Assembly (NCBI RefSeq): GCF_003265305.2
Contig: NZ_CP033459.1
Location: 1,860,001 to 1,924,000 of the forward strand
Direction: 5' to 3'
From: Pseudoprevotella muciniphila
Lineage (GTDB): Bacteria > Bacteroidota > Bacteroidia > Bacteroidales > Bacteroidaceae
DNA: 64,000 nucleotides
A model generated the notes under the pieces. That model ran no database searches and had not been told where the DNA came from. It saw only the letters and a program-made list of their open reading frames with translations. Position 1 is the first letter of the stretch. Every line of letters starts with the position of its first letter. Shown in pieces: positions 1 to 64,000 of the stretch. Position numbers and translations under genes: made by a program.

Positions 1-417
1 ACGGCGAGCCTGCTGGGCGTCAACCAGGTTGAGGTCGATGTGGCGGGGATGACTGATGGCATGTTCTATGGCTTGTTTCGTAATCTCATGGAATACGATG
101 CGTTTGGCTGTCTGCGGATCTAATTTCAAAACTTCCGCCAGATGCCAAGAAATGGCCTCTCCCTCACGGTCTTCATCGGAAGCCAGCCAAACACAATCGG
201 CTTTCTTTGCTTCACTCTGAAGTTCGCGGACAGTAGTTTTTTTCTCTTCTGGAATCTCATATTGAGGTTGGAACGTCTTGAGGTCCACACCGAAATTCTT
301 CTTCTTCAGATCCCTGATGTGTCCTTTTGAGGAAAGCACCTTATAGTCCTTGCCCAGAAATTTTTCTATCGTTTTCGCTTTTGCCGGCGACTCTACGATG
401 ACCAGATTTTTTGGCAT
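1..417 (-). CDS. topA: DNA topoisomerase I (type IA), N-terminal part, cut by window edge
   Basis: Relaxes negatively supercoiled DNA by single-strand passage. Only the first 139 codons are present; the frame runs open off the left edge. Residues 5-21 carry the TOPRIM start (VIVESPAKAKTIEKFLG, with the catalytic Glu at 9), and residues 81-88 read DEDREGEA, the metal-binding acidic motif of type IA enzymes, followed by ISWHL. The ATG at 417 is chosen because the TOPRIM motif begins four residues in and a good promoter ends about 30 bp upstream. It is divided from yqeY by that gene's terminator, so it is its own transcription unit. Identification is secure; the tyrosine domain lies outside the window. 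Confidence 0.95.
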   Translation of the reverse strand, partial: MPKNLVIVESPAKAKTIEKFLGKDYKVLSSKGHIRDLKKKNFGVDLKTFQPQYEIPEEKKTTVRELQSEAKKADCVWLASDEDREGEAISWHLAEVLKLDPQTAKRIVFHEITKQAIEHAISHPRHIDLNLVDAQQARR

Positions 418-448
418 ATTCTTTTAAAATAGGAGTATTTTCGAGGTG

Positions 449-479
449 CAAAGATAGTGCAAGCAAAGAAAATTGCAAA
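449..479 (-). promoter_or_regulatory. Bacteroidetes-type promoter of topA
   Basis: Read on the minus strand, TTTG (479-476), a 19-bp spacer, then TATCTTTG (456-449). This fits the Bacteroidetes sigma-ABfr consensus TTTG-N19-21-TAnnTTTG. The expected start near 442 would leave a leader of about 25 nt before the topA ATG. Confidence 0.7.
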
Positions 480-544
480 ACCAAAAATTTTTTTATTGTT
501 TCTAAGTCTATAAATCTGGCGACAAAAAATCGATGCAAAACAAA

Positions 545-573
545 GACTCCATCGGATGAGTACCGATGGAATC
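545..573 (-). terminator. Rho-independent terminator after yqeY
   Basis: GACTCCATCGG (545-555) and CCGATGGAATC (563-573) form an 11-bp stem with one G-T pair and a 7-nt loop. On the minus strand it is followed by TTTGTTTTG. It lies 40 bp past the yqeY stop and would close the murG-to-yqeY operon. Confidence 0.7.
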
Positions 574-612
574 TTAAATATTGACTTAGTGGGAAGGTTT
601 CTTTGTGTCAGT

Positions 613-1062
613 TTATTCGCTGAGGAGTTTCTTCACGGTGTCGGCTATTGCTTTGCCGTCTGCCTTTCCTGCCAGTTGTTTTGATGCAACACCCATCACC
701 TTTCCCATGTCGCGTGGCGATGTTGCGCCCACTTGTGCTATGATTTCCTTCAGCGTGGTTTCGAGTTCTTCCTGCGAGAGTTGCTTCGGGAGGTATTCCT
801 TGATGCAGTCCACCTGTGCCTGCTCCTCTTCTGCCAGGTCGGGGCGTCCCTGACTGGCGTAGAGGGCAGCCGTGTCTTCGCCCTGCTTTACGAGTTTGGC
901 TATGATTTTCAGGGCTGCGTCATCGGGTAATTCGTCGTTGGCACCGGGTGCAGTCTTTGCCTCGATGAAGAGTTTCTTTACGTTGCGCAATGCCATGAGA
1001 CGAACCTTGTCTTTCGCCTTCATAGCGGAAATAATGTCTTTGCTTACTTGTTCGAATAGCAT
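613..1062 (-). CDS. yqeY: GatB/YqeY domain protein
   Basis: 149-residue protein of the YqeY family, which shares the C-terminal tRNA-binding-like domain of the amidotransferase subunit GatB. The length is the family's usual one. Typical features are the helical N-terminus (residues 1-30, ending in MALRNVK), the central EEEQAQVDCIKEYLPKQLS segment, and the C-terminal DMGKVMG...ADGKAIADTVKKLL. The exact molecular role of stand-alone YqeY proteins is not established. It begins 22 bp after the second ftsZ stop and ends in a terminator, so it is the last gene of the division operon. yqeY next to ftsZ is, from memory, a common Bacteroidales arrangement. Confidence 0.9.
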   Translation of the reverse strand: MLFEQVSKDIISAMKAKDKVRLMALRNVKKLFIEAKTAPGANDELPDDAALKIIAKLVKQGEDTAALYASQGRPDLAEEEQAQVDCIKEYLPKQLSQEELETTLKEIIAQVGATSPRDMGKVMGVASKQLAGKADGKAIADTVKKLLSE

Positions 1063-1084
1063 ATTATCCTAATGTTTATGATTA

Positions 1085-2308
1085 TTATTCATCCAGTTCT
1101 ACAGTACCTTCGCTGAGTGCTTTGCTCGTCGCCATGATTTTGTTGTACTGCTGAACTGTTCTCTTGTGCGTAGAAGTGTTGTCAACCAGTCCGTTGAGTT
1201 CTTCGTCGTCCAGTTCGTTCAGGTTATAGATGAACGTCTGATAGTGCGGTCGCTTGTTTTCGCCTATGTTGCCATAGTATTTTCCTATAGCATCGATGTT
1301 GACGGGTTTGTAGGCGCTTCTGGGCTCCATAGGTTCTTCATCCATAAATCCGCTGGCGAGTATGGTAACTTTCACTTTATCGTGGAGGCTCTTGTCGGTG
1401 GCGATGCCGTATTTTGTCTCGATGTGAGTATCGAAATTCTTCATGAATTCGTCAATCTCCTTCATTTCCGACATTTGGAGCGTGTATTCCTCTTCATCGC
1501 TGAAAGTAACGCTCATGAGCAGTCGCGATGAGCGGTAGTAGTTGTTGTTGTTCAGTAGCGGGGAATGTATGGCTTCGTGTATGGCATGTGTCAGACGTCG
1601 CTCGCCTGAGCCGTAGCCTGTTGTCATAACCGAGATGCCGCCATTGCGCAGCACGAAGTCCACATCCCGGAAGTCGAGTAAGATTTTGCCGCGCATATTG
1701 ATGATATCCATAATGCTGCGCACTGCTGTAGTCAGAACATCGTCGCTTCGCTTGAAGGCATCCATCAGCGACATGTTGTTGTAGATTTCAAACAGTCGCT
1801 CGTTGACGATGACTATCAGCGAATCAACGTATTTCCTCATTTCTTCGAGACCCGTTATGGCCTTCTCTATTTTCTTTTGCCGTTCGAAGATGAAAGGAAG
1901 TGTTACGACACCCACTGTGAGCAATCCCATGTTGTGCGCCTCTCGGGCAATCACAGGAGCTGCACCGGTGCCAGTACCACCGCCCATTCCAGCGGTGATG
2001 AACACCATCTTTGTGCCGTCGTTCATGCAGTCTCTTATCTTCTCTACATCCGCTTCAGCCAGTTTTCTTCCGCGTTCGGGCACACCTCCCGCACCAAGTC
2101 CTTCACCCAACTGCAGTTTTTCCGGTATGGGTGAGTCCTCCAATGCCTTCCGGTCGGTGTTGCAAACCAGATAGCGGACTCCTTCTATTTGTCCCTCGCG
2201 GAACATGTGTCCCACGGCATTATTACCACCGCCGCCAACGCCGATGACCTTTATGATGCTCTCTGTCTGTGCATTCGCTAAGTTGATGACCAGATCGTCT
2301 TCTTCCAT
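1085..2308 (-). CDS. ftsZ: Second, divergent FtsZ-like tubulin GTPase
   Basis: 407-residue tubulin/FtsZ family protein lying 11 bp after another ftsZ. It keeps the N-terminal GVGGGGNNAV, the tubulin signature GGGTGTG (109-115) and the NERLFEIY region, so nucleotide binding is likely retained. The T7 synergy loop reads LLDFRDV (210-216): the two Asp residues remain, but the usual first Asn (NxDFxDV) is Leu. In FtsZ polymers this loop completes the GTPase site of the next subunit, so hydrolysis may be reduced. The C-terminal linker is short and no DIPxFLR-like peptide is visible; it ends EGTVELDE. It could be a regulatory or partner FtsZ that co-polymerises with the first. Family assignment is certain; the role of a second copy is inferred. 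Confidence 0.93.
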   Translation of the reverse strand: MEEDDLVINLANAQTESIIKVIGVGGGGNNAVGHMFREGQIEGVRYLVCNTDRKALEDSPIPEKLQLGEGLGAGGVPERGRKLAEADVEKIRDCMNDGTKMVFITAGMGGGTGTGAAPVIAREAHNMGLLTVGVVTLPFIFERQKKIEKAITGLEEMRKYVDSLIVIVNERLFEIYNNMSLMDAFKRSDDVLTTAVRSIMDIINMRGKILLDFRDVDFVLRNGGISVMTTGYGSGERRLTHAIHEAIHSPLLNNNNYYRSSRLLMSVTFSDEEEYTLQMSEMKEIDEFMKNFDTHIETKYGIATDKSLHDKVKVTILASGFMDEEPMEPRSAYKPVNIDAIGKYYGNIGENKRPHYQTFIYNLNELDDEELNGLVDNTSTHKRTVQQYNKIMATSKALSEGTVELDE

Positions 2309-2319
2309 ATCCTTTATTT

Positions 2320-3651
2320 TTAGAAGGTGATTACTGAAGGCGTTTCTGAAGCAGATACCGCCTCTTCTGTGGCAACGCGTTCTGCCTCACGAGATTTTTG
2401 CTTGATATCGCTCAATTGTTCCTTTGTGCGCTTGTAGGTGGGTGTTAGTTCCACGAGGCTGATAATTTCTTCGTTGTTGAGATCGTTGAGCCCGAAGAGG
2501 AAAGTACGCGCCCTATTGCGTTGTTTGCGTGCATCGGTAGGTTTGTAGTACTTCTCGCGGCGCTCGAGGTATTCTTCCAAACGCTCCTGACGACGGCGCT
2601 CGTCATCCTCTTCCTCCAGTTCTTTCTTTAATTGCATGCCTTCCACTGCATTGATGCCGAAGCCTGTGGCAAGAATAGTAATTTTAATCTTCTTCTCCAA
2701 AGTGGGATCTGTGGCAAGTCCCCATTTTGTTTCAACATCGTCATGGAATTTCGACATGAATTCGTGGATTTCGTTCATTTCTTCCATCATCAGTGTGTCT
2801 TTGTCGCTTTCTGCTGCAAAAGAAATGAAAATCAGCACTTTCTTTGAATTGAAAATGTCGTTATTGTTGAGCAGAGGAGAGTGAAGAGCATCCTCTATGG
2901 CATGTGTTACGCGGCCTTCGCCTTCGCCGTAACCTGTTGACATGATGGCTACACCGCCATCGCGTAATACGGTGCAAACATCTTGAAAATCAAGGTTGAT
3001 GATGCCGTGCATCGTGATGATTTCGGCGATACTTCTGGCAGCGATGCTCAGCGTGTTGTCCGCCTTCTCGAATGCACTCAGCACATTCAAGTCGGGATAG
3101 ATTTCGCGGAGACGTTCGTTGTTGATGACTAAAAGAGCGTCAACGTATTTGGCTATTTCTTCCACACCGTCGAGTGCTTGGTCTATCTTTTTAAAGCCTT
3201 CGAAAAGGAAGGGGATGGTTACGATGCCCACTGTCAAGATGCCTTTTTCCTTAGCACGTTGAGCAATGACAGGAGCAGCACCTGTTCCCGTTCCTCCACC
3301 CATGCCTGCAGTGATGAAAGCCATCTTGGTGCCATCGCTGAGCATATTGTCTATCTCGTTGATGCTTTCTTCGGCTGCTTGACGTGCACGTGCAGGACGA
3401 TTTCCTGCACCCAGACCTTCTTTGCCCAACTGCAGTGTGTTGGGAACGGGCGAGTCGGCAAGCGCTTTGCTATCGGTGTTGCACAATACGAAGTTCACAT
3501 CGTGAATGCCTTCGCGGTACATGTGGTTTACGGCATTTCCTCCACCTCCGCCAACACCGATAACCTTGATGATGCTGGGCGAAGAACTCAGCCCCTTAAC
3601 GTCAATTAAGCCATCGGAAGGCATTTTATTTTTCTTTTCTTTATCTTGCAT
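2320..3651 (-). CDS. ftsZ: Cell division protein FtsZ (canonical copy)
   Basis: 443-residue FtsZ, the GTPase that forms the cytokinetic Z-ring. Visible motifs are GVGGGGGNAV (32-41), the tubulin signature GGGTGTG (118-124), NNERLREIY, and an intact T7 loop NLDFQDV (219-225). After about residue 335 comes a charged linker (ELEEEDDERRRQERLEEYLERR region), then a TYKRTKEQL segment and a C-terminus ending ETPSVITF; I see no DIPxFLR-like tail. It lies 48 bp after ftsA, the usual order. Of the two adjacent ftsZ genes, this one keeps all catalytic residues and is the likely main Z-ring protein. Confidence 0.96.
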   Translation of the reverse strand: MQDKEKKNKMPSDGLIDVKGLSSSPSIIKVIGVGGGGGNAVNHMYREGIHDVNFVLCNTDSKALADSPVPNTLQLGKEGLGAGNRPARARQAAEESINEIDNMLSDGTKMAFITAGMGGGTGTGAAPVIAQRAKEKGILTVGIVTIPFLFEGFKKIDQALDGVEEIAKYVDALLVINNERLREIYPDLNVLSAFEKADNTLSIAARSIAEIITMHGIINLDFQDVCTVLRDGGVAIMSTGYGEGEGRVTHAIEDALHSPLLNNNDIFNSKKVLIFISFAAESDKDTLMMEEMNEIHEFMSKFHDDVETKWGLATDPTLEKKIKITILATGFGINAVEGMQLKKELEEEDDERRRQERLEEYLERREKYYKPTDARKQRNRARTFLFGLNDLNNEEIISLVELTPTYKRTKEQLSDIKQKSREAERVATEEAVSASETPSVITF

Positions 3652-3699
3652 TGTTGTATTCGTTTTGTTGTGGTGAATGATGATATCCCCATAGAGGTA

Positions 3700-5295
3700 T
3701 TATATTTCTTCGTCTTCCGAAGTGACTTTATTTATCGTGTCTTTGATCCTTTGCCAGAATGAGGGTTTCTCCTCTTTCCTTTCTTCTTCTTCTTTAGAAT
3801 TAGAAGTATTTTCAGTCTCTCTGGTGGGATCCACTATCACAACCTTAGGTTTATCTTCTTGTTCTTTAGTTTCATCACTTGAAGTAGAAGGTCCTATAGT
3901 GGTGTTTTCACCTGTCGGAGTTGCTTGTTCTTTAGTAATTCCTTGAGCGACTAATCCTTTTTCGGCCCTTTCTCTCATGAATTTTTCAAATTCTTCATCG
4001 GTCATAGTTTCTTTACCAGACGAAGTAGAACTTTCTTCTGTAGGTTGAGTATTGGGTTTTGCTGGTTCAACAGGTGTTGTTGACTCTTGAATAGGCTCCT
4101 TTACTGTGAAAAGTTCCGTTTCTTTACCAATTTCGCCACCATCGCAGTTCTCTGTACCCTTGTCGAGCATAGCTATGACAGAATTGTAACTGAAGTCGGT
4201 GTTGAAGTCTGTAATCGACTTGTTCACGCGATATTGCAGTGTCATCTTCTGCTCTACGCGTACTTTGTCGAACTTGGGCATAACAATTTTGAAAGCCTCG
4301 GTAATGGCAGATGTGTTAGACACACCACCGCATACCACTATGCCTGCTACCAATTCGCCCGGACGGAGTTTTGAAATCTCCACTTGGTGGTTCACGTTGG
4401 CAATAATCTCTTCCAAACGCGCACTGACGATATTCTTCAACTCATTGATAGGGAAACTGCGTCCGTCCTCCAGAACGATAATCTCCGAAGAGTTCTCATC
4501 AATCTCTTCTATGGCGAAATCGTGTTTAAGTTTCAGGTTTTCTGCTTCTTCGAGGCTGATTTGAAGAGTCTGTGCGATATCGTTTGTGATATTCCATCCG
4601 CCTATGGGCAGTATGGCTGCATGGCGAAGGATGTTGCCTTTGAATACTGCAACACTCGTGGTCTGTGCACCCATATCGACGAATACACAACCGCTCTGGC
4701 GCTCGTTGTCTTTCAGTGTGGCATTAGCAAGCGCCAGGAATGAAACGGGTATTTCTATCACGTTAATGCCTATGTTATAGAACACATCCTCAATCTGCTT
4801 ACGCACAGAGGCACGCGTAACTACGTTCAGAAATTGCCCTTTCAGATTGGAGGTCAGCGTACCCACAGGCTCTGTGCTTGACATGGTGCCCAACTGGTAC
4901 TCTTGTTCGATGACATCAATGATTTCGTAACCCGCAGGCGCAGTTTGGATATTCTCGTCACGAAGTTCATCAATCATATCCTCTGTAACCTTCGTGGTCT
5001 CGGGAAAGGTTCGGTTTATGCAGTTGAGAAGGGTGTGCATACCCATACCGCCAATGCCCACGTAGGCCTTTGAGATTTGCCTGTTCAGTCGTTTCTCAAG
5101 TTTGTCTTTAATCGACTTGATGCATTGCGTCATCTTGTCGATGTTGAGAATTCTACCTTTGCGGATGAAACTTCCGCTCTCCTCTTGTGCAATGGCTAAA
5201 ATCTGGATGGCGCCATCGGGCTGCTTTGTTCCTGCAACAGCCGTAATCTTCGATGAACCTATTTCCAGTGCCACTGTGAATTTTTCGTTTGCCAT
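3700..5295 (-). CDS. ftsA: Cell division protein FtsA with long acidic C-terminal extension
   Basis: Actin-fold ATPase that tethers FtsZ to the membrane. The N-terminus VALEIGSSKITAVAG is the phosphate-1 motif; CVFVDMGAQTTSVAVF (phosphate 2) and IVVCGGVSNTSAI (adenosine motif) follow. The core ends near residue 380. A further 150 or so residues are rich in Glu, Thr, Ser and Pro, making the protein 531 residues against about 420 in well-studied FtsA. The last 20 or so residues (PSFWQRIKDTINKV, then acidic) look like an amphipathic membrane-targeting helix, so the extension seems to be a long flexible spacer before the anchor. It follows ftsQ by 95 bp in the same operon. Confidence 0.95.
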   Translation of the reverse strand: MANEKFTVALEIGSSKITAVAGTKQPDGAIQILAIAQEESGSFIRKGRILNIDKMTQCIKSIKDKLEKRLNRQISKAYVGIGGMGMHTLLNCINRTFPETTKVTEDMIDELRDENIQTAPAGYEIIDVIEQEYQLGTMSSTEPVGTLTSNLKGQFLNVVTRASVRKQIEDVFYNIGINVIEIPVSFLALANATLKDNERQSGCVFVDMGAQTTSVAVFKGNILRHAAILPIGGWNITNDIAQTLQISLEEAENLKLKHDFAIEEIDENSSEIIVLEDGRSFPINELKNIVSARLEEIIANVNHQVEISKLRPGELVAGIVVCGGVSNTSAITEAFKIVMPKFDKVRVEQKMTLQYRVNKSITDFNTDFSYNSVIAMLDKGTENCDGGEIGKETELFTVKEPIQESTTPVEPAKPNTQPTEESSTSSGKETMTDEEFEKFMRERAEKGLVAQGITKEQATPTGENTTIGPSTSSDETKEQEDKPKVVIVDPTRETENTSNSKEEEERKEEKPSFWQRIKDTINKVTSEDEEI

Positions 5296-5390
5296 AGTTT
5301 TCCTTTTTTAGTTTTATTTTTTTCTAATTATTCCAGTCTTTTTCAGTTTCCAAACAAGGAGGATGCTGTCGGTCTGTACAGAAAGCAATT

Positions 5391-6290
5391 TTATGCCTTT
5401 TTGGGTTCCTTCTTGGCTGCGTTACCCTTTGCTTCAGGCTTTGTGGCAGGTGTGTTCTGCTCGGGTTGTTCGGTCTTTTTCTCCTCTTGTGCTTTTGCTT
5501 TCTCAGACTCGGTGTCCTTGAGGTTATCCTGCTTCACACCTCTTACTTGCGAGGGGTATTCTATGTTGATTATCTTATATTTGTTCCAACCCACTGTGGG
5601 AAGAATCTTTTTGTAGAACGACTTGAGATTTCTGAATTTTACCTCCAAATCATTGACAGAGCCGAGTTGAATGATATGATTTCCAACGCGTGGCACCAAG
5701 GATATGTCGCCCAGTGAGTCCACGTTGGCTTGAACAATCTGATCATTCCAGAAACCATCGTCGCGCAGGAAAATACCTAATTTCACGAGCGATTTCTTTG
5801 CAAAGTCGCGACTGACGTTGCCTGTTGCCGTAATAAGGTCGGCAGTGTATCCCATCGACTGCATAGCCCTCCCTTTGTCATCGATGTAGTAGTCGTCGCC
5901 ATTGTCTGCCATAATGCGCATGATGGGTAGTCGCTGCGAAACGAAGATGTGGAACACACCATCGGGTGTCTTGTAGCAGGTAACGTCTTTAACGAAGGGA
6001 TTTTTCTTCAGAAGCGTAGCGACTGGTTCGTTGCTGATGCTTTCAAGCGATTTGCCCTCCAATGTCATGTTTCCCTCTTGCATCAGTCGGCGAACCTCTT
6101 TTTTATCGATGAAACCAATATGTGCGCTGTCAACTATCTGTATATCCACGCTTTTGCAGATTTCGCCAGATTTCTGTCGTGCCACATTGATGAAAATATA
6201 AGCCAGATAGCCCACAATGACCAAACCGATGAAAATCTTCATCACCAGCCACCATTTGTCGAATCTCGAATTAGTACTACTTCCCGACAT
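5391..6290 (-). CDS. ftsQ: Cell division protein FtsQ
   Basis: 299-residue bitopic division protein of the FtsQ/DivIB type, placed between murC and ftsA as expected. One transmembrane helix (about residues 16-35, MKIFIGLVIVGYLAYIFI) follows a short cytoplasmic N-terminus. A POTRA-like domain follows (IQIVDSAHIGFIDKKEV, then LEGKSLESI and VKDVTCYKT). The C-terminal 40 or so residues are a Lys/Glu/Ala/Pro-rich tail that looks disordered. Its start overlaps the end of murC by 14 bp, implying translational coupling. Identification rests on position plus topology, since FtsQ sequences diverge strongly in this phylum. Confidence 0.88.
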   Translation of the reverse strand: MSGSSTNSRFDKWWLVMKIFIGLVIVGYLAYIFINVARQKSGEICKSVDIQIVDSAHIGFIDKKEVRRLMQEGNMTLEGKSLESISNEPVATLLKKNPFVKDVTCYKTPDGVFHIFVSQRLPIMRIMADNGDDYYIDDKGRAMQSMGYTADLITATGNVSRDFAKKSLVKLGIFLRDDGFWNDQIVQANVDSLGDISLVPRVGNHIIQLGSVNDLEVKFRNLKSFYKKILPTVGWNKYKIINIEYPSQVRGVKQDNLKDTESEKAKAQEEKKTEQPEQNTPATKPEAKGNAAKKEPKKA

Positions 6291-7707
6291 CTTCTTTCTC
6301 TTTTAGAATGTCAGTAAATTCAGCCATATAGTTGTCCACATCACCTGCTCCAAGAACAACGAGCACATCGAAGTCGCGCGAGCGCAAAATTTCGGGCAGT
6401 TGCTCCTTGTGCACGAGTTCTTTTTTCATATCCGGTCGCAACTCGTTGTAGATTATCTCGCTCGTGATACCTGGAATGGGCTCTTCTCGGGCAGGATAGA
6501 TGTCGCATAGCAACACTTCGTCCACCAGCGACAGACTTTCTGCAAATTCCTTGTAGAAATCGCGTGTGCGGGTGAAGAGGTGAGGCTGGAAAATTGCCGT
6601 AATCTTCCTGTCGTTGAACACTTCTTTAATAGAGAGGATGCTCTGTCGTATCTCTTCCGGATGGTGCGCATAGTCCGACAGCAGAACGTGGCGGGAGTTC
6701 TTTATCTTGAAGTCGAACCTGCGGTCAACTCCTCCAAAAGTCGCCATGGCACTGCGAATTTCGTCGGCACTGCAGCCTGCAATCTGTGCCAAAGCCATGG
6801 AGGCTATCCCGTTGTCGATGTTGATACTGACAGGAACGCCCAATTCTACATTGCGTATATTTTCAATGGGTGATATAAGGTCGAACACGATGCGTCCATT
6901 GCCGATGCGTATGTTTTCGGCGTGGAAATCGCCTTCAGTGCGGCTATAATCGTATCGGCGGACTCCCTCTTGCAGGCGCTCCTCCATTTCAAGTCCGCGA
7001 TGTACAATCAACGCACCACCAGGTTGGATGAGGCTACTGTAATGAGAAAAACTTTCAAGGTAAGCCTCCTTTGTGCCGTAGATGTCGAGGTGGTCGGCAT
7101 CTGTGGCTGTGATGATGGAGGCGTAGGGGTGCAGATGGTGGAACGAGCGGTCGAATTCGTCGGCTTCTATCACTACGTAGGGTGATGTGGCAGATAACAG
7201 GTAGTTTGTGCCGTAGTTCTTCGTGATGCCACCGAGGAAAGCATTGCAGCCCACTTGGCTTTCGTGCAGCAGATGTGCTGTCATGGCAGACGTGGTAGTC
7301 TTTCCGTGGGTGCCGGCGCAGCAGAGACCACGCATCTGACGTGTCAGCGTGCCGAGCACTTGTGCGCGTTTCTGGATGTCGAAGTTGTTGGAGCGGAAGT
7401 ATGTCAGTTCGGTATGGTCGCTTGGAATGGCAGGCGTGTAAACCACGAGCGTGTGCTCCTTGTCGCGGCAGGCTGCAGGTATTTGGTTTACGTCGTCCTC
7501 ATAGTGAATCAAGGCGCCTTCCTTGCAGAGTTCTTCGGTCAGAGGGGACGGTGTGCGGTCATAGCCACCCACAGTGATGCCTTTTGAGAGGAAATATCGC
7601 ACAAGGGCACTCATTCCGATGCCGCCTGCGCCAATGAAATATGTCGATTTGATATCCACGGTGTTTCTTTTGATGTTAGGATGTGATAGAATGGTGATTG
7701 GTACCAA
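6277..7707 (-). CDS. murC: UDP-N-acetylmuramate--L-alanine ligase MurC
   Basis: Cytoplasmic ATP-dependent ligase that adds the first L-Ala to UDP-MurNAc in peptidoglycan precursor synthesis. Motifs: STYFIGAGGIGMSALV (Rossmann-like UDP binding, near residue 21), CCAGTHGKTTTSAM (P-loop), VIEADEFDRSF, and SDYAHHPEEIR in the C-terminal domain. The ATG at 7707 lies 9 bp after the murG stop. A GTG at 7659 (giving VDIKSTYFIG) would match the usual short N-terminus of MurC better, so the first 16 residues may not be translated. It overlaps ftsQ by 14 bp. Confidence 0.96.
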   Translation of the reverse strand: MVPITILSHPNIKRNTVDIKSTYFIGAGGIGMSALVRYFLSKGITVGGYDRTPSPLTEELCKEGALIHYEDDVNQIPAACRDKEHTLVVYTPAIPSDHTELTYFRSNNFDIQKRAQVLGTLTRQMRGLCCAGTHGKTTTSAMTAHLLHESQVGCNAFLGGITKNYGTNYLLSATSPYVVIEADEFDRSFHHLHPYASIITATDADHLDIYGTKEAYLESFSHYSSLIQPGGALIVHRGLEMEERLQEGVRRYDYSRTEGDFHAENIRIGNGRIVFDLISPIENIRNVELGVPVSINIDNGIASMALAQIAGCSADEIRSAMATFGGVDRRFDFKIKNSRHVLLSDYAHHPEEIRQSILSIKEVFNDRKITAIFQPHLFTRTRDFYKEFAESLSLVDEVLLCDIYPAREEPIPGITSEIIYNELRPDMKKELVHKEQLPEILRSRDFDVLVVLGAGDVDNYMAEFTDILKEKEDVGK

Positions 7708-7716
7708 TACCCTTTA

Positions 7717-8847
7717 TTAGTCCTGTGTCGCTTTGCGTGACAGGGCGAGTTCGATGGCGATGTCAGCGATGTCGGACGCTGCATTGGGTTTGGCGAGTTG
7801 AAGGATGTTCTTACCCAAAGTGGAGAGTCTCTCTGTGTCCTCCACTGTGTTGATGGCATTGGCTATCAACTTGCGTCGGGCGTCGGCATCCTTCACGTAG
7901 ATGGCTGCATCTTGCTCCACCAAGGCGAGCGCGTTTTTCGTCTGATGGTCTTCTGCTACATTGGGAGAAGGCACCAGAATGCATGGCTTACCCAGCATAC
8001 AGAGTTCGCTGATGCTGCTTGCTCCTGCTCGCGAAATGACGAGGTCGGCGGCAGCGTATGCCATGCGCATGTCGGAAATGAATGCGTTGGCATACAGATT
8101 GTCAGGTTGCTTCATTTCTGAGAGTTGCTTCTCTATTTTTTCGCTGTAGTACTTACCTGTCTGCCAGATAATCTGAACATTTTTCTGTTGACGGATGAGC
8201 GAAATGCTGCCCAATACGCTGTCGTTCAGTGTTTTAGCGCCCAGTGAACCTCCCACGATGAGAATGGTCCGCTTCGTGGGATCTAACCCAAAAGATTTTA
8301 CCGCTTCTTCGCGCGACACACTTTGGTCGAGCAAGTTCTGTCGGACAGGATTGCCCGTGAAAACGATGCTCTCTGCCGGGAAGAAACGCTCCATGCCGCT
8401 ATATGCCACGCAGATACGGTCTGCCTTCTTGGCAAGCAACTTATTTGTTACGCCTGCGTAGGAATTTTGCTCCTGAATGAGCGTGGGAATTCCCAATTTT
8501 GTGGCTTGGTCGAGGGTGGGGCCACTCGCATAGCCACCCACGCCGATAGCGATGTCGGGTGCAAACTTGCGGAGGATTTTCCGTGCCTGACGACGGCTAC
8601 GCATCAGGTTCCAGATCACCTTGATGTTCTTCAGCATGTTCTTGCGGTCGAAACCTTGCACGGGAAGCCCCTTAATTTCGTAACCTGCGTCTGGAACGCG
8701 TTGCATTTCCATTCTGCCGAGAGCACCGACAAAAAGAATTTCTGTGTCGGGGCGTTTCTCACGAATGGCATTAGCGATGGATATTGCAGGGAAGATATGA
8801 CCTCCCGTGCCACCCCCACTGATGATGACTTTCAAATTTTTACTCAT
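7717..8847 (-). CDS. murG: UDP-GlcNAc--lipid I N-acetylglucosaminyltransferase MurG
   Basis: Membrane-associated GT28 enzyme that converts lipid I to lipid II. The N-terminus VIISGGGTGGHIFPAISIA is the MurG G-loop; GGYASGPTL, TGNPVRQNL, GGSLGAKTLND and SRAGASSISEL (sugar-nucleotide site) follow. Length 376 is normal. It is the first gene of the operon here: a promoter lies just upstream, and beyond that a terminator from the neighbouring unit. The genes that usually precede it (ftsW, murD, mraY) are not in this window. Confidence 0.97.
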   Translation of the reverse strand: MSKNLKVIISGGGTGGHIFPAISIANAIREKRPDTEILFVGALGRMEMQRVPDAGYEIKGLPVQGFDRKNMLKNIKVIWNLMRSRRQARKILRKFAPDIAIGVGGYASGPTLDQATKLGIPTLIQEQNSYAGVTNKLLAKKADRICVAYSGMERFFPAESIVFTGNPVRQNLLDQSVSREEAVKSFGLDPTKRTILIVGGSLGAKTLNDSVLGSISLIRQQKNVQIIWQTGKYYSEKIEKQLSEMKQPDNLYANAFISDMRMAYAAADLVISRAGASSISELCMLGKPCILVPSPNVAEDHQTKNALALVEQDAAIYVKDADARRKLIANAINTVEDTERLSTLGKNILQLAKPNAASDIADIAIELALSRKATQD

Positions 8848-8897
8848 ATTTTCCTTTTTCCTTTTTTCCTTTTTTTGCTATCTCGACAGATAGCGTA

Positions 8898-8905
8898 CAA
8901 AATTA
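8898..8905 (-). promoter_or_regulatory. -7 element of murG operon promoter
   Basis: On the minus strand this reads TAATTTTG, matching TAnnTTTG. The expected start near 8891 gives a leader of about 44 nt before murG. No well-spaced -33 TTTG is seen (TTG candidates are 15 or 24 bp away), so confidence is moderate. The rest of 8848-9029 is AT-rich and shows no gene. Confidence 0.5.
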
Positions 8906-9029
8906 GCACTTTTTTGCTAACAATCAGCACAATAAATGCAAAAAATTTTTGATATTTTTTTAACAGAGCACTAAATGAAAGATAAGCACCTTGTGAAATT
9001 TTTGGAAAAAAGTAGGAAACTTTGTCGAA

Positions 9030-9065
9030 AAATACAAAAAATCCCCATTTCATCGGGATTTTTCT
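9030..9065 (-). terminator. Terminator after the YqaA-type gene
   Basis: AAAAATCCC (37-45 of 9000) and GGGATTTTT (9055-9063) form a perfect 9-bp stem with a 9-nt loop. On the minus strand it is followed by TTTGTATTTTT. It ends the minus-strand unit 9080-13292 and separates it from murG. Confidence 0.85.
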
Positions 9066-9079
9066 GTAAAAGCAAATTT

Positions 9080-9532
9080 TTACCCCATCATGTCGGAAAG
9101 GAAAAGCACCACAAGATAGCGTGCCATCTTTCCCGCCGCAAATGCCGCTATGCAGCGCCATAGGTTTACGCGCATCAGCCCGAGCGAGACTGTTATCACG
9201 CTGCCCAAAAGTGGAATCCAGGCCAACAAACCGCTCCAGGCACCGTGTTTCTGTACGATTTCTATGCCATGCTCCATCTTTTCGGGTTTTATGTGGAGCA
9301 AGCGCCCAATCCATTTCGGATTGCCAAGAGTGCCTACCCAATAGTTGAACACAGCCCCAAGCGTATTGCCCAGACTACCCCAGATGAACAGTTCTGTGGC
9401 ACTCACGCCGCATTGGTGCAAACCCACCATGACCACTTCGGAAGCAAATGGCGCCACAGAGCCTGCAAGTAGGGCAGCCACGAACATGCCTGGTCCGCCT
9501 ATGCTGATTAAGAATTGTATGAATGCTTCCAC
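9080..9532 (-). CDS. YqaA-type (DedA/VTT-domain) small membrane protein
   Basis: 150-residue polytopic membrane protein resembling the YqaA branch of the DedA/SNARE-associated (VTT) family, which in other bacteria is linked to membrane lipid or ion homeostasis. Hydrophobic segments lie near residues 5-27, 45-67, 95-118 and 122-145. The motif GSVAPFASEVVM near residue 25 resembles the re-entrant loop with an acidic residue, and GNTLGAVFNYWVG is typical of YqaA proteins. It lies 10 bp after the upstream membrane-protein gene and ends in a strong terminator. Substrate unknown. Confidence 0.75.
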   Translation of the reverse strand: MEAFIQFLISIGGPGMFVAALLAGSVAPFASEVVMVGLHQCGVSATELFIWGSLGNTLGAVFNYWVGTLGNPKWIGRLLHIKPEKMEHGIEIVQKHGAWSGLLAWIPLLGSVITVSLGLMRVNLWRCIAAFAAGKMARYLVVLFLSDMMG

Positions 9533-9542
9533 TGTGGTGTTT

Positions 9543-10460
9543 TTATACCCTGGTGTAGATGGTGAGAATGACTGCGATGGCGAGTGTGCAGATGAAATAC
9601 CAATTAACCAGCGTGCCGCGCGAGAGAGTAAGGTGATGCCCTATGATGGGTGCACTCGCTGCAATGAAGAGCCGCATAAAGCCATCGAAATGATGTGGCA
9701 AGAAGATTATCATCAGCAATAGTGCCACATTCTGTATGAAAATAGTGTAGATAAACATGCGTGTCTGCAGTTTGTCCTGATAGTATGTGCGGATATAGTC
9801 GAGCATCGATATAGAGGTATAGATAGCAGTGAAAATCAGCACGATGACCTCTTTGCGGGTGAGACCTGCATAACTGATGCCTCGCGGTGCCATCGCTGCA
9901 AGGAAGAAATCGAAGGCGCCTTCTGTCGTGCTCATGCAGAAATGCCATACAAAACAGAGCCAATAGGGTGTGAGCACACCGAGCAATGTAGCCACGAACG
10001 AACGCCATGTGAGCGAACGCAGTTGTATGCCCATCGAAAATATCATGAAAGGAATAATATAGAGCAGGGGCGGAAAGAACAGACTGCCGATACCCAGCAC
10101 CACAAAAGCATGATACGCCAAGCCCTGACTCTTGCGACTTTGGAAAGTATAGCAAAGGATGATGTTGGCTATGACGAAGCAAAGTGTCGCTAACATGGCA
10201 GGCGACCAGTCCTGCAGGAAGGCGGCAATGGTCATCAAGACGATGAACGTGGTGCTCGCCATTCTGTTGCGCTGCCTGATGAGTGTGGCGCGATGGTTCC
10301 ATTCCATAACAGCCACAGTGGTCACCATCGTTACCACCCAGCCCGTCCAGCGCGACCAGTGCGTGATGTCGCCGAAGAGCCAGAACATAGAGCCGATGAC
10401 GCAGGCAACGGGCAAGGTTATCTGCGAATTGACTACGGCGTAGCGGATGCTGTATCTCAT
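9543..10460 (-). CDS. Unrecognised polytopic membrane protein
   Basis: 305 residues with about 9-10 hydrophobic segments and short polar loops; no signal peptide cleavage site and no catalytic motif that I recognise. Basic clusters (WNHRATLIRQRNR near 55, QSRKSQG near 107) sit at predicted cytoplasmic ends of helices. It lies 34 bp downstream of purD and 10 bp upstream of the YqaA-type gene, so it is probably co-transcribed with both. I cannot assign a function. Confidence 0.6.
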   Translation of the reverse strand: MRYSIRYAVVNSQITLPVACVIGSMFWLFGDITHWSRWTGWVVTMVTTVAVMEWNHRATLIRQRNRMASTTFIVLMTIAAFLQDWSPAMLATLCFVIANIILCYTFQSRKSQGLAYHAFVVLGIGSLFFPPLLYIIPFMIFSMGIQLRSLTWRSFVATLLGVLTPYWLCFVWHFCMSTTEGAFDFFLAAMAPRGISYAGLTRKEVIVLIFTAIYTSISMLDYIRTYYQDKLQTRMFIYTIFIQNVALLLMIIFLPHHFDGFMRLFIAASAPIIGHHLTLSRGTLVNWYFICTLAIAVILTIYTRV

Positions 10461-10494
10461 ATAGAAGGGTGGTAGAATTTTGCGATAAAATGGA

Positions 10495-11766
10495 CTATTT
10501 TGTTACATCCTTGCCTATGTCTCGGCGGTAGTATTTACCTTCGAATGAAATCTGAGCGGCACCTTTCAGCGACTTTTCAAGTGCTTCGTCAAGAGTGTTG
10601 CCATAACTGCTTACGGCAATCACGCGTCCGCCTGCCGTGACGAGGTGCCCGTCTTTCAGTGCTGTACCTGCGTGGAACACCACACTGCCTTCCACTTCTG
10701 CATTTTCGATGGAATACCCCTTGTTGTAGTTGCCAGGGTATCCACCACTGACAAGCATGACACATGCCACACTGCGGGGGTCGAAAGCAATGGCCTTCGT
10801 GTCGAGATTGCCGGCTGCAACACCTTCGAAGAGTTCCACAATGTCGCTCTCCAGGCGCAGCATCACGCTCTCCGTCTCAGGGTCGCCCATGCGGCAGTTG
10901 TATTCTATCACCTTCGGCTGCCCGTCGCAGTTGATGAGTCCGAAGAAGATAAAACCTTTATAGCCGATGCCTTCGCACTTCAATCCCTCTACTGTGGGGC
11001 GTATGATTTGGTCCTCCACCTTCTGCATCCATGTCTTGTCGGCAAAAGGCACAGGCGAAACAGAACCCATACCACCGGTGTTCAGTCCGGTATCGCCCTC
11101 ACCGATGCGCTTGTAGTCCTTTGCTTCCGGAAGAATCTTATAGTGAGTGCCATCAGTCAGCGCAAACACACTGCACTCTATGCCGCTGAGAAACTCCTCT
11201 ATCACTACGCGCGCTGACGCTTCGCCAAACATGCCGCCAAGCATCTCCTTGAGTTCTGTCTTGGCAGTGTCGTGGTCGGGCAGGATGAGTACCCCCTTGC
11301 CTGCACAAAGTCCATCGGCTTTCAGCACGATGGGTGGTGTGAGGGTGTTGATATAGTCGCACGCAACGGCATATTCCGTGCCGTCGAAAGTGCGGTAGGC
11401 GGCAGTAGGTATGCCGTGGCGCTGCATGAAGCCCTTAGCAAAGTCTTTTGAGCCCTCAAGTTGGGCGCCAGCCTTGCTTGGGCCGATGAATGCCACATCG
11501 CGAAGCAGGTCGTGGTGGCTGAAATAGTCTCCCAGACCATCCACAAGAGGCACTTCCGGTCCCACTACCACCATATCAATTTCCTGGTCGATGACAAACT
11601 GTGCTATGCCGTCGAAATCGCTGACGGAGAGGTTCACGTTGGTGCCTGTGGCAGACGTGCCGGCATTTCCAGGTGCGATGAACAGTTGTTCCGTTTTCTT
11701 GCTCTGTGCAATTTTCCAAGCCAGGGCATGTTCGCGTCCCCCGCTACCTAATAATAGTATTTTCAT
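10495..11766 (-). CDS. purD: Phosphoribosylamine--glycine ligase PurD
   Basis: Second enzyme of purine synthesis: ATP-dependent joining of 5-phosphoribosylamine and glycine to give GAR. The N-terminus [19 protein letters not shown] is diagnostic. The ATP-grasp core shows [16 protein letters not shown], then [27 protein letters not shown] and [12 protein letters not shown] (metal ligands). Length 423 matches the family. It starts 36 bp after the ybeY stop. Confidence 0.97.
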
Positions 11767-11802
11767 TCGTTTCCTTTTTTATAAACAACCGATATCGGTT
11801 AT

Positions 11803-12225
11803 TTATTGGTGTAAATTCATTAATTTCAGGGCTTTGTTCTCGGCAGTCTCCATTATTTCCCGCTCTCCTGGTCCTTTGTCGTTGAGACCGCAGAGGTGGA
11901 GGATGCCGTGGATGATGACGCGGTGCAACTCTTCTTCGTAGGCTGTGCCCTGCTGCTCGCTGTTGCTGCGCACAGTGTCGAGACTGATGAAGAGGTCGCC
12001 ACTGATGACGTCGCCCTCGCTGTCGTCGAAAGTGATGATGTCTGTGTAATAGTCGTGCTGAAGATATTGTCGGTTCACCTCGAGTATCTTGTCGTCACTG
12101 ACGAAGATATATGCCACATCGCCCACCTTTTTGCCGTAAGTAGCAGCCACGCTGCGTATCCACCTCGTTGTGTCGCGGCGCTTTAATTTGGGAATGGCAA
12201 TGTCTATGCTTTGATAACTGATCAT
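11803..12225 (-). CDS. ybeY: rRNA maturation endoribonuclease YbeY
   Basis: 140-residue metal-dependent RNase needed for 16S rRNA 3' processing and ribosome quality control. The metal-binding signature is HGILHLCGLNDKGPGERE. The first two His are present, but the third His of the usual HGxLHLxGYDH is replaced in this NDKGPGE variant, which I recall as usual for Bacteroidetes. The preceding ITFDDSEGDVISGDLFIS segment is also typical. It sits 26 bp downstream of ruvB, in the same transcription direction. Confidence 0.92.
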   Translation of the reverse strand: MISYQSIDIAIPKLKRRDTTRWIRSVAATYGKKVGDVAYIFVSDDKILEVNRQYLQHDYYTDIITFDDSEGDVISGDLFISLDTVRSNSEQQGTAYEEELHRVIIHGILHLCGLNDKGPGEREIMETAENKALKLMNLHQ

Positions 12226-12251
12226 GGTTTTGCAGAGGGTGGTGGGTTGTC

Positions 12252-13292
12252 CTAAAAGAGACTGCCTTGTATTGGTTCGCCGTTGAACCTGTTGCGGTGC
12301 AGGTGTTCGTATGCCAGGTCGGTAACTTCCCTGCCTCGCGGTGTGCGACGGATAAAGCCTTCCTTGATGAGGAATGGTTCATACACTTCCTCCAGCGTGC
12401 CGGGGTCTTCACCGATGGCAGTGGCGATGGTACCCAAGCCCACGGGCCCGCCTTTGAATTTATCGATGATGGTTGTGAGAATCTTGTTGTCGATTTCATC
12501 GAGACCATATTTGTCGATATTGAGTGCCTCCAAGGCATATTGTGCAATGTCTGTCTCGATGTTGCCCGTTCCCTTCACCTGTGCAAAGTCGCGCACACGG
12601 CGCAGCAGGGCATTGGCTATACGCGGTGTTCCGCGGCTTCGCCCGGCTATCTCTGCCGCTGCTTCGTCGGTGATAGGTACACCGAGGATGTGTGCCGACC
12701 GGGTCACGATGTGGCAGAGCGTGTCGGCATCGTAGTATTCCAGGTGCATGTTGATGCCGAAACGCGCGCGCAGTGGTGCTGTAAGCAGTCCGCTGCGTGT
12801 GGTGGCGCCTATCAGTGTAAACGGATTTAGGTCTATCTGTATGGAGCGTGCTGCCGGACCGCGGTCTATCATGATATCGATACGGTAATCCTCCATGGCA
12901 GAATAGAGGTATTCCTCCACCACGGGCTGCAACCGGTGAATTTCGTCGATGAAGAGCACGTCGTTGGGCTCCAGGGAGGTGAGAAGACCTGCCAAATCGC
13001 CGGGCTTATCGAGCACCGGTCCACTGGTGAGTTTGAAACCTACGCCGAGTTCGTTGGCTATAATGTTAGATAGTGTAGTCTTTCCCAGTCCCGGCGGACC
13101 ATGTAGCAGTGTGTGGTCGAGCGGCTCGCGTCGCATCTTTGCGGCTTCCACAAAAACGCTCAGGTTACTCACCACGCTCTTCTGACCTGAAAAGTCGCTG
13201 AAGGACAAAGGGCGCAAGGCGTTCTCGAACTCCCTGTCGGTTGAGGGGGGTGAACCCTGCTGGCTGTGTATGTCGAAGGTGTCGTTTTGCAT
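12252..13292 (-). CDS. ruvB: Holliday junction branch-migration helicase RuvB
   Basis: AAA+ motor that drives RuvA-bound Holliday junction migration. Walker A is [16 protein letters not shown], Walker B is [11 protein letters not shown], sensor 1 is [11 protein letters not shown], and the arginine-finger/sensor 2 region is [17 protein letters not shown]. The C-terminal winged helix ends in EPYLIKEGF-type sequence (here [18 protein letters not shown]). Length 346 is standard. The coding strand faces away from the SusC operon across a 543-bp gap. Confidence 0.97.
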
Positions 13293-13514
13293 TGAACCGC
13301 AAAACTACAAAAAAATAGTGGTTTATATAGGCATTTTGAAGAAGAATTCACCACATTGTATATAGAAACAGTATATACTATAGATGCTATAATTATTATA
13401 GAAAAATACTAACATGTTTATTGCTTAAAAGTGTAAAAATGTTTGCACAATTTTACGAAATTTGTGTAATTTCAGTGTTTTTTATTTAAAAAATTGATAA
13501 AAAGTTAACTTTTG

Positions 13515-13546
13515 TTTGCACTTTTATAATTTTTTAGATATATTTG
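13515..13546 (+). promoter_or_regulatory. Promoter of the SusC/SusD/lipoprotein operon
   Basis: TTTG (13515-13518), 20-bp spacer, TATATTTG (13539-13546): a full match to the Bacteroidetes consensus. Start expected near 13553, leaving a leader of about 283 nt before susC. Confidence 0.8.
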
Positions 13547-13708
13547 CAATTCATTCCACCCGTTTAACAACTTTTAAGGAGCGGTTATCTTTGGGAATCA
13601 GAGGAAAGAATTACAAAAATAAAACGTTTGACATACACAGCAAGTGCGCGTGGATTTGATGTTCTGCGTTTCGTAAAGCCAAATGAGCCGAACGGTGGTT
13701 GCTTTATG

Positions 13709-13722
13709 CTCGCCATGGCGAG
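13709..13722. repeat. Perfect 14-bp palindrome in the susC leader
   Basis: CTCGCCATGGCGAG is a perfect palindrome, GC-rich within AT-rich sequence, followed by AAAAACG. In RNA it cannot form a hairpin with a normal loop unless the centre opens, so a dimeric protein-binding site is one possibility. It lies about 155 nt into the predicted leader. Confidence 0.5.
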
Positions 13723-13835
13723 AAAAACGTTTGTTTAAATTAAAAACGAAGGCTCTGATAAGTGCATGAAAATATGAGAATTAATATATTATTATAAATA
13801 AGGAGTACAATTCACACATTATAAACCAATACATT

Positions 13836-16811
13836 ATGAAACAGAAATTGATGCTGTTTGCGGCCTTTCTCTTTATGAGTATAGGTCTTGCGTCTGCCCA
13901 GATTTCAACGGTAACTGGCGAAGTAGTCAGTTCTCATGACGGGCAGCCGGTACCAGGTGCGTCAGTTACTGTAAAAGGGACACAAGTTTCCTCTTTCACG
14001 GCAACTGATGGTACCTTCGTGATCCATAAAGTTCCTGCAGAGGCGAAAGCCCTCGTTATTTCATGCATCGGCATGAAGAGCACGGAAGTAACCATTGCAG
14101 AACATGTTAGTGTAAGGCTCGAGCCAATCGCTTCAGGTGAAGGTCCTGCGGTCGTTATCGGTTATGGTACGGCAAAGAAAGTGGGCACCGTAGTTGGTTC
14201 CGTAACCAAAGTGGTTACTGACCAGGTGAAGATTACCCCTGCTACCACTGCGATGGACGCCCTTCAGGGTAAGGCTGCCAACGTGCAGATTCTCAGCAGT
14301 TCGGGCGATGCCGGTGCGATGAATCAGGTCTCCACCACCATCCGTGGTGTCGGTTCGCTCACAGCAGGCAACGAGCCGCTCTTCGTAGTGGATGGTTCGC
14401 CTGTGGCTTCGTCCGTGTTCTACAAGATGAACCCTGCCGACATTGAGAGCTACACCGTCCTTCGCGACGCTTCCGCTACCTCTATCTACGGTTCGCGTGC
14501 TGCCAATGGTGTAATCTACGTTACTACAAAGAAAGGTTCACGCTATGAGAAGGCTACCGTAACAATCGGACAGTCGTTCGGTTGGTCACAACTCGCACGT
14601 AAGGTGGGTAACCCTATGAATAGTTCGCAGCTTCTCGACTACCAGCTGAAGAACGGTATCATTACGGGTGAAGAATACAACAATTATAAGGTACAGAACA
14701 CCAATACGGATTGGGGAAAATACTTCTTCGACAACGCTGCTCCGATGTCGCAAACGACAGTAAGCATTAGCGGCGGTAACGAAAGAACGACCTACTACAC
14801 TTCTTTCTCTTATTTGGACAAGGACGGTTTGACCCCTCGTTCATTATACAAACGATACACTCTGCGCCAGAACCTCGACTCACGTCCGCTGAACTGGTTG
14901 CACTATGGTGTGAACCTCGGCTTGAGTTACGACGAGCGTAACTCTGACGCTTACAACTCGACAGATAACTTCTCGCTGACTTCCGGTGTACTCGCAGGAA
15001 CGCTTTATCCGCCTTATTATGATCCTTACAATGAAGATGGTTCGAAAGCGGATATCATTCCATTCGTCAATACATACAATTATTATTTGAGATATAAATA
15101 CAATCCCGGCAAGAGCAACGAAGCCCGCATCAACGGTACAGCATTCTTGGAACTCACGCCGCTGAACGGTCTGACCGTCCGCTCACAACTGGGTCTTGAC
15201 GGTGCTGATACACGCCGTAACACCTACAACATGCCTTCAAGCCCGATGAATACTGAAGAAGGACAGGGTTGGTCATACAAGAGTTTCGACCGCTTCTCTA
15301 TGTGGACCATTACGAACACCATCGAGTATAAGTTCAAGATTGGCGAAAAGCACAACTTCACACTTCTTGCCGGTCATGAAGGTATCAAATACACCAACGA
15401 TGGTTTCAGTGCTGACGTAGAAGGTCTGAGAGATGACCGTCTCCTTGAATTCGGAAGTGCTGCAGAAGCAAGTCTCAGCGATATGTCATCTTATACGGCG
15501 AAGTATGAATACCTCTCATTCTTCGGTCGTATTGACTATGGCTTCTCCAACAAGTATTTTGCCAATTTCACCATCCGTAACGACCGCTGCAGCCGCTTCG
15601 GTAAGAACAACCGTTCTGCTACATTCCTCAGCGGTGGTCTGATGTGGAACATGAAAGCAGAAAACTTCTTGAAGAACGTTGACTGGCTCGATGATCTCAA
15701 ACTTAAAGCAAGTGTTGGTTCCACGGGTAACTCTGGTATTGGTAATTATGCAAGTCTCGGTACAGTAGGTACCGCACGTTACAACGGCAATCCCAACGCG
15801 TGGGTACTCAGCGCGCCCGGTAATGCTGACCTCGGTTGGGAAAAGCAAATACAATGGAACTTCGGTGTTACTGCACGCCTTTGGAACCGTATCAACCTTG
15901 AAGCCAACTACTATATCCGTCAGACCAAGGACATGCTCATGGAAGTTCCTGTACCATGGATTACCGGTTTCTCAGATAATAATCTTAACATAGGTGAAAT
16001 GAAAAACAGCGGTATCGAATTCACTTTCGATGCTGATGTGGTACGCAGCAAAGGCTATGGCTTCAACCTGAACCTCTATGGTAACATTTCGTACAACAAG
16101 AACGAAATCACAAAGTTGTTCTATGGTTTGAATGAATGGATTATTCCGCAGACTGGTCTTGCATACGTAGTAGGTAAATCAGTGAACTACTATATGCCAG
16201 TACGCGCAGGTATCGACCCTGCAGATGGTCAGATTATGTGGTATGTACCGGATGAAAACGGCAAATTGACAGGTGAGACCACAAAAGTCTTCAATGAAGA
16301 TGCTCTCAATGTAAACACTGGCAAACCTCGTTTCGCACCATGGACCGGTGGTTTCGGTCTCCGTGCTGCATGGCAAGGCTTTACCCTCAATGCAGACTTT
16401 GCATTCGTGCTTGGCAAGTGGATGCAGGATAATATCCAGTACTTCACACGCAACAGCCAGCAGGCTGCTGCCGGAGGCTTCAATCAGGATAAGGATATGC
16501 TCAATGCCTGGACAAAGCCCGGCGACATTACAGACGTGCCCCGCTTCGGTGTAGGCAACTATTTCGACACTTCTCTGCTTCAGAACGCTTCATTCTGCCG
16601 CCTGAAGAATCTGTCTCTCTCATACGACCTGCCCAAGGCTTGGATGGAGGCTACACGCTTCCTGACAAATGTTCGAATCACAGGAGCTATCCGCAACGCG
16701 TTCACTATCACCAAATGGAAAGGTTCTGACCCGGAACTTGATACTAACAGTGCTAAAACCCAGTTCCCGAACACTCGCGAATATACCATTGGCATAGAGG
16801 TTACTTTCTAA
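13836..16811 (+). CDS. SusC/RagA-type TonB-dependent outer-membrane transporter
   Basis: 991-residue outer-membrane receptor that, with a SusD partner, imports oligosaccharides or peptides using TonB energy. Signal peptide residues 1-21 (ending ASAQ). A carboxypeptidase-regulatory-like domain (about 25-105: VTGEVVSSHDGQPVPGASV...) precedes a plug domain with the SusC hallmarks VVIGYGTAKK, IRGVGSLTAGNEPLFVVDG, and NPADIESYTVLRDASATSIYG, then ANGVIYVTTKKG. The 22-strand barrel runs to the C-terminus, ending in Phe (EYTIGIEVTF). No glycoside hydrolase or regulator is next to it, so its substrate cannot be deduced. Confidence 0.96.
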   Translation: MKQKLMLFAAFLFMSIGLASAQISTVTGEVVSSHDGQPVPGASVTVKGTQVSSFTATDGTFVIHKVPAEAKALVISCIGMKSTEVTIAEHVSVRLEPIASGEGPAVVIGYGTAKKVGTVVGSVTKVVTDQVKITPATTAMDALQGKAANVQILSSSGDAGAMNQVSTTIRGVGSLTAGNEPLFVVDGSPVASSVFYKMNPADIESYTVLRDASATSIYGSRAANGVIYVTTKKGSRYEKATVTIGQSFGWSQLARKVGNPMNSSQLLDYQLKNGIITGEEYNNYKVQNTNTDWGKYFFDNAAPMSQTTVSISGGNERTTYYTSFSYLDKDGLTPRSLYKRYTLRQNLDSRPLNWLHYGVNLGLSYDERNSDAYNSTDNFSLTSGVLAGTLYPPYYDPYNEDGSKADIIPFVNTYNYYLRYKYNPGKSNEARINGTAFLELTPLNGLTVRSQLGLDGADTRRNTYNMPSSPMNTEEGQGWSYKSFDRFSMWTITNTIEYKFKIGEKHNFTLLAGHEGIKYTNDGFSADVEGLRDDRLLEFGSAAEASLSDMSSYTAKYEYLSFFGRIDYGFSNKYFANFTIRNDRCSRFGKNNRSATFLSGGLMWNMKAENFLKNVDWLDDLKLKASVGSTGNSGIGNYASLGTVGTARYNGNPNAWVLSAPGNADLGWEKQIQWNFGVTARLWNRINLEANYYIRQTKDMLMEVPVPWITGFSDNNLNIGEMKNSGIEFTFDADVVRSKGYGFNLNLYGNISYNKNEITKLFYGLNEWIIPQTGLAYVVGKSVNYYMPVRAGIDPADGQIMWYVPDENGKLTGETTKVFNEDALNVNTGKPRFAPWTGGFGLRAAWQGFTLNADFAFVLGKWMQDNIQYFTRNSQQAAAGGFNQDKDMLNAWTKPGDITDVPRFGVGNYFDTSLLQNASFCRLKNLSLSYDLPKAWMEATRFLTNVRITGAIRNAFTITKWKGSDPELDTNSAKTQFPNTREYTIGIEVTF

Positions 16812-16877
16812 AAACAGAAAGTGAACCCGAACATGGGTCTTCAGAAAACAAAAACAATAAAGCAAAAAAAGAACAAA

Positions 16878-18371
16878 ATGAAAACAAGTATATTAAAAGC
16901 AGTTCTTTGGGGCACTCTGGCATTGCCGGCACTCACCGCTTGCGAAATGGACCAGTTTCCCACGGACAGTATTCCTAACGAGGAGTCGTGGCAGGTATAT
17001 CAGGATGCCGTGAACTTCAATCAGGGTCTTTATAGATATCTGCAAAGTGTAAGTTCTGTCGGATGGTATATGTCCGACATCCAGATGGACTACTTCCAGC
17101 CGGGAAAGGGATATGGCAACCGTATGGGTATGACTTACCGCTGGGAATTCCTCGCCACGGAAGACGATATGGAAAGCGTATGGTCCACCGCATACTCAGC
17201 AATAACCAATGCCAACAACTTCATCAACAATTACAGGAGTATCATCACGCCTGAAACTTCGGAAGACGAGGCTACGGCTCTTGAACAGTTTGCAGGTGAA
17301 GCCTATTTCATCCGTGCATACGCTTACTACGTACTGGCAACCCGCTTCTGCAAGGACTACAATGCCGCAACGGCACAGACTGACCTCGGTTTGCCAATTA
17401 TGGAAACTGTTGACATCAATGCCCGTCCCGCACGTTCCACTATGCAGGAAACGTGGGATTTTATCAAGGGTGACCTTGACAAGGCTGACTCACTGATTAC
17501 AGAGACTGATCCTACCGGTACTCATATTTCTCTGCCAGTTGTTGATGCCATGCGTGCACGCGTAGCCCTGCAGATGGACAACTACAGCGATGCTGTGAAT
17601 TATGCCAAGCAACTCGTAGAGAATGACTACTTCGCACTTGCTTCTGACTCTGCTTCGTTTGCCAACCTTTGGATTAATGACGAAGGCGACGAAATCATTT
17701 TTGAACCGGCAGAAGATAATCAAGTGCGCCACACTTGGGGAGGTTTCTTCCAGTACAATGTGTCTCAGAGTGCTTTCTCGCCCGACTGGATTCCTTCACA
17801 GACCACTTACGATATGTATGAGGACGGTGACCTCCGTAAGTCGCAATGGTTTATGCAGGCAGACAAGGTTATTGAGAGCGATGTAGAATCTACGGCAGGT
17901 ATCATGCTCTTCGCCAAGTATCCCGGTAATCCCGCACTCTTGAAAGCAGGTGAATCCACTCTGACCACCCGTGCCAACGCACCTAAGATGATCCGTGTCG
18001 CCGAAATGTACCTTATCCTTGCCGAGGCTTACGCACAGCAAGGTGATAACGAGAATGCGCGCAAATACCTCAACGATCTGCTCTCTTCCCGCGGTGCTTC
18101 AGAAGTTGAAGCCAGCGGTAACATACTCGCTGCCGTTAAGCAGGAATGGAAGAAAGAATTCATTGGCGAAGGTATGCGTATGACCTGCCTCAAGCGCTGG
18201 GGAGAAGGCTTCAGGCGTAATCCTGCTGCACAGGACGAATCTCTTATTGTGATGACCACTCCGGAATTGGGCGTGGCAGCCAATATCGCTGCAAGCAATA
18301 TGCGTTGGGTATGGGAAATTCCTCAGAACGACCTTACCACCAATAAGAACCTCGTACCAAACTGGCAGTAA
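16878..18371 (+). CDS. SusD/RagB-type surface nutrient-binding lipoprotein
   Basis: Partner lid of the SusC transporter just upstream. The ATG at 16878 is preferred over an upstream in-frame ATG at 16821, because it opens a clear lipoprotein signal (MKTSILKAVLWGTLALPALTAC, lipobox LTAC) directly. The mature N-terminus CEMDQFPTDS is typical of SusD proteins. TPR-like helices are visible (EAYFIRAYAYYVLATRF, then VDAMRARVALQM), as is the C-terminal SusD region (MIRVAEMYLILAEAYAQQGD ... WKKEFIGEGMRM). It is a member of the RagB/SusD family, tightly linked to susC (66 bp). Confidence 0.95.
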   Translation: MKTSILKAVLWGTLALPALTACEMDQFPTDSIPNEESWQVYQDAVNFNQGLYRYLQSVSSVGWYMSDIQMDYFQPGKGYGNRMGMTYRWEFLATEDDMESVWSTAYSAITNANNFINNYRSIITPETSEDEATALEQFAGEAYFIRAYAYYVLATRFCKDYNAATAQTDLGLPIMETVDINARPARSTMQETWDFIKGDLDKADSLITETDPTGTHISLPVVDAMRARVALQMDNYSDAVNYAKQLVENDYFALASDSASFANLWINDEGDEIIFEPAEDNQVRHTWGGFFQYNVSQSAFSPDWIPSQTTYDMYEDGDLRKSQWFMQADKVIESDVESTAGIMLFAKYPGNPALLKAGESTLTTRANAPKMIRVAEMYLILAEAYAQQGDNENARKYLNDLLSSRGASEVEASGNILAAVKQEWKKEFIGEGMRMTCLKRWGEGFRRNPAAQDESLIVMTTPELGVAANIAASNMRWVWEIPQNDLTTNKNLVPNWQ

Positions 18372-18461
18372 TAAGCGACTGAAGGCGGGAGAGGAGCGCC
18401 TGAAAAGAGATTGCAATGCTCCCGCCTATATAAATAATCAAATCATAAAAACAAAAACGAT

Positions 18462-19727
18462 ATGAAAAAATATATAATGTCATTGGCAGTGGTTCTTCTC
18501 GCTGCGTTCGGACTGACATCATGTCACGACGATTTTAATGACACTCCGGAATATCCGTTTAACAATACTTACGGCGTTTGGCAGTCGCTTAATGCTGACA
18601 ACGGCACGAACAACTATTACGTGGTTTGCACCAAGAGAAGCACAGGCGAAGATATCATCTACGTGGTTCGCCAGAACATAGCAACAGGCGAGGTACGCAC
18701 CCTCTTTGTAGGCGATGTAGAACAATATGACAAGACCATCGGTCTGCTCACTGCAAGCGCACCGACATCCTATTTCGGTGATGGCGAAAACGGCACCGAC
18801 TCGCTTGAAACAGTGGCTTATTTAGCAGTGCAGAGCAATGGTGTAACGAGAACACTGCAACTTATTGATGAAACTGGCATTGAGGTAATACAGGAAGTTA
18901 CCCCGACGAACGTTCTGCCTACCATTGCAGGCTATTGGGATGCGTATGATGATGAAACAGGCAACATGATTATTCTCGACCTCTATGAGGACAGCACAGC
19001 CGTGGTTAATCTCAATGTAGGTGACAACTATGCCCTTGCTGATTATGAATATGGAAATGGACAGGGCTCGGTAACTGACGAGAATGGCAATACCGCTACA
19101 CTCGCATTCAACAAAGACTATCAACTCGTGGCAACTGCGAACGGTGCAACTATGGTGGTAGATCCTTACACCAGCGAATCGCAGCCCGAACAGTTCGAGG
19201 CAGCAGGTTCTGCACTCATCGTTTGCCCGCAATGGACAGAAATCGAAGAACCGGCACGAGTACAGATTGAGGTTTCTACATCTATACCTAACCACTACCG
19301 TCTTGTTTCACCATTCTATGCAATGGAGCCCGACTATGCAGATGAAGGCTACCATATCGAGTTCTATTATGATGCAGCAACAGGCGAATTCACAATGGAT
19401 GAAGGCATGTACTACATTGGTGAGAAATATCAAGGTAACGATGTATTCTTGTACTACTATCCTTCAACCTATCCACAATATAATTATCTTGAGAACGAAG
19501 GTAATGTCTTCGTGATTACCTCATTGTGGGGTCATGGAAATTCACTTTGGTCGCCAATGCCTATCACATTCATGTGGGACGATGGTTTCCCCGGTGCAGA
19601 AGCAACTCCGAAACTCCAGCCCGCGAAGAAGGCTCCAAGACGCCAGATGAAGAGAAGTCTCGGCAAGAAGGTGAAGACAATTTCTCCGAAAGTGCTCGAC
19701 ACACCTGTAAATATTACAGTGAAATAA
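18462..19727 (+). CDS. Predicted surface lipoprotein of unknown function, third gene of a SusCD operon
   Basis: 421 residues. The lipoprotein signal ends LTSC (Cys21), followed by HDDFND, an acidic stretch like the Bacteroidetes lipoprotein export signal, so surface exposure is likely. The body is rich in Asp, Tyr, Thr and Asn with beta-type repeats (VVRQNIATGEVRTLFVGD, TAVVNLNVGDNYALADY); no catalytic motif is seen. The last 45 residues are strongly basic (AKKAPRRQMKRSLGKKVK), in contrast to the acidic body. It lies 90 bp after susD and before a strong terminator. By position it may be a ligand-binding accessory protein, but I do not recognise the family. Confidence 0.7.
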   Translation: MKKYIMSLAVVLLAAFGLTSCHDDFNDTPEYPFNNTYGVWQSLNADNGTNNYYVVCTKRSTGEDIIYVVRQNIATGEVRTLFVGDVEQYDKTIGLLTASAPTSYFGDGENGTDSLETVAYLAVQSNGVTRTLQLIDETGIEVIQEVTPTNVLPTIAGYWDAYDDETGNMIILDLYEDSTAVVNLNVGDNYALADYEYGNGQGSVTDENGNTATLAFNKDYQLVATANGATMVVDPYTSESQPEQFEAAGSALIVCPQWTEIEEPARVQIEVSTSIPNHYRLVSPFYAMEPDYADEGYHIEFYYDAATGEFTMDEGMYYIGEKYQGNDVFLYYYPSTYPQYNYLENEGNVFVITSLWGHGNSLWSPMPITFMWDDGFPGAEATPKLQPAKKAPRRQMKRSLGKKVKTISPKVLDTPVNITVK

Positions 19728-19753
19728 GATTGTCGAACAGATAAATATCAAGC

Positions 19754-19790
19754 AAAGAGGTGAACGCTCATCGGAGGTGTTCACCTCTTT
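19754..19790 (+). terminator. Terminator of the SusCD-lipoprotein operon
   Basis: AAAGAGGTGAAC (19754-19765) and GTTCACCTCTTT (19779-19790) form a perfect 12-bp stem with a 13-nt loop. It lies 27 bp past the lipoprotein stop. The T-run is short, within the stem's 3' arm. Confidence 0.75.
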
Positions 19791-19812
19791 ACGCATATTC
19801 AGGCAAACAGGT

Positions 19813-19839
19813 CGGAGTATTCGGAGTGTTCGGAGTGTT
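19813..19839. repeat. Three tandem copies of a 9-bp unit
   Basis: CGGAGTATT-CGGAGTGTT-CGGAGTGTT, followed at 19850 by a partial fourth copy (AGAGTGTTC) after a small TCTGA-ATAA-TCAGA hairpin. It lies between a terminator and the next promoter, outside any gene. Confidence 0.6.
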
Positions 19840-19920
19840 CTGAATAATCAGAGTGTTCCGATTTGTACTTCTCTTTAACAACTTTCTTTACTGTCGTCGG
19901 GCAGTTAAGATAGGTTTTTG

Positions 19921-19928
19921 TAATTTTG
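19921..19928 (+). promoter_or_regulatory. -7 element just upstream of the TauE/SafE gene
   Basis: TAATTTTG matches TAnnTTTG. It ends only 8 bp before the chosen ATG (19937), so the start of transcription would fall at or next to the start codon: a nearly leaderless message. The -33 region is not convincing. Confidence 0.45.
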
Positions 19929-19936
19929 CAGCCGAA

Positions 19937-20773
19937 ATGACAGTATTTGAATTCTCTATCATCCTCCTCATCGGTGCTTACTGCGCCGGTCTGCTCGGTT
20001 CGCTTACGGGGCTTGGCGGGGGCGTGATAGTCATTCCGTTGCTCACGCTCTGCCTTGGTGTGAACTTCCAGTATGCCATTGGCGGTGCGTTGGTGGCAAG
20101 CATAGCCACGAGCAGCGGGTCGGGCAGTGCCTACGTCAAGGAGGGCATTACGAACATCCGCCTCGGCATGTTCCTCGAGATAGCCACCAGTTTGGGTGCA
20201 GTGATAGGCGCTTTGGTGGCTGTATGGCTCAATAACAATATCATTGCCGTTATCTTCGGCATTGTCTTGATCATGACCGCCGTGAACCAGCAGCGCCGCA
20301 AGTCGGACCACGAAGGCGTGAAGGGTTCGGAAATGGCGCGCAGACTGAAACTATATGGCGAATACCCGCTCAAGGACGGCACGCTGAAGCCCTATGAACT
20401 CACTAATGTGGGAGGTGGGTTCAGCATGATGGTTGTGGCAGGTGCGCTCAGCGGCATACTCGGCATAGGCAGTGGGGTGCTGAAGGTGTTGGCGATGGAC
20501 AATATCATGAAGGTTCCTTTCAAGGTGAGTACCACGACGAGCAACTTCATGATAGGTGTAACGGCTGTAACGAGTGCCGTTATCTACCTGCAACGCGGCA
20601 ATATAGAGCCTGGCATCGCTTTTCCGGTGCTTATAGGCGTGCTGGCAGGGGCTTTGACAGGGGCGCGCCTACTCAAACGTCTTGATGTCAGCCTGCTGCG
20701 CAGAATCTTCAGCGTAGCCATCGTCCTTGTGGCAATCAACATGATATACAACGGTTTTTCCGGTAAGTTCTGA
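19937..20773 (+). CDS. TauE/SafE family sulfite or anion exporter
   Basis: Polytopic membrane protein of the TauE/SafE family, whose members move sulfite, sulfoacetate or related anions. Duplicated family signatures are visible: LLGSLTGLGGGVIVIPLLTL near the N-terminus, and LSGILGIGSGVLKVLAMDNI in the second half; around eight hydrophobic helices. The ATG at 19937 (MTVFEFSIILL) opens directly into helix 1; an upstream ATG at 19853 would add 28 residues ahead of the promoter-like box and is rejected. It is followed by a DUF1634 gene, a common pairing. The actual substrate is unknown. Confidence 0.88.
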   Translation: MTVFEFSIILLIGAYCAGLLGSLTGLGGGVIVIPLLTLCLGVNFQYAIGGALVASIATSSGSGSAYVKEGITNIRLGMFLEIATSLGAVIGALVAVWLNNNIIAVIFGIVLIMTAVNQQRRKSDHEGVKGSEMARRLKLYGEYPLKDGTLKPYELTNVGGGFSMMVVAGALSGILGIGSGVLKVLAMDNIMKVPFKVSTTTSNFMIGVTAVTSAVIYLQRGNIEPGIAFPVLIGVLAGALTGARLLKRLDVSLLRRIFSVAIVLVAINMIYNGFSGKF

Positions 20774-20810
20774 CGAAAGGATACATCCATAAGAAAACAG
20801 AAAAGAAATT

Positions 20811-21185
20811 TTGGCACAAAAACGCGACATAAAGAAACTTATAGGAAACACCCTGCGATGGGGCGTAACGATAGCCTGCGCCATAGCCCTTGTCGGTGGC
20901 GGCATCTATCTCTTTCAGCATGGGGGCGACCCTGTGAAGGATTACAGCCTTTTCGATGCCTCACATCCCGACTATTCTACGTTGGGGGGCATCTTTGGCG
21001 GGTTCTTTAACTTCAAGGCAGCGGGTATCATACAGGTGGGCGTCATAGCCCTGCTCCTCACACCCATCATGCGCGTGCTCCTCTCGCTCATCGATTTCCT
21101 GCATGAGCGCGACTGGCTCTATGCTTTCATTACGAGTGTGGTGCTCGCCATTATCTTCGTCAACAGTATCTCCTCGCCAACATAA
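20811..21185 (+). CDS. DUF1634 membrane protein, TauE/SafE partner
   Basis: 124-residue membrane protein with three hydrophobic segments (about 19-35, 68-88, 100-118), matching DUF1634 proteins that usually follow TauE/SafE genes and probably work with them. The reading frame has no ATG before the first helix, so the TTG at 20811 is the likely start. The motif LLTPIMRVLLSLIDFLHERDW is characteristic. It lies 37 bp after the exporter gene. Confidence 0.8.
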   Translation: MAQKRDIKKLIGNTLRWGVTIACAIALVGGGIYLFQHGGDPVKDYSLFDASHPDYSTLGGIFGGFFNFKAAGIIQVGVIALLLTPIMRVLLSLIDFLHERDWLYAFITSVVLAIIFVNSISSPT

Positions 21186-21221
21186 AGTAAGAAAGAAACT
21201 ACAAACTCTCAACTTTCAACT

Positions 21222-22286
21222 ATGTACGTCGCCATCTACCTCTCCATCATGGTCATCGTTGCTTTCCTTGGTTTCGCGGAAAGCGACGAGGATGAAGGTG
21301 TGGCACTGAGGCGGAAGTACATCATTTACGGGGTTATAGTTCTCCTGCTCACATTCCTGGCGGGATTGCGACCGATAGGCATTGACAACGACGGTGAAGC
21401 ATACGTCCGTTATTTCAACGGGTTAATAGACTACGACTTCGAGGTGGAATTGTCGTTCGACATGATTGCCGCCATCTCAAAATTCATATCCGACTCGCCC
21501 GTTGTGCTTTTCCTGATCTATGCCCTCCTTGCCATACCCCTGAAGGGCTTCGCCATAACGCGCCTCACGAAGTTCGTCTTTGTCAGCCTGATGGTGTGGA
21601 TGTCAAACTTCTTCATCTTGCAGGACGTCACGCAGATACGTGCTGCCGTAGCAACGGCATCCTTTCTGATGGGACTTCATTTCTACCTGAAAAAGCAGTG
21701 GCCCGTCTTCCTTTTGTTTGTAGCCGTTTCCATATTTTTTCATACCTCTGCGGTGCTTTTCCTGATGGTGCTGTTCTTCAGCAACAAACCGCTGTCAAAT
21801 ATGGCGCGTTGGATATTGGCAGTGCCGCCAATTATAGGTATGGCAATGGCGCTGATGAAAGTTGACCTTGTCGTGGCGCTGCCTATAGACTATGTGCAGA
21901 ACAAGGTCGAGATTTACGAAGAACTGCGCGACACGGGAGTTATGGGCGATGAAATCAATGTGTTGAACATCGTTTTCCTGCTCAGGATAATGACCTACTA
22001 CTTCCTGCTGTGGAAGTACAAGGTGGTGGAAGAGCAGGGCAAGTATGTGTCGCTCTTCCTGAAACTCTATATGTTCTCGCTCTTCTTCTTTACGGCGCTC
22101 GCCTTCTTCCCCGTGGCAGCCTTCCGTGTGAGCGAAATGTTCGGTGTGGTGGAAATCGTGTTGTTGCCCTGTGTGATTTATGCTTTCGAACAGAAGTTTG
22201 CAGGAAAACTCTTTATCACAATATATGCCTTTGCATACGTTATATATAATATATTCGTTGGCGAATTGCTCGATCTGACGATGTAA
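21222..22286 (+). CDS. EpsG-family (Wzy-like) polysaccharide polymerase
   Basis: 354-residue membrane protein with about ten helices. It resembles EpsG/Wzy-type proteins that polymerise exopolysaccharide or O-antigen repeat units on the periplasmic face. Supporting features are the early GLRPIGIDNDGEAYVRYF loop, the WMSNFFILQDVTQIRAAVA motif with conserved Arg, and the FFHTSAVLFL motif, all seen in EpsG proteins. It is followed at 29 bp by a flippase and two glycosyltransferases, which supports the assignment. No initiating sugar-phosphate transferase is nearby. Confidence 0.75.
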   Translation: MYVAIYLSIMVIVAFLGFAESDEDEGVALRRKYIIYGVIVLLLTFLAGLRPIGIDNDGEAYVRYFNGLIDYDFEVELSFDMIAAISKFISDSPVVLFLIYALLAIPLKGFAITRLTKFVFVSLMVWMSNFFILQDVTQIRAAVATASFLMGLHFYLKKQWPVFLLFVAVSIFFHTSAVLFLMVLFFSNKPLSNMARWILAVPPIIGMAMALMKVDLVVALPIDYVQNKVEIYEELRDTGVMGDEINVLNIVFLLRIMTYYFLLWKYKVVEEQGKYVSLFLKLYMFSLFFFTALAFFPVAAFRVSEMFGVVEIVLLPCVIYAFEQKFAGKLFITIYAFAYVIYNIFVGELLDLTM

Positions 22287-22315
22287 ATCGAGGAGAATAG
22301 CACAAGAGTTTTACC

Positions 22316-23680
22316 ATGACACGAACCCTGCAAAGCCTGAAAGCAAAACTGCCCAAAGATGGTCGCAGCAGAAAAATGCTGAAGAACATCATTGCCGGCT
22401 TTTTCATCAAGGGATGGTCCGGGGTGGTACACCTGCTTTCGGTGCCGCTCCTGATAGCCGTGTTGGGCGACTATGTGAACGGGCTCTGGATGATTCTCAG
22501 CACCATACTCCTTCAGATGGATGCCTTTGACCTCGGGCTGGGTAATAGTCTGCGCAACCGCCTGGCGGAATACGTGGCGAAGGACGAATGGGAACACGCC
22601 AGGCAGGCCGTAACGACCACGCTCTGTCTGATAACCATGATTATGATACCATTGGTCATCATCCTTGAGGTGGCACTCCTCTTTGGTGCAGATGGCTATG
22701 AATTGCTGAATGCGAATCCGGCAAAGGTAAACGACCTCAATGCCACGCTCCATGTATTCGTCATTTTTCTCGGGTGCAACTTCATAATGAAGAACATAGG
22801 CAGCATCTATCTCGGACTGCAACTGCCGGCAGTCAACAATTTCCTTGTCGTCATGGGGCAGACCCTCGGCATAGCAGGTGTGTTCATTCTGATGTTGGTG
22901 AATAAGGATGTAACCCTCTTGCAGGTTTGTCTCTGCTGCGCAGGAGCACCCGTGTTGACTTATCTGCTGGCGTTCCCTGTTACTTTCATAAGATACCCGC
23001 AGTTGCGGCCCCGAATTGGCGCATTCCGGCGCTCCATGGTGCGTCATCTCTTCTCGAAGGGCGTCAACTTCTTCGTGCTTCAGGCCTCGGGAAACATCAT
23101 CTTCCTTGCAGCATCGCCTATCATAGCAAACCTCGTCAATCCTGCTGCCGTAACACCTTTTCAGGTGTCGAACAGGTATTTCTCCGTGGTGCTGATGATA
23201 CTCTATGTGATTTTTGCGCCCATGTGGTCCGCTACGACCGACGCCTTCACGCGGCGCGACTTCGGCTGGATAAAGTCGAGCATGCACAAGTTGCGCCTTG
23301 TGGTCCTCTGTTTGTTGGCGTTGTTGGTGTTTATGGTCATCGTATCGCCCTACGTTTACAGGCTTTGGGTAGGCAGTGCGGTAGCTGGTAGCATCGACTT
23401 CTCGCTGACCATACTCATGGGCATCTACACCTTCGTACTCATCTACAGTCTCTATTACGCCAACGCGCTCTACGGTATCGGGCGCATCAGGATGCAGACG
23501 TACGTTACCCTTGCCGAAGCCGTCTGCTTCGTGCCGCTTGCGCTCATTCTGGGCAGGACGATGGGGCTTAACGGCATTGTTATCACGCTGATTTTCGTCA
23601 ACATTCCCTGTGCCATTACCAACAGAATACAATACGAAAAGATTATGTCGGGTAAGGCGCGTGGCATCTGGTTTAAGTAA
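22316..23680 (+). CDS. Wzx-like polysaccharide flippase (MOP superfamily)
   Basis: 454-residue membrane protein with about 12-14 helices, of the oligosaccharide/polysaccharide flippase type that turns lipid-linked repeat units to the periplasm. The N-terminal IIAGFFIKGWSGVVHLLSVPL and the following LGDYVNGLWMILSTI are typical of this family in Bacteroidetes. The stop codon is directly followed by the ATG of the next glycosyltransferase, indicating one operon. The opposite strand carries a 508-codon open frame here, judged spurious. Confidence 0.82.
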   Translation: MTRTLQSLKAKLPKDGRSRKMLKNIIAGFFIKGWSGVVHLLSVPLLIAVLGDYVNGLWMILSTILLQMDAFDLGLGNSLRNRLAEYVAKDEWEHARQAVTTTLCLITMIMIPLVIILEVALLFGADGYELLNANPAKVNDLNATLHVFVIFLGCNFIMKNIGSIYLGLQLPAVNNFLVVMGQTLGIAGVFILMLVNKDVTLLQVCLCCAGAPVLTYLLAFPVTFIRYPQLRPRIGAFRRSMVRHLFSKGVNFFVLQASGNIIFLAASPIIANLVNPAAVTPFQVSNRYFSVVLMILYVIFAPMWSATTDAFTRRDFGWIKSSMHKLRLVVLCLLALLVFMVIVSPYVYRLWVGSAVAGSIDFSLTILMGIYTFVLIYSLYYANALYGIGRIRMQTYVTLAEAVCFVPLALILGRTMGLNGIVITLIFVNIPCAITNRIQYEKIMSGKARGIWFK

Positions 23681-24559
23681 ATGAAGTCTATGACAAAATC
23701 GCAAGTAATATATCAGTACCGTTTGCTGGGAGTGGTTACGCTATACAATCCCGACTGCACAGAAGCCGCAGAAAATATAAAGCGGTATATCACCGACCTG
23801 GACATGCTCATCGTATGGGACAACTCCCCTCTGGAGAATAATCTCAAGGCAGAAGTTCTGAATCTTCTCGGCGATGAGGCAGAAAAGGTGGTTTGGCACG
23901 GAGACGGTCAGAACACATGTATCGCTCCCGCTATCAACTTTGCGATGAAGTATGCAAAGGAAAAGAGCTTTGACCTGCTTCTCATCATGGACCAGGACAG
24001 CAGGTGGAAAAAATTTTCTGACTATCGGAAGGAAGTGGAGGCACTATACCAAAAACAAGCTATGGTGTTCGCGCCATACGTAGAAGGTTGTGATACATTC
24101 GAGATAACAAACCCGGAACAAAAACGCCTGCTTTTTATCAATTCTGGCACCATCATACCCACAAAAATCCTCGAAGTCATCGGTGAAATTGACGAAAAAG
24201 CCTTCCCCCTCGATGCCATTGACTACGACATGGCTCTCAGTGTGAGAGAAAAGGGGTATGAAGTAGTCTGTCTAACAAATCTCAGGTTAATCCACACCTT
24301 AGGCCAGCCGCAACGCATGGGACTTTTCAAAATCCGTACCAATAACTATAACAGTGAGAGGCTCTACGGCATTGTGCGCTCGCACGTGATATGCTATCGC
24401 AAACATCGTGCACAGGCTGTGAAAGAATACAGGAGAACTTTCTTTAAGAAATTTTATTTCTACATTCCCATGCGGATACTGTTGGCTGAGCCTGAAAAAC
24501 TGAGCAGATTAAAAGCGCACATAAAGGGCTTAATAAGTGGCTATAAGTATCCTTTATGA
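23681..24559 (+). CDS. Family 2 glycosyltransferase, rhamnosyltransferase-like
   Basis: 292-residue cytoplasmic GT-A enzyme. LGVVTLYNPD at the N-terminus and LLLIMDQDSRW (the DxD-like metal/nucleotide site in its DQDS form) place it with GT2 rhamnosyltransferase-like proteins. FINSGTIIPTKIL and DAIDYDMALSVREKGYEVV form the acceptor-side half. The ATG follows the wzx stop with no gap; a second ATG three codons later is also possible. Donor sugar cannot be told from sequence. It should add a sugar to the repeat unit exported by the upstream flippase. Confidence 0.85.
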   Translation: MKSMTKSQVIYQYRLLGVVTLYNPDCTEAAENIKRYITDLDMLIVWDNSPLENNLKAEVLNLLGDEAEKVVWHGDGQNTCIAPAINFAMKYAKEKSFDLLLIMDQDSRWKKFSDYRKEVEALYQKQAMVFAPYVEGCDTFEITNPEQKRLLFINSGTIIPTKILEVIGEIDEKAFPLDAIDYDMALSVREKGYEVVCLTNLRLIHTLGQPQRMGLFKIRTNNYNSERLYGIVRSHVICYRKHRAQAVKEYRRTFFKKFYFYIPMRILLAEPEKLSRLKAHIKGLISGYKYPL

Positions 24560-24577
24560 GAAAATAGTCCCCATTTC

Positions 24578-24610
24578 TTTGTTTTTTTAGTTGCAAAATG
24601 CTTACCTTTG
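24578..24610 (+). promoter_or_regulatory. Promoter upstream of the second glycosyltransferase
   Basis: TTTG (24578-24581), 21-bp spacer, TACCTTTG (24603-24610). Start expected near 24617, giving a leader of about 190 nt before 24805. The rest of 24611-24804 shows no gene or clear hairpin. Confidence 0.75.
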
Positions 24611-24804
24611 CGGGCGTTTTGCGCTTTGCTGCACCGAAAAAACTTCGGATAGACAAAATAATAGACGAAACAGGCGTTTTTTTGTACGGACAACAAAATA
24701 AATACGTTAAACTTCGTTAATAAATATATGAAGTATCTTTTGAAAGATTTGCCTTCCATTGTTTCTTTTTGAGAGATGAGTGGATTTGCATATTAGTAGA
24801 AATT

Positions 24805-25509
24805 ATGATATCAGTTTGTGTAGCAACACTGAATGGAGAGAAATACATCAAGCAACAGCTTTCCTCCATCATCAGCCAGCTGGGCGAGGGTGATGAGGTG
24901 ATACTGTCGGACGATGGTTCGACAGACGGCACTCTCGAAGAGGTGAAATCCCTCGGTTCGCCTCTCATCCGTGTGGTGGAAGGTCCAAGAAAAGGTGTAA
25001 TAAAAAACTTTGAAAATGCCATAAAGCAGAGTCAGGGTGATTACATCTTTCTTGCGGACCAGGATGATGTCTGGATGGAAAACAAAGTGGAGGTCATGCT
25101 CCGTGAGCTTGAGAACGCCACTTGTGTGGTCAGCGACTGCGTTGTGGTGGACGAAGAACTCTCCGTGATATCAGATTCTTTCTACAAGGTCAACGGCACG
25201 CGTTTCGGACGGTTCTACAATACCGTTTGTAAGAATGGCTACCTCGGTTGCTGCATGGCTTTCAGAAGAGAACTGATTTCCAAGGCACTGCCCATTCCTG
25301 ATGAAATAGCAACGCACGACGGGTGGTTTGGAAACGTAGCAGCCTATTTCTACACAGTGAAATTTATTGATGACAAACTCATACTGTTTCGGCGTCATCC
25401 CGGAAACAATTCAACAACGGCTTCTGCAAGCAAAAATGGTTTATTTAAGCGATTAGGCTTCCGGTGGGATATTATCAAGAACATTCGGAAACTGAAGCGC
25501 AGCAAATAA
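24805..25509 (+). CDS. Family 2 glycosyltransferase
   Basis: 234-residue GT-A enzyme from the ATG at 24805, where the family fold begins at once (MISVCVATLNGEKYIKQQL). Donor-site motifs VILSDDGSTDGTLEEV and FLADQDDVWMENKVE are classic GT2; NGYLGCCMAFRREL follows in the acceptor half. An upstream in-frame ATG at 24769 would add 12 residues outside the fold. It has its own promoter, separating it from the wzx operon, but it probably acts on the same glycan. Acceptor and sugar unknown. Confidence 0.85.
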   Translation: MISVCVATLNGEKYIKQQLSSIISQLGEGDEVILSDDGSTDGTLEEVKSLGSPLIRVVEGPRKGVIKNFENAIKQSQGDYIFLADQDDVWMENKVEVMLRELENATCVVSDCVVVDEELSVISDSFYKVNGTRFGRFYNTVCKNGYLGCCMAFRRELISKALPIPDEIATHDGWFGNVAAYFYTVKFIDDKLILFRRHPGNNSTTASASKNGLFKRLGFRWDIIKNIRKLKRSK

Positions 25510-25558
25510 AGTTGTCCACTCAGGATAAAAGTAGGTAGCGTACTAATTTTTGCATATC

Positions 25559-26692
25559 ATGTCAGTCGAAATAAGAAAAGTAACTACAAAGAAAGAACTC
25601 AAACGTTTCATCCGTTTCAATTACGAACTCTATAAGGGTAATCCTTATAGTGTGCCTGACCTCTATGAGGACATCAGAGACACATTCTCCAAAGAAAAGA
25701 ATGCTGCACTCGAGTTCTGCGAGGCAGAGTATTTCCTTGCATATAGGGAAGGGAAAATCGTGGGGCGCGTGGCTGCCATCATCAACAAGCGTGCGAACGA
25801 AGCATGGAACCAGAAAATCGTTCGTTTCGGATGGATTGACTTTATCGACGACCTTGAAGTAAGTACGGCACTCATCGACACAGTGAAACAGTGGGGACGC
25901 GAACGTGGTATGACCGAAATACAGGGACCGCTCGGCTTTACCGACATGGACGCAGAAGGTATGCTCGTCGAGGGCTTCGACCAAATCTCCACCATGGCCA
26001 CCATTTACAATTACGACTATTATCCCCGCCATATCGAGCAGATGGGGATGGAAAAAGCCGCCGACTGGGTGGAGATGAAACTCTACGTGCCCGATGCCAT
26101 ACCCGAAAAACATCAGCGCATAGCGAAAATTGTGTGCGAAAAATACGGTCTGCATATCGTAAAACTCAACAGCAAGAAGAAAATACGAGAATCGGGCATA
26201 GCACACGAGATTTTCCGTCTCATCAACGAAGCCTTCAAACCACTCTTCGGCTACAGCGAGATGACAGAAAAGCAAATCGACCAATATGTCAAGACTTATC
26301 TGCCCATACTAGACCTCCGCATGGTTACCCTTGTGCAGAACGACAAGGACGAACTTGTGGCTGTCGGCATCTCGATGGCGTCGCTCTCCGTGGCCCTGCA
26401 AAAGGCGAAAGGCAAACTCTTCCCCTTCGGATGGTGGCACCTCGCTAAAGCGCTCTTCTGGAAACGCCCGGACAACCTTGACCTGCTTCTCGTGGCTGTG
26501 CGACCTGACTATCAGAAAAAAGGCGCCAATGCTTTGCTTTTCACCGACCTTATCCCCGTCTATCAGAAGATGGGTTTCAGATATGCCGAGAGCAATCCTG
26601 AACTGGAAAGCAATGCTAATGTGCAAAACCAATGGCAGTACTTCGATAGCGAAGTGCACAAACGCCGCCGTTGCTTCAAACAGGAACTCTGA
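25559..26692 (+). CDS. GNAT-like acyltransferase of unknown substrate
   Basis: 377-residue cytoplasmic protein. The start at 25559 gives MSVEIRKVTTKKELKRFI. Two regions look like halves of a GNAT fold: residues 30-140 (YFLAYREGKIVGRVAAIIN) and 230-360, where LLLVAVRPDYQKKGANALLFTDLI resembles the acetyl-CoA pyrophosphate loop (V-R-P-x-Y-Q-K-K-G). IQGPLGFTDMDAEGMLVEGF is a strongly patterned segment I associate with this Bacteroidales family. It lies 50 bp after the glycosyltransferase gene, but polysaccharide modification is only one possibility. Confidence 0.65.
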   Translation: MSVEIRKVTTKKELKRFIRFNYELYKGNPYSVPDLYEDIRDTFSKEKNAALEFCEAEYFLAYREGKIVGRVAAIINKRANEAWNQKIVRFGWIDFIDDLEVSTALIDTVKQWGRERGMTEIQGPLGFTDMDAEGMLVEGFDQISTMATIYNYDYYPRHIEQMGMEKAADWVEMKLYVPDAIPEKHQRIAKIVCEKYGLHIVKLNSKKKIRESGIAHEIFRLINEAFKPLFGYSEMTEKQIDQYVKTYLPILDLRMVTLVQNDKDELVAVGISMASLSVALQKAKGKLFPFGWWHLAKALFWKRPDNLDLLLVAVRPDYQKKGANALLFTDLIPVYQKMGFRYAESNPELESNANVQNQWQYFDSEVHKRRRCFKQEL

Positions 26693-26856
26693 GTAAAATA
26701 CGTAGCGGGTATATAATGTGCAGAAAAATGTGAAGTTTAAACATAAAACCTGCGTTTCAGTAAGTAAAAATAGTTGTTGGACGAAAGCATACCAATTACA
26801 CGCAACTATAGAAGTCTCTCAAAGACGTAACAAAAACAAAGTTCTACCTCAATAAG

Positions 26857-26886
26857 AAAATCCTGCCCTATAAGGACAGGATTTCT
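26857..26886 (-). terminator. Terminator after tRNA-Gln
   Basis: AAATCCTG with CC (from 26858) pairs with GG and CAGGATTT (to 26884), with a small A bulge, then TTTTCTTATT on the minus strand. It lies just past the tRNA and may also stop plus-strand transcription from the GNAT-like gene. Confidence 0.7.
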
Positions 26887-26891
26887 TTGAG

Positions 26892-26962
26892 TTGTTCCAC
26901 TCCGATTCGAACGGGGACAGACAGTACCAAAAACTGTAGTGCTACCATTACACCATGGAACA
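26892..26962 (-). tRNA. tRNA-Gln (UUG)
   Basis: 71 nt including discriminator A; CCA is not encoded. Acceptor TGTTCCA pairs with TGGAACA. The anticodon arm is ACAGT-TTTTGGT-ACTGT, placing TTG at 34-36 (Gln). The D arm is GTGT-AATGGTA-GCAC and the T loop is TTCGAAT. The T stem CCCCG/CGGAG contains one C-A mismatch. A -7 promoter box lies upstream and a terminator downstream, so it looks like a functional single-gene unit. Confidence 0.93.
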
Positions 26963-26981
26963 ATCCGTTGCTTTTGCGCTG

Positions 26982-26989
26982 CAAAATTA
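26982..26989 (-). promoter_or_regulatory. -7 element for tRNA-Gln
   Basis: TAATTTTG on the minus strand, about 20 bp before the tRNA 5' end, matching TAnnTTTG. Confidence 0.5.
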
Positions 26990-27044
26990 GTCAATCATTA
27001 TTTATTGACCAAATTTTACGCAATTATTTTTACTTATATCACTT

Positions 27045-28634
27045 TTATTCCCCCTCTGTTTCAAGCACTTCGAGGGCTTTTTTCACGATGTCGCTGTTTT
27101 TGTTGAGCAGTTTGAAATATTCGTTGCGATCCCAGATGTCGTAGGCGATGAGGGCCTTGAGGTTGGTCTTGAGGTCGCGCTGTGTCTTGTTCCATTCCTC
27201 TTCGCTTTCGGGCTCTATGCCTTTGGCTTTCGCCTTTGCCCTGATGGAGTCCGACAACGACTGAGGTACTTCGTAGAAGTCGATATAGTCGATGAACTCG
27301 GGGTAGGCGGCTTTGAGTTCGTTGCGGTGCTGGTCGCTGAAACGCAGCACTTCGGAGGTGATGATATCGGTGCGACGTAACTTCATGTGATACTTCGTAA
27401 CTTTCGTGGTGTCGAGCGGTACGAAATAGTCGGGCATGATACCGCCACCGCCATACACTTTCCTGCCTTTTCCGAAGGTTTCGTACACCTGTGTGCTGTC
27501 GAGGTGGATGCTGTCGAGCGAGATGAGTTCGCCGTGGTCATAGCGCTCTTCGAAGTCCTTGTAGTAGTCCTCCTTCTTGCCTTTCTCGTAAGGTTTCTGT
27601 ATGCAGCGACCCGTGGGTGTGTAGTAGTGGGCTATGGTGAGGCGTATCATTGAGCCGTCGTTGAGTGGCACAGGACGCTGTACAAGGCCTTTCCCAAATG
27701 TTCTTCTTCCCACGATAATGCCACGGTCGTAGTCCTGCACGGCACCGCTTACAATTTCGGAAGCAGACGCTGTGGTTTCGTCCACAAGAATGGCAAGTCC
27801 GCCTTCCTGAAACACGCCTCCACCCTTGCTCATTAGATTGGTCCGAGACTGTACACGCCCTTCAGTATAGACCACGAGTTTTTGTTCCGGAAGGAAATGG
27901 CTCGCGATATCTACTGCTGCATCAAGGTAGCCACCGCCATTGGCCTGAAGGTCGAAAATGAGTTTTGTCATGCCCTGTTTCTGCAGGTCCTTGATGGCTT
28001 TTTTTACTTCATCTGCAGAAGTGGCTCCGAAGCGATCGAGGTGGATGTAGCCTATGCCGGGCTTAATCATATAGTAGGCATCGAGTGTGGGTGTGGGTAT
28101 CTGACCGCGTATGAGTTTGAACGTCATGATTTTGTTCACTCCCCTGCGCACTACTTTCAGCACAGCCTTCGTGCCTTCTTCGCCGCGCAGGTTCTTCATG
28201 ATGGTGTCGCGCTTCATTTTCACGCCTGCGAGGGTGATGCCGTTCACTTCGGTGATACGGTCGCCGGGCAGTATGCCTGCTTTCTCACTCGGTCCGCCTT
28301 TCACCACCTGCATCACGACGAGGGTGTCGTCGAGCATGTTGAACTGAACGCCTATACCGCCGAAGCCGCCTTGCATGCTTTCGTTCATGCGGCGCGTTTC
28401 TTCAGCATTGGTATAACTACTATGGGGGTCGAGTTTTTCAAGCATACCATTGATGGCATCCTCTGCCGTCTTCTCTGCCGAGATAGAGTCCACATAGAAC
28501 ATGTTTATAAATGCGTATGCCTGGGCTATCTTGTTGATTTGGTTTTCATCTACAGGCATTCTGCCGGGACGGAACTGTGCGTTTCCGATGGCACATATTG
28601 CCATTGCTATAAGCAAAAGGAAGTATTTCTTCAT
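27045..28634 (-). CDS. S41 family C-terminal processing peptidase (CtpA/Tsp-like)
   Basis: 529-residue secreted serine peptidase. Signal peptide 1-19 (ending GNAQ). The PDZ domain spans about 85-165 (GGFGGIGVQFNMLDDTL, GILPGDRITEVNG). The catalytic domain shows LIFDLQANGGGYLDAA, the nucleophile region TASASEIVSGAVQDY, and the general-base Lys in RRTFGKGLVQ. Such peptidases trim periplasmic proteins from their C-terminus. It follows coaD by 10 bp and parE, a neighbourhood I recall as conserved in Bacteroidales. Targets unknown. Confidence 0.93.
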   Translation of the reverse strand: MKKYFLLLIAMAICAIGNAQFRPGRMPVDENQINKIAQAYAFINMFYVDSISAEKTAEDAINGMLEKLDPHSSYTNAEETRRMNESMQGGFGGIGVQFNMLDDTLVVMQVVKGGPSEKAGILPGDRITEVNGITLAGVKMKRDTIMKNLRGEEGTKAVLKVVRRGVNKIMTFKLIRGQIPTPTLDAYYMIKPGIGYIHLDRFGATSADEVKKAIKDLQKQGMTKLIFDLQANGGGYLDAAVDIASHFLPEQKLVVYTEGRVQSRTNLMSKGGGVFQEGGLAILVDETTASASEIVSGAVQDYDRGIIVGRRTFGKGLVQRPVPLNDGSMIRLTIAHYYTPTGRCIQKPYEKGKKEDYYKDFEERYDHGELISLDSIHLDSTQVYETFGKGRKVYGGGGIMPDYFVPLDTTKVTKYHMKLRRTDIITSEVLRFSDQHRNELKAAYPEFIDYIDFYEVPQSLSDSIRAKAKAKGIEPESEEEWNKTQRDLKTNLKALIAYDIWDRNEYFKLLNKNSDIVKKALEVLETEGE

Positions 28635-28644
28635 CTGTGTTGTA

Positions 28645-29103
28645 TTATTCTGGTTTATTAAGTTCTGGCAAGAACCGGCTCACGTCCCTTCCGTAAGAGA
28701 TGAGTTCGCGTACCACACTTGAGGAGATGGCGGCATGTTGAGGTTCGGTGAGCAACAGCACGGTCTCCACACCACCGAGTTTCTTGTTCATGGCAGCCAC
28801 GTCGCGCTCGTATTCAAAGTCCTTTACTGAACGCAACCCGCGGAGGATGAACTGTGCGCCGATTCGTTTGGCGAGGTCGATGGTGAGGTCGTCATAACTC
28901 ATTACCTTGATGCGCGGTTCGTCTCTGTAAAGTTCGCTGATAAATTGCACGCGACTCTCTGTAGGATAGAGCGGACGCTTCCTGTCGTTGATGCCAACGC
29001 CGATGACTATTTCGTCGAAGAGCGGCAGTCCCCGTTTCACGATGCTGTCGTGTCCCACGGTGAAAGGGTCGAACGAACCCGGGAATATGGCGATTTTCTT
29101 CAT
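28645..29103 (-). CDS. coaD: Phosphopantetheine adenylyltransferase CoaD
   Basis: Fourth enzyme of coenzyme A synthesis: transfers AMP from ATP to 4'-phosphopantetheine. The nucleotidyltransferase motif is AIFPGSFDPFTVGHDSIV (TxGH form), with LRGLRSVKDFEYE for phosphopantetheine binding and the closing ISSSVVRELI motif. At 152 residues it has the usual length. It lies 12 bp from parE and 10 bp from the S41 gene. Confidence 0.96.
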   Translation of the reverse strand: MKKIAIFPGSFDPFTVGHDSIVKRGLPLFDEIVIGVGINDRKRPLYPTESRVQFISELYRDEPRIKVMSYDDLTIDLAKRIGAQFILRGLRSVKDFEYERDVAAMNKKLGGVETVLLLTEPQHAAISSSVVRELISYGRDVSRFLPELNKPE

Positions 29104-29115
29104 GTTTGCTGTGTG

Positions 29116-31170
29116 TCAGTTGTTTTCGCCTTGGAAGTCCTCCTCTGCAAGGTCTTCTTCCACTACAAGGTTGTTGATAATGAAGTTCTGGCGCTCCATG
29201 GTGTTTTTGCCCATGTAGTACTCCAGGAGTTCCTTTACCTGGTCACTCTTGTGGAGCGTTACTTTCTCAAGGCGCATTTCGGGACCTATAAACCCACGGA
29301 ACTCATCAGGCGATATTTCTCCAAGTCCTTTGAAGCGCGTGATTTCAGGGTCGGGCGACAGGCGCTCTATGGCAGCCTGCTTTTCCTCGTCGTTGTAGCA
29401 ATAAACAGTCTCGAACTCCGAGCGGTTGTCGCTTTGTGACTTTTTCAATATGGCCGCTCCTGCCGCTTTGTCGTCCACTGCAGCCTTCTTAGCGTCGCGT
29501 ATTTTTTTCTTCTTATTGCGCACACGGAAGAGTGGTGTCTGAAGGATATAGACGTGACCCTTCTTGATGAGGTCAGGGAAGAACTGCAGGAAGAAGGTAA
29601 TCATGAGCAGGCGTATGTGCATGCCATCCACGTCGGCATCGGTAGCCACGATGACCTTGTTGTAACGTAAGCCGTCGAGTCCGTCCTCTATGTTGAGTGC
29701 GGCTTGCAGGAGGTTGAACTCCTCGTTCTCATAGACCACTTTCTTGGTCAACCCGTAGCAGTTGAGAGGTTTGCCTCTCAGCGAGAACACCGCCTGCGTG
29801 TTGACATCGCGGCTCTTGGTGATACTGCCGCTGGCAGAGTCGCCCTCGGTGATGAAGATGCTCGAGAGGTTGCGCACATCGTTTTCTTCGGTCAGTTCTT
29901 CGCCCTTCTTCTGTTTTGGCGCAGGGTCGTTGTAGTGCACACGGCAGTCGCGCAGTTTCCTGTTGTGCAGGTTGGCTTTCTTGGCACGTTCGCGTGCCAG
30001 TTTCGTTACGCCCGCTATGGCTTTGCGCTCTTTCTCGCTCTCCACTATTTTCTGCTGGATGACTTCTGCCACGTCGAGGTTTTTGTGGAGATAATTGTCC
30101 ACCTGTTCCTTGATGAAATCCCCCACGAACTTATTGACTGATACCCCGCTGAGTTGGAAAGGACGTCCGTTCTTGTCCTTGTCGGGTGCCATGGTTAGCG
30201 AACCGAGTTTTATTTTCGTCTGACTCTCGAACATGGGTTCTATGACGCGTATGGCTATGGCTGCCACGAGCCCGTTGCGCACATCCTGCACCTCCCAATT
30301 CTTGCCGAAGTACTCTTTGATGGTCCTTGCCACATGTTCCTTGAATGCGCTTTGGTGCGTACCGCCCTGTGTAGTGTGCTGTCCGTTGACGAAACTGTAG
30401 TATTCCTCGCCGTATTGCGCCGTATGTGTGAAGGCTATTTCTATGCCATCGCCCTTGAGGTGGATGATGTTGTAAAGGCTCGGTTCTGTCATATTGTCGT
30501 TGAGGAGGTCCTCGAGACCATTACGACTGACTATGCGGTGGCCGTTATTGTAGATGTTGAGTCCGGTGTTGAGATAGGTGTAGTTCCGGAGCATGTTGCT
30601 GACGAATTCCGGTTGGAACTTGTAGTTGAGGAAGAGTGTGTTGTCGGGTTCGAAGTAGATGTATGTACCATCTTCCTCTTCCGTTTTACCCGTTACGTCG
30701 TTCACTATTTTGCCCCGCTCGAACGTTACTTCACGCATCTCGCCACTGCGGTGGCTTCGTGCGATGAACTTGCTCGAGAGTGCATTGACGGCTTTCAGGC
30801 CTACGCCGTTGAGACCGACACTTGCGGTGTAGTTGTCGTTGTCGAACTTACCGCCGGTGTTGAGTTGCGACACGGCGTCCACGAGTTTGCCGAGTGGTAT
30901 GCCGCGCCCGAAGTCGCGCACGCTGGCAGAGCGCTGGTCTGTGATATCTACATCAATACGCTTTCCGAATCCTTCGTTGAATTCGTCGATACTGTTGTCT
31001 ATGGTTTCCTTGAGTAGCACATATATGCCATCTTCGGCATGGCTGCCGTCGCCAAGACGCCCGATGTACATACCGGCGCGTGCCCGCACGTGCTCCATGT
31101 CGTCGAGGTGGACGATATGTTCCTCTGTGTAGTCGTTAGTGTTTTTTTGTATCTCCTTTTCTTCTTCCAT
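29116..31170 (-). CDS. parE: DNA topoisomerase IV subunit B (ParE)
   Basis: ATPase subunit of the type IIA enzyme that decatenates daughter chromosomes. Motifs: [16 protein letters not shown] (ATP/Mg), [33 protein letters not shown]-like region ([14 protein letters not shown]), and the TOPRIM domain with EGDSASGSI and [12 protein letters not shown]. The start at 31170 ([10 protein letters not shown]) is preferred to an in-frame ATG at 31281, because a promoter box lies at 31227-31234, between the two. That gives 684 residues. It heads the parE-coaD-S41 operon. Confidence 0.93.
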
Positions 31171-31226
31171 TTCCGGTGGTTTGCATTCTTTTTGCGCGCA
31201 TTTTCGGCATTGCGCTATAAATCGTG

Positions 31227-31234
31227 CAAATTTA
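31227..31234 (-). promoter_or_regulatory. -7 element of the parE operon
   Basis: TAAATTTG on the minus strand, matching TAnnTTTG. Start expected near 31220, giving about 50 nt of leader before the ATG at 31170. No -33 match at the right spacing. Confidence 0.5.
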
Positions 31235-31382
31235 CGATTTTTTTGGGAATGAATGATATTTGAAAGTCGAAAGTTTGGCAATCAGGCTGTTCTTTGCTAT
31301 GTTCGTCGCTTTCAGCAATGCCAGTCAGAAGCGCACCTAAATAACTTAAAAATCATTCAAGCCTAATTTATAGAATACTCCT

Positions 31383-32006
31383 TTATCTTATCCAACTATT
31401 ACGGAGCACGATTCGGCTTTCAGGTCCCATGTTGAAGAGAAGGTCAACAATGCTGAGATTGGGCAGGAAGCCGTATTTTTCCTGGAACACCTGATAATAG
31501 GGGGCCGGCTTGAAATGCTGGTCGTTCCACTTTACTTTCGGGCGGATGAGTTCACGCAGATCGATGTCGCTCTCTTCGGGATGGACATAGTGGTCGCTTA
31601 TCTGTTTGTGGGGGCTTATGCTCAGTAGGTCGCAGACAAGATTTTCCATAGCCTCGTTGAAATCCACTAAACATTCAAAGTCCTGGTCATAAACAGCCTT
31701 AAAGTCATCTGCATAATAGGCAAAGTAGGGACTGTTGTCGTAGGCACTGACAAGGGCGTGCCAATGCTCGCTACGCCATTTGCCATGATTGCTGATGAGC
31801 ACCTCGCCGGTCCGGATTTTTTCGCCGCCATTGTGCTTTACAGGTATGCTGAGCGAAAGCGGACCTTGTGCAGTGGCTATCGTGCAGCGGTTGCGGTAAG
31901 TCTGCTTGACAAAATGATCGTGGCGTTCCTCAATGATAGGCATGCCGCTGTATAGTTTCGTGTAGTACTGAACAGGTGCCAGATAAGCGGAAGAAAGGAT
32001 AATCAT
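31383..32006 (-). CDS. WbqC-like family protein
   Basis: 207-residue protein of the WbqC-like family, found in glycan-related clusters and widely in Bacteroidetes next to signal peptidase I; biochemical role not established. Recognisable segments are SSAYLAPVQYYTKLY near the N-terminus (the Y-L-P-Q pattern), NRCTIATAQGPLSLSIPV, and WRSEHWHALVSAYDNSPYFAYY. It is the last gene of the dapB-lepB-DUF3667-wbqC run, 29 bp after the DUF3667 gene. No clear terminator follows in 31171-31382. Confidence 0.85.
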   Translation of the reverse strand: MIILSSAYLAPVQYYTKLYSGMPIIEERHDHFVKQTYRNRCTIATAQGPLSLSIPVKHNGGEKIRTGEVLISNHGKWRSEHWHALVSAYDNSPYFAYYADDFKAVYDQDFECLVDFNEAMENLVCDLLSISPHKQISDHYVHPEESDIDLRELIRPKVKWNDQHFKPAPYYQVFQEKYGFLPNLSIVDLLFNMGPESRIVLRNSWIR

Positions 32007-32035
32007 TCAGTGGTTTTGTGCTAATGGATTATTAG

Positions 32036-32911
32036 TCAATGCGTATATTCTATGACAAAAATGACTATGATTGCACTAATGAGTAATGTATAGAAAATAA
32101 TCAGGTTGAGTATTAATGCTGCCAAGGTTCTCAGTGAAGTGCTTATCCAACTGCGTTGATATAGTTGCTTGTAACTATATATACGTATGAGTATGATGAA
32201 TACAAGCAAGAAAGGGACTATTCCCTTTAAGAAATGAAAACAGAGTGCATCAATGATTGAGATAATGAGTCCCTGGTTACCGATATATACTTCCGAGTAG
32301 AATGTTTCTACGACGTTTAAGCGGCGTGGCTTGTCTGCACTTTTATGTTTTTCCGGCTTTGTCCTCCATGAGAAAAACAGCCACACGGAAAGCACGCTCA
32401 GGGCAGAAAGCGAAAGGTAATATACAAGTTTATGTTCGTTTACCCAAGCAAATGCTTTGTTTAAAATGTTTATGGTATTTTCAATTTCTACACCTCCGTC
32501 TAAATTAAAGTGGATATCTGATAAAGAAGAGCCGCTAACGAAATTCTCGATCAAAACGAGGATGATGACCAAGATAGCCATCATCTTGAATGGTGGAAAG
32601 TACAGGCCCCGCTTGCCGTCGATGTAGTCGCCTATCATATACCCAGGACGCCAAAAGAGGTCGCGGAGGGTTCGGAACATGGGACGATTGCCCATGCCCC
32701 AGATGTCGAGAAAAGAATGCCAAGCACTCTTCACAGTCAAGCGCTGGTACAGATTGTCGAGTCCGCACTGTGGACAAAAGCGGCCGACAAAATGATGGCC
32801 ACAACTGCTGCAGCAACGTCGTGTTTCATCATTGTCAACCTTAACTACGCATTCTTTTTGCTTTTCTGCAATTTGCTGCAATGAAGATTTCAATTTTGAA
32901 ACAATGGGCAT
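32036..32911 (-). CDS. DUF3667-type zinc-ribbon membrane protein
   Basis: 291 residues. A Cys4 zinc ribbon near the N-terminus (CSSCGHHFVGRFCPQCG, about 34-50) is followed by a basic amphipathic stretch, then RDLFWRPGYMIGDYIDGKR (about 83-101), which is the DUF3667 hallmark. Four hydrophobic segments follow (near 112-126, 165-185, 220-245 and 262-286). Function unknown; the layout suggests a cytoplasmic metal-bound head on a membrane protein. It sits between lepB (30 bp) and wbqC (29 bp). Confidence 0.8.
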   Translation of the reverse strand: MPIVSKLKSSLQQIAEKQKECVVKVDNDETRRCCSSCGHHFVGRFCPQCGLDNLYQRLTVKSAWHSFLDIWGMGNRPMFRTLRDLFWRPGYMIGDYIDGKRGLYFPPFKMMAILVIILVLIENFVSGSSLSDIHFNLDGGVEIENTINILNKAFAWVNEHKLVYYLSLSALSVLSVWLFFSWRTKPEKHKSADKPRRLNVVETFYSEVYIGNQGLIISIIDALCFHFLKGIVPFLLVFIILIRIYSYKQLYQRSWISTSLRTLAALILNLIIFYTLLISAIIVIFVIEYTH

Positions 32912-32941
32912 AGAAATACTAAAAGACAGGTCTATTCTTCA

Positions 32942-34462
32942 TTATTTCATGTTCCCTACCCAGTTGAAGAGACGGTTCCATCGGATTTTTCCGTCAAAGA
33001 GACCATAGTCGGGGTCGAGCGACATCCAGATGAAGAGCGGTTTTCCCACGATGTGGTCTTCAGGCACGAAACCCCAGAAACGCGAGTCGGCGCTGCAGTC
33101 GCGATTGTCGCCCATCATCCAGTAATAGTCCAACTTGAAGGTGTATTCGGTAGCCGCTTTGTCATTGATATAAATCTTTCCGCCTTTCACTTCGAGTTTG
33201 TTGCCTTCGTAGGAGCGGATGCAGCGTTCGTAGATGGGCAGGTTGTCGAGTGTCAGATTGATTTTTTCGCCTTTTTTAGGTATCCATAGTGGACCATAGT
33301 TGGCAGTGCTCCAGCGTGTTATCTTGTTCTGTGGGTAGAGCCAGTTGCTTTCAGGAGCCGACGCTGTTATCTGGCTGATGAACCCGCGGTTCACGAGTTC
33401 ATCCTTTGCTTTGAGCGTGAGTGGCAGATGCTGTGTGGCAGTGCCTTCGGCAGTAGCAGATGTGTATTGCAGATCCTCGTTCGAGATGCCGAGTTCTTTC
33501 TTGGTGTCGTCGTCGAGAAATTGTTTCCATAACACATCATACGCATATTGCACATTCTCAGCGTCGGGATTGAGCTTGCCGTCAAGATAAATTTTGTTGT
33601 CCTTGATTTGGAGTGTCTGTCCGGGGAGGCCCACGCAACGCTTCACATAGTTTTCGCGGCGGTCAGTGGGGCGGCTAACCACTTGCCCGAATTCTTGCGG
33701 ATTTTCGGCAATGAAGTGCTTACCCATGTTGTAAACCTTCATGAATATGGCTTGCTGCTCTTCGTAACTCATGTCGCCCCTGAGGGTGTCGGTAGCCGAC
33801 TGGCTGCCTATCTCGTAGCACAAGCGATAGTAGTCCATATTCTGTCTGTTGAGTGCTACAGTATCTCCAGACGGATAATTAAATACCACGATATCATTGA
33901 GTTCGGGCTTGCCGAAGCCTTTCACACGTCGGTAGTCCCAGTGTGGCTTTTCGAGGTAAGACTTTGTGCCAGTCACGGGCATCGTGTGTTGCGTGAGTGG
34001 CATATAGAGCGGTGTTTGCGGAATGCGCGGACCGTATGATAATTTCGACACGAGCAGGTAGTCGCCTGTCAGTAGTGATTTTTCGAGCGACGACGAGGGG
34101 ATGACGTAGTTTTGGAAAAAGAACTGGTTGAGGAAATACACAGCAACGAGGGCAAACACTATGGCATCCACCCAACTCATGACCATCCTCAACTTTGAAT
34201 TCTTCGTCTTGCGCCACCATGTCCAGGGTATTTTCTTCGTGATATAGACATCGATGATGAAAGGCACCACGAGCAGTCCCCACCAAGAGCCCACCCAATA
34301 GCAGAAGGCGAGGTAAAGCACTGTTACTATGCTGCAGTTGATGATGCGCTGTTTCAGCGTGCGTTCTTTCTTCGGTGCTTTGTTTTCTTGTTTTTTCGAT
34401 GACATCTTGCTATCGTGGGAATTACCTGCAGTAGGTATTTCTATTTTCTTGTCTGTACTCAT
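32942..34462 (-). CDS. lepB: Signal peptidase I (S26 family)
   Basis: 506-residue membrane peptidase that removes signal peptides from exported proteins. N-terminal hydrophobic segments (about 38-72 and 97-113) anchor it. The catalytic Ser lies in VIPSSSLEKSLLTGD, where Leu replaces the usual Met after Ser (IPSGSM). The general-base Lys is in ENYVKRCVGLPG, and GDNRDCSADSRFWGFV is box E. A roughly 100-residue insert lies between the Ser and Lys boxes, as is usual for the large Bacteroidetes enzymes. It lies 23 bp after dapB. Confidence 0.94.
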   Translation of the reverse strand: MSTDKKIEIPTAGNSHDSKMSSKKQENKAPKKERTLKQRIINCSIVTVLYLAFCYWVGSWWGLLVVPFIIDVYITKKIPWTWWRKTKNSKLRMVMSWVDAIVFALVAVYFLNQFFFQNYVIPSSSLEKSLLTGDYLLVSKLSYGPRIPQTPLYMPLTQHTMPVTGTKSYLEKPHWDYRRVKGFGKPELNDIVVFNYPSGDTVALNRQNMDYYRLCYEIGSQSATDTLRGDMSYEEQQAIFMKVYNMGKHFIAENPQEFGQVVSRPTDRRENYVKRCVGLPGQTLQIKDNKIYLDGKLNPDAENVQYAYDVLWKQFLDDDTKKELGISNEDLQYTSATAEGTATQHLPLTLKAKDELVNRGFISQITASAPESNWLYPQNKITRWSTANYGPLWIPKKGEKINLTLDNLPIYERCIRSYEGNKLEVKGGKIYINDKAATEYTFKLDYYWMMGDNRDCSADSRFWGFVPEDHIVGKPLFIWMSLDPDYGLFDGKIRWNRLFNWVGNMK

Positions 34463-34485
34463 GAGTCAGTGTGGGTATTTTCGGA

Positions 34486-35241
34486 TTAAAAATCGAAGAG
34501 GTCATCGGTGGAAAGCAGACCTTCGTGTTCTGCAGTAAATTCTGCCGCAAGGACTGCGCCGAGAGCAAATCCGCGGCGGTTGTGTGCGCTGTGAGTGATG
34601 CTGATCAAATCCTCTTTGCTGTCGTAGTTGATGGTGTGTATACCTGGCACTTCGCCACGGCGCACAGCATCGATGCGCACTTTGTCGTCGGGGCATTCTG
34701 TCGAACCTGTCTTTGTGCCATTGGCATTGTAGGTGATGCCGAGTTGCCAGCCATTCTTGCGGTCGAGGCCATCAACCACTTGTTCAGCAAGCGTTATGGC
34801 CGTGCCGCTTGGTGCATCGAGTTTGTGGATGTGATGCGTCTCTTGCATACTCACGGCATATTGCGGGAAGCGGTTCATGATTTCCGCCAGTTTCTTGTTC
34901 ACTGCACTGAAAATGGCAACTCCAAGACTGAAATTGCTTGCCCAGAACAACGTGTGCCCCTCTTCGTTGCAGAGCCGTTCCACGTCAGCCTTGTGTTCAG
35001 TCATCCAACCCGTACTACCACTTACCACCTTTACTCCCTGCTCAAATGCCTTCAGATAATTGCCGTAGGCTGCAGTGGGGGAAGTGAATTCTATGGCTAC
35101 TTCTGCGCTTCGGAAGGCGTCGCTGTCGAAGTCGGCAGTGTTGTCTATATCGATGATGCTTACAATCTCGTGGCCGCGGCTGATGGCTATTTCTTCTATC
35201 ATCTTGCCCATCTTGCCGTAACCGATAAGTGCTATTTTCAT
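34486..35241 (-). CDS. dapB: 4-hydroxy-tetrahydrodipicolinate reductase DapB
   Basis: NAD(P)H-dependent reductase of the lysine/diaminopimelate pathway, feeding peptidoglycan synthesis. The N-terminus MKIALIGYGKMGKMIEEIA is the Rossmann GxGxxG variant. EFTSPTAAYGNYL, ASNFSLGVAIF and the catalytic HHIHKLDAPSGTA follow. The ATG at 35241 is preferred to a TTG at 35250. With a -7 box at 35259-35266 the leader would be only about 10 nt. It starts the dapB-lepB-DUF3667-wbqC unit. Confidence 0.96.
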   Translation of the reverse strand: MKIALIGYGKMGKMIEEIAISRGHEIVSIIDIDNTADFDSDAFRSAEVAIEFTSPTAAYGNYLKAFEQGVKVVSGSTGWMTEHKADVERLCNEEGHTLFWASNFSLGVAIFSAVNKKLAEIMNRFPQYAVSMQETHHIHKLDAPSGTAITLAEQVVDGLDRKNGWQLGITYNANGTKTGSTECPDDKVRIDAVRRGEVPGIHTINYDSKEDLISITHSAHNRRGFALGAVLAAEFTAEHEGLLSTDDLFDF

Positions 35242-35258
35242 ATTTGTCAAATTTTTTG

Positions 35259-35266
35259 CAAAATTA
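35259..35266 (-). promoter_or_regulatory. -7 element of the dapB operon
   Basis: TAATTTTG on the minus strand. Start expected near 35252, about 10 nt before the dapB ATG. It is back to back with the promoter at 35305. Confidence 0.5.
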
Positions 35267-35304
35267 CGCTTTTAAAATAAAGTAGCAAATAGAAGAAAAA
35301 TGTT

Positions 35305-35312
35305 TACCTTTG
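35305..35312 (+). promoter_or_regulatory. -7 element of the gene at 35361
   Basis: TACCTTTG matches TAnnTTTG. Start expected near 35319, leaving about 42 nt before the ATG. -33 element not clear. Confidence 0.55.
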
Positions 35313-35360
35313 CAGACTATAAAAAACAACGAATACAAACTCTAAACTATCGTTATTCTT

Positions 35361-35900
35361 ATGAAAAAGATATTTATAATTCTGGTTAGTGCTTTTGCTT
35401 TTTCAGCGGCTATGCCAGTTTATGCTGAAACGGTTAATAATCAAGTTGTTGCAGTGCAGCAGGACGATGAGCCCGTCACAAGGGAGATTCTCGTTGGAAA
35501 CTGGGATGTGCAGGGCGAAGAAATGCAGACCACGTTTAGTTTCAACTCCAATGGTAAACTTCTGGTGAACATGTCGCAGACTTCCAAAGAAGAAGGTATA
35601 GAGATAACTGTAAGGGTAGACATCAAGAATATAGATTGGAATGTGGAACTGGGCAAACTCATCCTGAAATTCGACAAGGCTGAAATAAACGTTGATCTTG
35701 ATTTGCCGCCAATGCTTGCAGGTTACAAGGACATGTTGCTTAGTGAGTTCGATAGTCAGAAACAAGAACTTCTTGATGAAATGAAAAAACTCGGTGAAAC
35801 ACCCATCGAAGTGGAAATGTTAGATCAGGACACGCTCCGCGTTACTCTTTCTAATAAAGAAGACGAAGAGCCCAACATTTTTGTAAGAATCAAAGACTGA
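35361..35900 (+). CDS. Small secreted protein, lipocalin-like pattern
   Basis: 179 residues with a signal peptide (1-22, ending VYAE). The mature part begins acidic, then REILVGNWDVQGEEMQTTFSF followed by alternating beta-strand patterns and a C-terminal DTLRVTLSNKEDEEPNIFV. The L-x-G-x-W opening with FxF-NxxG resembles small lipocalin-like calycin domains common in Bacteroidetes exports, but this is a weak fold guess. It has its own promoter and lies 58 bp before guaA. Confidence 0.6.
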   Translation: MKKIFIILVSAFAFSAAMPVYAETVNNQVVAVQQDDEPVTREILVGNWDVQGEEMQTTFSFNSNGKLLVNMSQTSKEEGIEITVRVDIKNIDWNVELGKLILKFDKAEINVDLDLPPMLAGYKDMLLSEFDSQKQELLDEMKKLGETPIEVEMLDQDTLRVTLSNKEDEEPNIFVRIKD

Positions 35901-35958
35901 AGTATTGGTTATAGAATGCTCCTATAGAACATCTCAATAAAGAAGAAAACCTAAACGC

Positions 35959-37500
35959 ATGACGCAAAAAATTATCATTCTCGATTTCGGATCGCAAACC
36001 ACCCAACTCATCGGTCGTCGCGTGCGCGAACTCGACACTTTCTGTGAAATTCTACCCTACAACAAATTTCCTTACGATGATCCCGCCGTTATCGGTGTCA
36101 TCCTCAGCGGTTCGCCCTTCAGTGTGTACGACGAGAATAGTTTCAAACTTGAATTCGACCGTCTGCGCGGACATTATCCCATACTTGGCATTTGCTATGG
36201 CGCACAACTCATGGCGCAGACTTTCGGCGGGAAAGTGGAACCCTCCGGCACGCGCGAATACGGACGTGCTAACCTTGAGCATGTAGATGCAGGAAATCCC
36301 CTTTTCAAAGGCTTCGACCAACATTCTCAAGTGTGGATGAGCCACGGAGACACCATCACGGCATTGCCTGAAGATTTCGAATGTGTAGCATCTACAAAAG
36401 AAGTGAAATATGCCGCTTATCAGGCGAAAGGCGAAAAACTATGGGGTGTGCAATTCCACCCGGAGGTATTCCATTCTCTGCAAGGCTCACTCCTGCTGCG
36501 CAACTTCGTGGTAGATATCTGTGGTGGAAAGCAAGACTGGAGTCCGGCATCATTTGTGGATACCACTGTGGCAGAACTTAAGGCACAGTTGGGCAACGAC
36601 CGCGTCATTCTCGGACTGAGCGGAGGAGTGGACAGCAGTGTGGCTGCCGTACTCCTCAACAAGGCGATAGGGAAAAACCTTACCTGCATCTTCGTGGATC
36701 ACGGCATGCTCCGTAAAAACGAATTCCACGATGTACTTCGCGACTATGAGTCGCTTGGACTCAACGTAATTGGAGTAGATGCCAGCGAGAAGTTTTTCAG
36801 CGAATTAGCAGGCGTAACAGAGCCTGAGAAGAAACGCAAGATTATCGGCAAAGGCTTTATCGACGTGTTTGAGGCTGAGGCAAAGAAAATTACCGATGCC
36901 AAGTGGCTTGCTCAAGGCACCATCTATCCCGACCGCATAGAGAGCATGAATATCACGGGCAAAGTCATCAAGAGCCATCACAATGTTGGAGGATTGCCCG
37001 AAAAGATGCACCTCAGCCTCTGCGAGCCGCTCAAATGGCTCTTCAAGGACGAGGTGAGGCGTGTGGGACGTCAGATGCAAATGCCCGAGCACCTCATCAG
37101 CCGTCATCCCTTCCCGGGTCCCGGACTCGCCGTGCGCATACTTGGCGATATCACCCCCGAGAAAGTGCGGGTGCTGCAAGAGGCTGATGACATCTTTATC
37201 CGCGGTCTGCGTGAATGGACCTGCGAAGATGGAGAAACACTCTACAATAAAGTATGGCAGGCCGGAGTTATCCTCCTGCCCATACAGAGTGTGGGAGTGA
37301 TGGGTGATGAGCGTACCTACGAAAAGGCGGTAGCGCTGCGAGCCGTTACCAGCACAGATGCCATGACAGCCGACTGGGCACACCTCCCCTACGAATTTAT
37401 GGCAAAAGTGTCGAACGAGATTATCAACAAGGTAAAAGGCGTGAACCGCGTCTGCTACGACATCTCGTCGAAACCGCCTGCAACCATCGAGTGGGAATAA
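35959..37500 (+). CDS. guaA: GMP synthase (glutamine-hydrolysing)
   Basis: Converts XMP to GMP. N-terminal class I amidotransferase domain ([17 protein letters not shown]; nucleophile Cys in [12 protein letters not shown]; His/Glu in QFHPEVFHS), then the ATP-pyrophosphatase domain with the P-loop [17 protein letters not shown] and [11 protein letters not shown]. The C-terminal dimerisation domain ends in KPPATIEWE. Length 513 is normal. The following small gene starts 4 bp after its stop, so they are probably co-transcribed. Confidence 0.97.
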
Positions 37501-37504
37501 TAAT

Positions 37505-38053
37505 ATGAGGTTTTCTCCCTTTATAGTAGGATTGCTGAAAGAGAAATTCGGCAATGACATTCGCGTTTCGCGCGATTGTGAACTGTTGACGCTTGACATA
37601 GAGAGTGTAACGGGTGAGCACCTTGGTGTCAACAGCATGAAGCGGTTGCTGGGGTTTATTGACGATGAGCGTAACACGCGCCAGTCCACGCTCGATGTAA
37701 TATCACGCTATCTGGGATATCCGGACTGGGACACATTGCGGTTGCAGGATGAGAGCAGCAGCAACTCTACGTTCGACGACCGTGACGAGTATTTGGCTTG
37801 CAATTTTGAAAAAGGACAACGGCTCGTGGTTACTTATCCTCACAATCGCGAAATTACGATGGAATATGTGGGGGAGAATCATTTTAGTGTGATTGAAAGT
37901 AAGAACAGCAAGTTGCTTAAGGGAGACTTACTGACTCTGACACATATCGTTCGCGGCTATCCGTTACTTGTCTCCGAAGTAATCAGGGACGGCGAAAATA
38001 TGGGAAGTTATACAGCAGGTAAGGCACAGGGAATAAATTTTATCCTATTCTAA
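37505..38053 (+). CDS. Putative DNA-binding protein with Bacteroidetes HTH-like N-terminus
   Basis: 182 residues. The first 80 or so match a pattern I know from many Bacteroidetes regulatory proteins: a short helical lead, then NSMKRLLGFI (43-52), then STLDVISRYLGYPDW (61-75), equivalent to the 'TLKRLWGY ... RPSTLDxLARYLGY' helix-turn-helix-like module. The last 90 residues are a beta-rich domain (GQRLVVTYPHNREITMEYVG ... AQGINFILF) of unknown kind, perhaps a sensory or dimerisation domain. It follows guaA by 4 bp and precedes a kinase gene by 15 bp, which suggests a regulatory pair. Function inferred. Confidence 0.6.
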   Translation: MRFSPFIVGLLKEKFGNDIRVSRDCELLTLDIESVTGEHLGVNSMKRLLGFIDDERNTRQSTLDVISRYLGYPDWDTLRLQDESSSNSTFDDRDEYLACNFEKGQRLVVTYPHNREITMEYVGENHFSVIESKNSKLLKGDLLTLTHIVRGYPLLVSEVIRDGENMGSYTAGKAQGINFILF

Positions 38054-38068
38054 AGTTCTGAAAACTAA

Positions 38069-39355
38069 GTGGACAGTACTTCGTCGTTTACTGAAGAACA
38101 GCAAGTTTTTCCACATGCCGAACGCTTGCAAGTAGGTGGCACCACATGTGAGTGCTACCGTGTGAAGTTATATGGTAAACTACACTTTCTGAAGCGACTT
38201 AAGCCACAGTTACGAACAAATCCGAAATATGCTGCTGTTCTGCAAAAGGAGTTTGAGACTGGCTATAACTTGGACCATCCTCATTTAGTACGATATGTAG
38301 GAAAAACTGCCGATGGTGTCTTGATGGACTATGTTGATGGTGAAACACTCGGTCAGTTCGTCAGCCTTCACCCCGATTATTTCCGTAACCGCAAGAATGC
38401 CAACCGCTTTGTACATCAACTCCTCAGTGTCGTAGGCTATCTTCACGAGCGGCAGATAGTACATTTGGACCTTAAACCCGAAAATATCCTGATAACGCGT
38501 GTTGGCAATGATGTCAAACTCATTGACCTGGGTTTCTGCTATACCGACAGCTATACCGATACGATGGGGCGAACAGACAAGTATGCCGCACCAGAGCAGA
38601 AAGACGGGTCATCGCAAGTGGATGCCCGCACAGACATCTATACTATCGGACGCATTCTCCAAATCCTCCCTTGCGCAGACTTCTACAAGGGCATTATCAG
38701 GCGGTGCACAGCACAAGAACCCGAAAAGAGGTTCCAGTCTGTCGATGAAATAGAGCAAACTATTTGGTTGAAGCCTCTGAAGCGACGCATCCTATTGTCA
38801 GTAGGCATTTTGCTTACAGTAGTTCTTCTGCTTATCTTTTTTTGGAACCGTTCTCAAGATACCTCTGTTCCTTCAGAAAGCACCCACCAAAGTTCGCTTG
38901 CTGATACGGTAAATCCGGCAGTTTCATCAACTATAAATAAAGGCGGAGTGACGTTGTCTGATGTCAAATCAGCAACAGCGCAAAGGGTCAAGGAAGCCAC
39001 GGACACCACACCTGCTACCGAAAAAAAGACAGACGCCTCACCAGTAATCTCTTATACACTACCTCCCCTTCCTGATTCTGAAATAGAAAAACGTATAAGA
39101 TCCACCATCACCCCGATTTTTCAACGCGTAATGGGTTCTCTTCGCAACGCTGAATGGAACGATAATACCCGAAAAATATATTATGGCCGTATAAGACCTC
39201 TGAATGAACAGTGCGGCAGTAAAATCCAAGTATTATGGACAGACCTCTCCAGGCATTACGACATTGATGAAAGGAATTTCTATCAGAAATATAGCCAGGA
39301 ACTCATCGCCCTGCAAAACGACCTTTACGAGCGTATGGTCAGCAACGGCAAGTAA
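38069..39355 (+). CDS. Membrane-anchored Hanks-type Ser/Thr protein kinase
   Basis: 428 residues from a GTG start. The kinase domain spans about 20-235: Lys42 in FLKRLKP (VAIK equivalent), an alpha-C Glu near 61, the catalytic loop HLDLKPEN (132-139; Asp134 present, the usual Arg of HRD is Leu), metal-binding DLG (153-155, in place of DFG), and APE (174-176). The N-lobe lacks a clear glycine-rich loop. One transmembrane helix (about 240-258) is followed by a Ser/Thr/Pro-rich linker and an extracytoplasmic domain of about 110 residues (IRSTITPIFQRVMGSLRNAE...), which could sense a ligand. All phosphotransfer residues are present, so it is probably active. It follows the HTH-like gene. Confidence 0.85.
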   Translation: MDSTSSFTEEQQVFPHAERLQVGGTTCECYRVKLYGKLHFLKRLKPQLRTNPKYAAVLQKEFETGYNLDHPHLVRYVGKTADGVLMDYVDGETLGQFVSLHPDYFRNRKNANRFVHQLLSVVGYLHERQIVHLDLKPENILITRVGNDVKLIDLGFCYTDSYTDTMGRTDKYAAPEQKDGSSQVDARTDIYTIGRILQILPCADFYKGIIRRCTAQEPEKRFQSVDEIEQTIWLKPLKRRILLSVGILLTVVLLLIFFWNRSQDTSVPSESTHQSSLADTVNPAVSSTINKGGVTLSDVKSATAQRVKEATDTTPATEKKTDASPVISYTLPPLPDSEIEKRIRSTITPIFQRVMGSLRNAEWNDNTRKIYYGRIRPLNEQCGSKIQVLWTDLSRHYDIDERNFYQKYSQELIALQNDLYERMVSNGK

Positions 39356-39387
39356 TTGAAGGAATTCCAAATGGATTAAATGGATGA

Positions 39388-39437
39388 TTGCTTTTTCGAC
39401 TTGATTACTTATTTTTGCGGTGTAATAAGTCGAAAAA
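39388..39437 (+). promoter_or_regulatory. Promoter embedded in an inverted repeat
   Basis: TTG (39388-39390), 19-bp spacer, TATTTTTG (39410-39417). The -7 box lies in the 13-bp centre of an inverted repeat: a 17-bp left arm TTTTTCGACTTGATTAC (39392-39408) and a 16-bp right arm GTAATAAGTCGAAAAA (39422-39437), complementary except for one extra base. Neither arm ends in a T-run in the direction of transcription, so this is not a plain terminator; an operator over the promoter is more likely. Start expected near 39424. Confidence 0.6.
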
Positions 39438-39716
39438 GTCGCTCACAAATTTGCGTTTCTGTTAAAGACTTCTTATATTTACGGTGTCGTGTTAATACCG
39501 CGACAGACATAATTAGGAAGCGTTTAGTTATTCCGTATCTGTGAATCTCGACAACTCACTGTAAGGAAGGAATGCTGAAAACGTCATCTTTGAGTTAGTG
39601 TATATGCATATTATATATATACAACTTAAGGTGTGAGCGACTTTTCTTATTCTCCTTACAGGCAGTCGAGAGCCTTCAGATAGAATACGTTAAGTTGGCT
39701 CACACTTTCTGTTTTT
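39424..39716 (+). ncRNA. Candidate structured leader (attenuator-like) or ncRNA
   Basis: A gene-free stretch with three related segments. A: AAAAGTCGCTCACA (39434-39447). B: TGTGAGCGACTTTT (39632-39645), perfectly complementary to A over 14 bp. C: AAGTTGGCTCACAC (39692-39705), complementary to the start of B (GTGTGAGC, 39631-39638, perfect) and to its ACTT with a one-base offset. C is followed by TTTCTGTTTTT (39706-39716). A:B and B:C exclude each other, and only B:C is terminator-like. Between A and B lie further small helices (TACGG/CCGTA, TGTCG/CGACA, AACTCA/TGAGTT). The promoter at 39388 would transcribe it. No ligand-binding class I know is matched. No coding frame is seen here. Confidence 0.5.
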
Positions 39717-39786
39717 AGGAGTTAAACTAAATCGACATATAAATAGGAAAAAAACAAATGTAAAAATCCTAAAATAAAAGTTGATT

Positions 39787-41220
39787 ATGGCACTTATAAG
39801 ATGTACAGAGTGTGGACACGAAATATCGGACAGAGCACCAGTGTGCCCTCAGTGTGGTTTTCCGATTATGAAAAATAACTTTTGTGCTGAATGTGGGCAA
39901 CGTTTACCTGAAGGTGCGACAGAATGTCCCGATTGCGGATGCCCGATACAACAGGACGCGGATTCTTATAGTCCACAGACAAGCCATGAGCCATCTTCCG
40001 GGAACAAAAAGAAAAAGTATGCCTTAGTGTTGGTTTCAGGCGCATTGCTGCTAATTCTCCTTTTAGGTGGAGGTTATTATTTCTATCAGAAAAATCGGAA
40101 TAGTGAATTTTACTCTACCCTAAATGAAGACAAAAGTCTTGTTGACCAAAACAATAATGTTTCTGCAGGCGACACTATTGCTGACGGGCAGTATTGCTAT
40201 AAAGGCGATTGGGAATCGGATAAATACGGAGCGCAGCCCTGCAAATTGGTGTTTGAAAAGAAAGACGGCAAATTGAGGCATTGCAGATACACAAACTTAA
40301 AACATGATTCCCGTATAAAACTCAAAGGTACCATTCAGAATGATACATTACACTTCGTTGGCACTATACGTGGCAAACAGTTGGTTATAGACCTTAAAAT
40401 CACAGATAGTGGCAACGCTCTGGTTGGAGAAGGGGCAGACTATGCGAACGGAGATAAGGCAAAACTCAAATTGACTATATCAGAAGATGTAGAAGATCTG
40501 GCTGCCAATCTTAAAAGTGATGACTCATTCGAAGCAGAGCCGGAATGGAATATGGCAGAGATTGATGCCACGCAGAATGACGCGTATGAAGATTATTCAG
40601 GAACAAATGAATATGATAACAGTGCTGTAAGTAACGCAGTTGTTGTAAGTAAGGGAGATTACGGCTATGATAACGCTTCTTCATCCGCTCCGCAATGGGT
40701 GCAAGGCACTTGGCGGCATGACGTAACGGCTCCCATGGTGGGAATGGTGGCTTCTTACACATTAGAGGTCTGCGGCAACACAATGACGTTCTATCGAAAT
40801 GGAGAAATGCAATACAGCGATAACTTTACCTATCAAGACGGGCGACTTGTGGGACAGCATGGCTCATTCTCCGTAAATGAAAGGTCGCATCGGCTCGCTG
40901 ACGGATCAGGTAGATATGACAAGGTTGGCGGTGGGGGTTCCAATCGTTCAGGCAGTATGCAGTTCTCCACATCTTATGATGTCATTGGCTATCTCTCTGG
41001 AAAAACTTACCGTGAAGCAAGCACAGGAGGAATGCTTCAGATACGACAAGAAGGATGCTATGTCAACGGACAGTGTATGACCGGAGCACCAAGAGTCAGT
41101 AACTTTTCTTCCACAAGTGCAGTTGTCCGGGCTTCAACCATTCCGAGCGGCAGTATCACCTTTTATGTAGATATAGTAAACAACACCATTACCGACAGCT
41201 TCGGGAATAGGTACTATTAA
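39787..41220 (+). CDS. Double zinc-ribbon membrane protein of unknown function
   Basis: 477 residues from the ATG at 39787 (an upstream TTG adds only two). The cytoplasmic N-terminus holds two Cys4 ribbons: CTECGHEISDRAPVCPQCG (6-24), and CAECG...CPDCG (33-52). One transmembrane helix follows near residues 75-96 after a KKKK stop-transfer cluster. The extracytoplasmic part has a CYKGDWESDKYGAQPCKLVF domain, an acidic linker, and a C-terminal beta-rich domain (WVQGTWRHDV ... GSMQFSTSYDVIGYLSG ... FGNRYY) resembling small lipocalin-like modules. Such zinc-ribbon/TM proteins often act as sensors or scaffolds. It is the first gene downstream of the structured leader. Confidence 0.65.
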   Translation: MALIRCTECGHEISDRAPVCPQCGFPIMKNNFCAECGQRLPEGATECPDCGCPIQQDADSYSPQTSHEPSSGNKKKKYALVLVSGALLLILLLGGGYYFYQKNRNSEFYSTLNEDKSLVDQNNNVSAGDTIADGQYCYKGDWESDKYGAQPCKLVFEKKDGKLRHCRYTNLKHDSRIKLKGTIQNDTLHFVGTIRGKQLVIDLKITDSGNALVGEGADYANGDKAKLKLTISEDVEDLAANLKSDDSFEAEPEWNMAEIDATQNDAYEDYSGTNEYDNSAVSNAVVVSKGDYGYDNASSSAPQWVQGTWRHDVTAPMVGMVASYTLEVCGNTMTFYRNGEMQYSDNFTYQDGRLVGQHGSFSVNERSHRLADGSGRYDKVGGGGSNRSGSMQFSTSYDVIGYLSGKTYREASTGGMLQIRQEGCYVNGQCMTGAPRVSNFSSTSAVVRASTIPSGSITFYVDIVNNTITDSFGNRYY

Positions 41221-41260
41221 AGATGTCCCAAAAATCAAACCAATTAAATACCAGAAAACG

Positions 41261-42307
41261 ATGATGAAGAAAACATTAGCCATAGTCTTTTTCTCTTTTA
41301 TGGCACTTACAGCGATGGCGCAGGGGAAAAGCCCGGTGCGTCGGCAATTACCTAACATTGAAAACCAACTTAATGACACACGTCTTAAGGAACTTCACAG
41401 ACGTGCGGCAAAAATATATGCAAGCACCAATGACCGTAATGTGTGGGAGGGAGGATATGCCTCAAAATGGGCAAATAAAGGTGGGCAGCTTATGCTTCTC
41501 AACTATATATATGCTGCTGATGAAGCACGTTTTGAAGAGAAGGACAATGATTACCAATGCCTTTATCACCAATCAGAATGGGAGCAAGTATGCACTGCGA
41601 TGTTAGAGAACTACTTTAAGTCGCGCCAACGCAGTCTGCCGACTACCCAACCTGCGCGCTATAATGCAGTGGAAAAGGAGATAGAAGCACTTGCCGAGTT
41701 TGTTGGTTCTGTTTTAGATTATGAATATGAGTATCAATATGTGGAAGCAAGCGAAGTTGAAAGGAAACTCAACCGATATTTGACCCTGTGGCTCACCCGC
41801 GAGACTTATGCCAAAGCACCCCAGTCCGCTCTTGCTGCTCTGCAAGACGAAAGGCAGGCTTGGGAAGATTTGAGAGATTGTGTCTTATCCACTTGTGCCG
41901 ACAACTTGACATGTACACGGTGGGGAGGGAATACCCTGGCAGGCAGTTTCTATCATAATGCGGTCTCGCAAAGTCAAAAAAAAGTAGATGATTTTCGTAA
42001 GGCATCTATCAAGCGTTTCTCTGCAATCATAGGTGCGGGAAATTTCAATGAACATGCCGCAGACCAACCAACAATCAGTAATCCGCAAGAACTTTTGAAT
42101 ACTTTTAAGGGCTATTTCGCAGATAGTGATTTCGAGGGTGATGATTGGACAATAAACGAAGTAACAGAAAACACCAAAGCCACTATCGCAGCGTATGAAA
42201 AATTCGAAGTATGCCAGAAGCGTGTGGAGGAGGCTCTGCCGGAAAATATGCGTGCGGCTTATGCCAAAGAGACGAGGGCTTATCTTAATCTGATTGATTT
42301 CGAGTGA
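41261..42307 (+). CDS. Secreted protein with LprI (DUF1311)-like motif, copy 1
   Basis: 348 residues with a cleavable signal peptide (1-20, ending AMAQ); a second ATG one codon later is equally possible. The mature protein is mostly helical. Residues around 200-250 read QDERQAWEDLRDCVLSTC, then GGN-TLAGSFYHNAV...DDFRKASIKRF. This resembles the LprI/DUF1311 pattern (Q-x-A-W-x-x-x-R-D-x-x-C ... GGS ... R-x-x-x-L), which includes a lysozyme inhibitor. Only one of the usual Cys pair region is clear, so the link is tentative. It is paralogous to the next gene over almost its full length (IENQ, LKELHRRAAK, EWEQVCTAML, MRAAYAKETRAYLNL shared). Confidence 0.6.
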   Translation: MMKKTLAIVFFSFMALTAMAQGKSPVRRQLPNIENQLNDTRLKELHRRAAKIYASTNDRNVWEGGYASKWANKGGQLMLLNYIYAADEARFEEKDNDYQCLYHQSEWEQVCTAMLENYFKSRQRSLPTTQPARYNAVEKEIEALAEFVGSVLDYEYEYQYVEASEVERKLNRYLTLWLTRETYAKAPQSALAALQDERQAWEDLRDCVLSTCADNLTCTRWGGNTLAGSFYHNAVSQSQKKVDDFRKASIKRFSAIIGAGNFNEHAADQPTISNPQELLNTFKGYFADSDFEGDDWTINEVTENTKATIAAYEKFEVCQKRVEEALPENMRAAYAKETRAYLNLIDFE

Positions 42308-42404
42308 AAACGATAAAAACTAAAAGGATAAGTCATCGCCCATTATATCACAGGTCATTCCTGGATAATTAACAACGAGACCCTTTAAAATCATACGATT
42401 TACA

Positions 42405-43562
42405 ATGAAGAAAATTCTTTTCTTTGCAACAGTTCCCTTTATAGCATTGACGATGCTGTTACAAGGTTGTCGTTCTGCGGGTCAGCAGTCGCCTAAATCG
42501 GAGGCTACTGAGGTTGCTGATTCGGGTGGCGACACAACGGATGTCGGAATAGTGGATAATGACTTTCTGTCTCAAGAAGAGGAAGTAAAGCGTCCTGTTC
42601 GCCTGCAGTTACCGGATATTGAGAACCAATTTACCGATGCACGCCTTAAGGAACTTCACCGAAAAGCAGCAAAAAAATATGCAGATGAAAAGAACTTCAA
42701 CGAGTGGGAGGATTCTGCAGAATGGGTAAATCTTGATGAACAACTGATGCTTCTCAACTATTTCTATGCTGCGGATAAATCTTGTTATAAAGAAACAGAT
42801 GACACTTTTCAACCAAGTTTGTACCAGCCTACAGAATGGGAGCAAGTTTGCACTGCTATGTTGATGAGTTGCTTTAAGTCGCGCCATCGCAGTTTGCCAA
42901 ATGCACTGCCTGCGCGTTTTAAAGTGGTAGAAAAGGAAGTGAATGCCATTTTAGAGAACATAGGTTTCCTTTTCTCTATTGAAAATCCTCGTTGTGTAGC
43001 CCAGGAGGGTTGTTATGTTTCAAAGATGCTTCGCCAATATCAGTACTTGTATCTCGCACGTGAAACCAATGCAAAGGCACCTAAATCAGCCATTAGTGCA
43101 TTGCAAGAAGAATCTCGAGCTTGGGAGGAATTAAGATCTTCTCTATTCAGCACTTATTACTTCTTTACGTCGGAGACACAGTTTGGAGGAGATCCCGTTA
43201 TGGGTGGTTCCTTTTTAACAGGAATGGCTTGTGAAGAACAAAATTATATTGATGAATTTCGTTTGTCTTCCATCAAGCGTTTTTCTGCAATCATAGGGGC
43301 TGGCGACTTCAAAGAACCTGCAGCAGGTAAACCAACAATAAATAAGCCGCAAAAATTGTTGACGAATTTAAGAGGACTTTTAGATAACGTAGAAGATACC
43401 GTCTATAAAAATATGACAATAGAAAACACCAAGGGCACTATTGCGGCATATAAAAAATTCGAAGCTTGTCGGAAGCGTGTAGAAAAAGCATTGCCGAAAA
43501 ACATGCGTGCGGCTTATGCCAAAGAAACGAGGGCTTATCTTAACCTATTAGACTTTGATTGA
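42405..43562 (+). CDS. Lipoprotein with LprI (DUF1311)-like motif, copy 2
   Basis: 385 residues, a paralogue of the preceding gene but with a lipoprotein signal (lipobox LQGC, Cys22) and an extra Ser/Asp/Glu-rich linker of about 45 residues. Shared segments include RLQLPDIENQF, LKELHRKAAKKYA, TEWEQVCTAML, RHRSLPNALPARF, LQEESRAWEELR, SIKRFSAIIGAGDF, and the closing MRAAYAKETRAYLNLLDFD. The LprI-like Cys of copy 1 (RDCVLSTC) is Ser/Tyr here. One copy is released and one membrane-anchored, suggesting the same activity at two places. Function unknown. Confidence 0.6.
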   Translation: MKKILFFATVPFIALTMLLQGCRSAGQQSPKSEATEVADSGGDTTDVGIVDNDFLSQEEEVKRPVRLQLPDIENQFTDARLKELHRKAAKKYADEKNFNEWEDSAEWVNLDEQLMLLNYFYAADKSCYKETDDTFQPSLYQPTEWEQVCTAMLMSCFKSRHRSLPNALPARFKVVEKEVNAILENIGFLFSIENPRCVAQEGCYVSKMLRQYQYLYLARETNAKAPKSAISALQEESRAWEELRSSLFSTYYFFTSETQFGGDPVMGGSFLTGMACEEQNYIDEFRLSSIKRFSAIIGAGDFKEPAAGKPTINKPQKLLTNLRGLLDNVEDTVYKNMTIENTKGTIAAYKKFEACRKRVEKALPKNMRAAYAKETRAYLNLLDFD

Positions 43563-43600
43563 AAAAGAGAATCAAGAAGTAAGACGTACTATGAACTAAC

Positions 43601-43765
43601 CATATGTATCGCTTAAGGCGATAAACACGGTAGGGCATTGTCCTGCCGTCTGTGTCCGCGGGTGCAAGCAAGGTTGTCCGGGCGAATCAACAGACAGCCA
43701 TGGTAAGTACTCGCGGATAAGTGTGCATATATGAGCGCCCACATCAAAAGCTCCTCAAAGGCTTT
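43601..43765. other. GC-rich, inverted-repeat-dense intergenic segment
   Basis: Unlike the AT-rich gaps elsewhere, this segment holds several helices: TATCGC-TTAAG-GCGATA (about 43607-43623), CGGTAGG/CCTGCCG (43628-43648), GTCTGT/ACAGAC (43648-43653 with 43690-43695), TCCGCG/CGCGGA (43655-43660 with 43712-43717), GGGCG/CGCCC (43680-43684 with 43736-43740), and AAAAGC/GCTTTT (43746-43766). Some compete with each other. No open frame of useful length is present. It may be an unrecognised RNA element or the decayed remains of something else. Confidence 0.4.
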
Positions 43766-43823
43766 TAGTACCCGAAATAATGTTAAATAGGGTCAAAATC
43801 TTTTCATTGCGGATATAAAGTTG

Positions 43824-43831
43824 TAATTTTG
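43824..43831 (+). promoter_or_regulatory. -7 element of the M6 peptidase operon
   Basis: TAATTTTG matches TAnnTTTG; a TTG lies 14 bp upstream, closer than usual. Start expected near 43838, giving about 63 nt before the ATG at 43901. This supports 43901 over an in-frame upstream start. Confidence 0.5.
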
Positions 43832-43900
43832 CAAATTGCAAAAGATTTAAATAAAAAAATACAAAAAATAGGGCGTTATCTGCCACAATCAAACAAATTC

Positions 43901-46765
43901 ATGACTCAGACGAAAAAGATTCTTATTTTGTTCATCATGGTTTTTGCCATGGTAAGTTCTGTCAGCGCCATTCGTCCTGAACGCAGGCCATATTTCTTCC
44001 TTCAGAGCGATGGTACAAGAGTAACGGTTTATCGCAATGGCGACGGCCATTCCGGTGTGTTGTTCTATACCACGGAGGACGATGTGGTGTTGGTAAAAGG
44101 TGCTAACGGCGACCTGTGCTATGCCTATCCCGAGGGCGACCGCCTGCGTTCTTCAGGCATCATGGCGCACAATGCTTCGCTGCGCGATGCGCATGAAACG
44201 GAGTATATCAAGAGTGTAAACCTTGACCTAAAGAAGGCAACATCTGTTGTAAAATCCCGCCGAAGGGGGGTGCGCCGCGTTTCTGCACCAGGTGGTGACG
44301 GGCTTGGCACATACGGCCAGAAATCTTCAGGTGCCGTGCCGAGTATAGGCAATCCTGTCATTCCTATCATCATGGTCAACTTCTCGGACATTAAGTTCTC
44401 ATACACTGACGCAGCGCATCTCGAACGTCAATATAACGAAGAAGGCTATACAGACGACAGAGGTTCTGTGGGTTCTGTACGTGACTATTTCATTGAGCAG
44501 AGTAATGGCATGTTTAAGCCCGAGTTTAAGGTGGTGGCAGAAGTGGAACTGAAAAAAGAAGCCTCTTATTATGGAAAAGACGAAAGTGAAGACGAAATAG
44601 ACGTTAACCTTGATGAATTTGTGACTGAAGCATTTGCAGCCGCAGTGAAAAAAGGATTCAATCCTAAGAATTATGTATATAACAATGATGGTGTGCCTTG
44701 CGTTGTGTTCATTTATGCCGGTCAAGGCGAGGCTACATCCTATGGTGATGATGCAGACGGTTATCTCTGGCCCTGCGAATGGGATGATTATGGCACATAC
44801 GGCGGGGCAGTTATCAACTCATTCTTCATCGGGAATGAGATGGAATACGTATGGTCGAGAAGAGGTTCGTCGTATGTAAGTTCAGAACCGCACTATGCAG
44901 GTATCGGCACGTTCTGCCACGAGTTCGGACATGCCCTCGGTCTGCCGGATTTCTATTGCACAAACTATGGACACGATGCGACACCGTTTGGTTATTGGTC
45001 TATCATGGACTACGGTTCATACCACAATGGTGGCTTTGCTCCAGTGGGTTATCTTGCATATGAAAAGAGTTTTATGGGTTGGTTGAATATTCGTGAACTG
45101 ACCGACCCTGAAGCAGTTACTCTTGCGCCGTCGACTGCATCGGCAGGAGAAAATGCAGTACTCGTGCGCAACGACAAGAATCAAAAGGAATACTACATCT
45201 TTGAGAACCGTCAGCCTGGCAGGTGGTATCCATCCAATATGGCAGGTGGAATGCTTGTTACGCACTTCGACTATAATGCATCACAGTGGTCAGCGAACAC
45301 CCTTAACAACGATGAAGACCACCTGCGTGCCACAGTTTTTGCAGCCGACGGACAGGTGGAGCCATACTCTGGGCAAGGACTCAACTTCATGAGCGACCTT
45401 TTCACAGGCAGGAATGGGAGTACCATTTCAAACTCCTCTGTCCCTGCCATGAAAGCGTTCACAGGAACGTATATGAACAAGCCTATCTATAAAATAGCAG
45501 TGAAAGACGATTCGCTTATGACGTTCAACTTCCTTGAACAAGAGGTTTATAGTTACACCGTGGGCGACACAATAACCGTGGACGGTGTTTCTTACGTTCT
45601 GCAGAAGAACAAGAAAGCTGTCGTTACAGCCAGTCAGTCAGGCAAATATGAAGGCGATGTGATTGTGCCTGAAAATTTCATTCACGAAGACATTCTCTTC
45701 ACGGTGGTAGGTATTGATGAAACGGCTTTCTGTGATTGTCCTTCGCTTTATTCGGTATCATTCCATACGTCAGTTGAAAAGGTTGCCGATGGTGCGTTCA
45801 GCAACAGTCCGAACCTTATGTCTATTTGGGTTTCAACCGATAATGCAAAATACGAAAGCATAGATGGAGCACTCTATACCAATCGCAACCTCGATGGCCA
45901 GGCCATATCTTCGCAAGCCACTTTCGACTGGGCTAACAATCCTATGGGACTACCTGTTTCGACAAACAGCAGTCAAGCAGCAGGAAACATCAATTCTGCA
46001 GTTACGGAGAACGATGTAACTTTCACTTGTACACACGGCACCACAGCCACAAGGCTCTGGCAGTCGGGTACGAGCATCACACTGCGTGTATATTCCACAG
46101 GTACTATCACGTTAACAGCCCCCGCAGGTGCTTCTATCTCAAAGATAGAATTCACTGCTACGGACTTCTCTTTGACACCTGATGTGGGAACTATGAGTTC
46201 ACGCACATGGACTGGCGAAGCCGAGAGTGTGACGTTTACAGCATCCAGCAGGACGAACATCACAAAGATTGTCGTAACGTTAGAGGCTACGTCATCTTCA
46301 GTGTGGACACTTCTGAAAGCGCCACAAGGCAAGGGTGGGACATTTGCTGCGGCCGATGGTGTCAAGATGATTGCCGCCGGGGCTCTCGAGGGTTCAAAAT
46401 ACACCACAATTGTACTTCCTGCATCTGTAGAAGACCTTGGTGCAAGCAGTGTGGCGGCTCCAATGATGACCACACTATATGCAGCCATGGAAACAGCACC
46501 TACAGTAAGCGAAAACCCATTTACCGGTGTGGATCAGACGGCATGTGTGCTGAAAGTGTATGATTCATCACTCAATAGTTATGCTGCAACCAACTGGTGG
46601 AAAGACTTCTTGCAAAAGGAACCCATTTCGGGCGAACTTCCCACAGCCATTGGTTCTGTGAGCATCTTTGGTGGAGAAAATGTGATTTATGACCTCCAAG
46701 GACGTCGCGTGCAACAAATGCAGAAAGGTGTTTATATCATCAACGGAAAGAAAGTAGTAAAATAA
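43901..46765 (+). CDS. Secreted M6-like metalloprotease with leucine-rich segment and sorting tail, copy 1
   Basis: 954 residues from the ATG at 43901, which opens a signal peptide (MTQTKKILILFIMVFAMVSS, cleaved after SVSA). After a propeptide-like region, the catalytic domain contains HEFGHALGLPD (from residue 340; two zinc His, Glu base, third ligand Asp) and the Met-turn-like WSIMDYG, as in the M6/immune inhibitor A group. A short BspA-like leucine-rich stretch follows (TAFCDCPSLYSVSFHTSVE...GAFSNSPNL). Next come a beta domain and a C-terminal DLQGRRVQQMQKGVYIINGKK tail, typical of Bacteroidetes outer-surface sorting (type IX-like). First of three tandem relatives. Confidence 0.88.
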   Translation: MTQTKKILILFIMVFAMVSSVSAIRPERRPYFFLQSDGTRVTVYRNGDGHSGVLFYTTEDDVVLVKGANGDLCYAYPEGDRLRSSGIMAHNASLRDAHETEYIKSVNLDLKKATSVVKSRRRGVRRVSAPGGDGLGTYGQKSSGAVPSIGNPVIPIIMVNFSDIKFSYTDAAHLERQYNEEGYTDDRGSVGSVRDYFIEQSNGMFKPEFKVVAEVELKKEASYYGKDESEDEIDVNLDEFVTEAFAAAVKKGFNPKNYVYNNDGVPCVVFIYAGQGEATSYGDDADGYLWPCEWDDYGTYGGAVINSFFIGNEMEYVWSRRGSSYVSSEPHYAGIGTFCHEFGHALGLPDFYCTNYGHDATPFGYWSIMDYGSYHNGGFAPVGYLAYEKSFMGWLNIRELTDPEAVTLAPSTASAGENAVLVRNDKNQKEYYIFENRQPGRWYPSNMAGGMLVTHFDYNASQWSANTLNNDEDHLRATVFAADGQVEPYSGQGLNFMSDLFTGRNGSTISNSSVPAMKAFTGTYMNKPIYKIAVKDDSLMTFNFLEQEVYSYTVGDTITVDGVSYVLQKNKKAVVTASQSGKYEGDVIVPENFIHEDILFTVVGIDETAFCDCPSLYSVSFHTSVEKVADGAFSNSPNLMSIWVSTDNAKYESIDGALYTNRNLDGQAISSQATFDWANNPMGLPVSTNSSQAAGNINSAVTENDVTFTCTHGTTATRLWQSGTSITLRVYSTGTITLTAPAGASISKIEFTATDFSLTPDVGTMSSRTWTGEAESVTFTASSRTNITKIVVTLEATSSSVWTLLKAPQGKGGTFAAADGVKMIAAGALEGSKYTTIVLPASVEDLGASSVAAPMMTTLYAAMETAPTVSENPFTGVDQTACVLKVYDSSLNSYAATNWWKDFLQKEPISGELPTAIGSVSIFGGENVIYDLQGRRVQQMQKGVYIINGKKVVK

Positions 46766-46786
46766 ACAACATAAAGTAACCTAAGT

Positions 46787-49645
46787 ATGAGAGCGAAGAG
46801 ACTGCTTATATCGGTTTTATTCTGTACTATTGCCGTGATGTCGGTCGTGGCACAGACAGACCAGATTGATCCCGTTCATCCCACGTTCACCATGACACAG
46901 CGGGATGGTTCGACAGTAAGGTTGAAGACGTATGCGGGCCACAGGTCATGCTATATCTTTTATACCACGTCCGACGGTGCAGTAGTGGTAAAGGACGCAA
47001 ATGGCGACTTTTGCTATGCAAGGGCAGAGGGCGGTGCATTGGTATCAACTGGTGTCGTGGCACATGAAGTTGGAGAACGCACTGTAGAAGAACAGCAGAC
47101 AGCCGATATATCGCTCACTGTGGATGAGGCATTTGCCGCACTTGCAGAGACTGTTGCCACGCGCGACTGCATAAATCGTGTGCGCAAGCCCGATATGAGT
47201 CTGCTCTATCGCGACAATACAACCGGAATGGGTGTTTACGGCGAAACAGGTGGCGGTGCAGTGAATTCCATCGGTGAATACACACTGCCGGTAGTGCTCG
47301 TGGAATTTGCTGATAAGAAGATGCTCTCCACAAACACCAATGCAGCCTTCTTAAGGCAGTTTAACGAAGAAGGATACAGTCTTAACGGGCGAGTGGGGTC
47401 AATACGCGACTATTTTGTTTCGCAGTCGGGCGGCATGTTCAAGCCCACTTTTGAAATAGTAGATCGCATCACACTCGACAGCGTAAAGGCTTATTATGGC
47501 AAGGATGAAGGCAGCAGAAGGGACGTGAATTTATACAATTTCATTCAGGAAGTTCTCAAAGCGCTCAACGGCAAGATGAGAAAGTATCAAGACAAACGCA
47601 CCAACAACAGTGTGCCCAACTTGGCTATCATTTTTGCCGGTACAGGTCAGGCTCAGTCAGGAGTAGCCGACGACCCGTGGCCCTGCGAGATGAATTTGGG
47701 CAGAGACTGGAGTTACAACATAGGTCTCGACTATGGTGTAAACTCTGTGTTCATCGGCAATGAAACTGAAGGTGCCGGACTGATGTCGCTCGGTACTTTC
47801 TGCCACGAGTTCGGACATGCGCTCGGTTTGCCCGACCTTTATTGCACATCAGGGGAAACTGTGCCAAAAGCCATGTATTATTGGAGCGTCATGGACCTCG
47901 GTTGCTACTTAAACAGAGGTATCGTGCCAATGGGTTACACAGCATACGAGAAGAATGTGCTTGGATGGCTCGACATACCTGAACTGACCAAGCCCCATGT
48001 CATCACGCTATATCCGCCGGGCAGCAAGAAAGGTAATAATGCTGTATGCATTGTGAACGACGCCGATGCAAGTGAGCGATTTATCCTGGAGAATCGTCAT
48101 CCCGGCACATGGTATCCCGCTGACTTCGGAAAAGGATTACTGATAACCCACCTGCACTATGACCACAGCACGTGGTATCTCAATGCAATGAACAATGACG
48201 GCGACCATCTGCGCTACCAAGTGGTGGCTGCGGACGGAACCATTTCAAATGAAGAAAACGACCTTTGGGGCAGGAACGGCAAAATCATGTTTACCGACGT
48301 TTCTAAACCAGCACCTAACGTGTATTCAGGTGAGAAACTTGGCAAACCCGTGTTCAAGATTTCTGTGAAGACCGATAGCACGATAACATTTGCTTATCTT
48401 ATGAGCAACCCGCCGGAATATTATGTAGGCGATACTGTGGAGGTGAAAGAGAGCGGACTGACTTGCAGGACAGAAAATAATCACGGACTTCTTGTACTGC
48501 CAAAGGGTAAATACGAACATTACAGCGGAGATATTGTCATACCCGGCGACACTGTAAACTTCGATCGTGAAAATTACGTTTACATAGGTATTGACAGTGC
48601 TGCCTTCCGTGATTGTCCGGACTTGCTGAGTGTGGCAATAGGAAAAAACATACGCCGCATAGGAAAAGGTGCATTCCGAAACAGCCCAAAACTTGCTGTG
48701 GTAAGTGTGGAGGAAGGGAATGAATGGTACGAAGAGGAAGCAGGAGCAGTTCTCACCAAAAAAGAAATTGCACAACCAGCCGGTACAATAACGAGTGCTG
48801 AAGTGGACTTTGCTGCCAATCCGTGGGGATTACCCATTTCCGAAAACATTGCTGACCATGAAACGGGAAGAATTACGGAGACGATAGCAGAAAATGGTAT
48901 CTCAGTGGAATTTGTGGACGACACTCTGTCAACTTATCTCTATTCGCAAGCATCGGGAAATGTGCGCTTACACCCCGGAGTGGGTAGCCACATGCGCGTA
49001 AGTGCCAATGGCAACGTCATTACGAGGATAGAGATTTCAGGTACCACAGTAGCAGCAAGTCCGAATGTCGGAACCATGCAATCAAAGGTGTGGACCGGTG
49101 AGGCAAAAATCGTTGATTTCGAGATTACAGGTCGCAACACATGGAGCAAGATAGCCGTAGAAACACGCAGCGAAGGGAACACTTGGCGGCGCTTGGTCTA
49201 TGTACCACAGGCAGGCACAGGAGAATTCTTCCTGCCATCCGATGTGGCACTAATAGATGACTATGCCATGGAAGGTGCCGGCTATACGAATGTAACATTG
49301 CCCGAAGGCATTTTAAGTCTTGGGCACAATGCCTTGAGTATGCCGCGTCTGACGTCTCTTGAGTCTCGTTCCGAACAGCCTGCTATTTGCTATGGCGGCG
49401 ATCCGTTCACAGATATACCGGCAACCTGCATGCTCCACATCCCGGCAGGGATATCAAGCGTATATAGCGTTGCAGAATACTGGACACGTTTCTTCCCCAA
49501 TGTTGTAGAAGACGCAGAAACGGGCATTTCTGCAATAGAAAAAGCACGTGGAATAGAAAAAGAGGTTTACGACCTCCAGGGCCGCCGTGTGAAGCAGATG
49601 CAGAAAGGTGTTTACATCATCAATGGCGCAAAAATTATTCGCTGA
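46787..49645 (+). CDS. Secreted M6-like metalloprotease, copy 2
   Basis: 952 residues, 21 bp after copy 1 and with the same domain order. Signal peptide 1-22 (ending VVAQ). The zinc site HEFGHALGLPD begins at residue 340, exactly as in copy 1, with the Met-turn-like WSVMDLG. The leucine-rich stretch is AAFRDCPDLLSVAIGKNIRR...GAFRNSPKL, and the tail is YDLQGRRVKQMQKGVYIING. An acidic/Tyr-rich insert replaces parts of copy 1's beta domain. It should cut proteins outside the cell; specificity cannot be read from sequence. It is clearly a duplication with copy 1, though strongly diverged. Confidence 0.88.
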   Translation: MRAKRLLISVLFCTIAVMSVVAQTDQIDPVHPTFTMTQRDGSTVRLKTYAGHRSCYIFYTTSDGAVVVKDANGDFCYARAEGGALVSTGVVAHEVGERTVEEQQTADISLTVDEAFAALAETVATRDCINRVRKPDMSLLYRDNTTGMGVYGETGGGAVNSIGEYTLPVVLVEFADKKMLSTNTNAAFLRQFNEEGYSLNGRVGSIRDYFVSQSGGMFKPTFEIVDRITLDSVKAYYGKDEGSRRDVNLYNFIQEVLKALNGKMRKYQDKRTNNSVPNLAIIFAGTGQAQSGVADDPWPCEMNLGRDWSYNIGLDYGVNSVFIGNETEGAGLMSLGTFCHEFGHALGLPDLYCTSGETVPKAMYYWSVMDLGCYLNRGIVPMGYTAYEKNVLGWLDIPELTKPHVITLYPPGSKKGNNAVCIVNDADASERFILENRHPGTWYPADFGKGLLITHLHYDHSTWYLNAMNNDGDHLRYQVVAADGTISNEENDLWGRNGKIMFTDVSKPAPNVYSGEKLGKPVFKISVKTDSTITFAYLMSNPPEYYVGDTVEVKESGLTCRTENNHGLLVLPKGKYEHYSGDIVIPGDTVNFDRENYVYIGIDSAAFRDCPDLLSVAIGKNIRRIGKGAFRNSPKLAVVSVEEGNEWYEEEAGAVLTKKEIAQPAGTITSAEVDFAANPWGLPISENIADHETGRITETIAENGISVEFVDDTLSTYLYSQASGNVRLHPGVGSHMRVSANGNVITRIEISGTTVAASPNVGTMQSKVWTGEAKIVDFEITGRNTWSKIAVETRSEGNTWRRLVYVPQAGTGEFFLPSDVALIDDYAMEGAGYTNVTLPEGILSLGHNALSMPRLTSLESRSEQPAICYGGDPFTDIPATCMLHIPAGISSVYSVAEYWTRFFPNVVEDAETGISAIEKARGIEKEVYDLQGRRVKQMQKGVYIINGAKIIR

Positions 49646-49696
49646 CAATAATCTGGTTTGTCAATCATAACCTATACCCACCTATAAGAAGCAATC

Positions 49697-52006
49697 ATGC
49701 GAAATACCGTTTTACATCTCATAGCCACCCTGCTTGTTGCATTGACGACAGTTGCGACGTATGCAGTGCGACCATTGCGAATAGCCATGACAGCGCGTCA
49801 GAGCGACGGCAGTACAATCGTTGTATATAAGGAAGGTGAAACACGTCTCGGCATCACTTTTCATGTTACAGTCGATGACATTGCAGTAGTTAAGAATGCA
49901 AAAGGCGACTTCTGCTATGCAAGTCTTGTGGACGGGAAGTTGGAGCCTTCCGAAGTTGTTGCACACGATGCTGTAGCACGTTCTGACGAAGAAAAAGCGT
50001 GGTTGGCAAGCAACGGCATCAGTGCACAACGCGTGTTTGAGGAGGCGAGTAGCGGAAAGCATTATTCTCCTGTAAATCGCACCACAATGAGCCTGCGCCC
50101 AGACGGACTGGGAACATACGGGCAGACCGCGGGTGGGGCAGTGCCGAGTGTAGGAACACCCACGTTGCCTGTCATCATGGTGGAGTTCTCAGATGTGAGT
50201 TTCATGGAAACTACTACTGTGGGGGCACTCGACAGCATGTTCAACCTGTCAGAAGGAGCCGCAGGACTAAGCATAGGCTCAGTGAAGAACTATTTCAGAA
50301 AGCAGTCGAATGGTATGTTTGAGCCTTCGTTCGACATAGTGTGTAGGGTGCGGCTCGACAACACGCGAGCCTACTATGGTGCCAACAGTTCTTCCGGTGC
50401 CATCGACCCTAACAATTACACCTTTATCACTCAGTCGGTGGCAAAGGCGGTGTCGCAAGGGGCAGACCTGAGCAGGTATGACGATGGCAATGGTGTGCCA
50501 CTCGTGGTGTTGCTGTATGCAGGGCTTGGAGAGGCTGATTCCTATGAAAGAAATTCTGAAGACTTCCTTTGGCCCTGTGAGATAGATATTAACACCACGC
50601 TCAGCGGACAAAAAATACGTTCTGTATTCCTGGGTAACGAAGAACGCAGAACATACACCAGGAATGCAGCCGGAGACACCTTGAGTTCCGACCCTAAATT
50701 GGCGGGAATAGGTATATTCTGCCATGAGTTCGGACACGCATTGGGACTTCCGGACTTCTATTGTACCAATTATACTCACCGCGTAACGCCATTAGGAATT
50801 TGGGATATCATGGATATGGGGCAGTACCTGAATACAGGCAACGGCACGACCTACAGTCCGATAGGCTATACGGCATACGAGAAGAATTTCTGCGGATGGC
50901 TCGAAATACCTGAATTGGAAAGTGCAGGACCTGTCACAATCAGTCCTTATGGAAGCACACAAGGTCCATCAGCGTTCCTTGTACGCAATCCGAGCGATGA
51001 TAAAGAATACTATATTTTCGAAAACCGCCAGCCTGACACTTGGTATCCCGCTGTTATGGGACGCGGGTTGCTTTCCACTCACGTGGCATACAACGAAACT
51101 AACTGGAAGAAAAACAATCTTAACAACACAGCATCGAAACTGCGTATGACTGTCTTTGCTGCTGACGGACAAGTGGCAACCGGATCATACCGTCCTTCAA
51201 ATGCCCACTATAGCGACCTCTTCCCAGGTTACACAGGCAATTCTGAAATCACAGACGAAACGACTGTCTGTATGTCTGTCTTCACTGGCAGTACCATCGA
51301 CAAACCGATCTATAATATTGCCCTACGCCATGATAGCCTTGTTACGTTCAACGCTTTCTGTAAAGTGGATACGCTGAAATTGGATAAGGCGGGCTATGCC
51401 ACTTATTATACAACGCAGGCTTTCGAATTGCCCGAAGGGCTTGAGGCTGGTGTCATAACAGGTGTGGAGGAAGATACACTCATCGTGGAATACCGCTATG
51501 CAGCAGGGGCAGTGGTGCCAGGAAGAACAGCGATAGTGCTTCGAGGCGACAGTGGGTCTTATCAATTTACCTCAATCCCGCTTTATGAAGGGAAAACGGC
51601 ACCTGCAGACAATTTGCTCTGTGGTGGCGACTTTGCACATATTCCCGTCATGGGGACAAGCCACTATTATCTTGCCAATGCAGCCGACAGTGACCAAGTG
51701 GGACTGTATCTCAAGACAACAGATGCAGCAGATGCACATGAGGCATACTTGTCATTGCAAGACGCAGACAAGCAAGCCTACCTGTTCAAGTATTTCAGAG
51801 AAGTAGCCGCAGCCGATAAAGGTGTGCTCTATGGCGATGTGGATAACAATGGTTTAGTCAATGTAACAGATGTTACAACGCTTATCAATTACATTCTCGG
51901 TGCTAATTCTGCAGTTTTCAATGTCGTAGCGGCTGACATCACTTGCAACAGCGCCATCGACGTGGCAGATGTTACTTCACTGGTCAATATAATCCTGAGC
52001 AACTGA
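49697..52006 (+). CDS. Secreted M6-like metalloprotease ending in a dockerin, copy 3
   Basis: 769 residues with a signal peptide (1-23). The catalytic region matches copies 1 and 2 (HEFGHALGLPDFYCTNY from residue 343, IMDMG). It lacks the leucine-rich stretch and the DLQGRRV tail. Instead the last 57 residues (713-769) form a type I dockerin-like pair of calcium loops: GDVDNNGLVNVTDVTTLINYILG, then ADITCNSAIDVADVTSLVNIIL. Some loop positions in the second repeat deviate (TCNSA in place of NGDG). A different C-terminal module implies different partners or localisation from its siblings. Confidence 0.88.
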   Translation: MRNTVLHLIATLLVALTTVATYAVRPLRIAMTARQSDGSTIVVYKEGETRLGITFHVTVDDIAVVKNAKGDFCYASLVDGKLEPSEVVAHDAVARSDEEKAWLASNGISAQRVFEEASSGKHYSPVNRTTMSLRPDGLGTYGQTAGGAVPSVGTPTLPVIMVEFSDVSFMETTTVGALDSMFNLSEGAAGLSIGSVKNYFRKQSNGMFEPSFDIVCRVRLDNTRAYYGANSSSGAIDPNNYTFITQSVAKAVSQGADLSRYDDGNGVPLVVLLYAGLGEADSYERNSEDFLWPCEIDINTTLSGQKIRSVFLGNEERRTYTRNAAGDTLSSDPKLAGIGIFCHEFGHALGLPDFYCTNYTHRVTPLGIWDIMDMGQYLNTGNGTTYSPIGYTAYEKNFCGWLEIPELESAGPVTISPYGSTQGPSAFLVRNPSDDKEYYIFENRQPDTWYPAVMGRGLLSTHVAYNETNWKKNNLNNTASKLRMTVFAADGQVATGSYRPSNAHYSDLFPGYTGNSEITDETTVCMSVFTGSTIDKPIYNIALRHDSLVTFNAFCKVDTLKLDKAGYATYYTTQAFELPEGLEAGVITGVEEDTLIVEYRYAAGAVVPGRTAIVLRGDSGSYQFTSIPLYEGKTAPADNLLCGGDFAHIPVMGTSHYYLANAADSDQVGLYLKTTDAADAHEAYLSLQDADKQAYLFKYFREVAAADKGVLYGDVDNNGLVNVTDVTTLINYILGANSAVFNVVAADITCNSAIDVADVTSLVNIILSN

Positions 52007-52047
52007 TTGTGCAAAACACAATTTATTTCTAACTTGATATCGTAAGA

Positions 52048-52785
52048 ATGAATCAGAGAAAAGTTTTATTTTTTATACCCTTTTCAGTCCTGGTGTTAGC
52101 ATTAAGTTTCTGCAATACGGCATGTGCTAACACCAATGAAACGCCACGTCAAAGCAACGATACCATTATCGTGCCCATAGTGGCGACAGACGAGGTTGGA
52201 GAGGTGAAAACAGATTCCCAATGCATTGAGATAAAAGACATCACGAATGAAGTTTCTTACGGTCACAATCCGGAAGCGAAACCCAATGTGGATGTCATTG
52301 TGTTGCACTCTTGTTATCATGCAGATAGTCCAGACACATTCAGCATAGAAGGAGTCATTAAGCAGTTTATACAATATGATGTGGCATCGCATTATCTCAT
52401 TGCTCGCGATGGGCTTATCCTGCGTCTTGTCAGTGAAGATCATGTGGCATGGCATGCAGGGAAAAGTGCACTGCCAACAACCAAAAGGACAGGACTTAAT
52501 GCTACATCGATAGGCATAGAGACCATCTGTTCCAAATGGAATGGACCCACAGAAGAACAATATACCGCTCTTGCTGGTCTTGTGAACGATATTTGCGAGC
52601 GATACGAAATCAACTACATCGTCTCGCATGAGGACATCGCGCCAACAAGGCGCTCTGACCCTTGGTGCTTCAACTGGAATCGTTTCAAAGCAAAACTTTC
52701 TGAAAAAGCACTGTTTGCTATCAGTAAGCGCGACCGTTTCCCTAAACCAAAACTTACAGAAAAGCAAAGGCGAACAAGGATGTAA
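52048..52785 (+). CDS. N-acetylmuramoyl-L-alanine amidase (amidase_2/PGRP fold)
   Basis: 245 residues with an N-terminal signal or anchor (about 6-26). The catalytic domain spans about 75-215: VDVIVLHSCYH (first zinc His), ASHYLIARDGLILRLV, HVAWHAGKSAL, NATSIGIETI, and VSHEDIAPTRRSDPW (second His, then the Asp that replaces Cys as third ligand). It cleaves the amide bond between MurNAc and the stem peptide. A basic tail follows (KPKLTEKQRRTRM). It lies 41 bp after the dockerin protease, as the last gene of that unit before the shared terminator. Confidence 0.93.
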   Translation: MNQRKVLFFIPFSVLVLALSFCNTACANTNETPRQSNDTIIVPIVATDEVGEVKTDSQCIEIKDITNEVSYGHNPEAKPNVDVIVLHSCYHADSPDTFSIEGVIKQFIQYDVASHYLIARDGLILRLVSEDHVAWHAGKSALPTTKRTGLNATSIGIETICSKWNGPTEEQYTALAGLVNDICERYEINYIVSHEDIAPTRRSDPWCFNWNRFKAKLSEKALFAISKRDRFPKPKLTEKQRRTRM

Positions 52786-52796
52786 AGGTAAAAGCC

Positions 52797-52834
52797 AAAA
52801 AAACGGGCCCCGAAGTAACGGGGTCCGTTTTTTT
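52797..52834. terminator. Bidirectional terminator between the amidase and GH85 genes
   Basis: A7-CGGGCCCC (52797-52811) pairs with GGGGTCCG-T7 (52820-52834), one G-T pair, 8-nt loop. Flanking A- and T-runs on both sides let it stop both convergent transcripts. Confidence 0.95.
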
Positions 52835-52851
52835 AGGTATAAGCAGTTTGC

Positions 52852-55827
52852 TTATATGGCTATCTTAACTGCTCGAATGACATTGCCGCTCTGCATCTTG
52901 ACGATGTATGTGCCTGGAGGGAATTCTTTCGTGCTGATGCTTGTGGGACTATCCTTCGTGAAGTTCACTAATTTACCATCTGCGCTATATATCCATACCT
53001 TTTCCACGTTTTCAAGGTTGATGCAATCATTGGCTACAACTGCAGAGGATACAGCACCAGTAAGGGTGTTGATTGCTGTAAGGTCGCCATCGAGACCATC
53101 GGGAATATCGCTTACGCCTTGGTCGTGTGTGTCGGCAGGCGGTGTGCGCTCAGCGTTGGCACCCGATACTTCAATAGCGAGGTCGAGGGTGTAGCCTTTG
53201 GTGGTAAGACATGTAGGACCCGGATGGGGGAACCACGCATCGCTGAGCACCATGCGCATACGTGTGAAACCGCATACAGCATCTTCTGGAACATTAAGGG
53301 TGAATGGCTTGAGATTAGAACTGTTATTCTGCTTTTCTCCTCCCTGCTCAACAATAAGTTCGTCTGTCTTCGACTCGAAATAGCCGTTGATGTTCCAGTC
53401 AGCGTAGGTCTTCATGGTGCAGTATTGCAGACCATCGCTTGCACTGTTGTAAACCCAGTTGATGGTAACTTTATCTCCCTGTTTCACTTTCAGCACGCTC
53501 GATGTGCCGTCAACGTAGTTGGTACCATCTTGCTGCTTGCTACCCGTGAAGTTGATGTTTGCCACAGAAGCACCGGTGGATGTAACGGACGTGATGTAGC
53601 GAGTGTCGAAGGCAGTCTGGTAACCTTCAGAACTTGGGTTGATTTCGCTGATGCCATATACAACATCGCCTTCGACGCCAGCCGGTACGTTAGAACTCCT
53701 TGATACATGCACCCAAACAGGATCGCTGTAAGTCTTCAGGTCGGTAGAAACGGCGCGTACACCAATGTAGGGATCTTCGCCATCTGACATGGGAATATCG
53801 CCAATATAGTCTGACCAGCCCTGTACATGGCTGATTGCGCTGATTCTGCCGTCTTCTCCATTCTTGTAAAGAACTTCGAAGTGATCCACATTGCCGTCTT
53901 CGTTGAATACCATACCCCAATCGGAACGTGTGCTACCGGTAGCATCAAGTGCCCAGTTGAGTTTCACGGCAAGCGATTTGGTAGTTTCGCGCTTCACTTC
54001 TACAGTGAAGTCCTTGATTTCTGCAGGTACAACGGTTTTCTCATCGTTAATTTCAAGTTTGCCTACATACATATTGTAGTTGCCCGACGTTGAACCCTTC
54101 ACACGGAGACCAACGAATTGCACAACGTCGCCAGAGGCCAGGTCGAGAGCAATGTTCTTCTCTTCCCAATTTTTGGAAGTGGTGTTGCCTACGGGATATT
54201 CGTGGTAGGTCGTTTCGCCCTTCTTTTTGAGTATGAGGTAGAGGTTGCTGGCATTGTTGCCTTCAATGCCACTCTTGATGGCTACTTTTGCGTATGTGCC
54301 CGCGCTCGCAACTGGCAATTCTGTGCGATAGAGCACAATGTCCGTACCACTGGCAGAAGGTGTGCCCGTCAGGCGGAGACTTGAACCACCTTGGTAACTG
54401 TCATCAATGGTGAATTCAGGTTGTATGTTGGTGGCAACAGTCGTTGTATTAGCCGAACGTACTAACCAGCGATATGTTGGCACAATGTCCTGAGTAGAGA
54501 GATTGTACCATGGACCTGCTGTCTTCTTTCCCTTGTAGTTGTAGCTGTTACCTACACCTATGTTGAAATAAGTGCGGAAAGGCATCGAAGTGATGGCAGA
54601 GCGCTCAGGGAAGTAAGTAGCCAAACCTCCGAAGGTGGAGAGGGGAGGAGTTGTCCCGTTCCATGACCAATCGTTGCCCGAGTTCTGCATTGTCGGACGG
54701 CGTGCAGGGTTGCGGTATCCACCGGAGAATCCCCTTTCGAGGAGTGCTTGGTAGTTGCTTTGGAACGAACTGGCATCGTCGCCCACGTTCCAACTCCAGA
54801 AACGACTGTTGCCATGTTCACCCCATAGAACGGCACCGATACTATTGCCTGCGAGAGATGTCCAGCGTCGGTTCATGTGTACAATCCATACGCCTGCGTA
54901 TAAGCCGTCAACAGTGCCGAGTGTGTTATTTGCTGTGTTTTCTGAGGCAGCAATGCCGTAAGTGAAGTCGCCGGCAGCATAGTTCAGGAATGTATCTGCA
55001 GTCTTGCCGTTGGTCTTGGAACCGAATAGTGATTCTGCATTGCCTGCAGTCAGTGTGGAAACTGATGTGTAAAGACCGATATGGAAATTGTCGAAACCTA
55101 CGCGTTCTGCTTCTTTATAGAGTGCCTGGTGGAAGCGTATGATGTCGGTGTTGGAATACGACGCATCTTCCCAGTTGTAGTTGATACCATCTGCACCGAA
55201 ATAGAGTAGGCAGTTGATGACGGGTTTAACGTATTTGTACGTGCCATCAGCATTTTTTTCGGAGATGAGTTTACTATATGCCTGGTCGCCAGAGCCTGCT
55301 GTCCAACTCTCAAAGAATTTGATTCCGGACATGATGTCTGTGCCGTTTCGGTGTGCTGCATCAATCCAACAGCCTGGTGCCTGGAAAAGTCCATGATTCC
55401 ACGAGCCGAACAGGTGTGTGTAGTTCCACATGGTGTATGTGTCATCGCCAGTGTTTGTACCCGGATATCCACCTGTTGTCTTGCCTGTTCCCATCGGAAC
55501 ATTCAGCCAGAGGCGGCGTGTGTTTGATACACCCCTGAGCAACTGGTTGCTTTGGTCGTTAATAATTTCGCGTTTGCGCACATGTGAGCGTACAAACTCT
55601 ATGTCCATGGCTGTGAATCCGGCTGCTTCGAACTCTTCCATAGTCGGGTAATTCCTTCCATCCTGCAGCGCGTTGTAGAACAGTGTCAGCAAGTTGCTGT
55701 CGTTGAACGGATTGAAATCGAACAATGAAGTGGAAGCCGAAGCGTCGTATTCTTGCGCACAAACTGTCTGCACTGTGCCACCGCTTAGGCTGGCAACAAG
55801 TGCCGCTGTGAGTAGAATTTTCTTCAT
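52852..55827 (-). CDS. GH85 endo-beta-N-acetylglucosaminidase, secreted
   Basis: 991 residues from the ATG at 55827, which opens the signal peptide directly (MKKILLTAALVASLSGG, cleaved after VCAQ). GH85 enzymes cut the GlcNAc-GlcNAc core of N-glycans. The fold shows YTHLFGSWNHGLFQAPG, CWIDAAHRNGTDIMSGIKFFE (the AAHRNG hallmark), and FGADGINYNWED, where Asn218 and Glu220 fit the N-x-E catalytic pair. Beta-sandwich domains follow, then a C-terminal sorting-type tail (WIYSADGKLVNFT...PPGTYIVKMQSGNVIRAVKI). It is the last gene of a SusC-SusD operon, 92 bp after susD. Confidence 0.87.
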   Translation of the reverse strand: MKKILLTAALVASLSGGTVQTVCAQEYDASASTSLFDFNPFNDSNLLTLFYNALQDGRNYPTMEEFEAAGFTAMDIEFVRSHVRKREIINDQSNQLLRGVSNTRRLWLNVPMGTGKTTGGYPGTNTGDDTYTMWNYTHLFGSWNHGLFQAPGCWIDAAHRNGTDIMSGIKFFESWTAGSGDQAYSKLISEKNADGTYKYVKPVINCLLYFGADGINYNWEDASYSNTDIIRFHQALYKEAERVGFDNFHIGLYTSVSTLTAGNAESLFGSKTNGKTADTFLNYAAGDFTYGIAASENTANNTLGTVDGLYAGVWIVHMNRRWTSLAGNSIGAVLWGEHGNSRFWSWNVGDDASSFQSNYQALLERGFSGGYRNPARRPTMQNSGNDWSWNGTTPPLSTFGGLATYFPERSAITSMPFRTYFNIGVGNSYNYKGKKTAGPWYNLSTQDIVPTYRWLVRSANTTTVATNIQPEFTIDDSYQGGSSLRLTGTPSASGTDIVLYRTELPVASAGTYAKVAIKSGIEGNNASNLYLILKKKGETTYHEYPVGNTTSKNWEEKNIALDLASGDVVQFVGLRVKGSTSGNYNMYVGKLEINDEKTVVPAEIKDFTVEVKRETTKSLAVKLNWALDATGSTRSDWGMVFNEDGNVDHFEVLYKNGEDGRISAISHVQGWSDYIGDIPMSDGEDPYIGVRAVSTDLKTYSDPVWVHVSRSSNVPAGVEGDVVYGISEINPSSEGYQTAFDTRYITSVTSTGASVANINFTGSKQQDGTNYVDGTSSVLKVKQGDKVTINWVYNSASDGLQYCTMKTYADWNINGYFESKTDELIVEQGGEKQNNSSNLKPFTLNVPEDAVCGFTRMRMVLSDAWFPHPGPTCLTTKGYTLDLAIEVSGANAERTPPADTHDQGVSDIPDGLDGDLTAINTLTGAVSSAVVANDCINLENVEKVWIYSADGKLVNFTKDSPTSISTKEFPPGTYIVKMQSGNVIRAVKIAI

Positions 55828-55919
55828 GTTATTATAGTTATATGTTTTTAATGTGTCTATAAAGTTTGTGGACTGCACGCAGAGTGTTTGTGCGTACAGC
55901 CCACAAATAGTCTTTATTT

Positions 55920-57731
55920 TCAGAAGTTAGGTCCTTCAACGTCCCACCACAGGCGTGTGCTCTGGTAGTCTTCGCCGCCGAGTGCCTCAAGACCCGTGCG
56001 GTCGATGTCGCGTACGGAAGCATCGTCAGTGTTGGGGAATGGAGCACGACGGATGAGGTCGCCATACTTCAAGGTGCCATCGCCTTCGTCAGCATTCATC
56101 ACGGGGAACACCTTGGGATATCCTGTGCGACGCATGTCGCCCCAAGCCTCCCATGAGTTCGGGAAGAGGGCAATGTACTTCTGAGTGATGATTTTTTCGA
56201 GTTTCGTCTCCTGGCTGTCGCCTTCGTTCCATGCTACACCAATCTTGGTAACGCTTTCGAGGTAAGAGTTGCCGGTCTTCGGGTCAACCACATTGCCCAT
56301 AGGATCCTGATAAATATAAGGAGTGGCCTCAGTCTGTGCCATGTATTCGGGCAGGGCACTGGTGTATGCATAATCGCCGATGAGACGGTCGTTCAGGTAA
56401 CCATATTCAATGCCGCGTTCGTAGAACATCTTGGCATCACCGCCCATGTTCCAGCCGCGCAGTGCACCCTCAGCACGCAGGAAGTCAACCTCCGAGAGCT
56501 TAATGAGATAAAGTGGAGCCATAGCCACATTTTCTGCAACGAGTGAACTATATGCAATCATCTGGTTGTTGCCGTATGCCTGACCCTGTCCCGGGTGAAT
56601 GCCTTCGCGCAGACCTACAATGCGTGTGTTTGCAGGAAGAACTTCACCGGTCTTCAGGTTAGTGATAGGATCGCTGTTCTTGCGGAACACGCTCTTGGCA
56701 AATGGGTGGTTGAGACTCATGAGCAGACTTTCGAAAGAAGCACTCAAGCGAGCATCGCCCCAGTTGTTCCATATCTCAAGCAATGGGTTGGTGAAACCTA
56801 CCATCAAAGGAGACAAAACGGCTTCGTCGGTTGTTGTCTCTATCACACCGCTTGCCACGGCTTCCTCTGCCCATGTTTGCGCCAATGTCGGGTTCACCTT
56901 CACGATGTGCATAGCCATACGCAGTTTCAGAGAATTGGCAAAGCGCCTCCAATTTTCGATATCTTGCGTTGGGTCATACTTGTGTTGCAGCACAACGGTA
57001 TAACTCCAAATCTGCTCCATAATCTTGTTCTGATACCATTCCGGGCGGTTCTTGAAGTTTTCGAGGCATGCTATAACGTCGTCAATGTTTTCAACAATTT
57101 TCTTGTAGATGACTTCCAGACTCTGATACACGAATGGAGAATTGCTGAAGTTTTCCTTGAAATTTTGATAGGGGAACGGACCGAAGATGTCTGCTACTTC
57201 CTGTGCTGCGAAGTCGTACAGGAGCAGGTAGATGGCCTTCAGTTCAGGAATGGTGTCGATGGCGGGATCGTTGATGAGCGGAACGATGGCATTTTTCACC
57301 ATGATGAATGAACTGTTAGGACCGCCGTTGAACTCAGCACTGATATCGTATGTGGATTTCAGTGTGCCATACATAAAGTCGGAGTGAGGCACAGTGGTAT
57401 ATTGTGCGTAGTTGTCAGGACCTAAACTGTACTGACGTTGGTAAGCATGTGGACCGGGAACATCGCCGTTCTTACCACCGCGGATGGCATATTGCCCCGT
57501 GATGGTCTGATGGAAACGGGTCTCCAACTTTTTGGTGGCAGCATCCACCGCTTCTTCAGTGGGTAGAGTTCCATAGCCGATACTGTCGGGTTTGCCGTGA
57601 TATACGGAGTCGGTGATGTTGATATCGGTTTGATTGAACTCATCGGTAGGCTCGTCGTAGTCAACACAAGCAGCAAAACTTATTGCTCCAAAGGCGAGCG
57701 CAAATAATGATAATGTCTTATAGAGTTTCAT
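55920..57731 (-). CDS. SusD-like nutrient-binding lipoprotein of the N-glycan locus
   Basis: 603 residues. The lipobox ends FAAC (Cys22), followed by VDYDEPTDE, acidic and fitting surface export. It belongs to the SusD/RagB superfamily (the SusD-like_2 branch by the pattern LKAIYLLLYDFAAQEVADIFG and FANSLKLRMAMHIVKVNP). The closing part includes KYIALFPNSWEAWGDMRRTGYP, characteristic of this branch. It is paired with the SusC upstream (19 bp gap), and with the GH85 gene downstream it should bind released N-glycan oligosaccharides. Confidence 0.93.
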   Translation of the reverse strand: MKLYKTLSLFALAFGAISFAACVDYDEPTDEFNQTDINITDSVYHGKPDSIGYGTLPTEEAVDAATKKLETRFHQTITGQYAIRGGKNGDVPGPHAYQRQYSLGPDNYAQYTTVPHSDFMYGTLKSTYDISAEFNGGPNSSFIMVKNAIVPLINDPAIDTIPELKAIYLLLYDFAAQEVADIFGPFPYQNFKENFSNSPFVYQSLEVIYKKIVENIDDVIACLENFKNRPEWYQNKIMEQIWSYTVVLQHKYDPTQDIENWRRFANSLKLRMAMHIVKVNPTLAQTWAEEAVASGVIETTTDEAVLSPLMVGFTNPLLEIWNNWGDARLSASFESLLMSLNHPFAKSVFRKNSDPITNLKTGEVLPANTRIVGLREGIHPGQGQAYGNNQMIAYSSLVAENVAMAPLYLIKLSEVDFLRAEGALRGWNMGGDAKMFYERGIEYGYLNDRLIGDYAYTSALPEYMAQTEATPYIYQDPMGNVVDPKTGNSYLESVTKIGVAWNEGDSQETKLEKIITQKYIALFPNSWEAWGDMRRTGYPKVFPVMNADEGDGTLKYGDLIRRAPFPNTDDASVRDIDRTGLEALGGEDYQSTRLWWDVEGPNF

Positions 57732-57750
57732 ATCTTTTTTGTGTCGAGGG

Positions 57751-60700
57751 TTAGAAGTTTACTTTCACATTGAAACCGAACGAGCGGGTGGAAGGAAGGT
57801 TGAAGATTTCAAATCCGCCCAGGCCGTTGCCTGTAGAGAGGGAGATGTCGGGATCAACAGGTGAGTCCTTGTAGATAAAGAAGAGGTTGCGGCCGATGAA
57901 CGATACAGAGAGGTTCTTGTTCTCGCCCAGCAGGTTACGGAACGTATAGCCTAAGGAAAGTTCGCGCAGGCGGAAGTTCGTAGCGTCGTAGATGTAGTTC
58001 GGTGTGTATTGGCTGCCGGTAGCACCTACAGTCTGGTAGTAGTCCTGAACACCGATAAGTCGTCCGCTTCCGTCAGGCAGATACATGGCAAGTTCGCCGC
58101 TTGCTGTGTAGAGGCCGTTAGCTTCTGCATACTGGCGGGCTGCGGCACTGCGTTGTGAGAGACCCAGATTGTCGAGGTAAGCCTCTGTCAGGGAAATCAC
58201 CTTACCACCGATGCGGCCGTTGATGAGGAAGTAGAGTTGGAAGTCCTTATAACTGATGGTGTTGCTCCAACCGAGTTGGTACTTCGAGTTCATATTGCCA
58301 ATATACTTCGTGTAACGACGTTCTGTAAGCAGTTTGCCACCTTCGCTCATGAAAAGAGTGCCATCTTCGTTGTGGTGCAAGTCGCGCACGTACATGTCGC
58401 CAATGGAACCACCCTTGGTGTAGCGGACACGAACACCGGCGAGGTCAGTGTAGAGTAGTTTCTCTGTACCATCCTCTTCGTATGTCGTTTCGAGAATCTT
58501 GTTGTTGTTGTAAGAGAAGTTGAACTGTGTCTTCCAGCGCCAGTCATTGTTGAAGATGAAGTTGTAACCGATGGTGGTTTCAAAACCGCGGTTGCGAACC
58601 TTACCGGAGTTTACGGGTTCTGCAAGTCCGCTGGCGTTAGAGGCAATCATGTAGAGGTTCTTCATGATAGAGTTGTAGAACGTGAAGTCGAAGTTCAACT
58701 TGTTGTTGAAGAAGAGCATTTCCACACCGGTTTCGAAAGAGTTTGTCTTTTCCGGAACAGGATTGCGGAAAGTGGACCATGTGCTCGAAGTGATGGCACC
58801 GGTGCGCAAATTTTCAGAACCCTTGGAATATACGGTGTTAGGAATGGAGTTACCTACCTCTGCATAACTCAGACGATACTTGAAGTAGTTCCACCATTCG
58901 GGCAGACGGGCGAGGTCGCTGATGATAGCGTTCAAACCTACACCAAAGTAGCCGTAGTTGTCGTCAACACCGCGGTCCTTGAACTGACGGAATGCGCGAT
59001 ACCAGTCCTGACGATAAGAGAAGTCAGCATAAATGCGTTCTTTCCAACCAACCTGTCCTGTAAACAGCGCAGCCTTGTCCCAGTTGGAACCCTTTGAAGA
59101 GGATGTGGCACCAGGACCGCCGGCATTCGTCATGAAGAGGTTAATACGGTCGGAAATCATGTTGAGACCACCGTCAACGTATTTTGCTACAACGTCTGTG
59201 GTTTGGTTTCTCGACTTGATGGTGTGTCCCACCCAACCGGCAGTAGCACTCACGCTCCAGTCTTCTGCAAATGTCTTGTTGTAGGAGAGCAGGAAGTTTG
59301 TGTAGAGTTCAGTTGTGCGGTTCAGTATGCGCCAGTAGCGTCCGTAGTCTTCCATCGTTGCAGGAAGAAGGGTGGTGGCATAGCGCTTGGTCTCACTGTC
59401 ATATTTTGAGTGGTCGATACCCACGCGGGCTTCGAATGTCAGCCCGTCAATAATCTTCACGTTGGCAGCGAAGGCACCATAGACGCGGTCTTCCTTGTTG
59501 ATGCCGGTGTTCTGCTTGAGCAACCAATAGGGGTTGTTCTGAAGGGCTTGCATGTAGGCCCAGTTCTGCATCAGACCGGAGAGGCGAATCGACTCATTAA
59601 CCTTGTCGTACGTACCATCTTCGTTCTGCTTGTAATAAGTCTGAAGAGTGGAGTTCCAAACGCCTGTGCCGGCATAGTTGTGGCGGTAGTATTCCATGTC
59701 CACATTGTTTGGAGTAACATACAGGTGGTAAATCGGGTTCATCACCGTACCACCACCAACGCGGTTCTTCGTCTTGGTCTGAACATAGTTCAACGATGCC
59801 TCAAACTTCACGCGGTTCTTGAACAGATTGTATGTCTGGCGGAATGCAAATGTGTTACGGTTGTAGTTGTTTGATGGCACGAGACCCGTGGAGTGGGAGT
59901 TTGCCATTGAGAAGTAGGTCTGAATTAGGTCTGTACCGCCGGAGAGCGCCAACGAGTTGTTCGTTGTAGTACTTGTGCGGTAGAAGTCGTCAAGGTTGTT
60001 TCTGCCATAGTTGCGCATGAACACCTGGCGGTTGGGATTGCCGTCGGGACTGATGACCATGTCCACTGTTGCATCGCTACTGTAGGGTTGATAGACGTAA
60101 TCAGGAGTTTCAGAAATCTTTCCGCCCCATCCGTCGGCAGACATCAGCTGACCTGTGGGACTGATGGGCGCACCATAAATCTTCTGGATTTTCGGCGTGA
60201 GCAGCGGGGTCTCAAATGTGATGTTGCCTGTGTAGGTAACGTCTATCTTGCCTTGCTTACCTTTCTTCGTGGTAATCATGACAACACCGTTGGCTGCCTT
60301 GGAACCGTAAAGTGCGGCAGCATTCGCACCCTTGAGGATTTGCATCGACTCGATATCGTCGGGGTTAATCTGCGACAGAGGGTCGGAACCTTCTACCACT
60401 CCCTGATAAGTCATGGTCTCTGCGCTGTTAATCTGTCCGCGGATGTTGTTAGTCATTGGCACGCCGTCAACAACGATGAGCGGGGTGCTGCTACCGAGGA
60501 TAGACTTGTTACCACGCATGATAATCTTTGAACCACCACCGGCTCCACCGGCACTTGCAGTAATCGTAACACCGCTCACCTTACCTTCGATGGAGTTGGC
60601 GATGTTCACGTCTTGCACTTTCATGAAGTCGTCCGACTTAATCTGCTGTGTAGCGTAGGTCAGTGATTTTTCCTTGCGGACAATACCCATCGCCGTTACC

Positions 60701-61056
60701 ACAGCGCGACCGGGATTGCTCTCCGGTGCTTTCAACTGTATGTTCAGCGTTGAGCCTGCCCATTTAACGTCTTCGGTTCTTGCACCGAGATAAGTAATTC
60801 TCAATGTCGTTCCGGCGGGAACGTCCGACAGGAAGAATTTACCGTCTGTGTCGGTCTGTGTGCTCTTGTCAAGCCCCAAAGCGGTTACTTTGGCTCCGAA
60901 CACAGGATCCCCGTCCTGGTCAAGTACGGTACCCGTAGCCGTGGACGACGTAGAGGCGGTTACCTGTGCTGAGGCTGCCTGCGGAACCATTGCTCCGCAG
61001 AAAGACAAACCTGCGCAAAATAACAACGCCATCATGGAATGGTTGGAATAATGCAT
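57751..61056 (-). CDS. SusC-like TonB-dependent transporter of the N-glycan locus
   Basis: 1101-residue outer-membrane transporter. After the signal peptide (about 1-30, ending ASAQ) comes a carboxypeptidase-regulatory-like domain (TGTVLDQDGDPVFGAKV, DTDGKFFLSDVPAGTTL). The plug carries VVTAMGIVRKEKSL, IMRGNKSILGSSTPLIVVDGVP, and NPDDIESMQILKGANAAALYGS, then ANGVVMITTKKG. The beta-barrel ends in Phe (GFNVKVNF). A later ATG (seventh or eighth codon on) is possible as start. It heads the operon with susD and the GH85 gene. Confidence 0.95.
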   Translation of the reverse strand: MHYSNHSMMALLFCAGLSFCGAMVPQAASAQVTASTSSTATGTVLDQDGDPVFGAKVTALGLDKSTQTDTDGKFFLSDVPAGTTLRITYLGARTEDVKWAGSTLNIQLKAPESNPGRAVVTAMGIVRKEKSLTYATQQIKSDDFMKVQDVNIANSIEGKVSGVTITASAGGAGGGSKIIMRGNKSILGSSTPLIVVDGVPMTNNIRGQINSAETMTYQGVVEGSDPLSQINPDDIESMQILKGANAAALYGSKAANGVVMITTKKGKQGKIDVTYTGNITFETPLLTPKIQKIYGAPISPTGQLMSADGWGGKISETPDYVYQPYSSDATVDMVISPDGNPNRQVFMRNYGRNNLDDFYRTSTTTNNSLALSGGTDLIQTYFSMANSHSTGLVPSNNYNRNTFAFRQTYNLFKNRVKFEASLNYVQTKTKNRVGGGTVMNPIYHLYVTPNNVDMEYYRHNYAGTGVWNSTLQTYYKQNEDGTYDKVNESIRLSGLMQNWAYMQALQNNPYWLLKQNTGINKEDRVYGAFAANVKIIDGLTFEARVGIDHSKYDSETKRYATTLLPATMEDYGRYWRILNRTTELYTNFLLSYNKTFAEDWSVSATAGWVGHTIKSRNQTTDVVAKYVDGGLNMISDRINLFMTNAGGPGATSSSKGSNWDKAALFTGQVGWKERIYADFSYRQDWYRAFRQFKDRGVDDNYGYFGVGLNAIISDLARLPEWWNYFKYRLSYAEVGNSIPNTVYSKGSENLRTGAITSSTWSTFRNPVPEKTNSFETGVEMLFFNNKLNFDFTFYNSIMKNLYMIASNASGLAEPVNSGKVRNRGFETTIGYNFIFNNDWRWKTQFNFSYNNNKILETTYEEDGTEKLLYTDLAGVRVRYTKGGSIGDMYVRDLHHNEDGTLFMSEGGKLLTERRYTKYIGNMNSKYQLGWSNTISYKDFQLYFLINGRIGGKVISLTEAYLDNLGLSQRSAAARQYAEANGLYTASGELAMYLPDGSGRLIGVQDYYQTVGATGSQYTPNYIYDATNFRLRELSLGYTFRNLLGENKNLSVSFIGRNLFFIYKDSPVDPDISLSTGNGLGGFEIFNLPSTRSFGFNVKVNF

Positions 61057-61347
61057 AATTGTTTTGTATTGGTAATAATTAGTTTGTTTCTTTAATTTTT
61101 CTCAAGAGGCATGGAAAAATGCACGTCTCTCAAATGTTTTTATGGGTAATCTATAATATAAGAATTTCTAAATGTTTGATTATTAATGATTCATGTTTGT
61201 TAACAAGGACGTCTGGCTGCATCTTGCTTTCGTGTGCGCGCGTGTGCAAATCCAATTAAAAGCTTATTTTCGCACAAAAATAAGTAAATCTTAATAAATG
61301 TGAAAGAAAAACGCAAAAAAATAGCGCGAGGCACTTGGGAAACCAAA
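61057..61347. other. Leader and promoter region of the N-glycan operon
   Basis: AT-rich, no coding frame. A minus-strand -7 box TATTTTTG lies at 61282-61275, which would give a leader of about 210 nt. No -33 match at proper spacing and no strong hairpin apart from the terminator just beyond. Confidence 0.5.
61275..61282 (-). promoter_or_regulatory. -7 element for the N-glycan SusC operon
   Basis: TATTTTTG on the minus strand, matching TAnnTTTG; start expected near 61268. No regulator gene (sigma/anti-sigma pair or hybrid two-component protein) is next to the operon. Confidence 0.4.
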
Positions 61348-61388
61348 AGTATTTGCACAGCGGAGGTCTGTCACGCTGTGCAAATACT
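61348..61388 (-). terminator. Terminator after the transglutaminase-like gene
   Basis: AGTATTTGCACAGCG (61348-61362) and CGCTGTGCAAATACT (61374-61388) form a perfect 15-bp stem with an 11-nt loop; TTTTGG follows on the minus strand. It lies 52 bp past the stop codon. Confidence 0.8.
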
Positions 61389-61439
61389 GTTATAAAGGCA
61401 TGCATTTATGCTTGAAAGAAACCTAAAGTGTGTACACCC

Positions 61440-63821
61440 TTATTTTCCCGACAAATCTTTCATTTTGTTGATGATGTCCTCGCCTATGCCGATGGTGTAG
61501 CCCTGACGGTAGAACATGATGTGGCTGTCCTTGTCGATGAGAACGACGATGGGAAGGTTGGAAGCGTTGTGTATGGGGAGAGCGCGTGCAATGTTGTCAT
61601 GGAATTCTCCCGTTCCGTCGGCAGTCCAGCGGGTTCCGTCGGGCATGGCGGGGAAGGCTGTCCTATCAAACTTGCGGAGTTGTTCTTCGCTTGGGAAACA
61701 GCAGATAATGGGAATTTTCATTCCTTCAAAGTCGGATTTCTTTGCTGCGAGGTCTCGTATAACGTGGTTTGAAGGCTCTTGTCCTTCAGCCAGAAGAGCC
61801 ACTACGCAAGGGCCTGTAATGTCTTTTACTGTGCCGAAAACCGTGGCTGTATCCCTTATTATTCGCGGTTCCACTTCCACTGTGGTAGTTTTCCCGTCGC
61901 TCAATGTGAAAGACTTGATATGGGCAAGGATATTCCCGTTGTTGTAACGTGTTCCGGTTGTCAGTACGTAATGTCCCGCTTCAAGTTCCAATCCGTTTTG
62001 CAGTTCGGCGAGCGTTGCTTCTTCGGGATAGGTAAGCAATTTGAGTGTGCCGTTTTCTATTTTAGATAGGGTGAAACGGGTGTAGTAGGGCAGTGTTGTA
62101 TCGCCGGTAAGAACGAGACGTGCACCGTGTTTTTTATTTTGGGCATCTTGATTTTGAGTGCTGAAGACACCCTTCTTGTTTGTGGTGCAAACTTCGCCTG
62201 TTACTGCGTCTATCCATGCAGGTATGCCGTTTGCGCGGCAGACACTGACGAAGAAGATGTCGCGTGAGCGTGGGTCGCAACGTTTTGTGTTGTAAACACC
62301 GATGGGAGTGATGTAGGTGCCGTTCAGATTGCATTTGGTATCAATCGTAAGATTGGTATTACACCAGGTTTCCACTGCTTCAGGGGTATTGAACGTAAAT
62401 CCTTCCTTTTGGAAATAACCTTTGTAAGGACTGAGCGGTTCGAGTGCTGCTCTCGGACAGAGCACATGGCGCTCATATTCCTCCTTGCTGATGCCATCAT
62501 TTTTAGGCGAATTCTTAAGATGGTCGGTTAAAACCTCCAGAGAGACATCGCGCAGATCCTTGTCGCTCAGGGTGCGTAGCAATGTAATGGCAGGTGTGCC
62601 AAATTCTTCGATGAAATGGCGGATTTTTGAATGATTTCCCCTCGATTTCCATAGCAAGGAATCGATGGTTTCCATGCGGTCCTTTTTCTGAACCATAGTG
62701 GCCTCGTACGACTTGCGCATTTCGTCTTCGATAGCAGTGAGCCTGTCGTTTTCGCTGCGTTGCTCTGCTGTTACCTGTGGTAGGGTGTAATGTTGTTCCG
62801 GCACATTCACGTTGATGTCTATATCTATGGGAGTGGTGGCATCGTGATTCAGGTGGATGGTGTTGCAGGTATCCTTGGCGAAATCCGCCTTGATAAATCC
62901 GTATCTGTCGCCTTTCGACGCCCATACCAGCAAGTCGCCGCAACCGGCAGTGAGATAGGTCTTACCCAAACTGTCGGTATAGCGCGTTACGGCGGTGTAG
63001 AACTCGGCATAGTTATATATCTTGAATTCCACCTTTGCGTTCTCAACAGGCTTGCCATTCTGCATGACGATGAAGTTCACGCGTCGCGTAGGAGCATAGT
63101 TGCTCGTTACGTTGATTTCAGTGTAAGTAGGGGTTCGAAGAACAATTTCTTCCTGACCGGAATAGTTGCCGAAAACGCGTGTGTGCATCATCATTCCCCG
63201 CGATGCAGGAGCATTAAACCATCCCAAATCGAGTACAGGCTCTGGCTCGCATGCTCCAAGGAAATGCCATTTTCCGTCTGTCCATACTTCCACCCACGCA
63301 TGGTTGTCGTCGCAGTGTGCCCATCGTGGTGTATAAACTTGTCGGGCAGGTATGCCCACCGTGCGCATGGCTGCCACACACAGTGTGGATTCTTCTCCGC
63401 ATCGTCCGTGGGCAGTCAGAAGGCTTTGTAGGGGCGATGAAGTGCGGCCGTCGGAAGGTTGGTATGTTACGTGTTCATGGCACCAATGGTTGATGGCTAT
63501 GGCTGCGTCTGTCATGTTCATGCCGCTGACCCGCGCCTTGAGAGTTTCATAATATTTTATGCGAAAAGAATCGAGCGGTTCGTTGTTTACGCGTAGTGGG
63601 AGAACAAAATGTCGGATTAGTGTTTCGTCCAACTGTGTGCCCCATGGCATCTTTGCCACAGCGCGACGTGTAAGTGTGGCGTTTGTCTTGAAAAAGTCCC
63701 GTGGATAGTCGGCTTTGTCGCAGAGCGGCATACTCTCGTAAAGGAAATCCACGTCGCTTTGTGCCGAAGCGGAAAGGGCTATACCCACTAATAGAACTGC
63801 AAATAGTTTTCTTACAATCAT
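61440..63821 (-). CDS. Large secreted transglutaminase-like protein with thioredoxin-like C-terminus
   Basis: 793 residues, signal peptide 1-21 (ending SASAQ). A transglutaminase-like (papain-fold) domain contains Cys141 in HGRCGEESTL, His174 in DNHAWVEVW, and Glu192 near the usual third acidic position. A beta domain follows (TRRVNFIVMQNGKPVENAKVEFKI). A second, degenerate copy of the same core seems present near residues 490-560 (RSRDIFFVSVCRANGIPAWID matches the FxxxxRAxGIPAR helix of transglutaminases). The last 140 or so residues (CVVALLAEGQEPSNHVI ... ICCFPSEEQLRKF ... IVVLIDKDSHIMFYRQGY) look thioredoxin-like. It may be a peptidase or cross-linker acting outside the cytoplasm; the substrate is unknown. 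Confidence 0.75.
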   Translation of the reverse strand: MIVRKLFAVLLVGIALSASAQSDVDFLYESMPLCDKADYPRDFFKTNATLTRRAVAKMPWGTQLDETLIRHFVLPLRVNNEPLDSFRIKYYETLKARVSGMNMTDAAIAINHWCHEHVTYQPSDGRTSSPLQSLLTAHGRCGEESTLCVAAMRTVGIPARQVYTPRWAHCDDNHAWVEVWTDGKWHFLGACEPEPVLDLGWFNAPASRGMMMHTRVFGNYSGQEEIVLRTPTYTEINVTSNYAPTRRVNFIVMQNGKPVENAKVEFKIYNYAEFYTAVTRYTDSLGKTYLTAGCGDLLVWASKGDRYGFIKADFAKDTCNTIHLNHDATTPIDIDINVNVPEQHYTLPQVTAEQRSENDRLTAIEDEMRKSYEATMVQKKDRMETIDSLLWKSRGNHSKIRHFIEEFGTPAITLLRTLSDKDLRDVSLEVLTDHLKNSPKNDGISKEEYERHVLCPRAALEPLSPYKGYFQKEGFTFNTPEAVETWCNTNLTIDTKCNLNGTYITPIGVYNTKRCDPRSRDIFFVSVCRANGIPAWIDAVTGEVCTTNKKGVFSTQNQDAQNKKHGARLVLTGDTTLPYYTRFTLSKIENGTLKLLTYPEEATLAELQNGLELEAGHYVLTTGTRYNNGNILAHIKSFTLSDGKTTTVEVEPRIIRDTATVFGTVKDITGPCVVALLAEGQEPSNHVIRDLAAKKSDFEGMKIPIICCFPSEEQLRKFDRTAFPAMPDGTRWTADGTGEFHDNIARALPIHNASNLPIVVLIDKDSHIMFYRQGYTIGIGEDIINKMKDLSGK

Positions 63822-63847
63822 GGTATCATTTTTACATTATTTCGCTA

Positions 63848-63855
63848 CAAAATTA
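63848..63855 (-). promoter_or_regulatory. -7 element of the transglutaminase-like gene
   Basis: TAATTTTG on the minus strand; start expected near 63841, about 20 nt before the ATG at 63821. -33 element not clear. Confidence 0.45.
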
Positions 63856-63898
63856 TACAATAATAATGACCTTGTTCGTTTTAGTCGTTCAGAATAAT

Positions 63899-63906
63899 TA
63901 TATTTG
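63899..63906 (+). promoter_or_regulatory. -7 element of the gene entering at the right edge
   Basis: TATATTTG matches TAnnTTTG. A TTG lies 24 bp upstream (63872-63874), somewhat far. Start expected near 63913. Confidence 0.45.
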
Positions 63907-63930
63907 CATCCAATTGTTATAAAAACAAAT

Positions 63931-64000
63931 ATGGGTAAGGAAATAACAACAAAGACAGATCAGAAGGATTTGGTATCTTCACAAACTACTGCAGAAGTGT
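63931..64000 (+). CDS. 5' end of an unknown gene, cut by window edge
   Basis: ATG at 63931 opens 23 codons that run off the window (MGKEITTKTDQKDLVSSQT...), a polar, Thr/Ser-rich N-terminus with no signal peptide. A promoter-like box lies 25 bp upstream. Too short to assign. Confidence 0.45.
   Translation, partial: MGKEITTKTDQKDLVSSQTTAEV

Follow-up and report, generated by a model that had tools for sequence, protein, structure and literature searches.

Two adjacent ftsZ genes in the division cluster of the Alloprevotella group: conservation of the second copy and its possible role as a partner of FtsZ1

In the complete genome of Pseudoprevotella muciniphila, a member of the Alloprevotella group, the dcw cluster contains two full-length ftsZ genes of 443 and 407 codons, which are separated by 11 bp and lie downstream of ftsA (Table 1). 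The window is the whole stretch of DNA analysed, 64,000 nucleotides in length. Within it, ftsA, ftsZ1, ftsZ2 and a yqeY-like gene are all found on the same strand, and the hairpin located 3' of yqeY is the sole minus-strand one listed between positions 400 and 5600, in a terminator scan whose total of 9 was not clearly above that of shuffled sequences (mean 6.0, sd 2.4). An earlier note, made from the sequence alone, had described two FtsZ genes side by side, and profile searches bear this out: both products match Tubulin and FtsZ_C over the cut-off, as well as the bacterial FtsZ family TIGR00065 over their full length (321.4 bits for FtsZ1 and 307.7 bits for FtsZ2, cut-off 295.2). The two proteins share 50% identity over 384 columns, and the tubulin signature GGGTGTG and the nucleotide loops are present in both. 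Moreover, the AF2 model of FtsZ2 (mean pLDDT 83.7) has 4dxd as its best PDB match, with a TMt of 0.91. The PF00091 profile has two matches in the genome (2.92 Mb, one contig), namely ftsZ1 and ftsZ2, and no third FtsZ was found by this search.

Table 1. Genes and sequence features at the ftsZ locus (positions in the window)
Feature	Position	Strand	Description or basis
ftsA	3700..5295	-	neighbour upstream of the ftsZ pair
ftsZ1	2320..3651	-	canonical FtsZ, 443 aa, slower-evolving; clusters with the genus FtsZ1 in trees
FtsZ1 T7 loop GIINLDFQD (Asn219, Asp221, Asp224)	2980..3006	-	sequence, alignment
FtsZ1 C-terminal peptide NNEEIISLVELTPTYKRT	2425..2478	-	alignment
ftsZ2	1085..2308	-	FtsZ paralogue, 407 aa, faster-evolving
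FtsZ2 T3 loop GLGAGG	2084..2101	-	Gly75 in 37/37 FtsZ2; Asn84 in 52/56 FtsZ1
FtsZ2 T7 loop GKILLDFRD (Leu210 replaces Asn; Asp212, Asp215 kept)	1664..1690	-	sequence, alignment
FtsZ2 C-terminal peptide, diverged, DDEELNGLVDNTSTHKRT	1157..1210	-	Arg383 position Arg in 37/37 FtsZ2
yqeY-like gene	613..1062	-	neighbour downstream of the ftsZ pair
Terminator-like hairpin, 13 pairs	543..575	-	3' of yqeY; consensus match only

FtsZ2 is found in 37 of the 58 genomes of the genus, and in 36 its gene adjoins ftsZ1, always on the same strand and with a gap of -8 to 158 bp in 34 of them; since this same-strand arrangement is repeated over those 36 genomes, the pair is not a product of chance. A yqeY gene lies near ftsZ2 at 35 of the 37 loci, and in A. 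tannerae ftsZ2 and yqeY are located together, far from ftsZ1. In other genomes of the genus ftsZ2 is missing at the locus. FtsZ2 is dispensable, since ftsZ1 is the only strong match in 13 of the 58 genomes, five of them with a completeness of 90% or more. One of the 13 is the isolate Prevotellamassilia timonensis An873, which has no ftsZ2 and carries yqeY directly 3' of ftsZ1; Alloprevotella rava DSM 22548 is a culturable isolate with the second FtsZ. Thus, these two members of the same genus group, one with and one without ftsZ2, offer a natural comparison for the role of a second FtsZ in a bacterium.

Across the genus, 66 positions, including the nucleotide loops and both Asp of the T7 loop, do not vary in either copy, with a tolerance of one FtsZ2 exception per site. 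As judged from the alignments, the steady differences between FtsZ2 and FtsZ1 are the GLGAGG T3 loop, preceded by a stretch one residue shorter in 35 of 37 FtsZ2, and Lys158, present in 32 of 37, rather than the loss of the T7 Asn. These conservation analyses, like those of rate, covered 56 of 57 FtsZ1 rows (the FtsZ1-like copy of G034 was dropped), two of which (L149, L150) are cut by contig ends. At the C-terminus, FtsZ2 does have the shorter linker previously proposed, the difference being modest: from the end of the core to the end of the C-terminal peptide (CTP) there are 80 residues in FtsZ1 and 65 in FtsZ2 of the window, with genus medians of 80 (55 of 56 rows) and 69 (36 of 37 rows), respectively. 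The diverged FtsZ2 peptide keeps its Arg throughout, the preceding acidic residue in 35 and a Pro in 29 of the 37 sequences. Nevertheless, its tether may be weak, because the CTP motif pattern matches 22/37 FtsZ2 versus 49/56 FtsZ1, and Tyr or Phe precedes the CTP Lys-Arg in 9/37 versus 36/56. A test for an amphipathic tail was passed by a single FtsZ2 (1/37), versus 25/36 of the unlinked FtsZ, a clade of the window's family which is sometimes plasmid-borne and mostly without a CTP (36 of 38 unlinked rows were used, two short f40/f70 rows being left out).

The rate of change of FtsZ2 is about 2.6 times that of FtsZ1. Omega ranges from 0.04 to 0.35 in FtsZ2 (estimable in 9 of 11 pairs) and from 0.007 to 0.11 in FtsZ1 (8 of 11); it is higher in FtsZ2 in all seven pairs with both values, which share no genomes among themselves (other pairs of the set do). 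FtsZ2 is under purifying selection. The earlier note had asked whether the second copy is old and conserved, or absent from all close relatives and under relaxed selection: the latter does not hold, since FtsZ2 is a conserved and vertically inherited paralogue under purifying selection. Its active-site residues are intact. In addition, FtsZ1 and FtsZ2 distances are correlated over 36 genomes (r 0.48, 0 of 2000 permutations), the correlation being 0.39 after control for MurC and YqeY but vanishing (0.04) when FtsA and FtsQ are added (28 loci).

The faster change and the higher omega would be found in a spare copy, kept for dosage or back-up, that is weakly constrained, has no distinct role and is drifting to loss, and the absence of ftsZ2 from the locus in G011, G048, G022 and G016, which FastTree sets among carriers, points the same way. 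This is unlikely, however, for a gene kept in 37 of 58 genomes with omega well below 1, in which residues differing from FtsZ1 are fixed in 37/37 or near-fixed in 32-35/37 sequences; one new T3 loop would not be expected from plain drift. Fast change and patchy retention are also consistent with an arms race, FtsZ2 acting outside the ring or replacing FtsZ1 under a phage or bacterial inhibitor, and FtsZ is reported to be the target of a phage inhibitor (PMC11897509). We regard this as improbable, given a dcw location rather than a defence or mobile context, the lack of any PADLOC match and the CTP Arg found in every FtsZ2.

The loss of the T7 Asn had been presented as the key difference between the two copies. 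The window FtsZ2 indeed lacks this residue and keeps the Asp pair, and the Asn is absent from 10 others of the 37; yet it is present in 26/37 and both Asp in 37/37, and the Leu therefore does not characterise FtsZ2 as a paralogue. A poisoning or capping subunit, which would bind GTP, join filament ends and slow or end FtsZ1 filaments through poor T7 catalysis, would agree with the Asn loss and with the importance for hydrolysis given to the T7 motif GXXNXD in passages of PMC8456036. Given these counts, FtsZ2 cannot act in general through poor catalysis, and such a subunit is improbable.

The origin of FtsZ2 was addressed with several trees. The careful tree of 44 rows (12 FtsZ1, 11 of the 37 FtsZ2, 11 other main copies, 7 unlinked and 3 outgroup, with G015, G018, G004 and G034 left out) gives the FtsZ2 clade a support of 100/100 and groups it with the Alloprevotella FtsZ1 (91/84) and with genus g27 (95/92). 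In a FastTree of 218 rows, built without three rows that scored low or were short, the 37 FtsZ2 form one clade (0.83), lying outside the family's remaining FtsZ; this placement disappears under the C20 mixture model and is read as a long-branch effect. Of 24 sites separating main copies from other families, FtsZ2 shows the main-copy state at 20, and at the 4 sites separating the genus FtsZ1 from other main copies it agrees with FtsZ1 at 3 and never with the others. A position of FtsZ2 outside the main copies of the family is rejected by a narrow margin (AU p 0.048). The putative origin of FtsZ2 from FtsZ1 is thereby supported, the tests being marginal. In a quick tree of 72 rows, the FtsZ1 of G004 and G034 stand apart from the genus.

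Gly84 of the T3 loop and Lys158 are also found in 28/36 and 27/36 unlinked FtsZ, respectively, other families having Asn and Gln at these positions, which suggests either convergence or a shared origin of the two clades. We give little credence to the latter, for instance as a mobile copy entering the dcw cluster, although the 72-row quick tree sets the tailed unlinked copies G015 and G018 inside the FtsZ2 clade and does not reject a joint clade (AU p 0.18), because the careful tree, without these two, parts FtsZ2 from the unlinked FtsZ (100/100, 100/99) and rejects it (AU p 0.036), FtsZ2 keeps a CTP-like end which the unlinked FtsZ mostly lack, and it matches the Alloprevotella FtsZ1 at 3 of the 4 informative sites mentioned.

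Other candidates were rejected. FtsZ2 does not stem from the duplication behind the tandem pairs of other families, from which it stands apart in trees (one of them built without f16). Nor is it phage-borne: it has no PHROGs match, and the 24 phage records obtained by tblastn at E 1e-10, like the 110 plasmid records, all lie below 60% identity. A defence gene was discarded for want of a PADLOC match.

The reading we prefer, with a probability of about 0.45, is that FtsZ2 is a tandem-duplicate, GTP-binding partner in the FtsZ1 ring which modulates FtsZ1. The ftsZ2 gene would have arisen when ftsZ1 was duplicated in tandem within the Alloprevotella lineage, and would then have been retained in the division cluster. 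FtsZ2 would bind GTP and probably enter the same ring as FtsZ1, tethered to FtsA or some other partner by its diverged C-terminal peptide. Mixed filaments may then assemble or turn over at a different rate, owing to the changed T3 loop next to the nucleotide, to further substitutions close to the active site and to the relaxed T7 Asn. In this way FtsZ2 could be a modulatory subunit, functionally like the plastid FtsZ1 and reached independently. Co-transcription of the pair, co-assembly of its products and any effect on dynamics are inferred. Several observations count against this reading: ftsZ2 is dispensable and changes fast, its tether may be weak, its two most constant changes recur in the unlinked FtsZ, the distance correlation with FtsZ1 is lost once FtsA and FtsQ are controlled for, and in A. 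tannerae the gene is remote from ftsZ1.

The view that Bacteroidales have one ftsZ needs qualifying, as about 96 of 398 family genomes (hand count) have a second FtsZ match of at least 150 bits, and all sampled genomes of families f63 (8), f89 (8) and f22 (5) have tandem ftsZ. Seven other Bacteroidales families carry tandem pairs or triples, the first copies being mostly without the C-terminal peptide (a spurious 336-codon ORF in L297 was not counted). Most of the unlinked FtsZ end in an amphipathic tail. A partner protein of about 195 residues has no Pfam match (one member gave a sub-cut-off one) and no NCBIfam match, PADLOC gave two weak hits for one of three members, and its AF2 model finds no PDB structure at an E-value of 0.001 or below. 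Taken together, these classes allow a tentative reading, possible rather than probable as a whole, according to which Z rings of two, and in places three, FtsZ may have evolved repeatedly in Bacteroidales: the in-cluster, CTP-bearing Alloprevotella paralogue would tune FtsZ1; in the seven families the first copy would have exchanged its CTP for an amphipathic tail that binds the membrane, the last copy retaining the CTP, a division of labour equal to that of plastid FtsZ1 and FtsZ2 and independently reached; and in the window's family a plasmid-capable tailed FtsZ, often together with the protein of about 195 residues, would spread between genomes.

Among the matches listed from the open-licence literature, there is no description of tandem or plasmid ftsZ in Bacteroidetes, Prevotella or Alloprevotella, nor of a tailed bacterial FtsZ like these, and no survey calling the ftsZ pair routine. 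Passages of PMC8142252 state that bacterial Z rings are made of a single FtsZ; against this view stands a second full-length FtsZ in the division cluster, retained across much of a genus. Furthermore, the other families are a possible parallel to plastids, where duplication divided membrane attachment between two FtsZs, and the division of ring dynamics and tethering would thus become testable in bacteria.

The known systems with several FtsZ share some of these traits. Plastid FtsZ1/FtsZ2 of plants and FtsZA/FtsZB of red algae are likewise paralogues arisen by duplication; according to passages of PMC12343686 and PMC8142252, the plant proteins co-assemble and FtsZ1 raises turnover, and plastid FtsZ1 is described in part of this literature as having no defined CTP and binding the membrane by a C-terminal amphiphilic motif. 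The Alloprevotella pair comes from a separate duplication and both its copies keep a CTP-like end, unlike plastid FtsZ1, whose CTP loss is seen in the first copies of the other tandem families; at the C-terminus, these first copies and the unlinked FtsZ seem to resemble plastid FtsZ1 more than the Alloprevotella pair does. Tasks are also split between the archaeal FtsZ1 and FtsZ2 of Odinarchaeota and Haloferax: in Odinarchaeota, as passages of PMC12583498 describe, one FtsZ binds the membrane by an amphipathic helix, which is N-terminal, and the other is held by SepF via its C-terminus. The archaeal duplication predates the phyla and the two genes lie in different contexts (passages of PMC9871819), whereas the Alloprevotella pair is genus-level and adjacent, FtsZ2 grouping with the Alloprevotella FtsZ1. 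Among bacteria, Agrobacterium tumefaciens likewise has several ftsZ, three in number, of which a single gene encodes a full-length protein with its linker and CTP (passages of PMC13170164), while both Alloprevotella copies are full length with a CTP-like end. Finally, the survey in PMC9871819 reports, in the passages concerned, a few bacteria with two ftsZ and the additional copy outside the dcw cluster, whereas the Alloprevotella ftsZ2 lies inside it.

Two adjacent ftsZ genes, 11 bp apart, lie on the minus strand in the order murG, murC, ftsQ, ftsA, ftsZ1, ftsZ2, yqeY, topA, where ftsA, ftsZ and yqeY were assigned by Pfam and ftsQ, murC, murG and topA by position and reading only. Their products are 50% identical in a pairwise alignment, and are the only PF00091 matches in the genome (2.92 Mb, one contig). 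The T7 loops given in the earlier note, NLDFQDV for FtsZ1 and LLDFRDV for FtsZ2, were confirmed by the sequence and the alignment. A scan for terminator-like hairpins, which overall was not clearly above its shuffles, lists one 3' of yqeY and none between ftsZ1 and ftsZ2 on the same strand; both genes are likely to lie within one operon.

Coordinates of the ftsZ pair, of a plasmid-borne ftsZ and of genes found beside unlinked ftsZ
Feature	Sequence	Position	Strand	Remark
ftsZ1	window	2320-3651	-	above ftsZ cut-off
ftsZ2	window	1085-2308	-	above ftsZ cut-off
Unlinked ftsZ, Segatella hominis	L277	14896-16263		317 kb plasmid
~195-residue protein	L198	5334-5915
~195-residue protein	L196	5788-6375
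~195-residue protein	L205	5275-5865

Alloprevotella is placed in Bacteroidales, and the 58 genomes of its genus group include Alloprevotella rava DSM 22548, A. tannerae ATCC 51259, Prevotellamassilia timonensis An873 and Prevotella sp. MGM2. FtsZ2 was found in 37 of them (14 of the 19 that are at least 90% complete), and in 36 of these 37 ftsZ2 adjoins ftsZ1 on the same strand. In A. tannerae (L152, L156), the pair is naturally uncoupled: ftsZ2 and yqeY sit together on one scaffold and ftsA-ftsZ1 on another, each well away from the scaffold ends. Of the 21 genomes lacking FtsZ2, one (55% complete) gave no match at all, G050 has a fragment at a contig end, G034 has a different paralogue upstream, and five (G002, G015, G016, G018 and G032) have a second FtsZ that is unlinked; in the other 13, five of them at least 90% complete, ftsZ1 is the sole strong match, G011 and G043 also having weak ones. 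Since ftsZ1 is followed directly by yqeY in G011, G048, G022 and G016, although their FtsZ1 falls among those of FtsZ2 carriers in the FastTree tree, repeated loss of ftsZ2 is likely.

Over 630 pairs, distances among FtsZ2 are 2.6-fold those among FtsZ1, with omega values of 0.04-0.35 (9 of 11 pairs estimable) against 0.007-0.11 for FtsZ1 (8 of 11), both copies being estimable in 7 of the 11 pairs and the remainder being saturated. Both T7 Asp are kept in all 37 FtsZ2 and all 56 FtsZ1, whereas the T7 Asn is present in 26/37 and 55/56, respectively. Moreover, Gly occupies position 84 (FtsZ1 numbering throughout) in 37/37 FtsZ2 against 2/56 FtsZ1, the segment preceding GLGAG is shorter by one residue in 35/37, and Lys158 and Val209 occur in 32/37 and 28/37. 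The C-terminal peptide of FtsZ2 retains Arg (37/37), a preceding acidic residue (35/37) and Pro (29/37), but its regular expression is matched by only 22/37 FtsZ2 versus 49/56 FtsZ1. The AF2 model of FtsZ2 (mean pLDDT 83.7) matches Staphylococcus aureus FtsZ (4dxd, TMt 0.91).

As regards its origin, FtsZ2 forms one clade (100/100) in a 44-row tree under a site-mixture model and is grouped with Alloprevotella FtsZ1 (91/84), and the unlinked FtsZ of the family form a separate clade (100/99). On this tree the AU test rejects, in both cases marginally, a position of FtsZ2 outside the main (canonical) copies of the family (p 0.048) and a single clade of FtsZ2 and unlinked FtsZ (p 0.036); the single clade is unrejected on a 72-row quick tree (AU p 0.18). 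At 20 of the 24 sites separating main copies from other families, FtsZ2 shows the main state, and at three of the four sites peculiar to Alloprevotella FtsZ1 it matches the latter; these site patterns are for the most part in keeping with descent from FtsZ1. Alloprevotella FtsZ2 (L093-L157) and unlinked FtsZ (L160-L212) have two changes in common, Asn84 to Gly (28/36 unlinked copies) and Gln158 to Lys (27/36); most other copies lack these states, which are not those of other families and occur at neither site in the 20 first copies of tandem families. This sharing counts against the FtsZ1 origin: either the two kinds of second FtsZ changed alike or they have a common origin, and convergence, if it occurred at these sites, would itself be telling.

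Distances among FtsZ1 are correlated with those among FtsZ2 (r 0.48; 0 of 2000 permutations). The correlation is 0.39 beyond MurC and YqeY and 0.04 with FtsA and FtsQ also controlled (28 loci), so that pair-specific co-evolution is not claimed. The mean distance of FtsA (0.95; window 3700-5295 and orthologues, 28 genus loci) is close to that of FtsQ (0.96) and far above that of MurC (0.35); such divergence is generally unusual for FtsA.

Within the class, additional ftsZ genes seem frequent in Bacteroidales and rare elsewhere, more than one match, whatever the score of the second, being present in 3/280 genomes from other orders. A second match of at least 150 bits occurs in about 96 of 398 genomes of the window's family (hand count, at least 90% complete). 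From an order sample of 393 genomes, the 52 multi-match ones outside the family were searched again, and adjacent copies were found in 26: all those sampled from families f63 (8/8), f89 (8/8) and f22 (5/5), one each from f72 and f16, and two from f31 and one from f60 with three copies in a row after ftsA (L217, L218, L219). G585 (f77) was left out, yqeY lying between its two copies. These tandem copies stand apart from the Alloprevotella pair in trees. Separately, G140 (genus g27, L158) and G034 (Alloprevotella group, L132) have in common a further FtsZ, strongly diverged and with NADF in T7, whose gene lies upstream of the main one. Several genomes of the family, among them G178, G103, G228, G189, G043 (L142) and G078 (L192), also contain FtsZ-like genes of low score (about 20-95 bits), a number of them interrupted by in-frame stops. 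Prevotella sp. oral taxon 299 (L276; NC_022111.1, 1.77 Mb, filed as a plasmid) encodes an FtsZ that aligns with 88% of FtsZ2 at 48.8% identity, at a position where the record lists no genes.

Tails were compared in 17 of the 26 tandem loci, the nine remaining being fetched as a test. All 17 last copies match the C-terminal peptide and 18/20 first or middle copies do not, the two matches being judged spurious; Trp lies within the last 25 residues in 14/20 versus 1/17 last copies. In the nine further loci, first copies lack the peptide in 9/9 and have Trp in 8/9, and last copies match in 9/9, one doubtfully. The contrast is seen in f22, f63 and f89 (L214-L229, L278-L286). The C-terminus of many first copies is aromatic and looks amphipathic; as few pass an amphipathicity shuffle test (2/20 and 0/9), a membrane tail is for them a guess from appearance.

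The amphipathic tail is clearer in the unlinked clade, which spans several family genera (L160-L212, L287-L297), mostly without the peptide (33/38) and usually with a Trp-bearing tail. The shuffle test is passed by 25/36 unlinked copies versus 0/56 FtsZ1, 1/37 FtsZ2 and 2/42 main copies; 11/11 further unlinked copies lack the peptide and pass. The Segatella hominis copy lies near parA and repB and shares 85% identity with two g21 copies. A conserved protein of ~195 residues, without Pfam or NCBIfam assignment, is encoded beside unlinked ftsZ in 15/36 loci (9/11 in g21) and 10/11 further loci, its side and orientation relative to ftsZ varying between loci.

FtsZ2 is best read, by analogy, as a second ring subunit that would alter filament behaviour: it combines an intact nucleotide pocket, the two catalytic Asp and an end resembling the C-terminal peptide with a T3 loop, next to the nucleotide, that is new and fixed, and with fast change elsewhere. 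Its absence from some species says that the role is accessory. According to a survey, the few bacteria with two ftsZ carry the additional copy outside the dcw cluster (PMC9871819), whereas the Alloprevotella pair lies inside. No published account of such an Alloprevotella-type pair was found in searches of open-licence papers. A likeness in role would be plastid FtsZ1, which alters the behaviour of plastid FtsZ2 filaments and requires its own GTPase to do so (PMC8142252): a second subunit modifying the filaments of its partner, as may also be the case for Alloprevotella FtsZ2.
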